In this document: in pieces, positions 1-48,655 of the stretch | How positions within the stretch are numbered: the first letter of the stretch is position 1 | How the letters are laid out: every line of letters starts with the position of its first letter | From: a gamma proteobacterium HIMB30 | GTDB taxonomy: Bacteria > Pseudomonadota > Gammaproteobacteria > Pseudomonadales > Litorivicinaceae | Reading direction: 5' to 3' | Assembly (NCBI GenBank): GCA_000227525.2 | Contig: AGIG01000010.1 | Location: 1 to 48,655, forward strand | DNA: 48,655 bases | Position numbers and translations under genes: made by a program | Notes under the pieces: model-generated | What the model was told of the DNA's origin: nothing | Databases searched by the model: none | Seen by the model: only the letters and a program-made list of their open reading frames with translations

Positions 1-82
1 AAATCGCGGACAGATTTTCGACGTTTTACGGACAACACCCAATACGACAATCGTCTTGACTCAACTAAAGAGATATTCCGGA

Positions 83-658
83 TCACAAAAATGTTTTGAC
101 CTTTTCGATCATTGTCGGGATCTCTGTATCCATTGAAAAAAGCGCCATGAGCTTGGCATCACGATCCATGAGATAAATGCGTGACGAGTGATCGACCGTG
201 TAGGTTTCAGGGTCGTCGCCAACTTTTTGCGCATACACTTGATACTGACGCATCACCGCTTCAATTTGCGCCCGATCGCCAGCGAGTCCTTTAAAAGACG
301 GATCAAAGACCTCTGCATACTCGGTCACCGCATCGATCGTGTCACGCTCCGGATCCACTGTCACAAACAATCCGGACACACGCGTTTTATCGTTATCCAA
401 TCCTTCGTAGATTTGTGCCATTCGGGCCAGCTCTGTTGGGCACACATCCGGGCAGTACGTGTATCCAAAGTAAATCATCATCAAGTCAGTATCGAGTGTT
501 GAAGTATCCAGCGAGCCAGTTGCTGTTTCCAGAACAAAGTGCCCACCAATCTGGGCCCCCGGCATCCCTTGCTCACCGGTTGTCAGATTTCGAATGAATG
601 GGAAGGCGACCAGCCCAGCCATCAAACACGCCACAAGCAATGGGGCATAACGCTTCAA
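83..658 (-). CDS. SCO1/SenC family copper chaperone
   Basis: This 191-residue protein belongs to the SCO/SenC thioredoxin-fold family, which delivers copper to the CuA site of cytochrome c oxidase at the periplasmic face of the membrane. An N-terminal membrane anchor spans about residues 5-22. The copper ligands are visible as the CxxxC pair C69/C73 (YCPDVCP) and H157 in TVDHSS, and the family DPERDT motif is present. The start is TTG at 658, preceded by AGGAGG eight bases upstream; no ATG fits as well. No oxidase genes lie within the window, so its partner is not seen. It lies 12 bases after ybbP and may be co-transcribed with it. Confidence 0.92.
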   Translation of the reverse strand: MKRYAPLLVACLMAGLVAFPFIRNLTTGEQGMPGAQIGGHFVLETATGSLDTSTLDTDLMMIYFGYTYCPDVCPTELARMAQIYEGLDNDKTRVSGLFVTVDPERDTIDAVTEYAEVFDPSFKGLAGDRAQIEAVMRQYQVYAQKVGDDPETYTVDHSSRIYLMDRDAKLMALFSMDTEIPTMIEKVKTFL

Positions 659-670
659 TGCAACAACCTC

Positions 671-3136
671 CTATGTGTCTGCAATTTTCAACAATTGAGC
701 CGGTGGGAGTTGGCGCGCTTGCTTTGCTGACCAGCGACCAATCGCACCAACGACAGCACCCGTTAACACCGGCGCCAGCACCCAAACCTGCCATTTGGAA
801 CGCCATTCTAAATTAAATATTTCCGTATAAACGAGCCAGCCCAGTAACTCAGTACCAACCGCCGCCAATAAACCACTCATCAATCCCAGTGTCAGAAATT
901 CAGCCCATTGTGATTGCGACAACAAGCGATCGGACCCACCCAGACTTCGGAGAATTGCAGACTCTTTACGACGCTCAGGTAAAGACGTCTGAATGCTTGC
1001 TGCCAACACCAGTACCCCGCCGATGAGCACAAAGTAGAGAACCACGCTCACCGCTTGCGATACGCGATCGAGAATCCCTCGAATCTGATTTAATATCGCA
1101 TCCACTGATAATAACGTCACCTGCCGAAAAGCGCCGCTGATCGCTGCCGTATCCTCTGACGGGTTTGGTAGCCGTAAGCTGGTCAGACGGGTCGACTCAA
1201 ATGGCTCAAGAGTTCCTGGCGAAAAAATCATAAAAAAGTTCGGCAACATCGAATCCCACTGAACCACCCGAGATCCAATGACTGTCGCAGAAATTCGATC
1301 TGGACCGATGGTGTAATGAATGACGTCACCAATGTCTAAATTGAGTTCGTCAAATAGCTTCGATTCAACAGTCACCAAACCTGGACCATCACTTGTGGTA
1401 AAAAATCGACCGCGATCGATCTGGTTATCACGACCAAGAACACCAGATTCGGTCAAGCTGAGTTCCCGTCTGACCGAGCCAGGCGGTTCAGAGCCCCCCA
1501 AGTGCTCGACCAACGGAACATCGTTCACTGTCTCTAGTCGGCCACGGACGATTGGATATAACGGAGCCAGTTCGCCACCCCGTTGATTCACTGTTTGAAT
1601 AAACGATGTTTGATCTTGATCAGTAATGTTCAATGCAAAGGTATTGGGCGCATCGGTCGGCACTTGCGTTTCCCATGTCGTAATCAGATCGAAACGGATC
1701 AAAGCAACCATGGCGATGGCTAGCGCTGTGAGAGCAAAGGCCATCAACTGACCGCCGGATGCCTGCGGATCTCGGACCAGCTGCTGGATACCAAAACGCC
1801 AAGCAGGACCGACATGTTCCAACGGCCCAAGACCCCGGATAACGAGTCGACCCAAGCCAGTGACGAGACCGACTAAGATAACGACGGCGATCACAACCCA
1901 AACGGTGAGCAATAAATCATCGCTATACAAGTAACCAAGCGCACCAATTGCGCACAGAGCGAATCCGTAACGCCCAAATTGACCGAGCCCAGACACGTGA
2001 TAATCACGCTTTAATACTCGGATTGGCGGGACGTTGGCCAGTAAAATCAATGCTGGCGCTGCGAACCCAAACAGGGTGATAAACCCAGTCAAAAACCCAA
2101 GCATCGCAGGTTTTGCGGTAGGCTCAGGCAAACTAATCGTCAGTAGGCCTGCAATCGTATCAACAAGCACGATCTGTAACCCGTAGCCAATCAATACGCC
2201 AATTCCGCTGGCCAGGCTACCCAGAACAACAAGCTCAGTCGTAAAGATCCGTAATGCCTCTGCTCCACTCAAACCAAACGTTCGAAACAGTGCACTATCA
2301 GCAATGTGGTCTGAAGCCCACCGGTTCGCGGTCATCGCAATGGCCGCGCCCGATAAAAGCACTGTCAGGAGACCCGCGAGTGATAGATACGTCGTTGCTC
2401 GCGTCAGTGCATTGCCGACCTCGGGCCGACCATCAACAACTCCGCGAAGCCTTTGACTGATATCGAGCTTGGGCTCAATGAACGCCTTCAATTGCTCAAT
2501 ATCACCGTCTGCAAACAACGTGATGTAGCGCACTCGACTGCCGGGCTGGATCAATTGTGACGACTCGAGGTCTGCTTGGTTCATCAGAAGTCGTGGCGTC
2601 AGCGAAACAAATGAACCACCTCGGTCTGGTTCAAATACCAATATCTGCGTAATTTGAAGTTCTGTTTCGCCAACAGACACCGTATCACCCACATCAATAT
2701 CAAGCTTGGATGCCAGTTGTGGATCAGCCCATGCTGTACCTGGTTCTGGAATCCGTAATACGGGGTACCCGATACCCGCACGACTATCGGCAATCTCAAG
2801 CTGCCCTTTCAGCGGGTAGCCATCGGTGACAATTTTCAATCCAGTCAACTCAAAATCAGAGTCACTGCCAATCACCGACGGAAATTCAATCGTTTCAGTG
2901 GCCGAGACACCCAAAGCAGTGGCTTGAGCGAGCCATTCAGGGTCAATGGGTCGCGGTCCTCTGAGCTTTAAATCGCCGCCAAGAAGCGTCGCGGCATCTG
3001 CTCGCATCGCGCGATCGATACGGTCAGTCAGCACCTCGGTGGTCGTCATTGCGGCAACAGAAACAACCAGAGCGAGCGCGAGAAGACTCAATTGACCACT
3101 CACGAACTCCCGCCATAGAAGACGCAGAGCGATCAT
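671..3136 (-). CDS. ybbP: ABC transporter permease, YbbP/FtsX family
   Basis: This is an 821-residue permease with two FtsX-type membrane domains, close in length to E. coli YbbP (about 800). It has one N-terminal membrane helix (about 14-31), a large periplasmic region, helices around residues 255-450, a second periplasmic region, and a final FtsX domain with three or four helices near 690-800. Its start overlaps the stop of the ATPase gene by four bases (ATGA), so the two are probably translationally coupled. YbbA/YbbP systems are thought to act on lipids or hydrophobic molecules from the inner membrane rather than as classical importers, but the substrate is unknown. The neighbouring tesA gene supports the ybbAP identity. 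Confidence 0.88.
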   Translation of the reverse strand: MIALRLLWREFVSGQLSLLALALVVSVAAMTTTEVLTDRIDRAMRADAATLLGGDLKLRGPRPIDPEWLAQATALGVSATETIEFPSVIGSDSDFELTGLKIVTDGYPLKGQLEIADSRAGIGYPVLRIPEPGTAWADPQLASKLDIDVGDTVSVGETELQITQILVFEPDRGGSFVSLTPRLLMNQADLESSQLIQPGSRVRYITLFADGDIEQLKAFIEPKLDISQRLRGVVDGRPEVGNALTRATTYLSLAGLLTVLLSGAAIAMTANRWASDHIADSALFRTFGLSGAEALRIFTTELVVLGSLASGIGVLIGYGLQIVLVDTIAGLLTISLPEPTAKPAMLGFLTGFITLFGFAAPALILLANVPPIRVLKRDYHVSGLGQFGRYGFALCAIGALGYLYSDDLLLTVWVVIAVVILVGLVTGLGRLVIRGLGPLEHVGPAWRFGIQQLVRDPQASGGQLMAFALTALAIAMVALIRFDLITTWETQVPTDAPNTFALNITDQDQTSFIQTVNQRGGELAPLYPIVRGRLETVNDVPLVEHLGGSEPPGSVRRELSLTESGVLGRDNQIDRGRFFTTSDGPGLVTVESKLFDELNLDIGDVIHYTIGPDRISATVIGSRVVQWDSMLPNFFMIFSPGTLEPFESTRLTSLRLPNPSEDTAAISGAFRQVTLLSVDAILNQIRGILDRVSQAVSVVLYFVLIGGVLVLAASIQTSLPERRKESAILRSLGGSDRLLSQSQWAEFLTLGLMSGLLAAVGTELLGWLVYTEIFNLEWRSKWQVWVLAPVLTGAVVGAIGRWSAKQARQLPPAQLLKIADT

Positions 3137-3825
3137 GCAGCAACCTCATTCAGTTGACCGTCTTCCAAATGCAAGACACGGGCACACTGAGAAGCAAGCC
3201 GTTCGTCATGCGTCACCAGGATCAAGGTAGTCCCTGTTTCTCGATTCAGTTCGAATAATAATTCAGACACCGCGTCACCGGTTTTACGATCAAGGTTGCC
3301 TGTTGGTTCGTCGGCAAAGAGTAATGCCGGTTGATTGACGAATGCCCGTGCAACAGCGACTCGTTGTTGTTCACCACCCGATAACATCCGGGGCCGATGA
3401 TGAATCCTTTCGCCCAAACCAACACGCTCGAGCCACCCTGTCGCACGATGTTTCGCATCGGCCACAGATAAACCCGTTAATTCCAAAGGGAGCATTACGT
3501 TCTCGAGCGCAGTCAACCCTTGAAGTAACTGAAAGCTTTGAAAAACAAATCCGATTCGACCGCGACGAATCGCGGCGCGTTGGTCCTCGGAGAGTGCACT
3601 GAATTGATCGCCCTGAAATAAAATGTCACCTGCTTCCGGAATATCCAGGCCAGCCAACAATGACAAAAGCGTACTTTTACCTGCACCCGATGGACCAACG
3701 ATCGCTACACTATCGCCAGGGTTGATCTTCAGTTCGAGTGACTCCAGAACTGACAAGCGTTGGCCGCTTTGGTCTTCAAACCCATGCGAGACATCACGAA
3801 CATGAAGGACTGGTTGTGCAGACAT
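3133..3825 (-). CDS. ybbA: ABC transporter ATP-binding protein, YbbA/LolD type
   Basis: This is a 230-residue ABC ATPase of the MacB/LolD/YbbA class. Visible motifs are Walker A GPSGAGKST (44-52), Q-loop Q96, signature LSGGE (148-152), Walker B ending in LLFADE (168-173), the D-loop GNLD and H-loop H206, so it should be catalytically active. It powers the adjacent YbbP permease. Its ATG lies at 3825-3823 and is head-to-head with tesA, whose most likely start overlaps this coding region. LolD is the main alternative, but the single long permease and the tesA neighbour favour YbbA. Confidence 0.9.
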   Translation of the reverse strand: MSAQPVLHVRDVSHGFEDQSGQRLSVLESLELKINPGDSVAIVGPSGAGKSTLLSLLAGLDIPEAGDILFQGDQFSALSEDQRAAIRRGRIGFVFQSFQLLQGLTALENVMLPLELTGLSVADAKHRATGWLERVGLGERIHHRPRMLSGGEQQRVAVARAFVNQPALLFADEPTGNLDRKTGDAVSELLFELNRETGTTLILVTHDERLASQCARVLHLEDGQLNEVAA

Positions 3826-4427
3826 TGCGAGTAATTTTCCTATGGTTGTGTTTCATTACGCCGGCAATGGGAGCCCCGACGCTACTGGTCGTTGGCGACA
3901 GCCTCAGTGCAGGCTATGGGCTTGACCGCGGGCAAAGTTGGGTTGATATCCTTGCCGCCAACCCTTCACCGATATTGGGGGCACATGGTCAAATTTTAAA
4001 CGCTTCAATTTCTGGTGAAACCACCACTGGTGGACTCTCGAGGCTTCCGGGTCTGCTCCAGCGTCATCAACCCGATATCGTGTTAATTGCACTCGGTGCT
4101 AATGATGGCCTCCGAGGTCTACCGCTGAAAACGATGCAAGAGAATCTGCGGGCGATGTTTCAACTCGCGTCAGAAGCCGGTGCGACAGTCCTCTATGCAG
4201 GCATCGAATTACCTCGGAATTACGGTGGTCCTTTCGTGCGAGCATTTCGCCGAGCTCAAGATCGAATCGCTCAAGGCACAGGGGTTGGTTATCTACCCTT
4301 CTTTCTCGAGCCAGTGGCGCTTCGACGCGAGCTGTTTCAAGACGATGGCCTGCACCCGACAGCGGAAGCACAACCAATCATTGCTGACTATGTTGGAAGT
4401 TTTCTTCAGGAATCTCTGTCGAAATAA
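3816..4427 (+). CDS. tesA: SGNH-family arylesterase / lysophospholipase L1 (TesA)
   Basis: This is a secreted SGNH hydrolase of 203 residues, the TesA/ApeA acyl-thioesterase and lysophospholipase family, acting in the periplasm. The N-terminus is a hydrophobic signal sequence ending near AMGA (residue 20). Catalytic blocks are GDSLS with nucleophile S29, G67, GAND with N96, and DGLHP with D177 and H180. I chose GTG at 3816 because AAGGA lies six bases upstream. TTG at 3825 is an alternative, and an ATG within AMGA would destroy the signal peptide. With the GTG start the gene overlaps the 5' end of divergent ybbA by ten bases. Its 3' end overlaps convergent dgt by 22 bases. Confidence 0.88.
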   Translation: MQTLRVIFLWLCFITPAMGAPTLLVVGDSLSAGYGLDRGQSWVDILAANPSPILGAHGQILNASISGETTTGGLSRLPGLLQRHQPDIVLIALGANDGLRGLPLKTMQENLRAMFQLASEAGATVLYAGIELPRNYGGPFVRAFRRAQDRIAQGTGVGYLPFFLEPVALRRELFQDDGLHPTAEAQPIIADYVGSFLQESLSK

Positions 4428-5761
4428 CCAAGTCGTGTGAGATCGTCCACGAGACGTATCAAGTACCGATCTGTCATCGCAGACACATAATCTGTTACCC
4501 GCATCAGACGCGCATACTTGGTGTCGTTCGGCCGTGGTCTGAATTTACCAAGTCGTGCCACCGCGTCCCGAGCCTTGGAGCTGATATAGGTGCCATCACC
4601 ACCAGCCTGTGCGAGCGCCTCAACACCATCAATAAGATGAGACAATACCCCGCGTAACAGACGGCCACTCTGTCCTTCATACGATTGTTTGGTTAGGTCA
4701 ACATAGACCCGCTCACGGGCCAAATTCTTTGCTCGCTGAATCACTTCACCAGCAGATGCAAGACGCCAGTCGAGCAATTCCTCGTCGAAGGTTCCACCCA
4801 CAATCGCATCATAGTGAGATCGAAATCGCGCTTCGGCTTCATGCACCAATGCATCGATCGCAGCGGAGCGGAGGAGTTCCAGTTTGGCCTCAGAATCGTC
4901 GAGCAATTGTTCATATAGATTTCGTCTCGCACCGCGGTCAACCAGTTCCTTCATCAAGGAGGACACCTCCTCATAGTCGAGATGCCCAAGCTCAACCGCG
5001 TCTTCAAGATCAATCAGCGCGTAACAAATATCATCGGCAGCCTCAACTGCATAAACCAATGGGTGACGAGCCCACACATCAGGCATGACCTCAAGCAGTC
5101 CAAGGTGTGCGGCCAACTCCCGCATCAATGGAAGCTCCGCTTGATTCACTCCATGTTTCCGCTTGGTTTGCCCGAAAGCTGATTCTGCTGTGAATGGATA
5201 TTTGACAAAGGTACCGAGAGTGGCCGCTGTTAACCGCATCCCACCATCGAACCAGTGCCGCTCAAGACATGTGATGACTCGGAAGCCTTGTGCATTTCCT
5301 TCAAACCCGAGGAGATCAGCTCGCTCACCACTCGAGAGACCCACCAAATACTCGGGACGCGATTCGAAAAACTGGCGCATGGACCGCTCGCCAGCATGGC
5401 CAAATGGCGGATTTCCGATATCGTGCGCAAGACAAGCCGCTTGCACCAAGGCGCCAACACTCGACGCGGTGTGTTGGTCAGATAATAACCCCTCACCATG
5501 CATCCAATTTCCGAGTCGTACACCCAATGAGCGTCCAACAGAAGCAACTTCAAGAGAATGCGACAGCCGGGTATGTACATGATCGTTATCTGATAATGGA
5601 TGCACCTGCGTCTTAACTGCCAAGCGCCGAAACGCACCTGAAAAAATCAATCGATCATGATCACGCTGCCACTGACTTCGCTCGTCTCCAGATAATTGGG
5701 GAGTCCAACCGTTCTGATGATCAACACGCGCCGTGGAGAGCAACTGATTCCAATCCATCAT
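4406..5761 (-). CDS. dgt: deoxyguanosinetriphosphate triphosphohydrolase-like protein (dGTPase)
   Basis: This 451-residue HD-superfamily enzyme hydrolyses dGTP or other dNTPs to deoxynucleoside plus triphosphate in the cytoplasm, limiting dNTP pools. The metal-binding HD signature is visible as the HTRLSH segment (H63, H68) and LAHDIGNPPFGH (H113/D114). A C-terminal dGTPase region follows. It is shorter than E. coli Dgt (about 505) and closer to the widespread Dgt-like class, so substrate range is uncertain. The start ATG at 5761 overlaps the rsmJ stop by four bases (ATGA). The 3' end overlaps convergent tesA. Confidence 0.9.
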   Translation of the reverse strand: MMDWNQLLSTARVDHQNGWTPQLSGDERSQWQRDHDRLIFSGAFRRLAVKTQVHPLSDNDHVHTRLSHSLEVASVGRSLGVRLGNWMHGEGLLSDQHTASSVGALVQAACLAHDIGNPPFGHAGERSMRQFFESRPEYLVGLSSGERADLLGFEGNAQGFRVITCLERHWFDGGMRLTAATLGTFVKYPFTAESAFGQTKRKHGVNQAELPLMRELAAHLGLLEVMPDVWARHPLVYAVEAADDICYALIDLEDAVELGHLDYEEVSSLMKELVDRGARRNLYEQLLDDSEAKLELLRSAAIDALVHEAEARFRSHYDAIVGGTFDEELLDWRLASAGEVIQRAKNLARERVYVDLTKQSYEGQSGRLLRGVLSHLIDGVEALAQAGGDGTYISSKARDAVARLGKFRPRPNDTKYARLMRVTDYVSAMTDRYLIRLVDDLTRLGYFDRDS

Positions 5762-6543
5762 GCGTCAACCATTCCCTGAAACCGCTCGCAGTCATCAATC
5801 GTGAGTTTTCGTTTCGGGTACAAATCAAACCGGATCGTTTTTGCCTTGATTTGCGAAGAAGGCACACGACCACCGAGGAAATCAGCCTTTATCGGACGTT
5901 TCACAACCACTCGCGCGGCATCAGAATCCAACGCAGCCTCCAACAGTCGCTCAGGGTGATCAGTGGTCTGTTCGAGGGAATGAAGTACCTGCATCGTCAA
6001 TGACGGTGCCGCTCTACGCTCCTTGGGAAACATGGGATCGAGGTAAATGACACCATGCGATACCCCTGAGACACGCTCGACGCTGTCGGCGTGCCTGAAT
6101 TGGACATTTTCACACCAGGTTGTATCAGCGTCCGCGGCCCGACGTAAAGCGTCTCGGAGGAGCGCTGCGACCACCGGGTGTTTCTCCATCGCAACAATCT
6201 CGCAACCCACATTAGCGAGCACACTGCAATCACCGCCAAGCCCGGCAGTCATATCGATAATTGAAGGACGAAGCCCTTTTTGACACCCCATTGCGCGGGT
6301 CAGCGCTTCACCGGTTACCGCTTTGACTCGGCGAGCCTGCGCTCCGTGGAGAAAATCAACGTGCACACTTGAGCGTGCATCGATGGCAGCGGACTTTAAT
6401 GCCAATCCTTTATCATCCCACCAAAGATAGTGGCCCGAGTCAGGTGGTGAGCTCTGCCAACGAACCGAGAGCCACGGAATGAAGTCCATCGCCTCATCTC
6501 GGGTCACCACTTGATGGAGCGGATCGACACCAACCCAGTCCAT
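5758..6543 (-). CDS. rsmJ: 16S rRNA (guanine(1516)-N(2))-methyltransferase
   Basis: This 261-residue SAM-dependent methyltransferase matches RsmJ (YhiQ family), which methylates N2 of G1516 in 16S rRNA. SAM motif I appears as IDMTAGLGGD near residues 96-105, followed by an acidic turn in AMEKHP. The catalytic DPPY-type motif is replaced by the family version DPMFP near residue 169. I chose ATG at 6543 over the GTG one codon upstream because GAGG lies five bases before it, inside the purL stop region. It sits between purL and dgt in a tight reverse-strand run. Confidence 0.9.
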   Translation of the reverse strand: MDWVGVDPLHQVVTRDEAMDFIPWLSVRWQSSPPDSGHYLWWDDKGLALKSAAIDARSSVHVDFLHGAQARRVKAVTGEALTRAMGCQKGLRPSIIDMTAGLGGDCSVLANVGCEIVAMEKHPVVAALLRDALRRAADADTTWCENVQFRHADSVERVSGVSHGVIYLDPMFPKERRAAPSLTMQVLHSLEQTTDHPERLLEAALDSDAARVVVKRPIKADFLGGRVPSSQIKAKTIRFDLYPKRKLTIDDCERFQGMVDA

Positions 6544-6550
6544 CACAACC

Positions 6551-9500
6551 TCACTGACCCGTCACGAAACGCCAAGCGTTGTCGAAAAGACCCATCCACG
6601 GGGTGACTCGCGGCGTACCCTTTGGTGCAAACGATAACTGTGATCGCAAAACGACTCGCTCGGGATGTGGCATCATGATCGTCACTCGACCATCTTCCGA
6701 GCAAAGACCAGCAAGCCCCTGAGCTGATCCATTCGGATTGCCCGGATACCGTGTTTCTGCATACCCCTGATCATCGGTATACAGCAAGCTACTCAGTCCC
6801 GAATCTAGAAGCGACGTGACCTCAGAAGTAGTGTGTTGGAATCGACCCTCACCGTGCGCAACAGCGATTGGGAACCGTGTTCCTTCAAGACCTCTCAAGA
6901 GAACTGAGCGACTTGTTGGTAGGGTTGCCAGCGCTAAACGCGCCTCAAATTGCTGCGACGCATTACGTGCCATGGGTTGAAAGTGTTTGGCATCAGGGAT
7001 CAGTGGGGCAAGCTGAGCCATCATCTGACAACCATTACAGATTCCCAGCGAGACGGTATTTTCCCGCTCGAAGAATGCTTGAAACATCGCCGATAGTTGA
7101 TCGTTAAATAGAATGCTACGCGCCCAACCCGAGCCAGCACCTAATACATCGCCATAGCTAAATCCGCCACAAGCCGCCAAGGCATCAAACGATTCAAGCG
7201 TTTGTCGACCGCTCATAAGGTCGGACATGTGTACATCGATAGCCTCAAAACCACAGTGATCGAATGCATGAGCCATTTCGATTTGGCCGTTGACCCCTTG
7301 TTCGCGCAAGATTGCGACTCGCGGGCGAGACTTCGATACCCGGCGTGTCTCCGGAATCTGATCCATCTGCGGAATGACGACTGAATTCAGGCCGTCATGC
7401 GATCGCGCGATTTGCTGCGCTTCTTGATCAATACAATCCGGATTATCGCGTAATCGTGCCATTGCCAAACTGACTGACGACCACGCCTGTTCAAGCGCCA
7501 CACGCGTCTCATTCAGAAGCACCTGTTCGTTTTGGATAATTGCCAGCGATTGAGATTGGTCCGGCTCACCTAACACATAGGTCGAGAGACCAGCTTCCGA
7601 ACACATGTTCACCACTGACTCGACATCTGAATTGGCCACCTCAATCACGCAGCCAATCTCCTCGTTGAACCAAAAAGCGACAGGATCAACGTCCGTTGGA
7701 GTCATTGCTTGCAGACCGGCTCTTGATGCAAAAAGCATCTCAGACACGGTCGCTAATAGACCACCATCTGACCGATCGTGGTAGGCAAGTAAGCGACCAT
7801 CCGCAATCAAGGTTTGAAGCAACTCAAAACACGCTTTGAGCTCGAGAGGTGCAATGTCGGGAGGCACATCACCAAATTGAGAAGTCACCTCACACGCAAT
7901 GGATCCGGCCATCCGTTGCTGTCCGAGGTCAATCGCGATCAGTGAAGAATCGTGACCTCGGAGTAACGGTGTCACTGTCTTTTCGATATCAGTCACAGGC
8001 GCAAATCCAGAGCAAATCAGTGACATCGGACCAATGACTTCATGGGTATCCTCCGCATCGGACCAGCGGGTTTTCATCGACATCGAATCTTTGCCTACCG
8101 GGATACATACACCAAGCGCTGGACAGAATTCGCCACCGACTGCTTTCACCGCCTCGTAAAGACGTGCATCTTCACCCGCAGTCCCCGCGGCACACATCCA
8201 ATTGGCCGACAACTTAATTTGCCCAACCGAACCAATTGCAGCCCCTGCCATATTCATGAGTGTCTCAGCCACTGCCATTCGCGCCGATGCGCCTGCATCA
8301 ACAAGTGCAATCGGCGTACGCTCACCCATCGCCATCGCCTCACCAGTGATTGAACCAATCGCCGAATGCGTCACCGCACAATCAGCAACTGGAACTTGCC
8401 AGGGTCCAACCATCTGATCTTGGTGCACAAGACCTGAGACTGTTCGATCGCCAATCGTGATCAGAAAGTTTTTAGAGGCTACAGTCGGATGACTCAACAC
8501 ACGGCGCGCTAACTCGGAGAACTGAATGCTCGCAAATTGCGCCGGCTGAAGTTTTACAGACAGAGTCGACGCGTCACGATGCATTTTCGGCGGCTTTCCG
8601 AAGAGTACATCAACCGGCAAGTCAACTGGCATCGACGTTTCATCGGTCTTGGCCACCGACAAATGCGGCCTATCATGCGCATGCCCAACAATCGCATAAG
8701 GACACCGTTCGCGCAGACAAATTGCCTCAAATTCATCGAGCTTTGCTGGGTTGACTGCCAATACATAACGTTCCTGCGCTTCGTTACACCACAGCGCCAG
8801 TGGCGACAAGGATGAATCCGCTGACGGAATCCAATCCATCGAGAAGTCCGCTCCAACTCCACCATCTTTGACAAGTTCCGGCAGGGCGTTTGATAGACCA
8901 CCGGCACCGACGTCATGGATGAAGTCAATTGGATTATCCGCGCCACGCAGCCAACACCGGTCGATCACTTCTTGGCACCGACGCTCCATTTCAGGATTGG
9001 CTCGCTGAACAGATGCATAATCTAAATCACTGCCTGATGTGCCCTCTCCCGCAGAACTGGCGGCGCCACCACCCAAACCAATCAACATCGCGGGTCCACC
9101 GAGTACAACAAGCGGTGTCCCGTCAGAAAACGGTTTCTTCTCCACTTGACCCTCGGCGATTGAACCGATGCCGCCTGCGATCATGATGGGCTTGACATAG
9201 CCGCGACGACGCGTACCGATGGTTGTCTCTTCAAATGCCTCATAGGCTCTGAAATAACCATTCAGATTCGGCCGTCCAAACTCGTTATTGAAGGCAGCCC
9301 CACCGATCGGCCCCTCGAGCATGATCTGCAGCGATGTGGCTAATCGACTGGGCATTGGCAAATCACATTCCCAGGGCATTGCAAGTCCTGGGATTCGAAG
9401 ATAATTCACACTAAATCCAGTGAGTCCTGCTTTCGGTTTCGCGCCACGACCTGTTGCCCCTTCATCACGAATTTCACCACCTGCTCCAGTCGCCGCACCT

Positions 9501-10381
9501 GGATTTGGCGAGACGGCCGTTGGATGGTTGTGTGTCTCAACCTTCATGACAAGATGCACAGGCTCCACCACCGATTGATAGGCATGTGTCATCGGATTCA
9601 CCAAGAACCGTTCCACGCTTGGACCTTGCACCACTGCGGCATTATCAGCATAGGCAGACAGCACACCAGCCGGTGCAATCTGGTGCGTATTTCGAATCCA
9701 CTGAAATAAACTCTTTGGCTGATCTTCGCCATCTAATGTCCAAGATGCATTGAATATCTTATGACGACAGTGCTCTGAGTTTGCCTGCGCAAACATCATG
9801 AGCTCCACATCCGTTGGATCTCGCTCAAGCTTGGCATATGCCGTTGCGAGGTACGTCACTTCATCATCTGATAAAGCGAGCCCGTGAACTGCATTCGCAT
9901 GGTTCAGTGCACCAATCGGATCTGAACCCAATGCGACGATCCCAAGCGGCTCTGGCGCACCCGATGTAAAGAAGGCGTCGGTCGGTAAATCAGTGAGAAC
10001 ATCTTCCATCATCGGATCTGAAATCAATCCATTCACAACGACTTGCTCAGCATCCGTGATTGAACCCGACACAATTACATGCATACCCCGTTCAATACGA
10101 TCGATCGCGTCAAAACCACAATTCTTTGCGATGTCAGTTGCCTTTGAACTCCAGGGCGATGTCGTTCCTGTCCGGGGCAACACGACCAAACCGGATCCTA
10201 ACGTGAGTGGATTTGCGTCGAGCAGTTTCGCTAGCTTATCTGCATCTCCAGCGTCTCCCATCACGAAAAATAGATATGTACAAATCAGATCCTCAATATG
10301 GATTCCAAGTGCTTGCGCGCGATTGATGAGTGAGTGAATACGAAACGACGAGAGGGCCTCTCCTCCCTGCAGAATGAGCAT
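6551..10381 (-). CDS. purL: phosphoribosylformylglycinamidine synthase
   Basis: This is the large single-chain PurL of 1276 residues, the usual form in gammaproteobacteria. It converts FGAR, glutamine and ATP to FGAM in purine synthesis. The order is N-terminal PurS-like region, linker, two AIR-synthase-like halves with glycine-rich segments (VETHNHPTAVSP, GAATGAGGEIRDEG), then a class I glutamine amidotransferase domain. In that domain the nucleophile is C1115 in LGICNGCQ and the His/Glu pair is H1239/E1241 in MPHPE. All motifs look intact. AAGGA lies nine bases before the ATG. It is followed after four bases by rsmJ, and guaBA and purF lie elsewhere in the window. Confidence 0.97.
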   Translation of the reverse strand: MLILQGGEALSSFRIHSLINRAQALGIHIEDLICTYLFFVMGDAGDADKLAKLLDANPLTLGSGLVVLPRTGTTSPWSSKATDIAKNCGFDAIDRIERGMHVIVSGSITDAEQVVVNGLISDPMMEDVLTDLPTDAFFTSGAPEPLGIVALGSDPIGALNHANAVHGLALSDDEVTYLATAYAKLERDPTDVELMMFAQANSEHCRHKIFNASWTLDGEDQPKSLFQWIRNTHQIAPAGVLSAYADNAAVVQGPSVERFLVNPMTHAYQSVVEPVHLVMKVETHNHPTAVSPNPGAATGAGGEIRDEGATGRGAKPKAGLTGFSVNYLRIPGLAMPWECDLPMPSRLATSLQIMLEGPIGGAAFNNEFGRPNLNGYFRAYEAFEETTIGTRRRGYVKPIMIAGGIGSIAEGQVEKKPFSDGTPLVVLGGPAMLIGLGGGAASSAGEGTSGSDLDYASVQRANPEMERRCQEVIDRCWLRGADNPIDFIHDVGAGGLSNALPELVKDGGVGADFSMDWIPSADSSLSPLALWCNEAQERYVLAVNPAKLDEFEAICLRERCPYAIVGHAHDRPHLSVAKTDETSMPVDLPVDVLFGKPPKMHRDASTLSVKLQPAQFASIQFSELARRVLSHPTVASKNFLITIGDRTVSGLVHQDQMVGPWQVPVADCAVTHSAIGSITGEAMAMGERTPIALVDAGASARMAVAETLMNMAGAAIGSVGQIKLSANWMCAAGTAGEDARLYEAVKAVGGEFCPALGVCIPVGKDSMSMKTRWSDAEDTHEVIGPMSLICSGFAPVTDIEKTVTPLLRGHDSSLIAIDLGQQRMAGSIACEVTSQFGDVPPDIAPLELKACFELLQTLIADGRLLAYHDRSDGGLLATVSEMLFASRAGLQAMTPTDVDPVAFWFNEEIGCVIEVANSDVESVVNMCSEAGLSTYVLGEPDQSQSLAIIQNEQVLLNETRVALEQAWSSVSLAMARLRDNPDCIDQEAQQIARSHDGLNSVVIPQMDQIPETRRVSKSRPRVAILREQGVNGQIEMAHAFDHCGFEAIDVHMSDLMSGRQTLESFDALAACGGFSYGDVLGAGSGWARSILFNDQLSAMFQAFFERENTVSLGICNGCQMMAQLAPLIPDAKHFQPMARNASQQFEARLALATLPTSRSVLLRGLEGTRFPIAVAHGEGRFQHTTSEVTSLLDSGLSSLLYTDDQGYAETRYPGNPNGSAQGLAGLCSEDGRVTIMMPHPERVVLRSQLSFAPKGTPRVTPWMGLFDNAWRFVTGQ

Positions 10382-10467
10382 ATCAATCGGTCCTTGATGC
10401 GATCGAAAATTTGAAAACCGGAGTTTAGCAGAGCCGACCGTGTCGCCGGAGGATTCAATCCATTTTT

Positions 10468-10959
10468 TTACTCAGACTTCTGCGGCGATGCTGAGCGCCG
10501 AGCCTGGAAAAATTGCTGCAAGAGCGTTGCCGACTCATCGGCATGTAAACCGCCCACAACCGTCAGCTGATGATTGTAAAATGTGGCCTCTGGGAGCCTT
10601 AACTGTGACTCCAGAACCCCTGCTCTCGGTTCTTTGGCGGCAAATATCACTCGCTCGATTCGCGCGTGAATGATCGCACCAAAGCACATGGTGCAAGGCT
10701 CAAGGGTTACATATAGCGTGGTGCCTGGAAGCCTGTAATTCTGAATCGCATTACAGGCGTCGCGAATTGCTGCGATCTCTGCATGATGACTTGCGTCATG
10801 ATTTGAAATCGGCGCATTCCAGCCCTCCCCAATAATTGTGTTGTCACGGACCAAGACCGCGCCCACCGGAACTTCGTTCAGTGATGATGCGTACGCAGCC
10901 AGCTCAAGGGCCTGACGCATGAAGATCGCATCGTCTTCGCTAAACTCACTGTGTAACAT
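10468..10959 (-). CDS. tadA: tRNA-specific adenosine deaminase
   Basis: This is a 163-residue zinc-dependent deaminase that converts A34 to inosine at the wobble position of tRNA-Arg(ACG). The catalytic HAE motif is H59-A60-E61 and the zinc ligands are in PCTMC (C89, C92). The family N-terminal sequence with MRQALELA is present. The open frame extends further upstream, but I chose ATG at 10959 because GGAG sits five bases before it and the extension is not family-like. It is divergent from the class V aminotransferase gene, with 93 bases between the two starts, and lies 86 bases upstream of purL on the same strand. Confidence 0.93.
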   Translation of the reverse strand: MLHSEFSEDDAIFMRQALELAAYASSLNEVPVGAVLVRDNTIIGEGWNAPISNHDASHHAEIAAIRDACNAIQNYRLPGTTLYVTLEPCTMCFGAIIHARIERVIFAAKEPRAGVLESQLRLPEATFYNHQLTVVGGLHADESATLLQQFFQARRSASPQKSE

Positions 10960-11052
10960 TTGACTCCTCAGCGACCAATCAGTTGACGATCTGCGTTGAA
11001 TGGGGTTTCCTTCATCAACTTTTGGCCCACGCGACGGACAGGATACCAAACG

Positions 11053-12180
11053 ATGTCGTCAATATATCCAAAGATCGATCCCGACGGTCTACTTGAGTAC
11101 TCTGTTGTATTCACTGATCGCTCGATGAATCACATGTCCAAAGCATTCCAAAAGGTCATGTGCGATTTGCACGCTGGCTTAACCAGCGTCTACAAAGCGC
11201 AATCCTGCGTTTTGGTGCCAGGCGGCGGTTCCTTCGCGATGGAATCGGTTGCACGTCAATTTGCGAGAGACCAAAAGGTTCTTGTTGTCCGAAACGGTTG
11301 GTTCAGTTACCGCTGGACCCAAATTTTCAATCAAGGCGTCACGCCCTCACACGCGGAAGTTGCCCAAGCACGTCCGGATACAAATGCTGCAGATCAACAA
11401 TTTTCGCCGGTCCCGGTCGGTGAGGTCTGTGCGCAGATCCGGTCAGAAAAACCGAATCTGGTCGTGGCACCTCATGTCGAAACCTCTGCTGGGATGTTGC
11501 TGCCAGACAGCTACATTCAGGCACTCACAGAGGCAGCTCATGAAGTCGGTGGCCTTTTTGTTCTTGATTGTGTCGCCGCCGGAGCACTGTGGGCTGATAT
11601 GGACGCGCTTGGTGTTGATGTTCTGATTACAGCGCCGCAGAAAGGCTGGACCTCGACGCCCTGCGCTGGAGTGATCATGCTGTCGAATCGAGCGCTGGAA
11701 CGTCTCAAAACGACGACATCTGACAGTTTTGTGCTCGATCTGAAGAAGTGGCACAGCATCATGGACGCATACCTAAGCGGTGGTCACGCGTACCATGCAA
11801 CAGTGCCTACAGATGGGCTGGCAAACTTCCTCGATACCTATAATGAAATGGCAACGATCGGCTTTGATTCGCTCAAAGCCAATCAGATTGAGCTCGGTCG
11901 CCAGATCCGTGAGCTCATGGAAGGTTACGGATTCAAAAGTTTAGCGGCAAACGGCTTCAAATCGCCAACCGTGGTTGTTTCCCATACCGATCGTGCTGAC
12001 TTCAAAAATGGCAGTGCGTTTGCAGATGTTGGACTCCAGATTGCCGCCGGTGTTCCTCTGGAGTGCGGTGAATCTGCTGACTTTCAAACATTTCGGATCG
12101 GCCTATTCGGGATGGATAAACTGATGAACATCGATCGCACCGTGACGCTTCTGGACGACGCTCTCAGAAAGATGATCTAG
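11053..12180 (+). CDS. class V PLP-dependent aminotransferase (alanine-glyoxylate type)
   Basis: This 375-residue fold-type I enzyme resembles alanine-glyoxylate / serine-pyruvate aminotransferases of class V. The cofactor lysine is K197 in TAPQKGW, the ring-nitrogen aspartate is D172 in FVLDCVA, and the phosphate-binding loop PGGGSFAMES lies near 56-65. ATG at 11053 is preferred over the longer frame because AGGA lies nine bases upstream and the upstream codons overlap the tadA 5' region. Its substrate cannot be read from sequence. It ends four bases into the convergent SMR gene and lies about 1.3 kb from the TAXI/class III aminotransferase/BKACE operon, so it may serve the same amino-acid pathway, which is inference only. 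Confidence 0.82.
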   Translation: MSSIYPKIDPDGLLEYSVVFTDRSMNHMSKAFQKVMCDLHAGLTSVYKAQSCVLVPGGGSFAMESVARQFARDQKVLVVRNGWFSYRWTQIFNQGVTPSHAEVAQARPDTNAADQQFSPVPVGEVCAQIRSEKPNLVVAPHVETSAGMLLPDSYIQALTEAAHEVGGLFVLDCVAAGALWADMDALGVDVLITAPQKGWTSTPCAGVIMLSNRALERLKTTTSDSFVLDLKKWHSIMDAYLSGGHAYHATVPTDGLANFLDTYNEMATIGFDSLKANQIELGRQIRELMEGYGFKSLAANGFKSPTVVVSHTDRADFKNGSAFADVGLQIAAGVPLECGESADFQTFRIGLFGMDKLMNIDRTVTLLDDALRKMI

Positions 12181-12512
12181 CTCGACTGAGTCGAACTGAA
12201 TAAGTTCACGAGGATCACCCCTGCCACAATCAAAGCAAGTCCAACGATGGCTTGCCATTGCAACAGTTGTTTGTAAACAAATGCACTGAATATCGCGATC
12301 AGAAACACGCCGATGCCGCTCCAAATGGCGTAGACAATCGCTATTGGAATGTCTCGGATCGCGAAGGTCAGACAGTAGAAAGCGATGGCATAGCAACAAA
12401 TCATCGTGATGGTCGGCGCAATCCGGGTAAAGTTTTGAGTCGCTGGGAGTAATAGCGTCCCCATGACCTCACAAACAATCGCACCCCCTAAGAACAAATA
12501 ACTAATCATCAT
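12177..12512 (-). CDS. SMR family small multidrug/metabolite exporter
   Basis: This is a 111-residue protein with four predicted membrane helices, typical of the EmrE/Sug small multidrug resistance family, which works as a proton-coupled antiporter in dual-topology dimers. The key acidic residue is seen in the first helix (CEVMGT, about E15), and the conserved tryptophan lies in YAIWSGIG in helix three. Its start overlaps the stop of the RpiR regulator gene by four bases (ATGA), so the two are co-transcribed and the exporter may be under RpiR control. It could export a cationic compound, guanidinium or a polyamine. Nothing in the sequence decides among these. Confidence 0.88.
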   Translation of the reverse strand: MMISYLFLGGAIVCEVMGTLLLPATQNFTRIAPTITMICCYAIAFYCLTFAIRDIPIAIVYAIWSGIGVFLIAIFSAFVYKQLLQWQAIVGLALIVAGVILVNLFSSTQSS

Positions 12513-13363
12513 CGACCCTTCTGGTCTGTCTTCGAAAATTCCATCGAAGCATCAGGTGACCAATAGCCAGATAACTTCTCTATATCATCTTTGAAATGCT
12601 TAAGCTGTCGTCGTGATTTTCGATCCTGCAGACCACAGCCTGTTTCGACCAAATACTCAATCCAAGCGAAAAACGAAATTCGACTCGGAATGTAATCCAT
12701 GGGAATTTGATTAATCACCACAATTTCATCAGCAAGCTCACACAGTGGAGATTCAGAGCTATCCGTTACCGCAACTATTCGAATTCCGGTTTCTCTCGCC
12801 ATTTTCGCAACTTTGATCGACTGTGACGCATAAGGGTGAGTCGAAAAAATCACCAGCACATGATCAGGACGCGCAAGCATTAAATGATCAAATGCCGCGC
12901 TCTCTGAATTCGGCACAAGAAATACGTTGTGCTGGATCATATTGAGGAGGTGGGCAAGATAATGCGACAAACTATAGGCACTTCGAAAACCGGCAACATG
13001 GCACGGTGATTGGAATACCAACCGTGCAATCCGATTCAACTGTTCGCGCTTTTCTGGAACAAACACACTCCCCAAAGCAACACGGAACGAATGCTCGTGC
13101 TCGCTTTCTCGAGATGATGCCGCGATCCGAGAAGCACCCAGAAACTCCCGCTTAAAAATTGTTTGAAGGCTCTGATAGGTCTCAAGTCTCAATGATTTGA
13201 CCAACCGCATGACAGTCGACGGGGTGACTCCTGAGCGCTCAGCCAACTGCCGAACACTCAGAAATGGAATATCAGAACCGTGACGTAACATGAAACGGCC
13301 AACACGCTGTTGCGTCGGCGGACATTCCTCAATCTTCGCTCTGATTGCGTGGATGTTCATCAT
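12509..13363 (-). CDS. MurR/RpiR family transcriptional regulator
   Basis: This regulator of about 284 residues has an N-terminal RpiR-type helix-turn-helix (VRQLAERSGVTPSTVMRLVK) and a C-terminal SIS domain that binds phospho-sugars or other small ligands (FSTHPYASQS, then AVTDSSESPLCELADEIV). ATG at 13363 or 13360 is more family-like than the upstream extension to 13429. It is divergent from the TAXI-TRAP operon, with about 147 bases between them holding an inverted repeat (13372-13385), and is co-transcribed with the SMR gene. By position it is the likely local regulator of the uptake and catabolism operon. RpiR proteins next to amino-acid catabolic genes are common in marine proteobacteria. 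Confidence 0.87.
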   Translation of the reverse strand: MMNIHAIRAKIEECPPTQQRVGRFMLRHGSDIPFLSVRQLAERSGVTPSTVMRLVKSLRLETYQSLQTIFKREFLGASRIAASSRESEHEHSFRVALGSVFVPEKREQLNRIARLVFQSPCHVAGFRSAYSLSHYLAHLLNMIQHNVFLVPNSESAAFDHLMLARPDHVLVIFSTHPYASQSIKVAKMARETGIRIVAVTDSSESPLCELADEIVVINQIPMDYIPSRISFFAWIEYLVETGCGLQDRKSRRQLKHFKDDIEKLSGYWSPDASMEFSKTDQKGR

Positions 13364-13371
13364 TTCCCGGC

Positions 13372-13385
13372 GGAACAAACGTTCC
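13372..13385. promoter_or_regulatory. inverted repeat, candidate RpiR operator
   Basis: A perfect inverted repeat GGAAC-AAAC-GTTCC lies directly upstream of the rpiR-type start, in the divergent region shared with the TAXI operon. Its position suits autoregulation. With five-base arms it could occur by chance, and no second copy of the same half-sites was seen next to the TAXI gene, so the call is tentative. Confidence 0.3.
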
Positions 13386-13432
13386 AAAAAAATACGACTT
13401 TCGACTAATACGACACGATCGTACCACAAAGT

Positions 13433-13461
13433 TTGCGATTAACCCGTGACTTCGTGATAGT
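13433..13461 (+). promoter_or_regulatory. possible sigma70 promoter for the TAXI-TRAP operon
   Basis: TTGCGA (13433-13438) and GATAGT (13456-13461) are separated by 17 bases and lie about 50 bases upstream of the TAXI gene start. Both hexamers deviate from consensus, and no better pair was seen in this divergent region. This is a guess from spacing and has no transcript support. Confidence 0.3.
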
Positions 13462-13510
13462 TAACGGCGTCTTGTTAGGACACAAAAGTACAACAATAAG
13501 GAGTACATCT

Positions 13511-14479
13511 ATGAAGATTAAACACTTCGCCCTTGCGTCTGTTGCGGCATTCGGATTGACTGCTGGTGCAGTTCAAGCTCAACAGTTCATCTCCATCGGT
13601 ACTGGTGGCGTCACAGGTGTCTACTACCCCACTGGTGGTGCAATCTGTCGTCTCGTGAATAAGGATCGTAAAACGCACGGTATCCGTTGTTCAGCGGAAT
13701 CAACCGGCGGGTCTGTGTATAACATCAACACGATCCGTGCTGGCGAGCTAGAATTCGGGGTCGCCCAGTCTGATTGGCAATATCACGCATACAACGGGAC
13801 ATCAAAATTCAAAGATCAGGGTGCGTTTACCGATTTGCGCGCTGTGTTCTCAGTGCACCCAGAGCCATTCACTTTGCTCGTTCGCGGTAAGTCATTTAAC
13901 AACGTCAAAAAGTTCGAAGACCTGAAAGGCATGAAAGTGAATGTCGGTAATCCAGGTTCAGGGCAGCGTGCAACCATGGAAGTCGTCATGGATGCATTTG
14001 GAATGAAGATGAGCGATTTCGCTGTTGCGGCAGAGCTCAAGGGTTCTGAAATGGCACAAGCGCTGTGCGATGGCAAAATCGACGCGATGATCTATACCAT
14101 TGGTCACCCAGCAGCAGCGATCACAGAAGCAACCAACAGTTGCGACGTGCGTCTGGTTTCTGTGAAAGGTGCTCCAATCGATAAGTTGGTCGCTGATAAC
14201 TCGTTTTATCGCGTCGCGACTGTCCCAGGTGGCATGTACAAAGACAATCCAAACGAAACAACAACATTTGGTGTTGGTGCGACCTTCGTGACCTCTGCGA
14301 AGATTCCGGATAACGTTGTGTACACGGTCGTTAAAGCAGTTTTTGACAACTTCGCCGACTTTAAGAAACTCCACCCAGCATTTGCCAATCTAGACGAACA
14401 GCAAATGATCAGTGATGGACTCTCTGCGCCGATTCACCCGGGTGCAATGAAGTACTACAAAGAACGCGGCTGGAAATAA
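13511..14479 (+). CDS. TAXI family TRAP transporter solute-binding protein
   Basis: This is a 322-residue periplasmic substrate-binding protein of the TAXI (TRAP-associated extracytoplasmic immunogenic) family. A clear signal peptide ends in AGAVQA near residue 23, followed by the family opening [19 protein letters not shown] and a typical [11 protein letters not shown] segment. ATG at 13511 has AAGGAG seven bases upstream, so the longer upstream frame is not used. TAXI proteins with known ligands bind dicarboxylates or amino acids such as glutamate and 2-oxoglutarate, but specificity here is open. The gene for its membrane partner follows after a strong stem-loop. It is the first gene of a four-gene catabolic operon. 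Confidence 0.95.
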
Positions 14480-14493
14480 CCAACGGCCATTGC

Positions 14494-14515
14494 AGAGGGG
14501 GTGAGAACCCCCTCT
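14494..14515 (+). terminator. intercistronic stem-loop without a U-tract
   Basis: A perfect nine-base-pair stem (AGAGGGGGT pairing with ACCCCCTCT) encloses a four-base GAGA loop. It lies between the stop of the binding-protein gene and the start of the permease gene. No run of T follows, so it is unlikely to be a full rho-independent terminator. Hairpins here usually stabilise the upstream message or cause partial termination, so that much more binding protein than permease is made. A GTG at 14501 lies inside the stem, which argues against using it as the permease start. Confidence 0.7.
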
Positions 14516-14536
14516 CCTCACTCGGCACGACCTCTC

Positions 14537-17122
14537 ATGACCCCAGACCAACCGATCTCTCCCACAGAACAACATGGGCAGCCGCCAATGGGTAGTGGGC
14601 GAACGTTAATCCTGACGTTGTGTTTCCTCTGGTCGGTATTCCAGCTCTATGTGGCTTCAGTGATCCCGTTCGTTTTAACCGAATGGACTGGACTGAGCCT
14701 CGTATTCAACAATCAAGAAATTCGACAAGTTCATTTGGCATTCGCACTTGCCCTTGCCATGCTCGCGTTTCCTCTACGAAGGAATCCAGCAAAACAAACG
14801 ATCGCTTGGTATGACTATGCGGCAGCCCTGATTGCGGCAGGCTCTTGTCTCTACCTACTCATTTTCAAAGACCAGATCTCCGATCGTGCAGGTCTCCCAA
14901 CAACGAGTGATTTGTGGGTTTCGGCCATCGGTATGCTAAGCCTGGCGCTTGCACTTTACCGATGCCTTGGTCTACCGCTGCTACTGGTCTGTTCATTTTT
15001 CTTGTTCTATGTGTTTTTTGGTGATCAAAGTTTCATGCCTGAAACCGTTCAGTGGAAAGGCGCGTCACTCAACAAAGCCCTTTGGCATTTCTGGATGCAA
15101 ACCGAGGGCGTCTTTGGCGTCGCACTCGGCGTTGCCTCATCAATGATTTTTCTGTTTGTCTTGTTCGGCGCTTTGTTAGAAAAAGCTGGTGCTGGCATCT
15201 ACTTCATCCGACTCGCGTATGCATTACTAGGACACATGCGTGGTGGTCCGGCAAAAGCGGCTGTCGTGGCGTCAGGCCTTTCGGGGATTTACTCTGGTTC
15301 GTCGATCGCAAACGTTGTCTCAACGGGCACATTCACCATCCCATTGATGAAAAAAACTGGGCTAACGCCTGAAAAAGCAGGTGCAGTGGAAGTTGCTGCA
15401 TCAACCAATGGTCAGCTCACACCCCCGGTGATGGGAGCCGCTGCCTTCTTAATTGCAGAGTTCACTGGAATTTCCTATTTAGAACTGATCACCCATGCGA
15501 TACTTCCAGCCATCGTTTCCTATATTGGATTGATGTATATCGTTCATCTGGAAGCTGTCAAATTAGGCCTTCAGGGATCTGATCGATCGTCACGAGCGCT
15601 TCCACTTGCGCAAAAACTAGGCGGTGTCATTGCTGGGTTTATCGGATTTGGTCTTCTCGGATTTCTGACCCAACTACTCTTTGGTTGGACTCAAGATGTA
15701 TTCCCGACAGCAACGATTCCCGCGGCGATCGCTCTCTTTTTATTGATCTATTTAGCGACCTTGAAAGTCGCCGCAAAAAGCCAAGACCTTGGCGATCTCC
15801 TCGCTGACGATCCGTCAACACGTGACATTCCTGCGCGCGAAATTCTGGTTCAAGGCCTGCATTTTCTGGTCCCGATCGTGGTTCTACTGTGGTGCGTTTT
15901 GATCGAACGCCTGTCGCCTGCACTCTCGGCTTTCTGGGGAACCATGGCCATCTTGTTCGTGATCCTGACGCAAGAACCCCTGAAAAACTATTTCCGAGGC
16001 CAAGCATGGACAAATTCTCACTGGAGTGTTGGCTTTCGTGCTGCGCTGTCGGGAATGATCCAAGGTGCTGAAAACATGATCAGCATCGGCGTCGCAACCG
16101 CTGCAGCAGGACTGATTATCGGGACTGTCTCCCTCACCGGTGCGCACCAGGTGATTGGCGAGCTCGTCGAGGCACTGTCGGGCGGGAATCTCATTTTAAT
16201 GCTGCTTCTGGTTGCGTTGATGTGTTTGATTTTAGGGATGGGACTTCCAACCACCGCCAATTACATCGTTGTCTCGTCATTGATGGCCCCAGTGATCGTG
16301 AGTGTAGGGGCGCAATCCGGATTAATCGTGCCACTAATCGCTGTGCATTTATTTGTGTTCTACTTTGGGATTCTGGCTGATGACACGCCCCCCGTTGGCT
16401 TGGCCGCCTTTGCAGCGGCTGCAATCAGTCAAGGCGACCCCATTCGCACAGGTATCCAAGGTTTTGCTTACGATATCCGAACCGCGATTTTACCTTTCAT
16501 CTTCATATTCAATACCGATCTCTTGCTCATCGATGTGACTTGGATCCAGGGGATTATCATCTTTATCGTCGCTGCATGCGCCATGATGCTATTTGGCGCC
16601 GCCACTCAAGGGTTTTGGATGGTCAAATCACGTTGGTGGGAAACAGTCGCGCTCCTGCTGATTGCCTTCACACTGGTAAGACCGGGTTATTGGATTGATC
16701 AATTCCAAGCACCTTGGGTTTCATTTGACGTCAATGAGTCGGCTTTGAATCGATCGGACCTCGACGGTCAAGTGCAACTCACCATTGAAGGCCCTGATTT
16801 TGATGATCCTGATCAAACCACGCAGTTAATTCTCCTGGTTAAAGTGACCCAATCGCAAGTCCTCGCGACTGCACTTGATACAGTCGGGATTCTTGCGCGT
16901 GCCGAAGATCAAAACGTATTACTGGATGAGCCCTTTCCGGGAACTGAGTACTTCCAGTCCATGCAACGTTTTGATTTTTATGGGGATACACCTGTTCAAA
17001 TTACTGACCTTGCGATCGAACAAACAAACCGACTCACCAAGGAATCGATGTATATCCCTGCATTGATCCTCCTTTTGATCGTCGGGTGGTCACAACGAAC
17101 TCGCCGTTTGAAGGAGGAATAA
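14537..17122 (+). CDS. TRAP transporter permease, fused 4TM/12TM subunits (TAXI type)
   Basis: This is an 861-residue fused DctQ-DctM permease, the form normally paired with TAXI binding proteins. Many hydrophobic helices fill residues about 25-710. The DctM motifs GMGLPTTANYIV and ADDTPPVGLAAFAAAAIS are visible. After these comes a soluble periplasmic C-terminal domain of about 110 residues resembling DUF3394, then one last membrane helix. It imports the TAXI ligand using an ion gradient. ATG at 14537 is preferred because the upstream GTG lies in the stem-loop, although no strong Shine-Dalgarno precedes it. The stop directly abuts the start of the aminotransferase gene. Confidence 0.93.
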   Translation: MTPDQPISPTEQHGQPPMGSGRTLILTLCFLWSVFQLYVASVIPFVLTEWTGLSLVFNNQEIRQVHLAFALALAMLAFPLRRNPAKQTIAWYDYAAALIAAGSCLYLLIFKDQISDRAGLPTTSDLWVSAIGMLSLALALYRCLGLPLLLVCSFFLFYVFFGDQSFMPETVQWKGASLNKALWHFWMQTEGVFGVALGVASSMIFLFVLFGALLEKAGAGIYFIRLAYALLGHMRGGPAKAAVVASGLSGIYSGSSIANVVSTGTFTIPLMKKTGLTPEKAGAVEVAASTNGQLTPPVMGAAAFLIAEFTGISYLELITHAILPAIVSYIGLMYIVHLEAVKLGLQGSDRSSRALPLAQKLGGVIAGFIGFGLLGFLTQLLFGWTQDVFPTATIPAAIALFLLIYLATLKVAAKSQDLGDLLADDPSTRDIPAREILVQGLHFLVPIVVLLWCVLIERLSPALSAFWGTMAILFVILTQEPLKNYFRGQAWTNSHWSVGFRAALSGMIQGAENMISIGVATAAAGLIIGTVSLTGAHQVIGELVEALSGGNLILMLLLVALMCLILGMGLPTTANYIVVSSLMAPVIVSVGAQSGLIVPLIAVHLFVFYFGILADDTPPVGLAAFAAAAISQGDPIRTGIQGFAYDIRTAILPFIFIFNTDLLLIDVTWIQGIIIFIVAACAMMLFGAATQGFWMVKSRWWETVALLLIAFTLVRPGYWIDQFQAPWVSFDVNESALNRSDLDGQVQLTIEGPDFDDPDQTTQLILLVKVTQSQVLATALDTVGILARAEDQNVLLDEPFPGTEYFQSMQRFDFYGDTPVQITDLAIEQTNRLTKESMYIPALILLLIVGWSQRTRRLKEE

Positions 17123-18475
17123 ATGGCTGCGTCTCAGTCTGTTTTTGGCCGAGCACCCCGCACCACGCTGCCGACCGCAGTTGCCGGTGATGGGATTTAT
17201 TTGATTGATTCCGACGGAAAGCGCTACCTCGACGCTTGCGGTGGCGCCGCCGTCAGTTGTCTTGGGCACTCCCCGAAGCGAGTGATTGACCGAGCATGTG
17301 AACAGTTACAGAAACTCGCATTCGCGCATACAGGCTTCTTTACCTCAGAGCCTGCTGAACAATTGGCCAACGTGCTCGTTAACGAAGCGCCGACTGGTGT
17401 CGAACACGTATATTTCGTCTCTGGCGGAAGCGAGGCCGTTGAGGCCGCGCTGAAATTGGCACGTCAATATTTCCTTGAGATCGGACAACCCGATCGAACA
17501 CATGTGATTGGACGTCGCCAGAGCTATCACGGAAATACGCTTGGAGCCCTCGGTAGCGGCGGTAACCAATGGCGACGACGCCAATTTGAACCGCTGCTTC
17601 CAACGCACATGAGTCATATCAGTCCATGCCACTACTATCGCTGGGCAGAAGCAGGCGAAACACCTTTCGACTATGGCCAACGGGTTGCCAACGAACTCGA
17701 GCAAGAGATCCTGCGGATTGGTGAAGGCAAAGTTGCAGCATTCATGGCAGAACCAGTCGTTGGTGCTACGATGGGAGCGGTACCCGCTGTCGACGGCTAC
17801 TACACGCGGATCCGCGAAATCTGTGACCGATACGGGGTATTGTTGATTCTCGATGAAGTCATGTGCGGCATGGGTCGGACAGGCCATCTTTACGCCTGTG
17901 ATCACGACCAAATCAAACCAGACATGCTCTGCATTGCCAAAGGGCTAGGTGCAGGCATACAGCCCATTGGGGCCATGCTTTGTCAAAATTTTATTTACCA
18001 GGCAATTGTTAACGGTTCTGGATTTTTCCAACACGGACATACCTACATCGGCCATCCGACCGCCTGTGCTGCTGGACTGGCTGTGATGGAAGAACTCATC
18101 CAACCGGGAACAATGCAGCATGTGCAAGCAATGGGAACGCTCTTGCAGGCATCATTGCATGACGCGCTTGGCTCGCACTCCTGGGTTGGGGACATCCGAG
18201 GTCGTGGTCTATTCGTTGGCGTCGAACTGGTGAGTGATAAAGAGACCAAAGCACCTCTCGACCCAAATCTCAAGACTGCAGCACAAATTAAAAAAGTAGC
18301 AATGAATCATGGCCTCATGTGTTATCCAATGTCAGGCACCATTGATGGCCAGTCTGGAGATCATGTCTTGCTTGCACCACCATTCATCATTGAAGCCGCT
18401 GATATCCAAATCATCACGGAGAAATTATCGCTCGCGATCAGCGAAGTCAGCGGACAATCGGAACGAGCAGCATGA
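17123..18475 (+). CDS. class III PLP-dependent aminotransferase
   Basis: This 450-residue enzyme is a class III (omega/beta-amino acid type) aminotransferase. The PLP lysine is K273 in CIAKGLGAG, the ring aspartate is D244 in LILDEVMCG, and the phosphate loop is SGGSEA near residues 100-105. Family members move amino groups from beta- or omega-amino acids, diamines or similar donors to pyruvate or 2-oxoglutarate. AAGGAGGA inside the end of the permease gene serves as its ribosome-binding site. It overlaps the BKACE-like gene by four bases (ATGA). The tight coupling suggests that it makes the keto acid cleaved by the next enzyme. The exact substrate is unknown. Confidence 0.92.
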   Translation: MAASQSVFGRAPRTTLPTAVAGDGIYLIDSDGKRYLDACGGAAVSCLGHSPKRVIDRACEQLQKLAFAHTGFFTSEPAEQLANVLVNEAPTGVEHVYFVSGGSEAVEAALKLARQYFLEIGQPDRTHVIGRRQSYHGNTLGALGSGGNQWRRRQFEPLLPTHMSHISPCHYYRWAEAGETPFDYGQRVANELEQEILRIGEGKVAAFMAEPVVGATMGAVPAVDGYYTRIREICDRYGVLLILDEVMCGMGRTGHLYACDHDQIKPDMLCIAKGLGAGIQPIGAMLCQNFIYQAIVNGSGFFQHGHTYIGHPTACAAGLAVMEELIQPGTMQHVQAMGTLLQASLHDALGSHSWVGDIRGRGLFVGVELVSDKETKAPLDPNLKTAAQIKKVAMNHGLMCYPMSGTIDGQSGDHVLLAPPFIIEAADIQIITEKLSLAISEVSGQSERAA

Positions 18476-19236
18476 CAACGATCATGGTTGCGCCAAACGG
18501 TGCGCGGAAGACAACTCAAGATCATCCGGCTGTTCCGGTCACCGACCAAGAACTCCTTGATACTGCTGTCGCATGCTTTGGTGCGGGAGCGCGTGCTCTT
18601 CATGCGCACATTCGAACAAATGAACAAGTCCATCTGTTGGATGTGGAGCGATACGAAACCTTGATTCAATCGCTCGGCGAACGGCTACCAGAGCTGCAAG
18701 TACAGGTCACATCTGAGGCCGCTGGCATTTATGAGTCTGATGCGCAAATCGACCTATTGTCGCGATTGAAAGCGCCTTGGGTGTCGGTTGCCATTCGAGA
18801 AATTCTGAGGTCTCAAGAGCCGCAAACCCTTCAACCGTTTTTCGAACAACTACTTGATAAAAGCCGAGTGCAGTTCATCCTCTACGACGCCGATGATTTT
18901 CAGACCCTCACATCACTTGTGGAGCGTGAGATCATCCGAACGGAATCACTCGAAGTACTGTATGTACTCGGACGATATTCGACGAATCAGGAGAGCACCC
19001 CCGATCAACTTGATCCATTTCTTGAGTTCAGAGATCGTGCGCCGACACATGTAAAACCTGTCCGCGAGATGATCTGTGCATTCGGCCGTGGTCAAATTCC
19101 TTGCTTGTTACGTGCAGCATCTGAAGGCATGGATTTACGCATTGGCTTTGAAAACGGAGTCTGGCTGCCAGATGGAGAGATTGCTGAAAACAATGCTACA
19201 CTCGTGACCGCTCTAGTCGGTTTGCTTCCGGCTTGA
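18472..19236 (+). CDS. BKACE family (DUF849) beta-keto acid cleavage enzyme, short form
   Basis: This 254-residue protein matches the BKACE/Kce family, TIM-barrel zinc enzymes that cleave a beta-keto acid with acetyl-CoA to give acetoacetate and a new acyl-CoA. The N-terminal strand VAPNGARKT, the zinc pair H44/H46 in HAHIR, and the third expected ligand E227 in RIGFEN are visible. From memory of the family, the residue after the ligand glutamate is usually Asp and is catalytic in Kce; here it is Asn. The C-terminus is about 20 residues shorter than in typical members of 270-310. It is translationally coupled to the class III aminotransferase, which fits removal of an amino group followed by cleavage. 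Confidence 0.85.
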   Translation: MTTIMVAPNGARKTTQDHPAVPVTDQELLDTAVACFGAGARALHAHIRTNEQVHLLDVERYETLIQSLGERLPELQVQVTSEAAGIYESDAQIDLLSRLKAPWVSVAIREILRSQEPQTLQPFFEQLLDKSRVQFILYDADDFQTLTSLVEREIIRTESLEVLYVLGRYSTNQESTPDQLDPFLEFRDRAPTHVKPVREMICAFGRGQIPCLLRAASEGMDLRIGFENGVWLPDGEIAENNATLVTALVGLLPA

Positions 19237-20103
19237 TCCGCTCGACACGATCATCACAATGCCTGATCCAATGATCAGGCTACTCCCCAACACCATCATC
19301 GCGTTGATTTCTTCATCAAAGAAGACCACGGCGAGGCCGAGGGCAAACAATAAACGGGTGTAGCGAAACGGAGCGACGACCGCGACATCGCCACCACGAG
19401 TGGCCATCACCACACAAAAGTACGCGCCCGTTCCTGCGAGCGTCGACACCACTAACAAACTAAGGTGTTCCAGAGTCAAAGGACTAAAATCGGCAAAGAA
19501 AGGAATGGTGACAACTCCTGCCATCAATAACGCAAAAAAAGCCCAAAAAGACACAGCGACCGCAGGGATCGATACGGAAATAGCGCGTGTAATGGCATCG
19601 CGCAATGCGAGGAACATGACACCAACAATCGCAAACAATGCAGCCGGTTTGAATCCATCCAACCCGGGCTGAATCACCATGAAAACGCCGACAAATCCAA
19701 TTGTAATCAGAATCCATTGTCGTCCACTGACATGCTGCTTTAAAAAAATCGCTGCCGCCAGAGACACTGCCAATGGGGTTGCCTGGAGGATTGCTGAGGA
19801 CACCGAGAGTGATGCATAAACAATTGCGATAACAAAGAAAATGGCCGATGCCAGTTCAGAAACTGTTCTGACCACGAACCATGGCTTCGTTACCTCAGGC
19901 GAGAACAGATGCACCCGTGTAAGCATCGCTGTCACGCCAAAGGTTAACACACCACCGCAGCCGATCAGCATCAAGACCTGTGAAACAGGCATTGAATACG
20001 CCAGTTGTTTAATCACCGCGTCCTCAATGGCAAAACCAGCCATTGCAGCGATCATAAACAGAATGCAGCGGATATTTTCTTCTGTGGCAGATTGATTACT
20101 CAC
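19213..20103 (-). CDS. EamA/DMT family transporter
   Basis: This is a drug/metabolite transporter superfamily protein of 296 residues with about ten predicted helices in two EamA repeats. Conserved family features include short glycine- and proline-containing loops such as FVGVFMVIQPG near the end of the first repeat. I chose GTG at 20103, because the longer open frame to 20256 lies inside the GST gene and is not hydrophobic in the family pattern. This start overlaps the GST stop by eight bases. Its 3' end overlaps convergent BKACE by 24 bases. Whether it exports a metabolite of the neighbouring pathway is unknown. Confidence 0.87.
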   Translation of the reverse strand: MSNQSATEENIRCILFMIAAMAGFAIEDAVIKQLAYSMPVSQVLMLIGCGGVLTFGVTAMLTRVHLFSPEVTKPWFVVRTVSELASAIFFVIAIVYASLSVSSAILQATPLAVSLAAAIFLKQHVSGRQWILITIGFVGVFMVIQPGLDGFKPAALFAIVGVMFLALRDAITRAISVSIPAVAVSFWAFFALLMAGVVTIPFFADFSPLTLEHLSLLVVSTLAGTGAYFCVVMATRGGDVAVVAPFRYTRLLFALGLAVVFFDEEINAMMVLGSSLIIGSGIVMIVSSGSSRKQTD

Positions 20104-21022
20104 ACGACTGGATCTGATAGCCCGCGACTGGCAAATGAACAACCACATCTCCAACCTCTGGCGCATGATGATCAATTGAAACGCGAAAACGATCCAAATA
20201 GCGTAAACGCCCAACAACCGGCTGATCGGATGTTTCAGCTTGTGGCTTGATCGCAACCTGCATTCCTTGTTTCAGCGCGACACCACACTGCTCAGTCACC
20301 CCTGAGGGCGATTGAGACTCGGAGTTGGCAGCAAGCTTCAAGGCGTCCTCAGCTGGTAAATCTTCGTAGGCTTCACAGACAACGTCATGCACTTCGCGTT
20401 CAATACGCTCGATGTTCGCAAACTGCTGAAGAAACTCTGGACCTTGGTCCCAGCGACCACGAATAAACCAAGCAAGATAGGCGATGGTCACATCAGCGTA
20501 CGACAATTCGTTTGAGATTAAGCCACCCTGACCACTGAGCCCGCTGTCAATCGAATGTAAATGCGCCGCCAGTTGTAAAATCACCCCCGGTAATTGAGAT
20601 TTCAGACCCTCCGGAGTCCAGTTCGGCCCAAAATATAAACCGCCACGATCTTGAATAAATTCTGCAGGTGCAGTGTCGAGCGCTGAGGTTAAAACAACTC
20701 TTGCGGCCAAGTTGAAAACTGTACCATCTACCCAATCAGTGAAGGCCAGAATTTTTTCGCGTCGCTCGGTAGGCAGCAACTGATGATTCTCAGTAACCTC
20801 AGCCAGCGCACGAACAATATTTTGAGTGTCACAATAGACATCAGCACCGCTCTGAAGGACAGGCGTTCTTCGGTAACCAGCGGTCAAAGGCATCAGTAAT
20901 GGCTTCGGTGGTACGCGAGGAATTTCCACCGATTTCCAAGGAATACCCGAGAGTCCGAGCGCTAAGCGAATTTTATGTGCAAATGGTGATGGCCAATAAT
21001 GATGCAGGATCAAATCTGACAT
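20096..21022 (-). CDS. glutathione S-transferase family protein
   Basis: This is a 308-residue protein with an N-terminal thioredoxin-like GST domain (LILHHYWPSPFAHKIRLALG, residues about 4-23, then TPVLQSGADVYCDTQNI). A helical C-terminal GST region runs to about residue 220, followed by an extra C-terminal segment rich in beta-strand residues. Proteins of this layout are common in proteobacteria and mostly uncharacterised, and the usual GST catalytic Ser/Tyr/Cys cannot be assigned with confidence. It is transcribed ahead of the EamA gene in a coupled pair and lies just left of an AT-rich spacer. Confidence 0.85.
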   Translation of the reverse strand: MSDLILHHYWPSPFAHKIRLALGLSGIPWKSVEIPRVPPKPLLMPLTAGYRRTPVLQSGADVYCDTQNIVRALAEVTENHQLLPTERREKILAFTDWVDGTVFNLAARVVLTSALDTAPAEFIQDRGGLYFGPNWTPEGLKSQLPGVILQLAAHLHSIDSGLSGQGGLISNELSYADVTIAYLAWFIRGRWDQGPEFLQQFANIERIEREVHDVVCEAYEDLPAEDALKLAANSESQSPSGVTEQCGVALKQGMQVAIKPQAETSDQPVVGRLRYLDRFRVSIDHHAPEVGDVVVHLPVAGYQIQSCE

Positions 21023-21343
21023 GGTTGCAGCACTCTTATGTACGGGGCACTTAAGGTATCACGGATTATGAAGCGTCATGCAGCTATCGGTTTTGCTTTC
21101 TCGATGCGTGCCCTTCGAATTGGGGAATTCATCGCATTCCAAAGGTCATTACGCAATTGCATATTTACAAAGATTTACAGATAAAGAGCTACAAGCACGA
21201 AACTAAAACCGTGAAACTTTCATGAAACACCTAGCTTCTGCTTTCCTTCTACCCATCAAGGAAACTCTCTTATAAATCAGAAACTTACCGAATTATATGT
21301 GAGCAATACTGTACACTAACTTCCACCTATCAAAAAACACCTT
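21023..21343. other. AT-rich intergenic region
   Basis: This 321-base gap between the GST-like gene and the AT-rich EamA gene contains no recognisable gene. It becomes AT-rich from about 21160 onward. It holds three GAAAC copies (21199, 21213, 21224), a small palindrome GAATT-GGGG-AATTC near 21118, and a 38-codon open frame (21068-21184) that I do not recognise. It presumably carries the promoter of the GST gene and the 3' end of the EamA message. No clear terminator hairpin was found. Confidence 0.6.
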
Positions 21344-22234
21344 TTACAACTGTTCGCTAGATTTTATATACCTGCCATCTAAAATGATGAGCCCCACGAC
21401 AATAATTAATAATCCGATCAGTTCAGAAAGAGAAACAACCTGGTTTAAAAAAAGCAGGTTCAGCAAAATAGCTGAAGGGGGTATGATTATTGTGCACACT
21501 AGAAGATTACTAGCTCCAGCACTTTCTAAAATTTTAAAATAAATGATATAAGCTAAAACAGAACAAAGTATTGCAAATAATGCTGACACTGAAAATGCTG
21601 AAAGAGAGAGTTTAGCAAGCTCATCTAAATGATAGAAAAAAGCGAAGGGGGTGAGAATGATGGTACTTCCAGTAAGCATACCAGTGGCAGAAACCAACGC
21701 TGGCACGCCATCAAGTCTGAGCTTAGCCCAAACGCCGGCAATAGCATAAGAAAATGTCGCTATTAAAATGAGATATTTGCCCAAATTGTTTTCATAAATT
21801 TGAAAAATATTTTCATAGCCAACCGCTATTATAACCCCGCAAACTCCAATTATTGCTCCACCGACCCTATTAAAAGTTAATTTCTCACTAGAGATTAGTA
21901 AGGGCGCAATGAATATCGTGAGTAGCGAAGTATTTGCATTTAAGATTGAGGCCAGCCCCCCAGTTACTGACTGCTGTCCATATGCAAAAAGGAAAAAAGG
22001 CAACACATTATTAAGCATTGCCATTATAAGAAAATTAAAAATTAAACTGGCGTTGAGAGTAACTTTGATCTGCTTGATAAACAAAATAAATAGAAGAAGT
22101 ATTGCTGCTAAAGCTACCCTTAAATATACAATTAAAAATGGGCTTAACATCTCTAAAAGAAGTTCGACAAAGAGGAAACTAGATCCCCATAAACCTCCCA
22201 AACAAAAAATCATTAACCAGTCTTTGCTTTTCAC
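21344..22234 (-). CDS. EamA/DMT family transporter, AT-rich, probably acquired
   Basis: This is a 296-residue protein with about ten hydrophobic helices in two EamA repeats. It opens with LMIFCLGGLWGSSFLFVELL, a typical DMT start. Its base composition and codon choice (many AAA, ATA, AAT and TTA codons) differ sharply from all neighbours, which suggests horizontal transfer. It starts with GTG at 22234 and lies 48 bases after guaA on the same strand, with only a distant GAGGGGG upstream. The substrate is unknown. It is not closely similar by eye to the other EamA protein at 19213-20103. Confidence 0.85.
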   Translation of the reverse strand: MKSKDWLMIFCLGGLWGSSFLFVELLLEMLSPFLIVYLRVALAAILLLFILFIKQIKVTLNASLIFNFLIMAMLNNVLPFFLFAYGQQSVTGGLASILNANTSLLTIFIAPLLISSEKLTFNRVGGAIIGVCGVIIAVGYENIFQIYENNLGKYLILIATFSYAIAGVWAKLRLDGVPALVSATGMLTGSTIILTPFAFFYHLDELAKLSLSAFSVSALFAILCSVLAYIIYFKILESAGASNLLVCTIIIPPSAILLNLLFLNQVVSLSELIGLLIIVVGLIILDGRYIKSSEQL

Positions 22235-22282
22235 GTATTAAAAATGCCCCCTCAATTTTAATCGCTAATCTGCAAAGTGGAC

Positions 22283-25341
<3,059 letters not shown>

Positions 25342-25356
25342 TTAAGGAGTTAAGGG

Positions 25357-26652
25357 GTGTCGGAACAAGTAAGCCGGAGCGAAAATGCACTGACCGTGTC
25401 GACGCTTGCCGCATTACTGACTCAAGCGCTGACCGAATTCTTCCCGCAATCGGTGATTCTGGATGCTGAAATCAGCAATTTCAAAACCTACCCATCCGGC
25501 CACTGGTATTTTTCGTTAACAGACGGTGACGCCTCACTCAGTGCAGTCATGTTCAAAGGTGCGAATCGACTGGTTCGACTGGTAGCGCGAGATGGGCTCA
25601 AGGTCAGAGTCCGCTGTGATGTGAATTTCTATCCTCCCAATGGTCGCTTGCAACTCATCGTAAAACACATGGCTGAAGCTGGTGTTGGCGATCAGAAAGC
25701 GAAACTGGAGGCACTGAAAGCCAAATTGATCGCTGAAGGACTGACCGATTTGGCCCGAAAAAAATCACTCCCAGCGATTCCTCGTTGCATCGGCTTAATC
25801 ACCTCACCCAAGGGCGCTGTGATTCAGGACATGCTGACCATTCTGCGCCATCGTTGGCCGCTCGCGTCGATTCGCTTGTATTCGGCCGCAGTGCAAGGCG
25901 ATGTGGCGCCAAAAGAGTTAGCCCATGCCCTTCAGCAAGCTGCCGCAGACGGTTCAGCCGATGTCTTGATCATTGGTCGTGGCGGCGGTGCGGCCGAAGA
26001 CTTGAGCGCTTTCAACGACGAACACCTCTGTCGCGCAATTGCGACATGCCATATTCCAATCATCTCTGCCGTGGGTCATGAGACCGATACAGGATTGACA
26101 GACCTTGTCGCCGATGTTCGTGCGGCAACGCCATCACAAGCGGCAGAAATTGCGACGCCTGATATGGGAGATATCCAAAGACAACTCTCACAATTTGAGG
26201 GACGACTGACATCACGCGCTGATACGTTAATTGCGCTGGCACAACAGCGGCTCGAACTCACAACACACAAACTTTCAACTGCTGTCAGCCAACAGACACA
26301 CCGCTCTCGCGAACGTTTAAGACAGCTTGAACAACGCCTGGTTGCGCCAACCGAATACATTGCCCTGAAACGTCACGATGTTAATCACCTCTCAAAGCGC
26401 TTATCACATTCAACCGATCAAAAGATGCAAGTTTCGCGCTCCGCACTTTCACATCTCTCAACCCAACTGAATACGCTGAGTCCACTTGCGACGCTCGGCC
26501 GTGGATATGGCATCCTATTGAAAGGAGACGCCACGACCGATCGATCGATTGGTTCTGTTGACGATGTCTCTGAAAAAACACCCGTTGAAATCCGGCTCAA
26601 AGATGGCAGGCTCAATGCAACAATCGATCAGATCTTAAAGGACACGCCATGA
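25357..26652 (+). CDS. xseA: exodeoxyribonuclease VII large subunit
   Basis: This 431-residue protein is the large subunit of exonuclease VII, which degrades single-stranded DNA and acts in repair. An N-terminal OB-fold (about 10-110) is followed by the nuclease core with GLITSPKGAVIQDM and LIIGRGGGAAEDL, then a coiled-coil region (about 270-390) and the final GRGYGIL motif. It starts with GTG at 25357, preceded by AAGGAG seven bases upstream. Its small partner xseB is not in the window. The stop overlaps the next gene by four bases (ATGA). Confidence 0.95.
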   Translation: MSEQVSRSENALTVSTLAALLTQALTEFFPQSVILDAEISNFKTYPSGHWYFSLTDGDASLSAVMFKGANRLVRLVARDGLKVRVRCDVNFYPPNGRLQLIVKHMAEAGVGDQKAKLEALKAKLIAEGLTDLARKKSLPAIPRCIGLITSPKGAVIQDMLTILRHRWPLASIRLYSAAVQGDVAPKELAHALQQAAADGSADVLIIGRGGGAAEDLSAFNDEHLCRAIATCHIPIISAVGHETDTGLTDLVADVRAATPSQAAEIATPDMGDIQRQLSQFEGRLTSRADTLIALAQQRLELTTHKLSTAVSQQTHRSRERLRQLEQRLVAPTEYIALKRHDVNHLSKRLSHSTDQKMQVSRSALSHLSTQLNTLSPLATLGRGYGILLKGDATTDRSIGSVDDVSEKTPVEIRLKDGRLNATIDQILKDTP

Positions 26653-27449
26653 GACCAGCCCTCATCGTTGTTATCGCTCTTTGCCTCTCAACACCCGCGA
26701 CAGCTGTTGAAGATTCCCGCGTTCCTGGTGGCGTCGCCATCATCCCAGTCGAGGCTGATGCTCGCCCCACTTTCAATGACAAACCCGTCTTAACAATTAA
26801 CGACAACGGACAACATCTCGCGGTCGTTGGACTCGCATTGTCACTCGAGCCGGGTAACTACATACTGCAGAACAAAGGCGAGCAGATCCCCTTTCAAGTG
26901 ATGCCCAAAAAATATCTAGAGCAGCGGATTTATTTGAAAAACAAACGGCATGTCACACCCAACACACTCGATCTAGACCGCATCAAAAGTGAATCACAAA
27001 AGCAGCGTGGCGCCCTCAATGCATTTGATGGAACCCTCGAGTCAATCCGAATGATCTTACCTGTTGAAGGCCCAATTTCTGGCCCCTTTGGCAAGCGTCG
27101 CTTTTTTAACGACCAACCTCGCAGACCACACTCAGGAACAGACATCGCAGCTCCAACCGGGACACCAATCAAGGCGGCAGCGACAGGACGCGTCAGCCTG
27201 ATCGGAGACTTCTTTTTCAATGGACGCTTAGTGGTCATCGATCACGGAGAAGGTTTGAAAACCATGTACAACCACATGGACCGAATTGACGTAAAAAAAG
27301 GTCAAGTCGTTGCACAAGGCGAGGTCATCGGAACAGTGGGAGCTACCGGTCGCGTGACTGGAGCGCATCTCCACTTAGGCGTCATTCTGAATGGTGCTTC
27401 TGTCGATCCAAAACTATTTATACCGGAGATTCGGTCGCTTCCGCAGTAG
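26649..27449 (+). CDS. M23 family metallopeptidase (LytM domain)
   Basis: This 266-residue secreted protein has a signal peptide of about 20 residues ending in TPATA. A beta-rich middle region is followed by a C-terminal M23/LytM domain (about 140-260). Zinc-site motifs HSGTD (near 160) and HLHLG (near 245) are intact, so it should be an active peptidoglycan endopeptidase rather than an EnvC-like activator. It is coupled to xseA through ATGA, an arrangement known in other gammaproteobacteria. Its stop directly abuts the stop of the convergent DUF3429 gene with no spacer. Confidence 0.92.
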   Translation: MRPALIVVIALCLSTPATAVEDSRVPGGVAIIPVEADARPTFNDKPVLTINDNGQHLAVVGLALSLEPGNYILQNKGEQIPFQVMPKKYLEQRIYLKNKRHVTPNTLDLDRIKSESQKQRGALNAFDGTLESIRMILPVEGPISGPFGKRRFFNDQPRRPHSGTDIAAPTGTPIKAAATGRVSLIGDFFFNGRLVVIDHGEGLKTMYNHMDRIDVKKGQVVAQGEVIGTVGATGRVTGAHLHLGVILNGASVDPKLFIPEIRSLPQ

Positions 27450-27902
27450 TCAGCCCATCAATCGGAACAACATAAAAAGGTGACAGCCCGCGACCACGTA
27501 TGCCAGCCGCGGACGCATTTCGAGATACCAAGCAGGGATGGGTAACTCCTCAAAAATGGGGCGGTCAACGAACCACTGTGCAATGAAGCCACCTCCCAGT
27601 ACAGCGAGTGTCAGGTGTGCTGGCAGTGTCATCAAACAAATCCATGCAGCCACTACAGGAATCACTGAGATTAACAATCGCGCGCTCTGACGAGTGCCTG
27701 AGATCAAAGCCAACCCCCAATGAACACCACCCATGAATGACAAGATCGCTAGCGAATACTGAACAAACGCTTGCAATGCGACAGACGCCAGCTCATTGGA
27801 TAGTAGCGCAGCCACAGCACCAGCAACGAAAGGAAGTAAACCCAGATACCCGAGGCGGATACCCATGGTTTCAATACGAGACTGATCGTCGTTGACTGTC
27901 AT
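27450..27902 (-). CDS. DUF3429 family membrane protein
   Basis: This 150-residue integral membrane protein has four or five predicted helices and matches the DUF3429 family by its SFMGGVHWGLAL segment. No function is known. It is the last gene of the photolyase operon, starting four bases inside the preceding photolyase-like gene (ATGA). That coupling suggests a role linked to light, DNA damage or the membrane environment of these enzymes, but this is inference from context only. Confidence 0.82.
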   Translation of the reverse strand: MTVNDDQSRIETMGIRLGYLGLLPFVAGAVAALLSNELASVALQAFVQYSLAILSFMGGVHWGLALISGTRQSARLLISVIPVVAAWICLMTLPAHLTLAVLGGGFIAQWFVDRPIFEELPIPAWYLEMRPRLAYVVAGCHLFMLFRLMG

Positions 27903-29440
27903 TCCAAATCCAGCGCCATTTGTCCAGAAGCGCTCTTTTTACCATAACGCGGACGAGACTGTCTCAGGCGGCTACCATGAGCTTTCAATACCCGCTGAGC
28001 TTCAGGCTTCAGATCGTGAGATTCAATCCACATTTTGAGCCGAGAACGCGCCTCTCGGGCGAGTTGCTGAGGATCACCGATCGGCTCTGGGTAATCTGCA
28101 CCAATCCGACATCCAACCTGATGTTGCAAGCTTAATGGCATTCGCCAAGGTTGATGGATCCATTCAGTCGGAACTTGGCTGAGTTCTGGGATCCAGCGCT
28201 TGATAAAGACACCATTTGGATCCTGATCTTCAGATTGTTTCACAGGCGAATACATGCGATTTGCATTGATCCCTGTTGTTCCTGATTGCATTTGAATCTG
28301 CGACCAATGAATACCCGCTTCAAAATCAGTAAACCATCGAGCCATCTGAGCCCCAGTTTTTCGCCAATCAATCCATAGATGATAGCTTGCGATCGACACC
28401 AGCATGGCTCGCATTCGAAAATTCAACCAGCCAGTAGCGGCTAAGCATCGCAGACAGGCATCGACGAACGGCCAGCCAAGAGATCCCTTCTGAAACCGCT
28501 CGAATCGCTCTGCTTCAAGATCAAGCGATGATGCTCTCAAACCGATAAAACCACGATGCAACTCTTCAAACTCGAGTCGTGATTCAGACTCCAACTTCTG
28601 GATAAAATGACAATGCCAATGCAGTCGCGACTGAAATGATTTCAAGCTCCGTAGTGCGCGGCTTCTCCCGGTTTCTTCTTTTAACTCATCTCGCCGTTCC
28701 AGCGTCTGTTGCCATGCTTCACGGAGACTGACCGTTCCAACAGAAAAATGTGCCGACAGGCGTGAACAAACCAACTCACCTGTCAAAGGACTCGACATGC
28801 CGCCTCGATATGTCTCACAGCGTTCATTCAGGAAACTCTTCAGGAGTTCGATCCCATGATCCCGACCACCTGCCTGTTGCGAAACAATCAGATCATCTTT
28901 GATTGAAACGTCTTCTAAAACTTCTGAAACAGACTTTAGAGGTTTGCCGACGCCGCTGAGCGCTTCAGGAGGCTCTGCTTGCGGATGATCCATGAGGGTA
29001 GCCCATTGAGCTGCCCAGCCTTGACGCTGTTGAAGACCTCGAATCACTCCATGTTGGCGGTATTGGCTCCATTTGACCCGATGCGCCTCACACCACCGTT
29101 TCACCCTCAAGTCACGCTGATAGGTCCAACCAGGGCCAGTCTCTTGATGTGACACCATGCGTTGAAACTGGAATCGTTGGTACAGGCGCTCCAATACCTC
29201 TTCAATAGTGCCGATTGCTGTCCATAAGGGCTGCCCCATTTGGCTTAATTGAAGGTCCAGAGACAGCAACGAATCCTTGAGGAACAACCATTGTCTCCCC
29301 GAGGTATAGTCATTGGTCCAATACTCGGGTTCGAACACATACAGTGGGATGATTGGACCTTCCTTGACAGCCGAAACCAGTGCTTCATGATCGGTGACCC
29401 GGAGATCGCGCTTAAACCAAACGACGATTGGTGCGGTCAT
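27899..29440 (-). CDS. cryptochrome/photolyase family protein, divergent FAD-binding type
   Basis: This 513-residue protein has an N-terminal photolyase alpha/beta domain (VVWFKRDLRVTDHEAL) and a C-terminal FAD-binding helical domain. Aligned by eye and from memory with E. coli PhrB, the WREF segment becomes WHCHF (W275, C277). The Asn near FAD N5 is replaced by H378, and the positions of W382 and W384 hold I382 and M384. It may therefore be a cryptochrome-like sensor or a photolyase of altered chemistry. The MQSGTTGIN and YSPVKQSEDQDP segments mark a separate subfamily. I chose ATG 29440 over TTG 29449 because it makes an ATGA overlap with the CRY-DASH gene. Confidence 0.85.
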   Translation of the reverse strand: MTAPIVVWFKRDLRVTDHEALVSAVKEGPIIPLYVFEPEYWTNDYTSGRQWLFLKDSLLSLDLQLSQMGQPLWTAIGTIEEVLERLYQRFQFQRMVSHQETGPGWTYQRDLRVKRWCEAHRVKWSQYRQHGVIRGLQQRQGWAAQWATLMDHPQAEPPEALSGVGKPLKSVSEVLEDVSIKDDLIVSQQAGGRDHGIELLKSFLNERCETYRGGMSSPLTGELVCSRLSAHFSVGTVSLREAWQQTLERRDELKEETGRSRALRSLKSFQSRLHWHCHFIQKLESESRLEFEELHRGFIGLRASSLDLEAERFERFQKGSLGWPFVDACLRCLAATGWLNFRMRAMLVSIASYHLWIDWRKTGAQMARWFTDFEAGIHWSQIQMQSGTTGINANRMYSPVKQSEDQDPNGVFIKRWIPELSQVPTEWIHQPWRMPLSLQHQVGCRIGADYPEPIGDPQQLAREARSRLKMWIESHDLKPEAQRVLKAHGSRLRQSRPRYGKKSASGQMALDLE

Positions 29441-30726
29441 GTCAGCCAACGTCTTCGATATGATTGATCAGAATCATAGCGATCGGCTTGGTCATTGAGA
29501 TTAAAAATTCGGCCACCCCGTGGATCGGGGCCGACCCCTGCAATATAAGCCCAGTTTCCCCAGTTACTCGCCACATCATAATCAATCAGCTGGCTCTCAA
29601 AATAAGCCGCTCCGAGTCTCCAATCGAGATTCAATTCGTAAATCAGGTGACTCGCGACCAGCTGCCTCGCACGATTACTCATCCAACCTGTCTCATTAAG
29701 CTCTCGCATTGCGGCATCGACGATGTCGCAGTTGGTATGACCGGTTTTCCATCCTGCGAACCGTGTACTGTTATGATCACCCGAGACGTCTTTGTCATTT
29801 GGGCCAGTGCGTCTGAATAAAGTCCAGTCGGATGCCCTGGCGTACCAACGAAAATATTCACGCCATAGCAGTTCAAAACGAAGCCAATATGTCGATTCGT
29901 TAGCACCCTCTCGCGCCTCATATGCCAGAGTGTCTGACCAAATTTTTCGCGCTGACAGACAACCATGGGCTAGCCATGCCGAGAGGTGACTTGACTGCAT
30001 CGGACCGCAAAATGCGTTTCGCGTCTGCTTGTAGTGCGATAACGCCTTCGCATCCAAGTACGTGTTCCAATGTCTTTGTGCCTGAGTTTCACCCCCATAA
30101 GTCTCAACCTCAGCCCGAGGGGAGAGCTGATTGTCAAAGGTTTCAATCCATTCGACAGGATCTGGCCATGGCTGCTCCATACAGGGTGTCAATTCATGCA
30201 TCTCAACCGGTGGATCCGGAGCCAATCCCGGTTTTTTCTCAACGATTTTTCGAAACTTTGAAAACGTGGCAGGGAGCTCATCAAGTTCAAAGGGCAACTG
30301 CTCGAACCGAAACAAATCATCCACATCATGCGTTACGACGGGATAACCCTCCGCTTCGATCCGCGCATTTTCCAAGCGTTCTTCGGTTGCAAGCGGCCGA
30401 TCACAAACCACTTTGATGACATTGACACTGGGGTTGATTCGATTGAGTGCGTAAACAGGCTCTTCTGCACTGACCCAAAGACCACTCCCGCGAGCGATCA
30501 AATCCGCCCTGAGGGCTTTCAGACTCTCAGAACGGAACCTCGCCCAGTGCGTACCAGTGCGTGGCATTCCGAATTGCTGATCAGCCCAACGCCTGGGTTC
30601 AAGACAAGCAAGTGGAATCACGAATGCATCGCGCTCATTTGCGATTTGAGTCGCCAAATTCAGTGCCGGATTATCAACAACTCGACAGCTATCGCGGACC
30701 AACCAGATCACAATGTCAGGCTTCAT
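29437..30726 (-). CDS. CRY-DASH type cryptochrome/photolyase
   Basis: This is a 429-residue photolyase-family protein. The N-terminal domain keeps the family pattern in degenerate form (IVIWLVRDSCRVVDNPAL). The C-terminal domain is well conserved, with LLWREYFRW, DYDVASNWGNWAYIAGVG and DPRGGRIFNLNDQA, the hallmarks of DASH cryptochromes, which repair CPD lesions in single-stranded DNA. The canonical YDPEGEY is replaced by YDSDQSY. It lies within the operon: its ATG overlaps the end of the DUF2256 gene by 11 bases and its stop overlaps the next photolyase-like gene by four. Confidence 0.88.
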   Translation of the reverse strand: MKPDIVIWLVRDSCRVVDNPALNLATQIANERDAFVIPLACLEPRRWADQQFGMPRTGTHWARFRSESLKALRADLIARGSGLWVSAEEPVYALNRINPSVNVIKVVCDRPLATEERLENARIEAEGYPVVTHDVDDLFRFEQLPFELDELPATFSKFRKIVEKKPGLAPDPPVEMHELTPCMEQPWPDPVEWIETFDNQLSPRAEVETYGGETQAQRHWNTYLDAKALSHYKQTRNAFCGPMQSSHLSAWLAHGCLSARKIWSDTLAYEAREGANESTYWLRFELLWREYFRWYARASDWTLFRRTGPNDKDVSGDHNSTRFAGWKTGHTNCDIVDAAMRELNETGWMSNRARQLVASHLIYELNLDWRLGAAYFESQLIDYDVASNWGNWAYIAGVGPDPRGGRIFNLNDQADRYDSDQSYRRRWLT

Positions 30727-30880
30727 TTGGAATTCCTGTTCGTCGACAGCGTTCGCTGCAATAGATCACCGAGTCCCAATCACGCTCCCATTTTTTTCGC
30801 CATACAAAGGGCCGTTCACACACCGGGCACGTTTTCACAGGTAAGTCGCTCTTCTTGATCGTTTTTCCGTGCCTCTTCAT
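30716..30880 (-). CDS. DUF2256 family small zinc-ribbon protein
   Basis: This is a 54-residue protein too short for usual gene-finding cut-offs. It starts at ATG 30880, overlapping the FeS photolyase stop by four bases (ATGA), and ends 11 bases inside the CRY-DASH gene. Two cysteine pairs, C18/C21 in TCPVC and C41/C45 in YCSERC, are separated by the DUF2256 core (RPFVWRKKWERDW), giving a likely one-zinc fold with many basic residues. DUF2256 genes are often next to or fused with photolyase genes. A nucleic-acid-binding or accessory role in repair is inferred; no function is established to my knowledge. Confidence 0.9.
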   Translation of the reverse strand: MKRHGKTIKKSDLPVKTCPVCERPFVWRKKWERDWDSVIYCSERCRRTGIPNEA

Positions 30881-32448
30881 ATCAGCTGTTGCTGTGGCAA
30901 CTCCACAGCATCACCTCCATGCGTCTCAATCCGATTCCGAAACGCCTCAGCCCGAGACAGAATGGCACTCATTTTTTTCTCACTGAAACGATCCAGATTT
31001 CTCAAAATCATTGCCATCCGCGGATTCGTTCTGAATCGATCACGATGACGATTCAAGAAATCCCAGTAGAGATAATTGAAAGGACAGGCGCCCTCGGTTT
31101 CGGTGTCCTTGACGTTGTAACGACATTCTTTGCAGTAATCACTCATCCGATCAATATACTTGCCACTCGAACAGTAGGGTTTCGACGCCATCACGCCACC
31201 ATCTGCAAACAGCGCCATTCCCAAAGTATTGGGTAGCTCCACCCATTCATAGGCATCCGCGTAGACAGACAAATACCAATCGCAGACTGCTTCAATCGAA
31301 CATCCTGCGATTAACGCAAAGTTCCCTGTCACCATCAGACGCTGAATATGGTGTGCGTATGCATTCTCACGCGTATTGCGAATCGCCTCAGACATACAAA
31401 CCATATCGGTCTTCGTTTCATCCCAATAAAATGCGGGTAACGGCCAGTCGGCATTGAGCGTGTTCCGCTCTTTATACTCAGGCATATAAGCCCAATACAG
31501 ACCGCGAACATATTCTCTCCAGCCAATGATCTGTCGAACAAAACCCTCAACTGCATTAATCGGCGCATGCCCTTGGTGGTACGCATCTTCTGCTGCTTGG
31601 CAGACCTCCATTGGGCTCAACAAACCCAGATTGAGACTGGTCGATACCAGGCTATGAAATAAAGTGTCCTTCCCTCGAACCATGGCATCTTGAAAATCAC
31701 CAAATGACGGAAGACGCTCGTTGATGAAATGATCAAGTATCTGAAGCGCTTGCTCGCGATTGACAGGCCACGCCAATCGCTCTGACTGCAAGTCACCAAA
31801 GTGGTTCGCAAAGCGCGTATTGACCAGCTCAACCACCTCTTTTGTAATCGCATCCAATGGCCACGACGGAGGATTCGGCGTTGCTCTCTGATCCAGTGCC
31901 TTTCGATTATCGTGGTCGAAATTCCACTGCCCGCCAACTGGCTCTTTACCCTCCATCAAAAGACCAGTCGATTGACGAATCTTGCGGTAAAAGTGCTCCA
32001 TTCGAGGCTGTTTACGCCCCTCCAGAAACGCTTCAAAGGCATCGTGAGAACACAAGAATCGGTCATCAGCAATGATTTCAAACGGTACCGTCATCTGCCC
32101 TTGTAGCGTTTCGAACTGATGTTTCAAACGCCACTCTCCAGGCTCAGTCACGCACCAAGCGTCGAATTGGAAACGTTCCTGCGCTCTCTGCACTTCTGAA
32201 TCGAGTTTTTGCGTGTTCTCAGGATCATCAAGCTTGACGTAGATCACTTGCCGCCCAGAGGCTGTCAATGCGTCCGCGAAATGGCGCATTGCACTGAACA
32301 CCAATGCAATTTTTTGCTTGTGATGCTTGACATATGACGCCTCCGACCAAACCTCTGCCATAAGAACGACGTCTTCAGGCTCAAGAAGATTCAGTGATGA
32401 CAGGCTGTCCGATAACTGGTCCCCAAGGATGAGGCAACAACGGGCCAA
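30877..32448 (-). CDS. FeS-BCP type bacterial cryptochrome/(6-4) photolyase
   Basis: This 523-residue protein matches the iron-sulfur bacterial cryptochrome/photolyase group, whose Agrobacterium member PhrB repairs (6-4) photoproducts. Four cysteines stand at C351, C439, C442 and C455, one residue off the PhrB 4Fe-4S ligands C350, C438, C441 and C454 as I remember them. The N-terminal ILGDQLS and the YADAYEWVELPNTLGMALFADGG segment are typical. Translation starts at TTG 32448, with AGGAG seven bases upstream. It is the first gene of a five-gene operon. The divergent peroxidase gene starts only 33 bases away, so their promoters must overlap. Confidence 0.92.
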   Translation of the reverse strand: MARCCLILGDQLSDSLSSLNLLEPEDVVLMAEVWSEASYVKHHKQKIALVFSAMRHFADALTASGRQVIYVKLDDPENTQKLDSEVQRAQERFQFDAWCVTEPGEWRLKHQFETLQGQMTVPFEIIADDRFLCSHDAFEAFLEGRKQPRMEHFYRKIRQSTGLLMEGKEPVGGQWNFDHDNRKALDQRATPNPPSWPLDAITKEVVELVNTRFANHFGDLQSERLAWPVNREQALQILDHFINERLPSFGDFQDAMVRGKDTLFHSLVSTSLNLGLLSPMEVCQAAEDAYHQGHAPINAVEGFVRQIIGWREYVRGLYWAYMPEYKERNTLNADWPLPAFYWDETKTDMVCMSEAIRNTRENAYAHHIQRLMVTGNFALIAGCSIEAVCDWYLSVYADAYEWVELPNTLGMALFADGGVMASKPYCSSGKYIDRMSDYCKECRYNVKDTETEGACPFNYLYWDFLNRHRDRFRTNPRMAMILRNLDRFSEKKMSAILSRAEAFRNRIETHGGDAVELPQQQLI

Positions 32449-32470
32449 AGATGCACTCCTATAACAACGA

Positions 32471-32481
32471 GGATGACATCC
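32471..32481. promoter_or_regulatory. short palindrome between divergent genes
   Basis: GGATG-A-CATCC is a perfect inverted repeat with a one-base centre. It lies in the 33-base space between the FeS photolyase start and the peroxidase start, just before the latter's ATG. It could be an operator acting on both genes, or simply part of the ribosome-binding region (GAGG at 32469-32472). Confidence 0.25.
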
Positions 32482-33036
32482 ATGAACCTCAGAAAATTTT
32501 TTGTTCCATGTTTAACAGTGGTGATCGGTATGACAACTTTAAAGGCAAATGCAAGCTGCGCGCCCCTTCTTGATCATTCGGTACGGCAACTAGCCGGTGA
32601 TCAAGTCGATCGATTATGCGAAGTCTATCAGGGCCAAGTCGTCATGATCGTCAATACCGCATCGAAATGCGGGTTTACCCCACAATTTGATGGTCTCGAG
32701 GCGCTTTATAAAAAGTACAAGGATCAGGGGTTCGCGGTTCTTGGCTTCCCATCCAAAGATTTTGGAAACCAAGAATACGGGACTGAGGAAGAAGCCGCAG
32801 AATTCTGTCGACTCACCTACGGGGTTCAGTTCCCGATGTATGCAACAACGCATGCCAAAAAAGGCAAAGCAGATGCCCTGTTTAAAGGACTTGCCGAGGC
32901 CGCCGACGGCGACTACCCCTCTTGGAATTTCCATAAATACATTATTGATCGGGACGGTCAGCTCGTCGGTAGTTTTGGAGCGTTCACAGGTCCATCGTCA
33001 CGCCGCATTGCACGCGTCATCGAAGACGTATTGTGA
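32482..33036 (+). CDS. secreted glutathione peroxidase-like thiol peroxidase
   Basis: This 184-residue GPx-family protein has an N-terminal signal peptide of about 25 residues, so it should act in the periplasm. The peroxidatic cysteine is C63 in NTASKCGFT. C109 in EFCRLTYGVQFP sits where Cys-type GPx enzymes have their resolving cysteine, which suggests a thioredoxin-like reductant. W148 and N149 of the tetrad are present, but the usual catalytic Gln is replaced by D93 in FPSKDFGNQE. ATG at 32482 fits GAGG at 32469-32472 better than the ATG at 32473. It is divergent from the photolyase operon and convergent with folX, with four bases between the stops. Confidence 0.9.
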   Translation: MNLRKFFVPCLTVVIGMTTLKANASCAPLLDHSVRQLAGDQVDRLCEVYQGQVVMIVNTASKCGFTPQFDGLEALYKKYKDQGFAVLGFPSKDFGNQEYGTEEEAAEFCRLTYGVQFPMYATTHAKKGKADALFKGLAEAADGDYPSWNFHKYIIDRDGQLVGSFGAFTGPSSRRIARVIEDVL

Positions 33037-33040
33037 GGAA

Positions 33041-33445
33041 TTAATGCGGGTGTGCTGCGCCCGCATACCCCTCTCGGCGAGCAGACAAGGCGATCGACAC
33101 CGAATCTGAAAACCGTAACGCATGTGGTTTATCAATCACTACGTCAGCCCACATAACCTGTGGGTGTTCCATCACAAGCGACAGAACCTCATCCGTCATC
33201 CGCTCGAGTAGAAGAAAACGATTCGATTCGACATGCTTGATCACTTTTTTCGTGATCGTTCGATAATTCAGTGCCTCATCAATAACATTAAACGAGACCG
33301 CCTTTTCTGCGTGATAATGGATCCGGATGTTGATGACCACATCCTGTTGGTTTTTTTTCTCATCATCATTGATGCCAATATAAGTACGGAGCCTCAAATC
33401 CTGAATATGGATTTTCGCTATCTGGTCTCTTTGAAAGTCTGTCAT
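33041..33445 (-). CDS. folX: dihydroneopterin triphosphate 2'-epimerase
   Basis: This 134-residue protein is FolX-like rather than the related aldolase FolB. The segments RLRTYIGINDDEK, ALNYRTITKKV and IDKPHALRFSDSVS closely follow E. coli FolX (about 120 residues). FolX epimerises dihydroneopterin triphosphate to the monapterin form. The ATG at 33445 shares a base with the folE stop (TGATG), so the two are coupled. A FolE-FolX pair points to tetrahydromonapterin synthesis, a cofactor for phenylalanine hydroxylase in some gammaproteobacteria. FolM is not visible in the window. Confidence 0.87.
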   Translation of the reverse strand: MTDFQRDQIAKIHIQDLRLRTYIGINDDEKKNQQDVVINIRIHYHAEKAVSFNVIDEALNYRTITKKVIKHVESNRFLLLERMTDEVLSLVMEHPQVMWADVVIDKPHALRFSDSVSIALSARREGYAGAAHPH

Positions 33446-34002
33446 CAACTCTTCCCAATCAATCGAAAGAACTCACTGCGTGTCGCCTGATGCTCCCTAA
33501 AATCGCCAAGCATGACTGATGATGCCATCGTGGAATTCTGTTTCTCGACGCCCCGCATCATCATGCAGAAATGTCGTGCTTCAACGACCACAGCGACCCC
33601 TCGAGCCCCGGTGACGTCCTGAACCGCAAGCGCAATCTCCCGTGTGAGATTTTCTTGGATTTGCAGACGTCTCGCGTACATATCCGTAATGCGTGCAAAC
33701 TTCGACAGGCCCAGTACTTTGCCGTTTGGCAAATAGCCAATATGACAGCGGCCGGTGAAGGGCAGCATATGGTGCTCGCACATGGAATAGAGTTCGATAT
33801 CGCGGACAACAACCATTTCGTCATTTTCCGATTCGAACACAGCACCGTTGACCAGAGTTTCGAGATCTTGGCGATAACCTGAGGTCAGAAACTCGAGTGC
33901 TTTAGCAGCACGCTTCGGTGTATCCAGAAGGCCTTCCCGTTCGGGATTCTCGCCAATGGCAGTAATCGCGTTCCGGTAGGATTCAGACAATGAATCAATC
34001 AT
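33445..34002 (-). CDS. folE: GTP cyclohydrolase I (type IA)
   Basis: This 185-residue enzyme converts GTP to 7,8-dihydroneopterin triphosphate, the first step of pterin and folate synthesis. Zinc ligands C75, H78 and C146 are visible in [11 protein letters not shown] and [11 protein letters not shown], and the core [10 protein letters not shown] is conserved. I chose ATG at 34002 because GGAG lies five bases upstream; the open frame extends seven codons further. It is directly coupled to folX, so its product is probably shared between the folate and monapterin branches. It is divergent from the flippase-like gene, with 95 bases between them. Confidence 0.96.
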
Positions 34003-34097
34003 AGGGTCTCCAATTGTTAGCATGGCCGGTCAGCATTTCGTGGGATAACAAGGTACTATCGCAGAGTCACAAACCAATCGACCGATGCCCTATACCT

Positions 34098-35024
34098 ATG
34101 GCCCCTTTGAAAGAAAACAACAAATTTCGAGCATTCCAATTGAAATTGTTGCTCGCGATCGGATTACTCGTCGCAACGGTGTCGATTGCCGCAAGTCTGC
34201 TGGATCTCACGGCCGTCGTGACTGCGTTTGGTTCACTATCAGCCCATACGATTCTTGTAATTTTATTACTCGGATCCGTCAGTTGGCTTTTGCGGGGGCT
34301 CCGGACGTGGCTACTGTTCGAAAAAGTTCCATTGTTAGAAGCCCTTGGTATGAGCTTTGTTCACAATACAGCCAATAACCTTGCACCAATGCGATTAGGA
34401 GAACTCGCTCTACCAATACTTGCCCGATGGCTTGGGAAAGTTGAATTTTCCGTTGGCTTAACAAGCCTTTTATGGATACGGCTACTCGACTTCATCAGTC
34501 TTGTCGGTATCAGTTTCTGCATTCTTTTGCTTCCAAGCGCCGGCAATGTCATGCTGGCGCTCCTCGCCGCTCTCATTTTTCTGACACCGTTACTGATCGC
34601 TGTGGTGGTGCCAAAAACGCAAGGCTTACGATTACCGAAGATATTGGAGCAAGCCCGAAGTCAACTCATCTTTGAGTCGCAGAATGGTCAACGCTTGCAC
34701 CGAATGTGGAGACTGACGATTCTTGCTTGGCTCGCGAAAATCCTTGGAATGGCGATCCTGCTTGCGACACTCTCCGGTATCGCGATCACTGATGTCATCT
34801 CAACGATTCTTGGCGCAGAGCTCTCGTCGATTCTACCCATCCACGGGCTTGCCGGGGCTGGAAGCTATGAGGCCGGAGGGATCATTGGCTCAACGCTAGT
34901 GGATCTATCTCCGATACTCGCGCTTGAGATGACGATTCAACTGCACATTTACGTACTGAGTCTCACCGCTGTCTTCGGTATACTCGGTGTTTTATTGCTA
35001 TTGAAACGGACTTTACATGGCTGA
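34098..35024 (+). CDS. lysylphosphatidylglycerol synthase TM-region/UPF0104 family flippase-like membrane protein
   Basis: This 308-residue integral membrane protein has about eight helices and resembles the AglD/LPG-synthase transmembrane family (often DUF2029 or UPF0104 in databases). The segment SFVHNTANNLAPMRLGEL and the late LPIHGLAGAGSYEAGG region are characteristic. Such proteins may flip polyprenyl- or lipid-linked intermediates. ATG at 34098 is taken because the upstream residues are not hydrophobic. It overlaps the GT2 gene by eight bases and starts a three-gene envelope operon, so a role in moving a lipid-linked sugar is plausible but unproved. Confidence 0.8.
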   Translation: MAPLKENNKFRAFQLKLLLAIGLLVATVSIAASLLDLTAVVTAFGSLSAHTILVILLLGSVSWLLRGLRTWLLFEKVPLLEALGMSFVHNTANNLAPMRLGELALPILARWLGKVEFSVGLTSLLWIRLLDFISLVGISFCILLLPSAGNVMLALLAALIFLTPLLIAVVVPKTQGLRLPKILEQARSQLIFESQNGQRLHRMWRLTILAWLAKILGMAILLATLSGIAITDVISTILGAELSSILPIHGLAGAGSYEAGGIIGSTLVDLSPILALEMTIQLHIYVLSLTAVFGILGVLLLLKRTLHG

Positions 35025-36003
35025 CACCCTGCCCCGTCTGTCAGTTGTCATTCCACTTTACAAGGAAGAAGACAACGTCGAACGCTTGATTGATGAACTG
35101 CATTCAGCACTTGAGCCCTATCCAGGTGAATTTGAATTTGTCCTCGTCGACGATGGCAGCACTGATCGCACGCGGGAACTGTTGTTGGAAGCAAGGGCAA
35201 ACCGTGGAGATCACATCATGGTGATTTCACATCGACGGAATCTCGGTCAAACCCAAGCCATGCAAACCGGACTCCAGGCAGCCCGTGGTGATGTGATTGC
35301 TTTTATGGACGGTGACTTGCAAAACGATCCAGCTGATATTCCGGCGATGGTTGAAAAACTTGAAACTGATCATCTCGACCTGCTGTGTGGCTGGAGGAAA
35401 AACCGTCAGGACACCCTGGATCGTACGCTACCGTCTCGCATGGCGAATTGGCTGATTGGTTGCGTCTCAGGTGTTGCTCTGCACGATTATGGTTGTAGCT
35501 TGAAGGTTGGACGCCGAGATGTGCTTGATGGCCTTGATCTTCGAGGTGAAATGCATCGATTCATCCCTTTGTGGGTCGCTAACCTCACTCACCCGAGCCG
35601 GATCGCAGAAATCCCTGTCAACCATCGGGCTCGAACAGCCGGAACATCAAAATACGGGATTTCAAGGACTCCTCGAGTGATTCTAGATCTCCTGGCCGCC
35701 TGGTTTTTTTTGCGATTTAGAGAGCGTCCAGGGCACTTCTTCGGTGTTGCCGGACTGATTACTGGGGGGCTCGGAGGGCTCGCGCTCACCTATCTTTTCA
35801 TCTTAAAGCTTGTCGGCGTAGATATCGGAAATCGCCCTCTACTGATCACTGGCGTGTTACTCGCACTCGTCGGGCTTCAGTTGATTACCACGGGATTAAT
35901 CGCCGAGATGCTGACGCGTCTACGCACTCGATCGCAGCCACCATTGACCAAGCAAACCGAGGCATCAAGCTGGTCGCAAGGGTCCGATGATCGCCCTGCA
36001 TAA
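35017..36003 (+). CDS. GT2 polyprenyl-phosphate glycosyltransferase (DPM1/ArnC-like)
   Basis: This is a 328-residue glycosyltransferase family 2 protein. The N-terminal catalytic domain shows SVVIPLYKEEDNV, the VLVDDGSTDRT nucleotide-binding segment and the acidic MDGDLQNDP metal-binding motif. Two C-terminal membrane helices (about 245-300) resemble ArnC and GtrB, which load sugars onto undecaprenyl phosphate. It overlaps its neighbours by 8 and 17 bases, so all three genes of the operon are coupled. The sugar is unknown. It probably supplies the lipid-linked donor for the following ArnT-like enzyme. Confidence 0.9.
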   Translation: MADTLPRLSVVIPLYKEEDNVERLIDELHSALEPYPGEFEFVLVDDGSTDRTRELLLEARANRGDHIMVISHRRNLGQTQAMQTGLQAARGDVIAFMDGDLQNDPADIPAMVEKLETDHLDLLCGWRKNRQDTLDRTLPSRMANWLIGCVSGVALHDYGCSLKVGRRDVLDGLDLRGEMHRFIPLWVANLTHPSRIAEIPVNHRARTAGTSKYGISRTPRVILDLLAAWFFLRFRERPGHFFGVAGLITGGLGGLALTYLFILKLVGVDIGNRPLLITGVLLALVGLQLITTGLIAEMLTRLRTRSQPPLTKQTEASSWSQGSDDRPA

Positions 36004-37561
36004 GCTCGATTGGCAATTATTTCTATGCCTCGTCGTTCTCGGATTCATCGGAACCTGGGTACCACTTTTTGATCTCGACGAAGGCGCATTTCTTGAGGCC
36101 ACACGTGAACTGATCGATGGCGGCCATTGGGCCGCGACCACCTTGGATGGAGAACCAAGGTATGACAAACCAATCCTTTCTTACTGGCTCCAGGCAATCT
36201 CGCTCACGCTTTTTGGATGGTTGAGTCATCTGATCCCAATTGAGGTAATCGGTCGTCTTCCATCAGTGATCGCTGGGGCTCTCTGGGCACTTGTTTTGGG
36301 GCAATTCAGTGCCGAAATCTCGAAAAAACCAGCACTTGGGGTCTTCGTCGCGTTTGCGCTAGTCACCACCCTTGGTACGCTGGTTATTTCTCGCGCAGCG
36401 ACTGCCGACGCAATTCTCAACTTATGGTTCGCACTACTGTTTACAGACATTGCACGCTATATACAGAAGCCCAATGATTCACTCAGGCTTCGTATTTTTC
36501 TGTGGTTTGCACTCGGGATACTCACCAAAGGTCCAGTGGCCGTCATCATCCCCGCAGGTGCCTTCGCCCTATGGGTGGTTATATCCAATCAATGGCACCT
36601 TCTTTGGCAAGCATTGGCTTCATTTCGAGCATGGGCGTTGTTGATTGCGGTACTGACTCCCTGGCTTATTGGGGTCTATGACGCGCAAGGGCTCGCATTT
36701 TTTGAAAATTTCATTCTTCGGCATAACGTTGAGCGTTTTTCTGGGAATCTCCATGGACACGGAGGCCATCCGCTCTATTATGTCTTTGTCATGCCGCTGG
36801 TCCTCCTTCCGTACAGTGGCTTGGTGATGGCGATCCTCCTCAAAGTTCGAGAGTATTGGGCCTGCCCTGTGAATCGGTTCGCCTTAATCTGGGTTGGTTT
36901 TGTTGTCATGCTTGTGTCTTTCTCCGGAACACAACTTCCCCACTACGTTCTGTATTCCACGGCCCCGCTCTTCGTCTTGTATGCACGGGTCTTACCCTCA
37001 CTCGTATCACGCTTTTGGGCGCTGCCAGGCTTATTCATACCGCTTCTACTCATTGGACTTGGTGTATTTCACCAGTGGCTTCCAGAACCCCAACATCGCA
37101 GAGATCAAGAACAACTGATTTTGTTATTTCAACTGATCACCGTTTGGTGGTGGCCTTTGACTTTTGCCACCATCAGTCTTTCCTTGCTTGCTTTGATTGC
37201 TGTCTTTGCACCAACGTGGCGGCTGAGCCAACGATTGATTGCATTAGGCGGTGTCCAGTTGGCATGTATCGCATTAATTGTTCTGCCTATTCTTTCAGAG
37301 GCCAGGCAACGACCGCTCAAACAAGCGGCATTGATTGCCAAAGAGGCCCAAGCAGATGTGGTTTCGCAAGGTGTTCGAATGCCAAGCTTCTCGTTTTACC
37401 GAAATGCAATCACACCAGAAAGTCCGCCACTCCGAGGCCAGTGGGTACTGATTTCAGTGACTCGTATTCACGAACTACAGGCACTGCAGATTCCACTTGA
37501 AGTCAAAGCTGCCGGTCCCGGGTGGCGCCTGATCGCCCTCGCTGAGTCGCCGTCGATTTAA
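35987..37561 (+). CDS. ArnT/PMT-like (GT39/GT83) membrane glycosyltransferase
   Basis: This 524-residue protein has ten or more membrane helices and a periplasmic C-terminal part. It belongs to the ArnT/PMT-type GT-C enzymes that transfer sugars from polyprenyl phosphate to lipid A or proteins. The first periplasmic loop holds the expected acidic motif [15 protein letters not shown], followed by [18 protein letters not shown], as in ArnT relatives. Together with the flippase-like and GT2 genes it makes a complete make-flip-transfer module. The target (lipid A, protein or glycan) cannot be read. Its stop overlaps the convergent msrB gene by four bases. Confidence 0.88.
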
Positions 37562-37965
37562 TCCTTCTTTTGCAACTGAAGGCTGGCTGAGTTAATACAA
37601 TATCGGAGCCCTGTCGGAGTTGGACCGTCATTGAATACGTGTCCCAAATGCGAATCACAGACATCACAAGTCACCTCGGTGCGCAGCATAAAAGCAATTG
37701 ACCGGTCATCATGTTCGCCGATGGCGTCCGGATCAATCGGCTTAAAAAAGCTCGGCCAGCCAGATCCTGAATCAAACTTATGCTCAGAATCGAACAACGG
37801 GGTATGGCAACAGACACAGTGGTAGATCCCCGCCGTTTTTAAATCGTGATATGCATTTTCAAACGGTTTTTCTGTCCCTTTTTCGCGTGTCACCCAATAC
37901 GACTCAGCCGATAATTGCGCTCTCCATTCCGCATCCGTCTTTTTTACCTTTTTTCCTGAACTCAT
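37558..37965 (-). CDS. msrB: peptide-methionine (R)-S-oxide reductase
   Basis: This 135-residue MsrB reduces methionine-R-sulfoxide in proteins. The two zinc-binding pairs are C50/C53 and C100/C103, and the catalytic cysteine is C123 in RYCINSASL. The usual second redox cysteine in SGCGWPSF is a serine here (SGSGWPSF), so recycling must use another cysteine or a direct reductant. There is no signal peptide, so it is cytoplasmic. It is divergent from htpX with 67 bases between them, and convergent with the GT39 gene. Confidence 0.96.
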
Positions 37966-38032
37966 AACTTGAACTCCGCTTAGAAACCAATATCTTTTAA
38001 AAAAAATCCAGTTGCCTTAAGGAGAGGCTGAC

Positions 38033-38917
38033 ATGTTACGGATAGCGCTGTTTCTTTTAACTAACCTGGCCATTGTGTTGGTCGCAAGTATCACCCTCAG
38101 TCTACTGGGCTTTGAAGGATACTTGGCAGCAAATGGTGTGGATTTAAACCTTTCGAGCCTCTTAGTGTTTTGTTTCATTTTTGGCATGGCCGGAAGCTTC
38201 GTGAGTCTTCTTCTGTCTAAAACAATGGCGAAGATGGGAACTGGAACACAAATTATTTCGCAACCACGGACCGCAGATGAAAAGTGGCTTGTCGATACCG
38301 TCGCCGAACTCTCCAAAGAGGCGGGTATTGGAATGCCCGAGGTTGGGATCTTCCAAAGTCAGGCGAGTAACGCATTTGCCACAGGATGGGACCGAAATAA
38401 TGCGCTTGTGGCTGTGAGTACTGGCCTACTCAGCCGATTCAGTCATGACGAAGCCCGAGCGGTGATGGCGCATGAGATCGGTCACGTCGCCAACGGTGAC
38501 ATGGTCACGCTTGCCTTGGTTCAGGGGGTCGTCAATACCTTTGTGATGTTTTTCTCTCGAATCATCGGGCACACCATTGATCGCGCTGTTTTTAAAACCG
38601 AACGCGGTCACGGACCGGCCTTTTACATCACAACTTTTGTCGCTGAAATCATCCTAGGTATCCTGGCTTCGATGATTGTGTTCTGGTTTTCTCGTCAGAG
38701 AGAATTCAGAGCAGACGCTGCAGGCGCGCAACTGGCTGGAGCCCCAGCAATGATCGGCGCACTTGAACGACTTCGCGCTGAACAAGGCGCACCATCCGAA
38801 CTACCAGACTCCATGGTGGCTTTTGGAATTCGCACTGGCGGAAAAAATATGATGCGTTTATTCATGACACACCCGCCGCTTGAGGAACGCATCGCCGCGC
38901 TGCAAGCGATTCGTTAA
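38033..38917 (+). CDS. htpX: membrane protease HtpX
   Basis: This 294-residue M48 metalloprotease degrades damaged membrane proteins. Two N-terminal helices (about 4-26, 42-63) precede the zinc site HEIGH at 147-151. Two further helices follow near 160 and 200, and the third ligand is in the [11 protein letters not shown] segment. AAGGAG lies upstream of the ATG at 38033. The gene ends six bases before the stop of convergent metZ, with no terminator visible. Stress regulation is common in the family but no heat-shock promoter was recognised here. Confidence 0.96.
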
Positions 38918-38923
38918 TCAGAC

Positions 38924-40138
38924 CTAATACGTGAGTGCGGCGAAGCCGCGCTCACAATCCTCGATCAAGTCATCAACTGATTCGAGACCTACAGCGATTC
39001 GAATCATGTTCTCTGAAATACCCATCAACTCACGGTCTGAATCATCGAGCCGACCATGGGTACTCGTGGCCGGATGGCAAACCGTGGTTTTCACGTCACC
39101 TAAGTTGGCAGTCAATGACATCAGACAAGTTGCATTTAAAAATGCCCATGCGTCCTCACGAGATCCATTTTTCAGGGTAAAACTCAACACGCCGCCGCCG
39201 GCCTTCATTTGACGATCAATTAATGACTTTTGAGGGTGCGAATGTAATCCCGCATAGTTGACCCGTCCGACCTGCGGTTGTTGTTCGAGCCACTGTGCAA
39301 GGGCCATTGCCTTCTGACTGTGCGCATGCATCCGAATATCCAGAGTTTCGAGACCTTTCAGAAAGATCCAGGCGTTAAACGCGCTCATCGTGACACCGCC
39401 AGAGCGAATAAATGATGTGACAGGCTCCACTAAGTCCGATCGGCCCAAAACGGCACCACCCAAAACCCGCCCCTGGCCATCCAAATATTTGGTCGCCGAG
39501 TGAATGATGAGATCAGCGCCCAGACTGAGTGGTTTTTGCAGTACAGGCGTCATGAAGCAGTTGTCCACCACCAATAAGCAATCATGCGCGCGACAAAGCG
39601 CGGCAAGCCCTTCAATATCCACAATATCAATGGTTGGATTTGACGGCGTTTCGCAATAAGCAAGCTTCGCTGGTCGTGCTAGCGCCCGCTCCCATGCGTC
39701 TAAATCAGTTGGTGATAGCAACTCAATTTCAAGGCCATATTTGATGAAAAAGTTCTTCACCAAGTTAAGTGTCGCGCCGAAAACACCGGTCGACATCAAG
39801 ACCCGATCACCAGTCTGACAATGCGCCATCAAAGTCGAGAGGATCGCACCCATCCCTGAAGCCGTTGCCTCACATGCCTCAGCCCCTTCAAGGACTGCAA
39901 GACGCTGACAAAAACTATCAACGGTCGGGTTATCGACGCGCGCATAGATCGAGAGTCCCGAGTTATTCACAAAGGCATCTGCCATTGTCGCAGCATCAGG
40001 AAATACAAAGCTTGAGGTCGTAAAGATGGGCTCTGAATGCTCACGCTCAGGCGAGCGATCTCCGCTAACTCGTATCGCTTGCGTTTCTTCTGAGAGCGCT
40101 GAAACTAGAGACGCGAGTCGCCGGTCACGGTCCATCAT
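38924..40138 (-). CDS. metZ: O-succinylhomoserine sulfhydrylase
   Basis: This 404-residue PLP enzyme of the Cys/Met metabolism family most likely makes homocysteine directly from O-succinylhomoserine and sulfide. The PLP lysine is K217 in [23 protein letters not shown] and YCETPSNPT are conserved family segments. The identification as metZ rather than metB rests on the location after purF, the usual place in pseudomonads, and on general similarity. ATG at 40138 overlaps the purF stop by four bases, so the longer frame to 40165 is not used. Confidence 0.9.
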
Positions 40139-41652
40139 GAGGCATCGGCCCGAAGATCCAAGCACGCATCCTCTGAATCTGCCTGAGCCTCTTGCTTGGC
40201 TCCATCACTTCGCTTTTTCGCCAACGCCTCGAGATATGCATCATCAACCTCTTTGGTGATGTAGCATGCAGAAAAGACAGAATCCTCAAACGAATTGAGT
40301 GCTGGATTCAATTCGCGAACCGCATCAACAAGATCGTCCAGATCTTGATAAATTAAACCGTCTGCGCCAATTAACTGATTAATTTCTTGAGCGCTTCGTC
40401 CGTGTGCGATCAACTCGCTGGCAGCAGGCATGTCGATGCCATAGACGTTCGGAGAGACGACAGCAGGTGCAGCTGAAGCAAAATACACTTTCTTTGCGCC
40501 AGCATCGCGAGCCATATCGACGATCTGATGACAGGTGGTTCCACGGACAATCGAATCGTCCACAAGCAACACATTGCGCCCTTTAAATTCTTGGACAACC
40601 GGGTTCAACTTCTGACGAACCGATTTTTGTCGTTCTGTTTGGCCAGGCATGATAAAGGTCCGACCAATGTATCGATTCTTAATAAACCCCTCTCGAAATA
40701 GAACACCCAATTTCTGTGCAACTTCGAGGGCACTGGTTCGACTGGTATCTGGAATGGGGATGACAACATCGATGTCGTGATTCGGCATCTCTTTCAGAAT
40801 TTTATCAGCCAATTTGCGACCCATATTGATTCGCGCTTGATACACAGATACCCCATCGATCACCGAATCAGGACGAGACAAATACACGTATTCAAAGAGG
40901 CATGGGTGAGATTCTTGTTCACTCGCGCAGAGCTTGCGATGCAGATGTCCCTCATTATCAATGAACGCCGCTTCGCCCGGTGCGAGGTCACCGATCAAAA
41001 CAAAACCAGCACAGTCGAGTGCGACAGATTCACTGGAGATCATGTATTCGACCCCTTGTTCTGTCTTGCGTTGACCGATACAAATTGGTCGAATTCCATA
41101 GGGATCTCTGAATCCTAAAATTCCGTGGCCGTTAATCAAAGCAACCACACCATAAGCACCACGACAGCGACGATGCACGCCTTCAACTGCAGCGAAGAAA
41201 TCATTTGGAGTTGGTTTAAAATTACCGCGAGCCTCTAGCTCATGCGCGAAAATGTTCAGCAATACCTCAGAATCGCTATCAGTATTGATGTGCCGCATAT
41301 CATCTTCATACAGCTCTTTCATGAGATCTGCGGTGTTCGTCAGGTTGCCGTTGTGCGCGAGGCTAATTCCGTATGGACTGTTGACGTAAAAAGGTTGTGC
41401 CTCTGCAGAGGATCTTGTTCCTGCTGTCGGATAGCGGACGTGGCCAATGCCCATGTTGCCGACCAGGTATTGCATGTGACGCATTCTAAAAACGTCACGC
41501 ACGAGCCCGTTGTCCTTTCGCAAATAGAACTTACCGTTTGCTGAGGTCACCATTCCAGCCGCATCTTGGCCTCGATGCTGCAAAACAGTGAGTGCGTCGA
41601 ATAACGCCTGATTGACGTTACCACGACCGAATATACCAACCACTCCACACAT
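40135..41652 (-). CDS. purF: amidophosphoribosyltransferase
   Basis: This 505-residue enzyme catalyses the first step of purine synthesis, making phosphoribosylamine from PRPP and glutamine. It begins MCGVVGIFG with nucleophile C2 and has no propeptide, as in other gammaproteobacteria. The PRPP-binding signature [13 protein letters not shown] is intact. It sits between cvpA (17 bases upstream) and metZ (ATGA overlap), the classical cvpA-purF arrangement. Confidence 0.97.
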
Positions 41653-41669
41653 GATCGAAATCCCTCTCG

Positions 41670-42188
41670 TCAGCTGATTGACGGTTTAAAGCCAGAGGCC
41701 GACAGTTGATCCAAAGCCCATTGCGCCACTGTCTCAAAATGCGGCGCAAGTGTTGCTCTAGTGTACCAACTGTCACCGACCAATGGGGTGAGATTTAATA
41801 ATCCAACCACCACAGTGACAATCAATGCACCTCGCGCAAATCCAAACACCATCCCCAACACACGATCTGTGGATGATAGGCCTGTGGCGTTAATGAGCGC
41901 TCCGAGCAAAAAGCCAAGTGCCGCCCCAATCAATAAGGTTCCGACGAATAACGCCGCGAAGGCTGCGATTGAACGCATCAGCGAGTCCACAATATGGGTT
42001 TCTAATAACTGATCCATCGGCTCATGAAACTGACGTGCAACGACGAATGCAGCGATCCATGTCCCAAGGCTCAATGCCTCTTTGAGAAAGCCTCGACGTA
42101 AACTCATGAGTGTAGAAATTGCGAGTACCGCGACGATGGCCCAGTCGAAGGGAGCTAGACTCAGGCCCGCGTCAAGCTGCTCGGTCAT
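41670..42188 (-). CDS. cvpA: CvpA family membrane protein
   Basis: This 172-residue inner-membrane protein has four predicted helices and the family opening [21 protein letters not shown]. CvpA is linked to colicin V production and to envelope stress resistance in enterobacteria, but its molecular role is unclear. The start overlaps the SPOR gene stop by four bases (ATGA), and purF follows after 17 bases, which is the conserved order. Confidence 0.93.
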
Positions 42189-42721
42189 GTTTGACCGTGC
42201 TCACGGACGTCGTATTGCTCGATTTGAGCTTTTAACGACAATTGGGTTTGGATTGCAGTCGCGGCTGATTCAGCGGTTGTGCGATCAAGTAACGGACCAA
42301 CGTAGACACGAGTCAACGATTCTTCGGTCCGCAGGTAAACGCGCCCGATCTCAAGCGCTTCAAGCTTAAGCTGTAACGCTTGTGCATTTTCGCGATTCTT
42401 AAACGCGCCCACTTGAAGAATGAAGCTGGCTTGCGCTTCATCACCAATTGGCGCACCCATCAAGGCATCGAGTTTGTCACGACTTTCCTGTAGAGCGGCT
42501 TGATCAATGACTGGAGGAACCACCGGCTCCGAAGTGATTTGCGGTGGATCAGGTAACGGTGTCAGAGGCGGTCCCTGTTCACGAATCGTTTCAAAACGCG
42601 GTGTCAGGAGCCAAGGTAATACCAAGGCTGCAACAGCAACCAGGGTTGCCGCGCCAATCCACTGATGTTTCCTCCGATGCGAGGCTGGATTTGTTTGTGC
42701 TTGTTCAGTTGAAGAGGTCAT
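42185..42721 (-). CDS. SPOR domain protein (DedD-like)
   Basis: This 178-residue protein has a short cytoplasmic N-terminus, one membrane helix (about 23-41), a proline-rich linker, and a C-terminal SPOR domain (about 98-178) beginning FILQVGAFKNRENA. SPOR domains bind denuded peptidoglycan at the division septum, and DedD is the counterpart in this gene order. It overlaps folC by 17 bases and cvpA by four. Confidence 0.92.
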   Translation of the reverse strand: MTSSTEQAQTNPASHRRKHQWIGAATLVAVAALVLPWLLTPRFETIREQGPPLTPLPDPPQITSEPVVPPVIDQAALQESRDKLDALMGAPIGDEAQASFILQVGAFKNRENAQALQLKLEALEIGRVYLRTEESLTRVYVGPLLDRTTAESAATAIQTQLSLKAQIEQYDVREHGQT

Positions 42722-43934
42722 GCCGAAGTGCGTCTGCCACTAATACAAAGGATCCAATGACCAAAACCTGATCATCCAAATTCAATTCAGAAGAGAGCTC
42801 CCTCATCGCGATCGAAAGTGTAGCAAAACTCCGCCAATACGTCTGTCCAAATAGTGACGACCACGATTCCTCGAGCGAGTGGATGGATCGACCTCGCTCA
42901 CCGTCAATCCCAACCAATACAATCCGATCTGTAAATCCCTTCAAAATCGGCAGCATGGTATCGACATCTTTATCTTGCAACGCCCCAAAGATCACAACCC
43001 GTTGCCGGCGAGGAATCACTGCTTCAAGTGACTGTGTCACAAACTCACATGCCAAGGCGTTGTGACCCACGTCCAATATGTAATGTTGACCACCGATCAC
43101 GTGCGCCGACATTCGCCCTGTGACTGATGCTTGATTGAGTCTTTCTTCAATCGATGGTGATGTGAGATAGCCCAGCACATCCATCGCAAGGCAAGCAAGT
43201 ACAACCGAGACTTTTGGAAGACGAGCGGATGAAACATCAAGCACGAGACCAGAGCGGGGTAAGGTCAGGGTGTGACCATCAAACACCTGATCAACCCAGA
43301 ACAAATCGGCCCGGTGTCGCCGAGCTTCAGTCAATAAAGTCTTCTGCACATTCGATGCCGCAGAAAATGTTGGGATGCGTTCACGCATCACACCAGCTTT
43401 TTCCACCGCGATCTCTTCTAAGGAATTCCCAAGATACGCTTGATGATCAAGCCCAATCGAGGTGATGATCGAAACATCAGGCTCAATCAGATTGACCGCA
43501 TCAAGACGACCACCTAATCCAATTTCTAGAATCCAAAGATCGAGATGAGCTTCATCAAAAACCACGAAACACGCTAATGTTAGGAACTCGAAGTAGGTAA
43601 GAAAGATACCCGATTGGTCAGCTTCAACAGTCTCGAAAGCACGAATCAGTTGTTCATCACTGACCATCTGACCATTGATGCGGATACGTTCATGGATCCG
43701 ATGGATATGCGGAGAGGTGTATTGTCCGTAAGAGAGTCCTGCGTGATCTGCAATCAAACCAGCGACTTCGACAGTTGAGCCCTTACCGTTGGTGCCCGCA
43801 ATCGTGACCACTCGTGATGAACCAGTGCATCGAAGTCTCGACCACACCTCACCGACCCGCTCAAGACCTAGTTCAATCTGGGAAGGGGGCGAGAGCGACT
43901 CAAGATGACGCTCCCAATCAAGCAACGTTCTCAA
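42705..43934 (-). CDS. folC: bifunctional folylpolyglutamate/dihydrofolate synthase
   Basis: This 409-residue FolC adds glutamate to folates and makes dihydrofolate from dihydropteroate. The ATP loop GTNGKGST lies near residue 47-54, and the Mur-ligase-type segments [13 protein letters not shown] and [10 protein letters not shown] are seen. It starts at TTG 43934, whose first bases form a TTGA overlap with the accD stop; the residues [14 protein letters not shown] agree with the family N-terminus. It is slightly shorter than E. coli FolC (422). Confidence 0.95.
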
Positions 43935-44785
43935 TGATTCAGACGAGATAAAACGCGAGCAATGGTGTCGCGCATCTCAGGACGCGGCACGATCATATCC
44001 ACAGTGCCATGTTCCAACAGGAATTCCGCTCGTTGGAAACCTTCCGGTAGCGTCTCACGGACAGTTTGCTCAATCACCCGAGGGCCTGCGAAACCAACCA
44101 GTGCCTTTGGCTCTGCGATGTTCAAATCACCAAGCATTGCAAAGGATGCCGACACCCCACCAAAAACTGGATCCGTAAGGACCGAAATGTAGGGGATCCC
44201 TTGTTCACGCATTTTTTCGAGTACCGCAGATGTTCTGGCCATCTGCATGAGAGATAGCAGCGCCTCCTGCATCCGCGCTCCACCCGATGCAGAGAAACAA
44301 ACCAGTGGCACCCGCTTCTCCAAGCATAGCTCTGCGGCACGCACAAATTTCTCACCGACGACCGCACCCATCGAACCACCCATAAACGCAAACTCGAAAG
44401 CAACTGCAACAAGCGGTTTTGATTGAAGAGTCCCTTCCATGGCGACCAAAGCGTCGCTTTCACCCGTCGATTTTTGTGCCTGAGCAAGACGATCTTTGTA
44501 CTTTTTCTGGTCTTTAAATTTCAAACGATCTTCAGCGACCAATTCCTTGAACAGTTCAGTACTCGAACCTTCGTCCAAAAATCCATGTAACCGAGCACGT
44601 GCTCCAAGTCGGCCATGATGACCACACTTTGGGCAAACGCTCTGATTTCGCTCAAGCTCAGGCTGATAAAGAACCGCTTCGCACGCACCACACTTCGACC
44701 AGAGTCCATCAGGCACGCTCGCTTTACGCTCAACTGCTTTTGACCTAACAGCGGTCGTGACGATTCTATCGAGCCAATTACTCAT
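43931..44785 (-). CDS. accD: acetyl-CoA carboxylase carboxyltransferase subunit beta
   Basis: This 284-residue AccD forms the carboxyltransferase with AccA (not in the window), making malonyl-CoA for fatty acid synthesis. The N-terminal zinc ribbon has C32, C35, C51 and C54. The crotonase-type core follows with [11 protein letters not shown] and [12 protein letters not shown], which form the oxyanion holes. It lies between trpA and folC, the usual gammaproteobacterial order. Confidence 0.97.
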
Positions 44786-44800
44786 GCATTCCCTCTACGA

Positions 44801-45616
44801 CTACGCATTAGCATCCATCGCCTCACGCATTGGTTTCAAAATCGATTGCAATGCCTCGGGGATCTTTGCTGGATCATTGGTTAATGACTCAACCTGACTG
44901 ACAAGAACAGTCCCAACAATACTGCCATCAGCTGTTGAGGAAATTGCCGCAGCATCTTCGGCAGTCCGGATACCAAAACCGACACAAATAGGCACCGAAA
45001 CGTGTTGGCGGATATGCTCAATACGCTCTTTTACTTCGCTCGTATCAAGTTTCGACGACCCGGTAATGCCCTTTAACGAGACGTAATAGAGATATCCTGA
45101 GGTGGCCTGACCGATAGTCGCCAGGCGGGCATCCGTGGTGGTTGGCGCGGCAAGGTAAATGAGATCAAGCCCACGATCTCTCGCGCCCTTCACCAGTGAA
45201 CCCTCTTCCTCTGGTGGCATATCGACAATCAGCAGTCCATCCACTCCAGATTTCTCGCAAGCGTCACAAAAAGCGGTCTCACCCATAGCGATCACGGGAT
45301 TCAAATAACCCATCAATACAACAGGTGTTTGTTGATCGGTCTGTCGGAACTCAGAAACAGCATCCAATACACTACGAAGCGTCGTTCCTCCCGCAATCGC
45401 ACGCTCTGCACCCCGTTGATTCACAGGTCCGTCTGCAAATGGATCCGAGAAAGGCATTCCGAGTTCGATAATATCAGCGCCAGCTTCGACCATTGCATGC
45501 ATTGCAGGCACAGTGACGCTCGGCGTCGGATCCCCAGCGACGATGTAGGGAATTAAGGCTTTACGGCCAATCGCACTGAGTGCGTCCATACGCTGTTGAA
45601 TGCGGTTACTGCTCAT
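44801..45616 (-). CDS. trpA: tryptophan synthase alpha subunit
   Basis: This 271-residue TIM-barrel subunit cleaves indole-3-glycerol phosphate and passes indole to TrpB. The catalytic residues are E51 in [10 protein letters not shown] and D62 in FADGP. The phosphate-binding segment is near [10 protein letters not shown]. Its start overlaps the trpB stop by four bases (ATGA), giving equal expression of the two subunits. Confidence 0.97.
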
Positions 45617-46839
45617 GTCAGCGAAATTCCCTCCAACTTAGCAACGGTAAAGATGTCTTTATCTCCCCGCCCTGACATATTCACGACAACGGTTTGATCA
45701 GGACGCATCGTCGCTGCCAGCGTCTTGGTATAGGCCAGCGCGTGAGCTGTCTCTAACGCCGGAATGATGCCTTCGACCTGTGACACTTCATGGAATGCAT
45801 GCAAGGCTTCGTCATCTGTCGCACCGACGTAGTTCGCGCGCCCAATGTCTTTCAAGTAGGCATGCTCTGGACCAACACCCGGATAATCGAGCCCAGCCGA
45901 TACAGAATGCGTATGCGCAATTTGCCCGTCGTTATTATCCATCAGATACGTTTTCGCGCCATGCAGGACACCCGGGCGGCCAGAACACAGCGGTGCAGCA
46001 TGCTGACGTGTGGAAAGCCCACGGCCAGCAGCCTCAACACCATAAATCGCAACCTCGGTATCCTTCAGGAACGGATAAAACAGACCGATCGCGTTCGATC
46101 CACCACCAACGCAGGCTACTAGCGCATCAGGATACTGACCGAATAATTCTTTCGATTGCCACTTCACTTCACGGCCCACGACAGCATTAAAGTCGCGAAC
46201 AATCTGGGGATAAGGCGCTGGGCCAGCCACTGTGCCAATGATGTAAAATGTGTCATCGACGTTCGTCACCCAGTCCCGCATTGCTTCGTTCAGCGCATCT
46301 TTCAAAGTCCGCGAGCCTGACTCGACCGGAACAACCGTCGCACCTAACAACTTCATGCGGTAAACATTCGGTGACTGACGTTCGACGTCGTCAGCGCCCA
46401 TGTACACCACGCACTCAAGCCCAAGCCGAGCAGCGACAGTCGCTGACGCCACACCATGTTGGCCAGCCCCAGTCTCAGCGATCACTCTTGGCTTTCCCGA
46501 ATATTTTGCCAACAGGGCTTGCCCGATGGTGTTGTTTACCTTATGAGCACCTGTGTGGTTCAAGTCTTCCCGCTTAAAATAAATCTGTGCTCCACCAATG
46601 GCTTTTGACCAGCGCTCGGCGTGATATAGAGGGGAAGGACGGCCAACAAATGACGCTAGATCCGCATCGAATTCCCGTTGGAAATCAGGGTCGTTTTTCA
46701 GTTTTTGATAGTTCTGATCGAGCTCACTGAGTGCCGCCATGAGGGTCTCTGACACGTAGCGCCCGCCGTAATCACCAAAATGCCCGCCTGTATCAGGCTC
46801 ATAGTCCAATGATCTTAATTCTTGTTCTGTTAGTGCCAT
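45613..46839 (-). CDS. trpB: tryptophan synthase beta subunit
   Basis: This 408-residue PLP subunit joins indole and serine to make tryptophan. The PLP lysine is K100 in HTGAHKVNN, the catalytic glutamate is in AETGAGQHG, and the phosphate-binding GGGSNAIG is intact. It lies 12 bases after trpF and overlaps trpA. The other trp genes are elsewhere, as in pseudomonads. Confidence 0.97.
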
Positions 46840-46851
46840 ATTGCTCTCAGA

Positions 46852-47460
46852 TTAGTTCCGACACGCGTTCATAAAACGCGCCATTTTATCAGGATCCTTG
46901 CGTCCTGGCTTGGTCTCAATGCCTCCACTGACATCCAAGGCCCAGGGAGCGACTTGTTCAATCGCGTCCTTCGCGTTGTCCGGTGATAATCCACCAGCGA
47001 GGATAATTGGCGCATTTGACTGCGGAATCATTCCCCAATCAAAACGTTCGCCAGTGCCTCCAGGTTGTCCTTTCACGTATGCATCCAATAAAAATCCAGA
47101 GGCATTGGGATATCGTTCCATTTCAGTCTGGATATCGATCCCCGGCCGCACTCGGAATGCTTTGATGAAAGGTAGACCGACAGCATCGCAGAATTCGGGA
47201 GTTTCGTCACCGTGATACTGAATCAAGTTCAGCCTTGTCCGCTCAAAGATGTTTTGTATGACCGCCGGCTGCTCATTCACAAATAACCCAACCCGAGTCA
47301 CAAATGCAGGTACTGAGGAGGTCAACATCGCCGCATGGTCGGGTGCCACGCTACGCGAACTTGGCGCGTAAAAAACGAAGCCAAGCGCATCCACCCCAAG
47401 CTTCACGGCTTGAGCAATATCTTCCTCATGCGTTAGCCCACAAAACTTTACTCGCGTCAT
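46852..47460 (-). CDS. trpF: phosphoribosylanthranilate isomerase
   Basis: This 202-residue stand-alone TrpF catalyses the Amadori rearrangement of phosphoribosylanthranilate. The general base is C7 in VKFCGLT and the general acid is D126 in LLDAYVKG. In enterobacteria this enzyme is fused to TrpC; here it is separate and heads trpFBA, five bases after truA. No leader peptide or attenuator is visible before it. Confidence 0.96.
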   Translation of the reverse strand: MTRVKFCGLTHEEDIAQAVKLGVDALGFVFYAPSSRSVAPDHAAMLTSSVPAFVTRVGLFVNEQPAVIQNIFERTRLNLIQYHGDETPEFCDAVGLPFIKAFRVRPGIDIQTEMERYPNASGFLLDAYVKGQPGGTGERFDWGMIPQSNAPIILAGGLSPDNAKDAIEQVAPWALDVSGGIETKPGRKDPDKMARFMNACRN

Positions 47461-47465
47461 GGCAC

Positions 47466-48305
47466 CTACTGTAACGGATCTGAACGCAGAATGTCTTTTG
47501 CTATCTGCGGGATTCTAACGGTTTTCGGAAGACCGAAATGATCATCATACGTCGGACCTAAAAAATACAATCCGTGCGGTGGCGCAGTCACTCCACCCCT
47601 CGTTCGGTCTTTTGACTCGAGAACCTGTCTCGCCCAGATGACCGGTTCTTCTTGTGAGCCGATAGCTGTTAAAACGCCAACGATATTTCGGACCATGTTT
47701 TGTAAAAACCCATTTGCTTCGACACGCACAGCAATCACACCGTCATGACAATACACACTCAAATGACTGAGCGTTCGCACAGATGTTTTCGCCTGACACT
47801 GCGCTGAACGATAGGCATTAAAATCATGTGTCCCAAGTAAGGAACTCCCCGCTTCACCCATCAGTTCTGGATCAAGACGTTTATGCGTAAACGTCATTGA
47901 ATTTCTGAGTAGCGCACTGCGATACGGTGATTGCCTAATGAGATACACGTATTGCCGCGATCGTGCACTAAAGCGCGCATGAAATTCAGGATCGACTTGT
48001 TGCGCCCAAGATAGGGAAATATCGTTCGGTAGTTGTGTGTTGACTCCCATGACCCAGTTGTAGGGATCGCGGTGAGCACTCGTATCAAAGTGACAGATCT
48101 GCGAACTTGCGTGCACGCCAGAGTCGGTACGGCCTGAGCACACTACATTAATCGGCTCGTCAGCGACTTTGGATAGGGCTTTTTCGACCTCTGTTTGCAC
48201 AACTTGCGAGTCATGCTTTTGCGCCTGCCAGCCGCGATACCCTGAGCCATCATATTCCACAGATATCGCGATGCGGCAGCGTGTCGAATCAGTCTCGGTG
48301 GACAT
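47466..48305 (-). CDS. truA: tRNA pseudouridine(38-40) synthase
   Basis: This 279-residue enzyme isomerises uridines at positions 38-40 of tRNA. The catalytic aspartate is D61 in SGRTDSGVHA, and the N-terminal EYDGSGYRGWQ segment is typical. ATG at 48305 is preferred over the TTG one codon upstream. It overlaps the end of fimV by 17 bases. fimV-truA-trpF is the pseudomonad order. Confidence 0.96.
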   Translation of the reverse strand: MSTETDSTRCRIAISVEYDGSGYRGWQAQKHDSQVVQTEVEKALSKVADEPINVVCSGRTDSGVHASSQICHFDTSAHRDPYNWVMGVNTQLPNDISLSWAQQVDPEFHARFSARSRQYVYLIRQSPYRSALLRNSMTFTHKRLDPELMGEAGSSLLGTHDFNAYRSAQCQAKTSVRTLSHLSVYCHDGVIAVRVEANGFLQNMVRNIVGVLTAIGSQEEPVIWARQVLESKDRTRGGVTAPPHGLYFLGPTYDDHFGLPKTVRIPQIAKDILRSDPLQ

Positions 48306-48655
48306 CAATTAGTGCACGAGCAGCTTCGGCGCTCTCTTTATGGGGAGAAACTGAAACACGATCCAAAATCTCAAGGGCTGTCTGCACCATATTCATTTCG
48401 ATATATTTTTGTGCAAGCTCTAGCTGGTGTGAAGCAATCTCAGCCTCATCATCCGGATCTTCGCCCCATTCAGGGTTCTCATTCAAAGCGTCAGCTGAAA
48501 ATGCTGCGATCAACTCGTCTCCGTCTGAGCCATACAAACTCTCCGCCTCGGATTGACGAGAGGGATCCTCAAGTTTCTCTTTCAAAGTGGCAATAGCAAT
48601 TTCAGTCGGTGAACCTGTTGAATCATCGAGAGACTCTGTTTCTTCAGTCCGGGCG
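48289..48655 (-). CDS. fimV: FimV-family protein, C-terminal end (partial)
   Basis: The frame is open from the right edge of the window to the stop at 48289, about 121 residues, so the 5' part of the gene lies outside. The sequence is acidic and low-complexity at first, then ends in a short helical repeat (LELAQKYIEMNMVQTALEIL), the C-terminal tetratricopeptide-like motif of FimV, a peptidoglycan-binding polar hub protein for type IV pili. The identification relies on this motif and on the position before truA. The remainder cannot be assessed from this window. Confidence 0.75.
   Translation of the reverse strand, partial: ARTEETESLDDSTGSPTEIAIATLKEKLEDPSRQSEAESLYGSDGDELIAAFSADALNENPEWGEDPDDEAEIASHQLELAQKYIEMNMVQTALEILDRVSVSPHKESAEAARALIDVHRD

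Follow-up and report, generated by a model that had tools for sequence, protein, structure and literature searches.

Our analysis suggests that a natural amino acid is broken down by a route not yet described, encoded by an operon whose lyase appears to have a rebuilt active site. The operon lies in the window, the whole stretch of 48,655 nucleotides analysed here from gamma proteobacterium HIMB30 (contig AGIG01000010.1). We propose, with a probability of roughly 0.4, that the operon and its divergent regulator act together in the regulated catabolism of an amino acid resembling glutamate, in which a beta-keto acid would be broken without coenzyme A. No pathway of this kind was found in the open-licence papers searched. 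The gene set, its family memberships, its conserved linkage and the residue changes in the lyase are established computationally.

Operon layout and conservation

The four genes described in the initial annotation are all present on the forward strand, in the order and at the exact coordinates given there. The TAXI-family TRAP solute-binding protein, which resembles VcGluP, is encoded at 13511..14479; an AAGGAG precedes its ATG at 13511, its stop lies at 14479, and it scores 352.5 bits against TIGR02122 (cut-off 84.35) and matches 8s4j with an E value of 2.9e-126. Next come a single fused TRAP permease with a C-terminal DUF3394 (14537..17122; TIGR02123, 620.7 bits, cut-off 320.65; PF06808; PF11874), a class III aminotransferase of the PRK07483 type (17123..18475; NF005685, 738.4 bits, cut-off 485; PF00202, 313.2 bits) and a BKACE-family zinc TIM-barrel enzyme (18472..19236; PF05853, 151.2 bits, cut-off 24.8). 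The abutting and overlapping of the last three genes is also borne out: the aminotransferase ATG (17123) directly follows the permease TAA, which ends at 17122, and the aminotransferase and BKACE-family genes overlap by ATGA.

The permease frame can be opened at GTG 14501, but ATG 14537 is probably the start, because a nine-pair hairpin occupies 14494..14515 on the forward strand in the gap behind the binding-protein gene. This choice was made by comparison with the loci L002 and L005, where the stem core is kept and the loop varies; the stretch 14480-14536 has a z score of -2.99. Compared with shuffled sequence, promoter-like sites were depleted (4; shuffle mean 7.4) and terminator-like sites enriched (15; shuffle mean 8.7, sd 3.4); neither count is used as evidence.

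A MurR/RpiR-type regulator with a SIS domain (12509..13429, reverse strand; PF01380, 64.1 bits; PF01418, 28.7 bits), absent from the initial annotation, is divergent from the operon. RpiR-type genes with 20-29% identity occur near the aminotransferase and BKACE-like genes in many other loci. A search for a regulator site found no repeat upstream. Further upstream, in the direction of the operon, lies a PhnW-like class V aminotransferase (11053..12180; PF00266, 36.7 bits; TIGR03301, 95.9 bits, below its cut-off). In relatives with neither the TRAP nor the class III genes at the locus (L003, L006-L009), a class V aminotransferase is found near the BKACE-like gene, and it is a possible alternative partner of that enzyme.

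To assess conservation, we used one draw of 398 Pseudomonadota genomes, which includes the window's own genome. The BKACE type occurs in 32 of them, the aminotransferase in 53 and both in 28 (Fisher p 3e-24, uncorrected for relatedness). Of the 32 genomes with the BKACE type, 28 thus also carry the aminotransferase, at most 3 kb away in 24 of the 28 and in several gene orders; these genes form a recurring module rather than a chance neighbourhood. At 35 loci outside the window's 25-genome family, an aminotransferase match (at least 43% identity) lies near the BKACE type in 25 and a TAXI gene in 17, the latter again in several orders. Within the family, ten genomes carry the aminotransferase and all ten the BKACE-like gene, one copy of which contains stops. 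The four parts are not obligate, because the class III aminotransferase is absent from 6 of the 16 family genomes bearing the BKACE-like gene, one of the six being 98% complete. Likewise, 25 of the 53 aminotransferase genomes lack the BKACE-like gene, TAXI genes occur in genomes without the two enzymes, and the enzymes occur in loci without TAXI. These counts rest on tblastn; gene calls in the other genomes miss or misplace some genes, so that neighbour lists are incomplete.

The active site of the BKACE-like enzyme

The BKACE-like enzyme belongs to a clade without the catalytic Glu, as seen in the residue tables, a tree and a structure model. At the position of this Glu (E171 in PdKce, E143 in Kce), Ile is found in 45/45 clade members (I136), in contrast to Glu in 21/21 canonical members, and the residue after the zinc Glu is Asn in 45/45 (N228) as opposed to Asp in 21/21. 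The His-x-His plus Glu zinc site, predicted by alignment as H44, H46 and E227, is kept in 45/45. Y138 (PdKce Y173) and R223 (R254) are also kept, the Tyr position being Phe in 13 of 21 canonical rows. E82, E110 and H54 are specific to the clade, the first two being kept in 45/45, and Q134 is listed as a further active-site feature beside I136 and N228. The clade forms one side of a branch with SH-aLRT 100 in a tree from which the 12 signature columns were left out.

Before counting, we removed a duplicate (L001) and a fragment (L067); L065 and L068, with Ala at both Glu positions, were kept apart from both groups, and the weak family matches L070-L073 were not used. The table covers the family without 13 further copies of the class draw (at least 291 bits), and the wider scan of the phylum, with approximately its 150 strongest matches listed, gives no total of non-canonical forms. 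The structure model supports the fold (mean pLDDT 80.3), with pLDDT below 50 at residues 83-86, beside E82, and 49-54, which include H54. Kce is the closest solved structure, and Foldseek also retrieves ObcA, whose reaction with oxaloacetate has been described (PMC12871164, excerpted text), and cis-epoxysuccinate hydrolase, both of which act on C4 dicarboxylates.

The initial annotation had assigned acetyl-CoA-dependent cleavage to this enzyme. That step is doubtful, because the catalytic Glu has become Ile, the E171L substitution abolishes the activity of the Paracoccus enzyme PdKce (PMC11961710, in excerpt) and new acidic residues have appeared elsewhere; a CoA-independent step such as decarboxylation seems likelier from the residues. 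One could still imagine that acetyl-CoA-dependent cleavage is retained and that E82 or E110 serves as a relocated base. The invariance of both acids, the retention of H44, H46, E227, R223 and Y138, and the proximity to Kce are in keeping with this idea, which is nevertheless unlikely: the Glu base and the Asp after the zinc Glu are both lost throughout the clade, the inactive E171L enzyme speaks against it, the protein reaches only 70.2 bits against the Kce model (cut-off 382), and excerpts of PMC4922564 report that some groups of the DUF849 family are not BKACEs.

Intermediate and imported compound

The neighbouring genes bear on the intermediate. A close aminotransferase is absent from 10 of the 35 loci with the BKACE type. 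In five of these 10, a 3-hydroxyacyl-CoA-dehydrogenase-family gene (two of the five proteins were scanned) adjoins the BKACE-like gene, as it does in none of the 25 loci that have the aminotransferase (p 8e-4; p 3e-3 when the two loci from one genus count as one). L074 and L075, which share a genus and have the dehydrogenase, also hold a class III match of 33%, and neither a close aminotransferase nor such a dehydrogenase was found by tblastn at L089, L094, L097, L101 and L108. The class V protein at L094 was considered as another aminotransferase and dropped, its best matches being cysteine-desulfurase-like models. The swap would make sense if the keto acid could come from either enzyme, and a beta-keto acid intermediate is favoured because of this 5/10 versus 0/25 distribution. 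Thus, of the shared-intermediate chemistry proposed initially, the beta-keto acid gains support from context, while its acetyl-CoA-dependent cleavage does not. The same mutual replacement in five loci weighs against a substrate other than a beta-keto acid. That the protein is a hydrolase or another lyase of this fold, as the cis-epoxysuccinate hydrolase fold and the changed active-site acids might suggest, is improbable.

In genomes without the BKACE-like gene, 21 aminotransferase loci were read; six contain a carboxymuconolactone-decarboxylase-family gene, with CxxC absent from the five proteins read of the six, and five contain an Asp/Glu-racemase-family gene. Both families include decarboxylases.

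As for the imported compound, the TAXI protein keeps 10 of 13 tabulated positions of the VcGluP pocket, among them Y45, S75, Q93, H123, E125 and Y200; Y45 and Q93 are the most important for glutamate binding by VcGluP. The three changes, S40G, D157Q and M201T, were considered as the mark of a new ligand and rejected, because G40/Q157/T201 are also carried by TAXI proteins of some genomes without the module. V. cholerae VcGluP binds L-glutamate, an alpha-amino acid (PMC11574862, excerpted text), and the beta-amino acid of the initial annotation is no more than a candidate for the imported compound. Two scanned loci, L120 and L095, have polar amino-acid ABC binding proteins (SBP_bac_3) close to the genes.

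The transporter might only supply L-glutamate, with the two enzymes acting on another compound or sharing no intermediate. The kept core site and the separate occurrence of TAXI and the enzymes would fit, but at 17 of 35 loci a TAXI gene lies close to the enzymes, in more than one gene order, and one genome (G243) has, apart from the TAXI protein beside the enzymes (L103), a different copy elsewhere, which is 83% identical to VcGluP; we regard such a division as quite unlikely. Very unlikely, in our view, is an aspartate-type route, in which the aminotransferase would form a 2-oxo dicarboxylate such as oxaloacetate, also a beta-keto acid, for decarboxylation by the TIM-barrel enzyme. ObcA (PMC12871164, in excerpt) and cis-epoxysuccinate hydrolase lend it their C4 dicarboxylate substrates; however, the binding protein resembles glutamate binders, and an operon dedicated to aspartate would in our judgement be unexpected.

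Proposed pathway and relation to known systems

We then propose a model for the module. A glutamate-like amino acid would be captured by the TAXI protein and carried into the cell by the fused TRAP permease. The class III aminotransferase would pass the amino group to a keto acid, leaving a beta-keto acid. The TIM-barrel enzyme may break this acid with no need of acetyl-CoA, decarboxylation being the simplest possibility; it would rely on zinc and the conserved Arg and Tyr, as the canonical catalytic Glu is absent. The divergent RpiR-type protein may sense the substrate or product.

It is tempting to speculate that the substrate is beta-glutamate, which serves methanogens and a few bacteria as an osmolyte. 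Such a dedicated pathway, which we consider unlikely, would begin with import by the TAXI-TRAP system; transamination would then give 3-oxoglutarate, and decarboxylation would turn this into acetoacetate and CO2. An acetoacetyl-CoA synthetase, present in the genome (795.9 bits, cut-off 520.9), would activate the acetoacetate; a profile search of the genome gave no match for a CoA-transferase. The synthetase may instead serve PHB breakdown. If true, this pathway would give a function to a widespread DUF849 branch without acetyl-CoA chemistry and provide, to our knowledge, the first known beta-glutamate transporter and catabolic aminotransferase. The conserved partners narrow the substrates worth testing for the BKACE-like branch to a few, and the module may offer common marine bacteria a way to use a non-protein amino acid.

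With functional BKACEs, the enzyme shares the PF05853 TIM barrel, the zinc site and the conserved Arg and Tyr; it differs in the Glu-to-Ile and Asp-to-Asn changes and in the clade-specific E82, E110 and H54, and is only ~25% identical to Kce in structural alignment. The carnitine-type route combines a 3-dehydrogenase with a BKACE; in that route as well, a beta-keto acid formed by the preceding enzyme is broken by a member of the family. This gene pair also appears in PMC12421898 (excerpted text). Dehydrogenase genes of the same family stand beside the present clade in five loci; here, however, an aminotransferase takes the dehydrogenase's place, and the catalytic Glu is missing from the lyase. 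According to excerpts of PMC4922564, DUF849 group G6 of Bastard et al. (2014) has decarboxylating beta-ketoglutarate activity and G7 is inactive. Both are family members that are not BKACEs, and the present clade, compared with them by group properties, may be G6, G7 or neither. The transporter resembles VcGluP-VcGluQM of Vibrio cholerae in its binding protein (62% identical, core glutamate site kept) and in a permease with a C-terminal extension (PMC11574862, in excerpt), and differs from it in the three pocket substitutions and in that its genes adjoin those of catabolic enzymes.

Gene layout and recurrence of the module

The initial annotation had placed four forward-strand genes in the window (contig C27; genome size 2.17 Mb), and our gene calls, profile matches and start/stop inspection agree with both their coordinates and their order: a TAXI binding protein (13511-14479), a fused TRAP permease (to 17122), a class III aminotransferase (17123-18475) and a gene of the beta-keto acid cleavage enzyme (BKACE) family (18472-19236). 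Close named relatives include uncultured Litoricola and Gammaproteobacteria bacterium LSUCC0096, which is described as an OM252 (‘Ca. Halomarinus’) isolate (PMC8269220). The aminotransferase ATG directly abuts the permease stop, an ATGA overlap joins the aminotransferase and BKACE-family genes, and a divergent RpiR-type regulator gene (12509-13429) lies directly upstream of the operon. Between the binding-protein and permease genes is a 9-pair hairpin (14494-14515; z -2.99 for the folded stretch), which has the same stem core and a different loop in two other loci (L002 and L005). With a hairpin at this place, the true permease start is more likely ATG 14537 than GTG 14501; the hairpin may reduce expression of the permease compared with that of the binding protein. 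Downstream on the opposite strand, EamA transporter and glutathione-S-transferase-like genes (19213-21022) adjoin the BKACE-like gene also in loci L002-L009.

To analyze the distribution of the module, we used a single draw of Pseudomonadota genomes, 398 with that of the window counted in. The BKACE-like protein was matched in 32 genomes (E 1e-30 or better), the aminotransferase in 53 (E 1e-110 or better), and both in 28 (Fisher p 3e-24, not corrected for relatedness); by coordinates, the two genes are within 3 kb of each other in 24 of these 28 genomes but not in the other four. We then read 35 neighbourhoods outside the family, up to 19.5 kb each (32 from the phylum draw and three from the class draw): an aminotransferase match at 43% identity or higher lies near the BKACE-like gene in 25 and TAXI in 17, while two further loci have a class III match at 33% identity only. 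Gene order and direction differ between these loci, which points to a functional link rather than to an arrangement kept by descent. Full-length BKACE-like copies are present in at least seven of the 274 class-draw genomes (G000, G534, G576, G488, G476, G594 and G453), with a class III aminotransferase in the same locus (identified by eye in G476, G594 and G453) in all but G488, where the BKACE-like gene sits at a contig end. Matches were also found in 149 plasmid records; among the five read, the two genes overlap on four, all alphaproteobacterial, and an RpiR gene lies between them on one Sinorhizobium plasmid. The module is real and widespread.

Its parts are not fixed within the family. 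Among 25 family genomes, the BKACE-like gene is present in 16, the aminotransferase in 10 and TAXI in eight, the 10 all being among the 16. One of the 10, G660 (56% complete), has an aminotransferase of only 49% identity and, on another contig, a BKACE-like gene with three stops, reflecting decay or assembly error. Six genomes (G658, G659, G661, G662, G672 and G674; completeness 72-98%) have the BKACE-like gene with neither aminotransferase nor TAXI. This distribution speaks against a pathway made up of four invariable parts. A PhnW-like class V aminotransferase (11053-12180 in the window) stays near the BKACE-like gene in L003 and L006-L009, relatives' loci that have no TAXI, TRAP, class III aminotransferase or RpiR genes; it is the nearest matched gene upstream in L003 and L007-L009, and an SMR gene intervenes in L006. 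It may be an alternative source of keto acid or a mere neighbour.

Active site of the BKACE-like enzyme

We compared 45 BKACE-like proteins, the window's included and mostly collected by similarity to it and so not a neutral sample, with 21 canonical ones (Kce and 20 class-draw members); numbers follow the 254-residue window protein. The catalytic Glu, present in 21/21 canonical members, aligns to Ile in 45/45 BKACE-like proteins, in which the second Glu, two residues earlier, is Gln and the Asp after the zinc Glu is Asn. The zinc ligands, Arg223 and Tyr138 are retained by alignment, and Glu82, Glu110 and His54 are present that are mostly or wholly absent from canonical members. Judged from the alignment ends (query 132 to residue 167 of chain 8rio) and with the chain numbering taken as native, Ile136 pairs with residue 171 of PdKce, where E171L is reported to abolish BKACE activity (PMC11961710).

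In a quick tree (68 rows, 12 signature columns left out), a branch with SH-aLRT 100 separates the BKACE-like type from the remaining rows. A whole-family profile scan of the collected loci found 84 full-signature copies (overlapping loci counted twice), 21 canonical copies, two in which both Glu positions are Ala and two fragments, with no intermediate between full signature and canonical. The Ala form, seen in L065 and L068 (two genomes of one family), keeps the Asp and is a second non-canonical form. Separately, the position of the conserved Tyr is Phe in 13/21 canonical members; all BKACE sequences are stated to have that Tyr (PMC12871164).

The predicted structure (mean pLDDT 80.3, pTM 0.83; nine sequences) is closest to Kce, and its matches include cis-epoxysuccinate hydrolase and ObcA, so the fold serves other chemistry too. 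As judged from its residues, the BKACE-like enzyme is no ordinary BKACE. Of the pathway proposed in the initial annotation, import and transamination are reasonable steps, but with Ile at the catalytic position throughout, it would be premature to describe the last as BKACE cleavage that depends on acetyl-CoA.

Ligand, candidate reaction and comparison with known systems

The window TAXI protein shares 62% identity over aligned positions with VcGluP, the glutamate-binding protein of Vibrio cholerae. Ten of 13 tabulated pocket positions are unchanged, including Y45 and Q93, which are reported to matter most (PMC11574862); the differences are S40G, D157Q and M201T. Outside the family, 17 TAXI proteins lie close to the enzymes; the G40/Q157/T201 combination occurs in 12 of them, but also in TAXI proteins of some module-free genomes (e.g., G070, G138 and G174). 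In G243, a TAXI with this combination (L103) belongs to the module, and the genome also encodes another copy, which is 83% identical to VcGluP. Overall, a glutamate-like ligand is favoured. It is tempting to guess at beta-glutamate, reported from methanogens and a few bacteria (PMC1224877), which would be compatible with both the binding site and the enzymes.

Gene context favours a beta-keto acid as intermediate. By tblastn, a 3-hydroxyacyl-CoA-dehydrogenase-family gene, always adjoining the BKACE-like gene, is found in half of the 10 loci that lack a close aminotransferase (L074, L075, L081, L090 and L092) versus 0/25 with one (p 8e-4; 3e-3 with two loci of one genus counted once). L074 and L075 also carry the 33% class III match; the L074 protein, one of two dehydrogenases scanned with profiles, matches carnitine 3-dehydrogenases best, at a score under the cut-off. 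The argument is partial, since the other five loci (L089, L094, L097, L101 and L108) lack this gene too. The genome encodes an acetoacetyl-CoA synthetase (795.9 bits; cut-off 520.9), and no CoA-transferase was matched, so acetoacetate would be usable whether it arises by BKACE cleavage or by decarboxylation; the synthetase may serve PHB.

Twenty-five genomes have the aminotransferase without a BKACE-like gene, and 21 of their loci were read. Six (L109-L112, L123 and L126) carry a carboxymuconolactone-decarboxylase-family gene, CxxC being absent from the five proteins read, and amount to a variant module that lacks the BKACE-like enzyme; L110-L112 also have a C45 (autoproteolytic) hydrolase gene, as do L084 and L085 among loci with a BKACE-like gene. 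Five others (L114, L120, L127, L132 and L133) carry an Asp/Glu-racemase-family gene, four of them together with a close match to a polar amino-acid ABC binding protein (SBP_bac_3). The Pfam scan covered one or two proteins of each kind. Since both the carboxymuconolactone-decarboxylase and the Asp/Glu-racemase families include known decarboxylases, unrelated enzymes may fill one step in different loci, which is suggestive only.

No published pathway of such make-up was matched in the open-licence literature searched. Another family member, BsfD, has likewise been described as diverged from BKACE chemistry (PMC12871164). Among the groups of Bastard et al. 2014, as cited in PMC4922564, G6 comprises 70 proteins that are not BKACE and decarboxylate, with beta-ketoglutarate activity in 16 cases, and G7 comprises 139 proteins inactive on every substrate tried. 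Lacking the catalytic Glu, the present clade would fit most readily into either G6 or G7.
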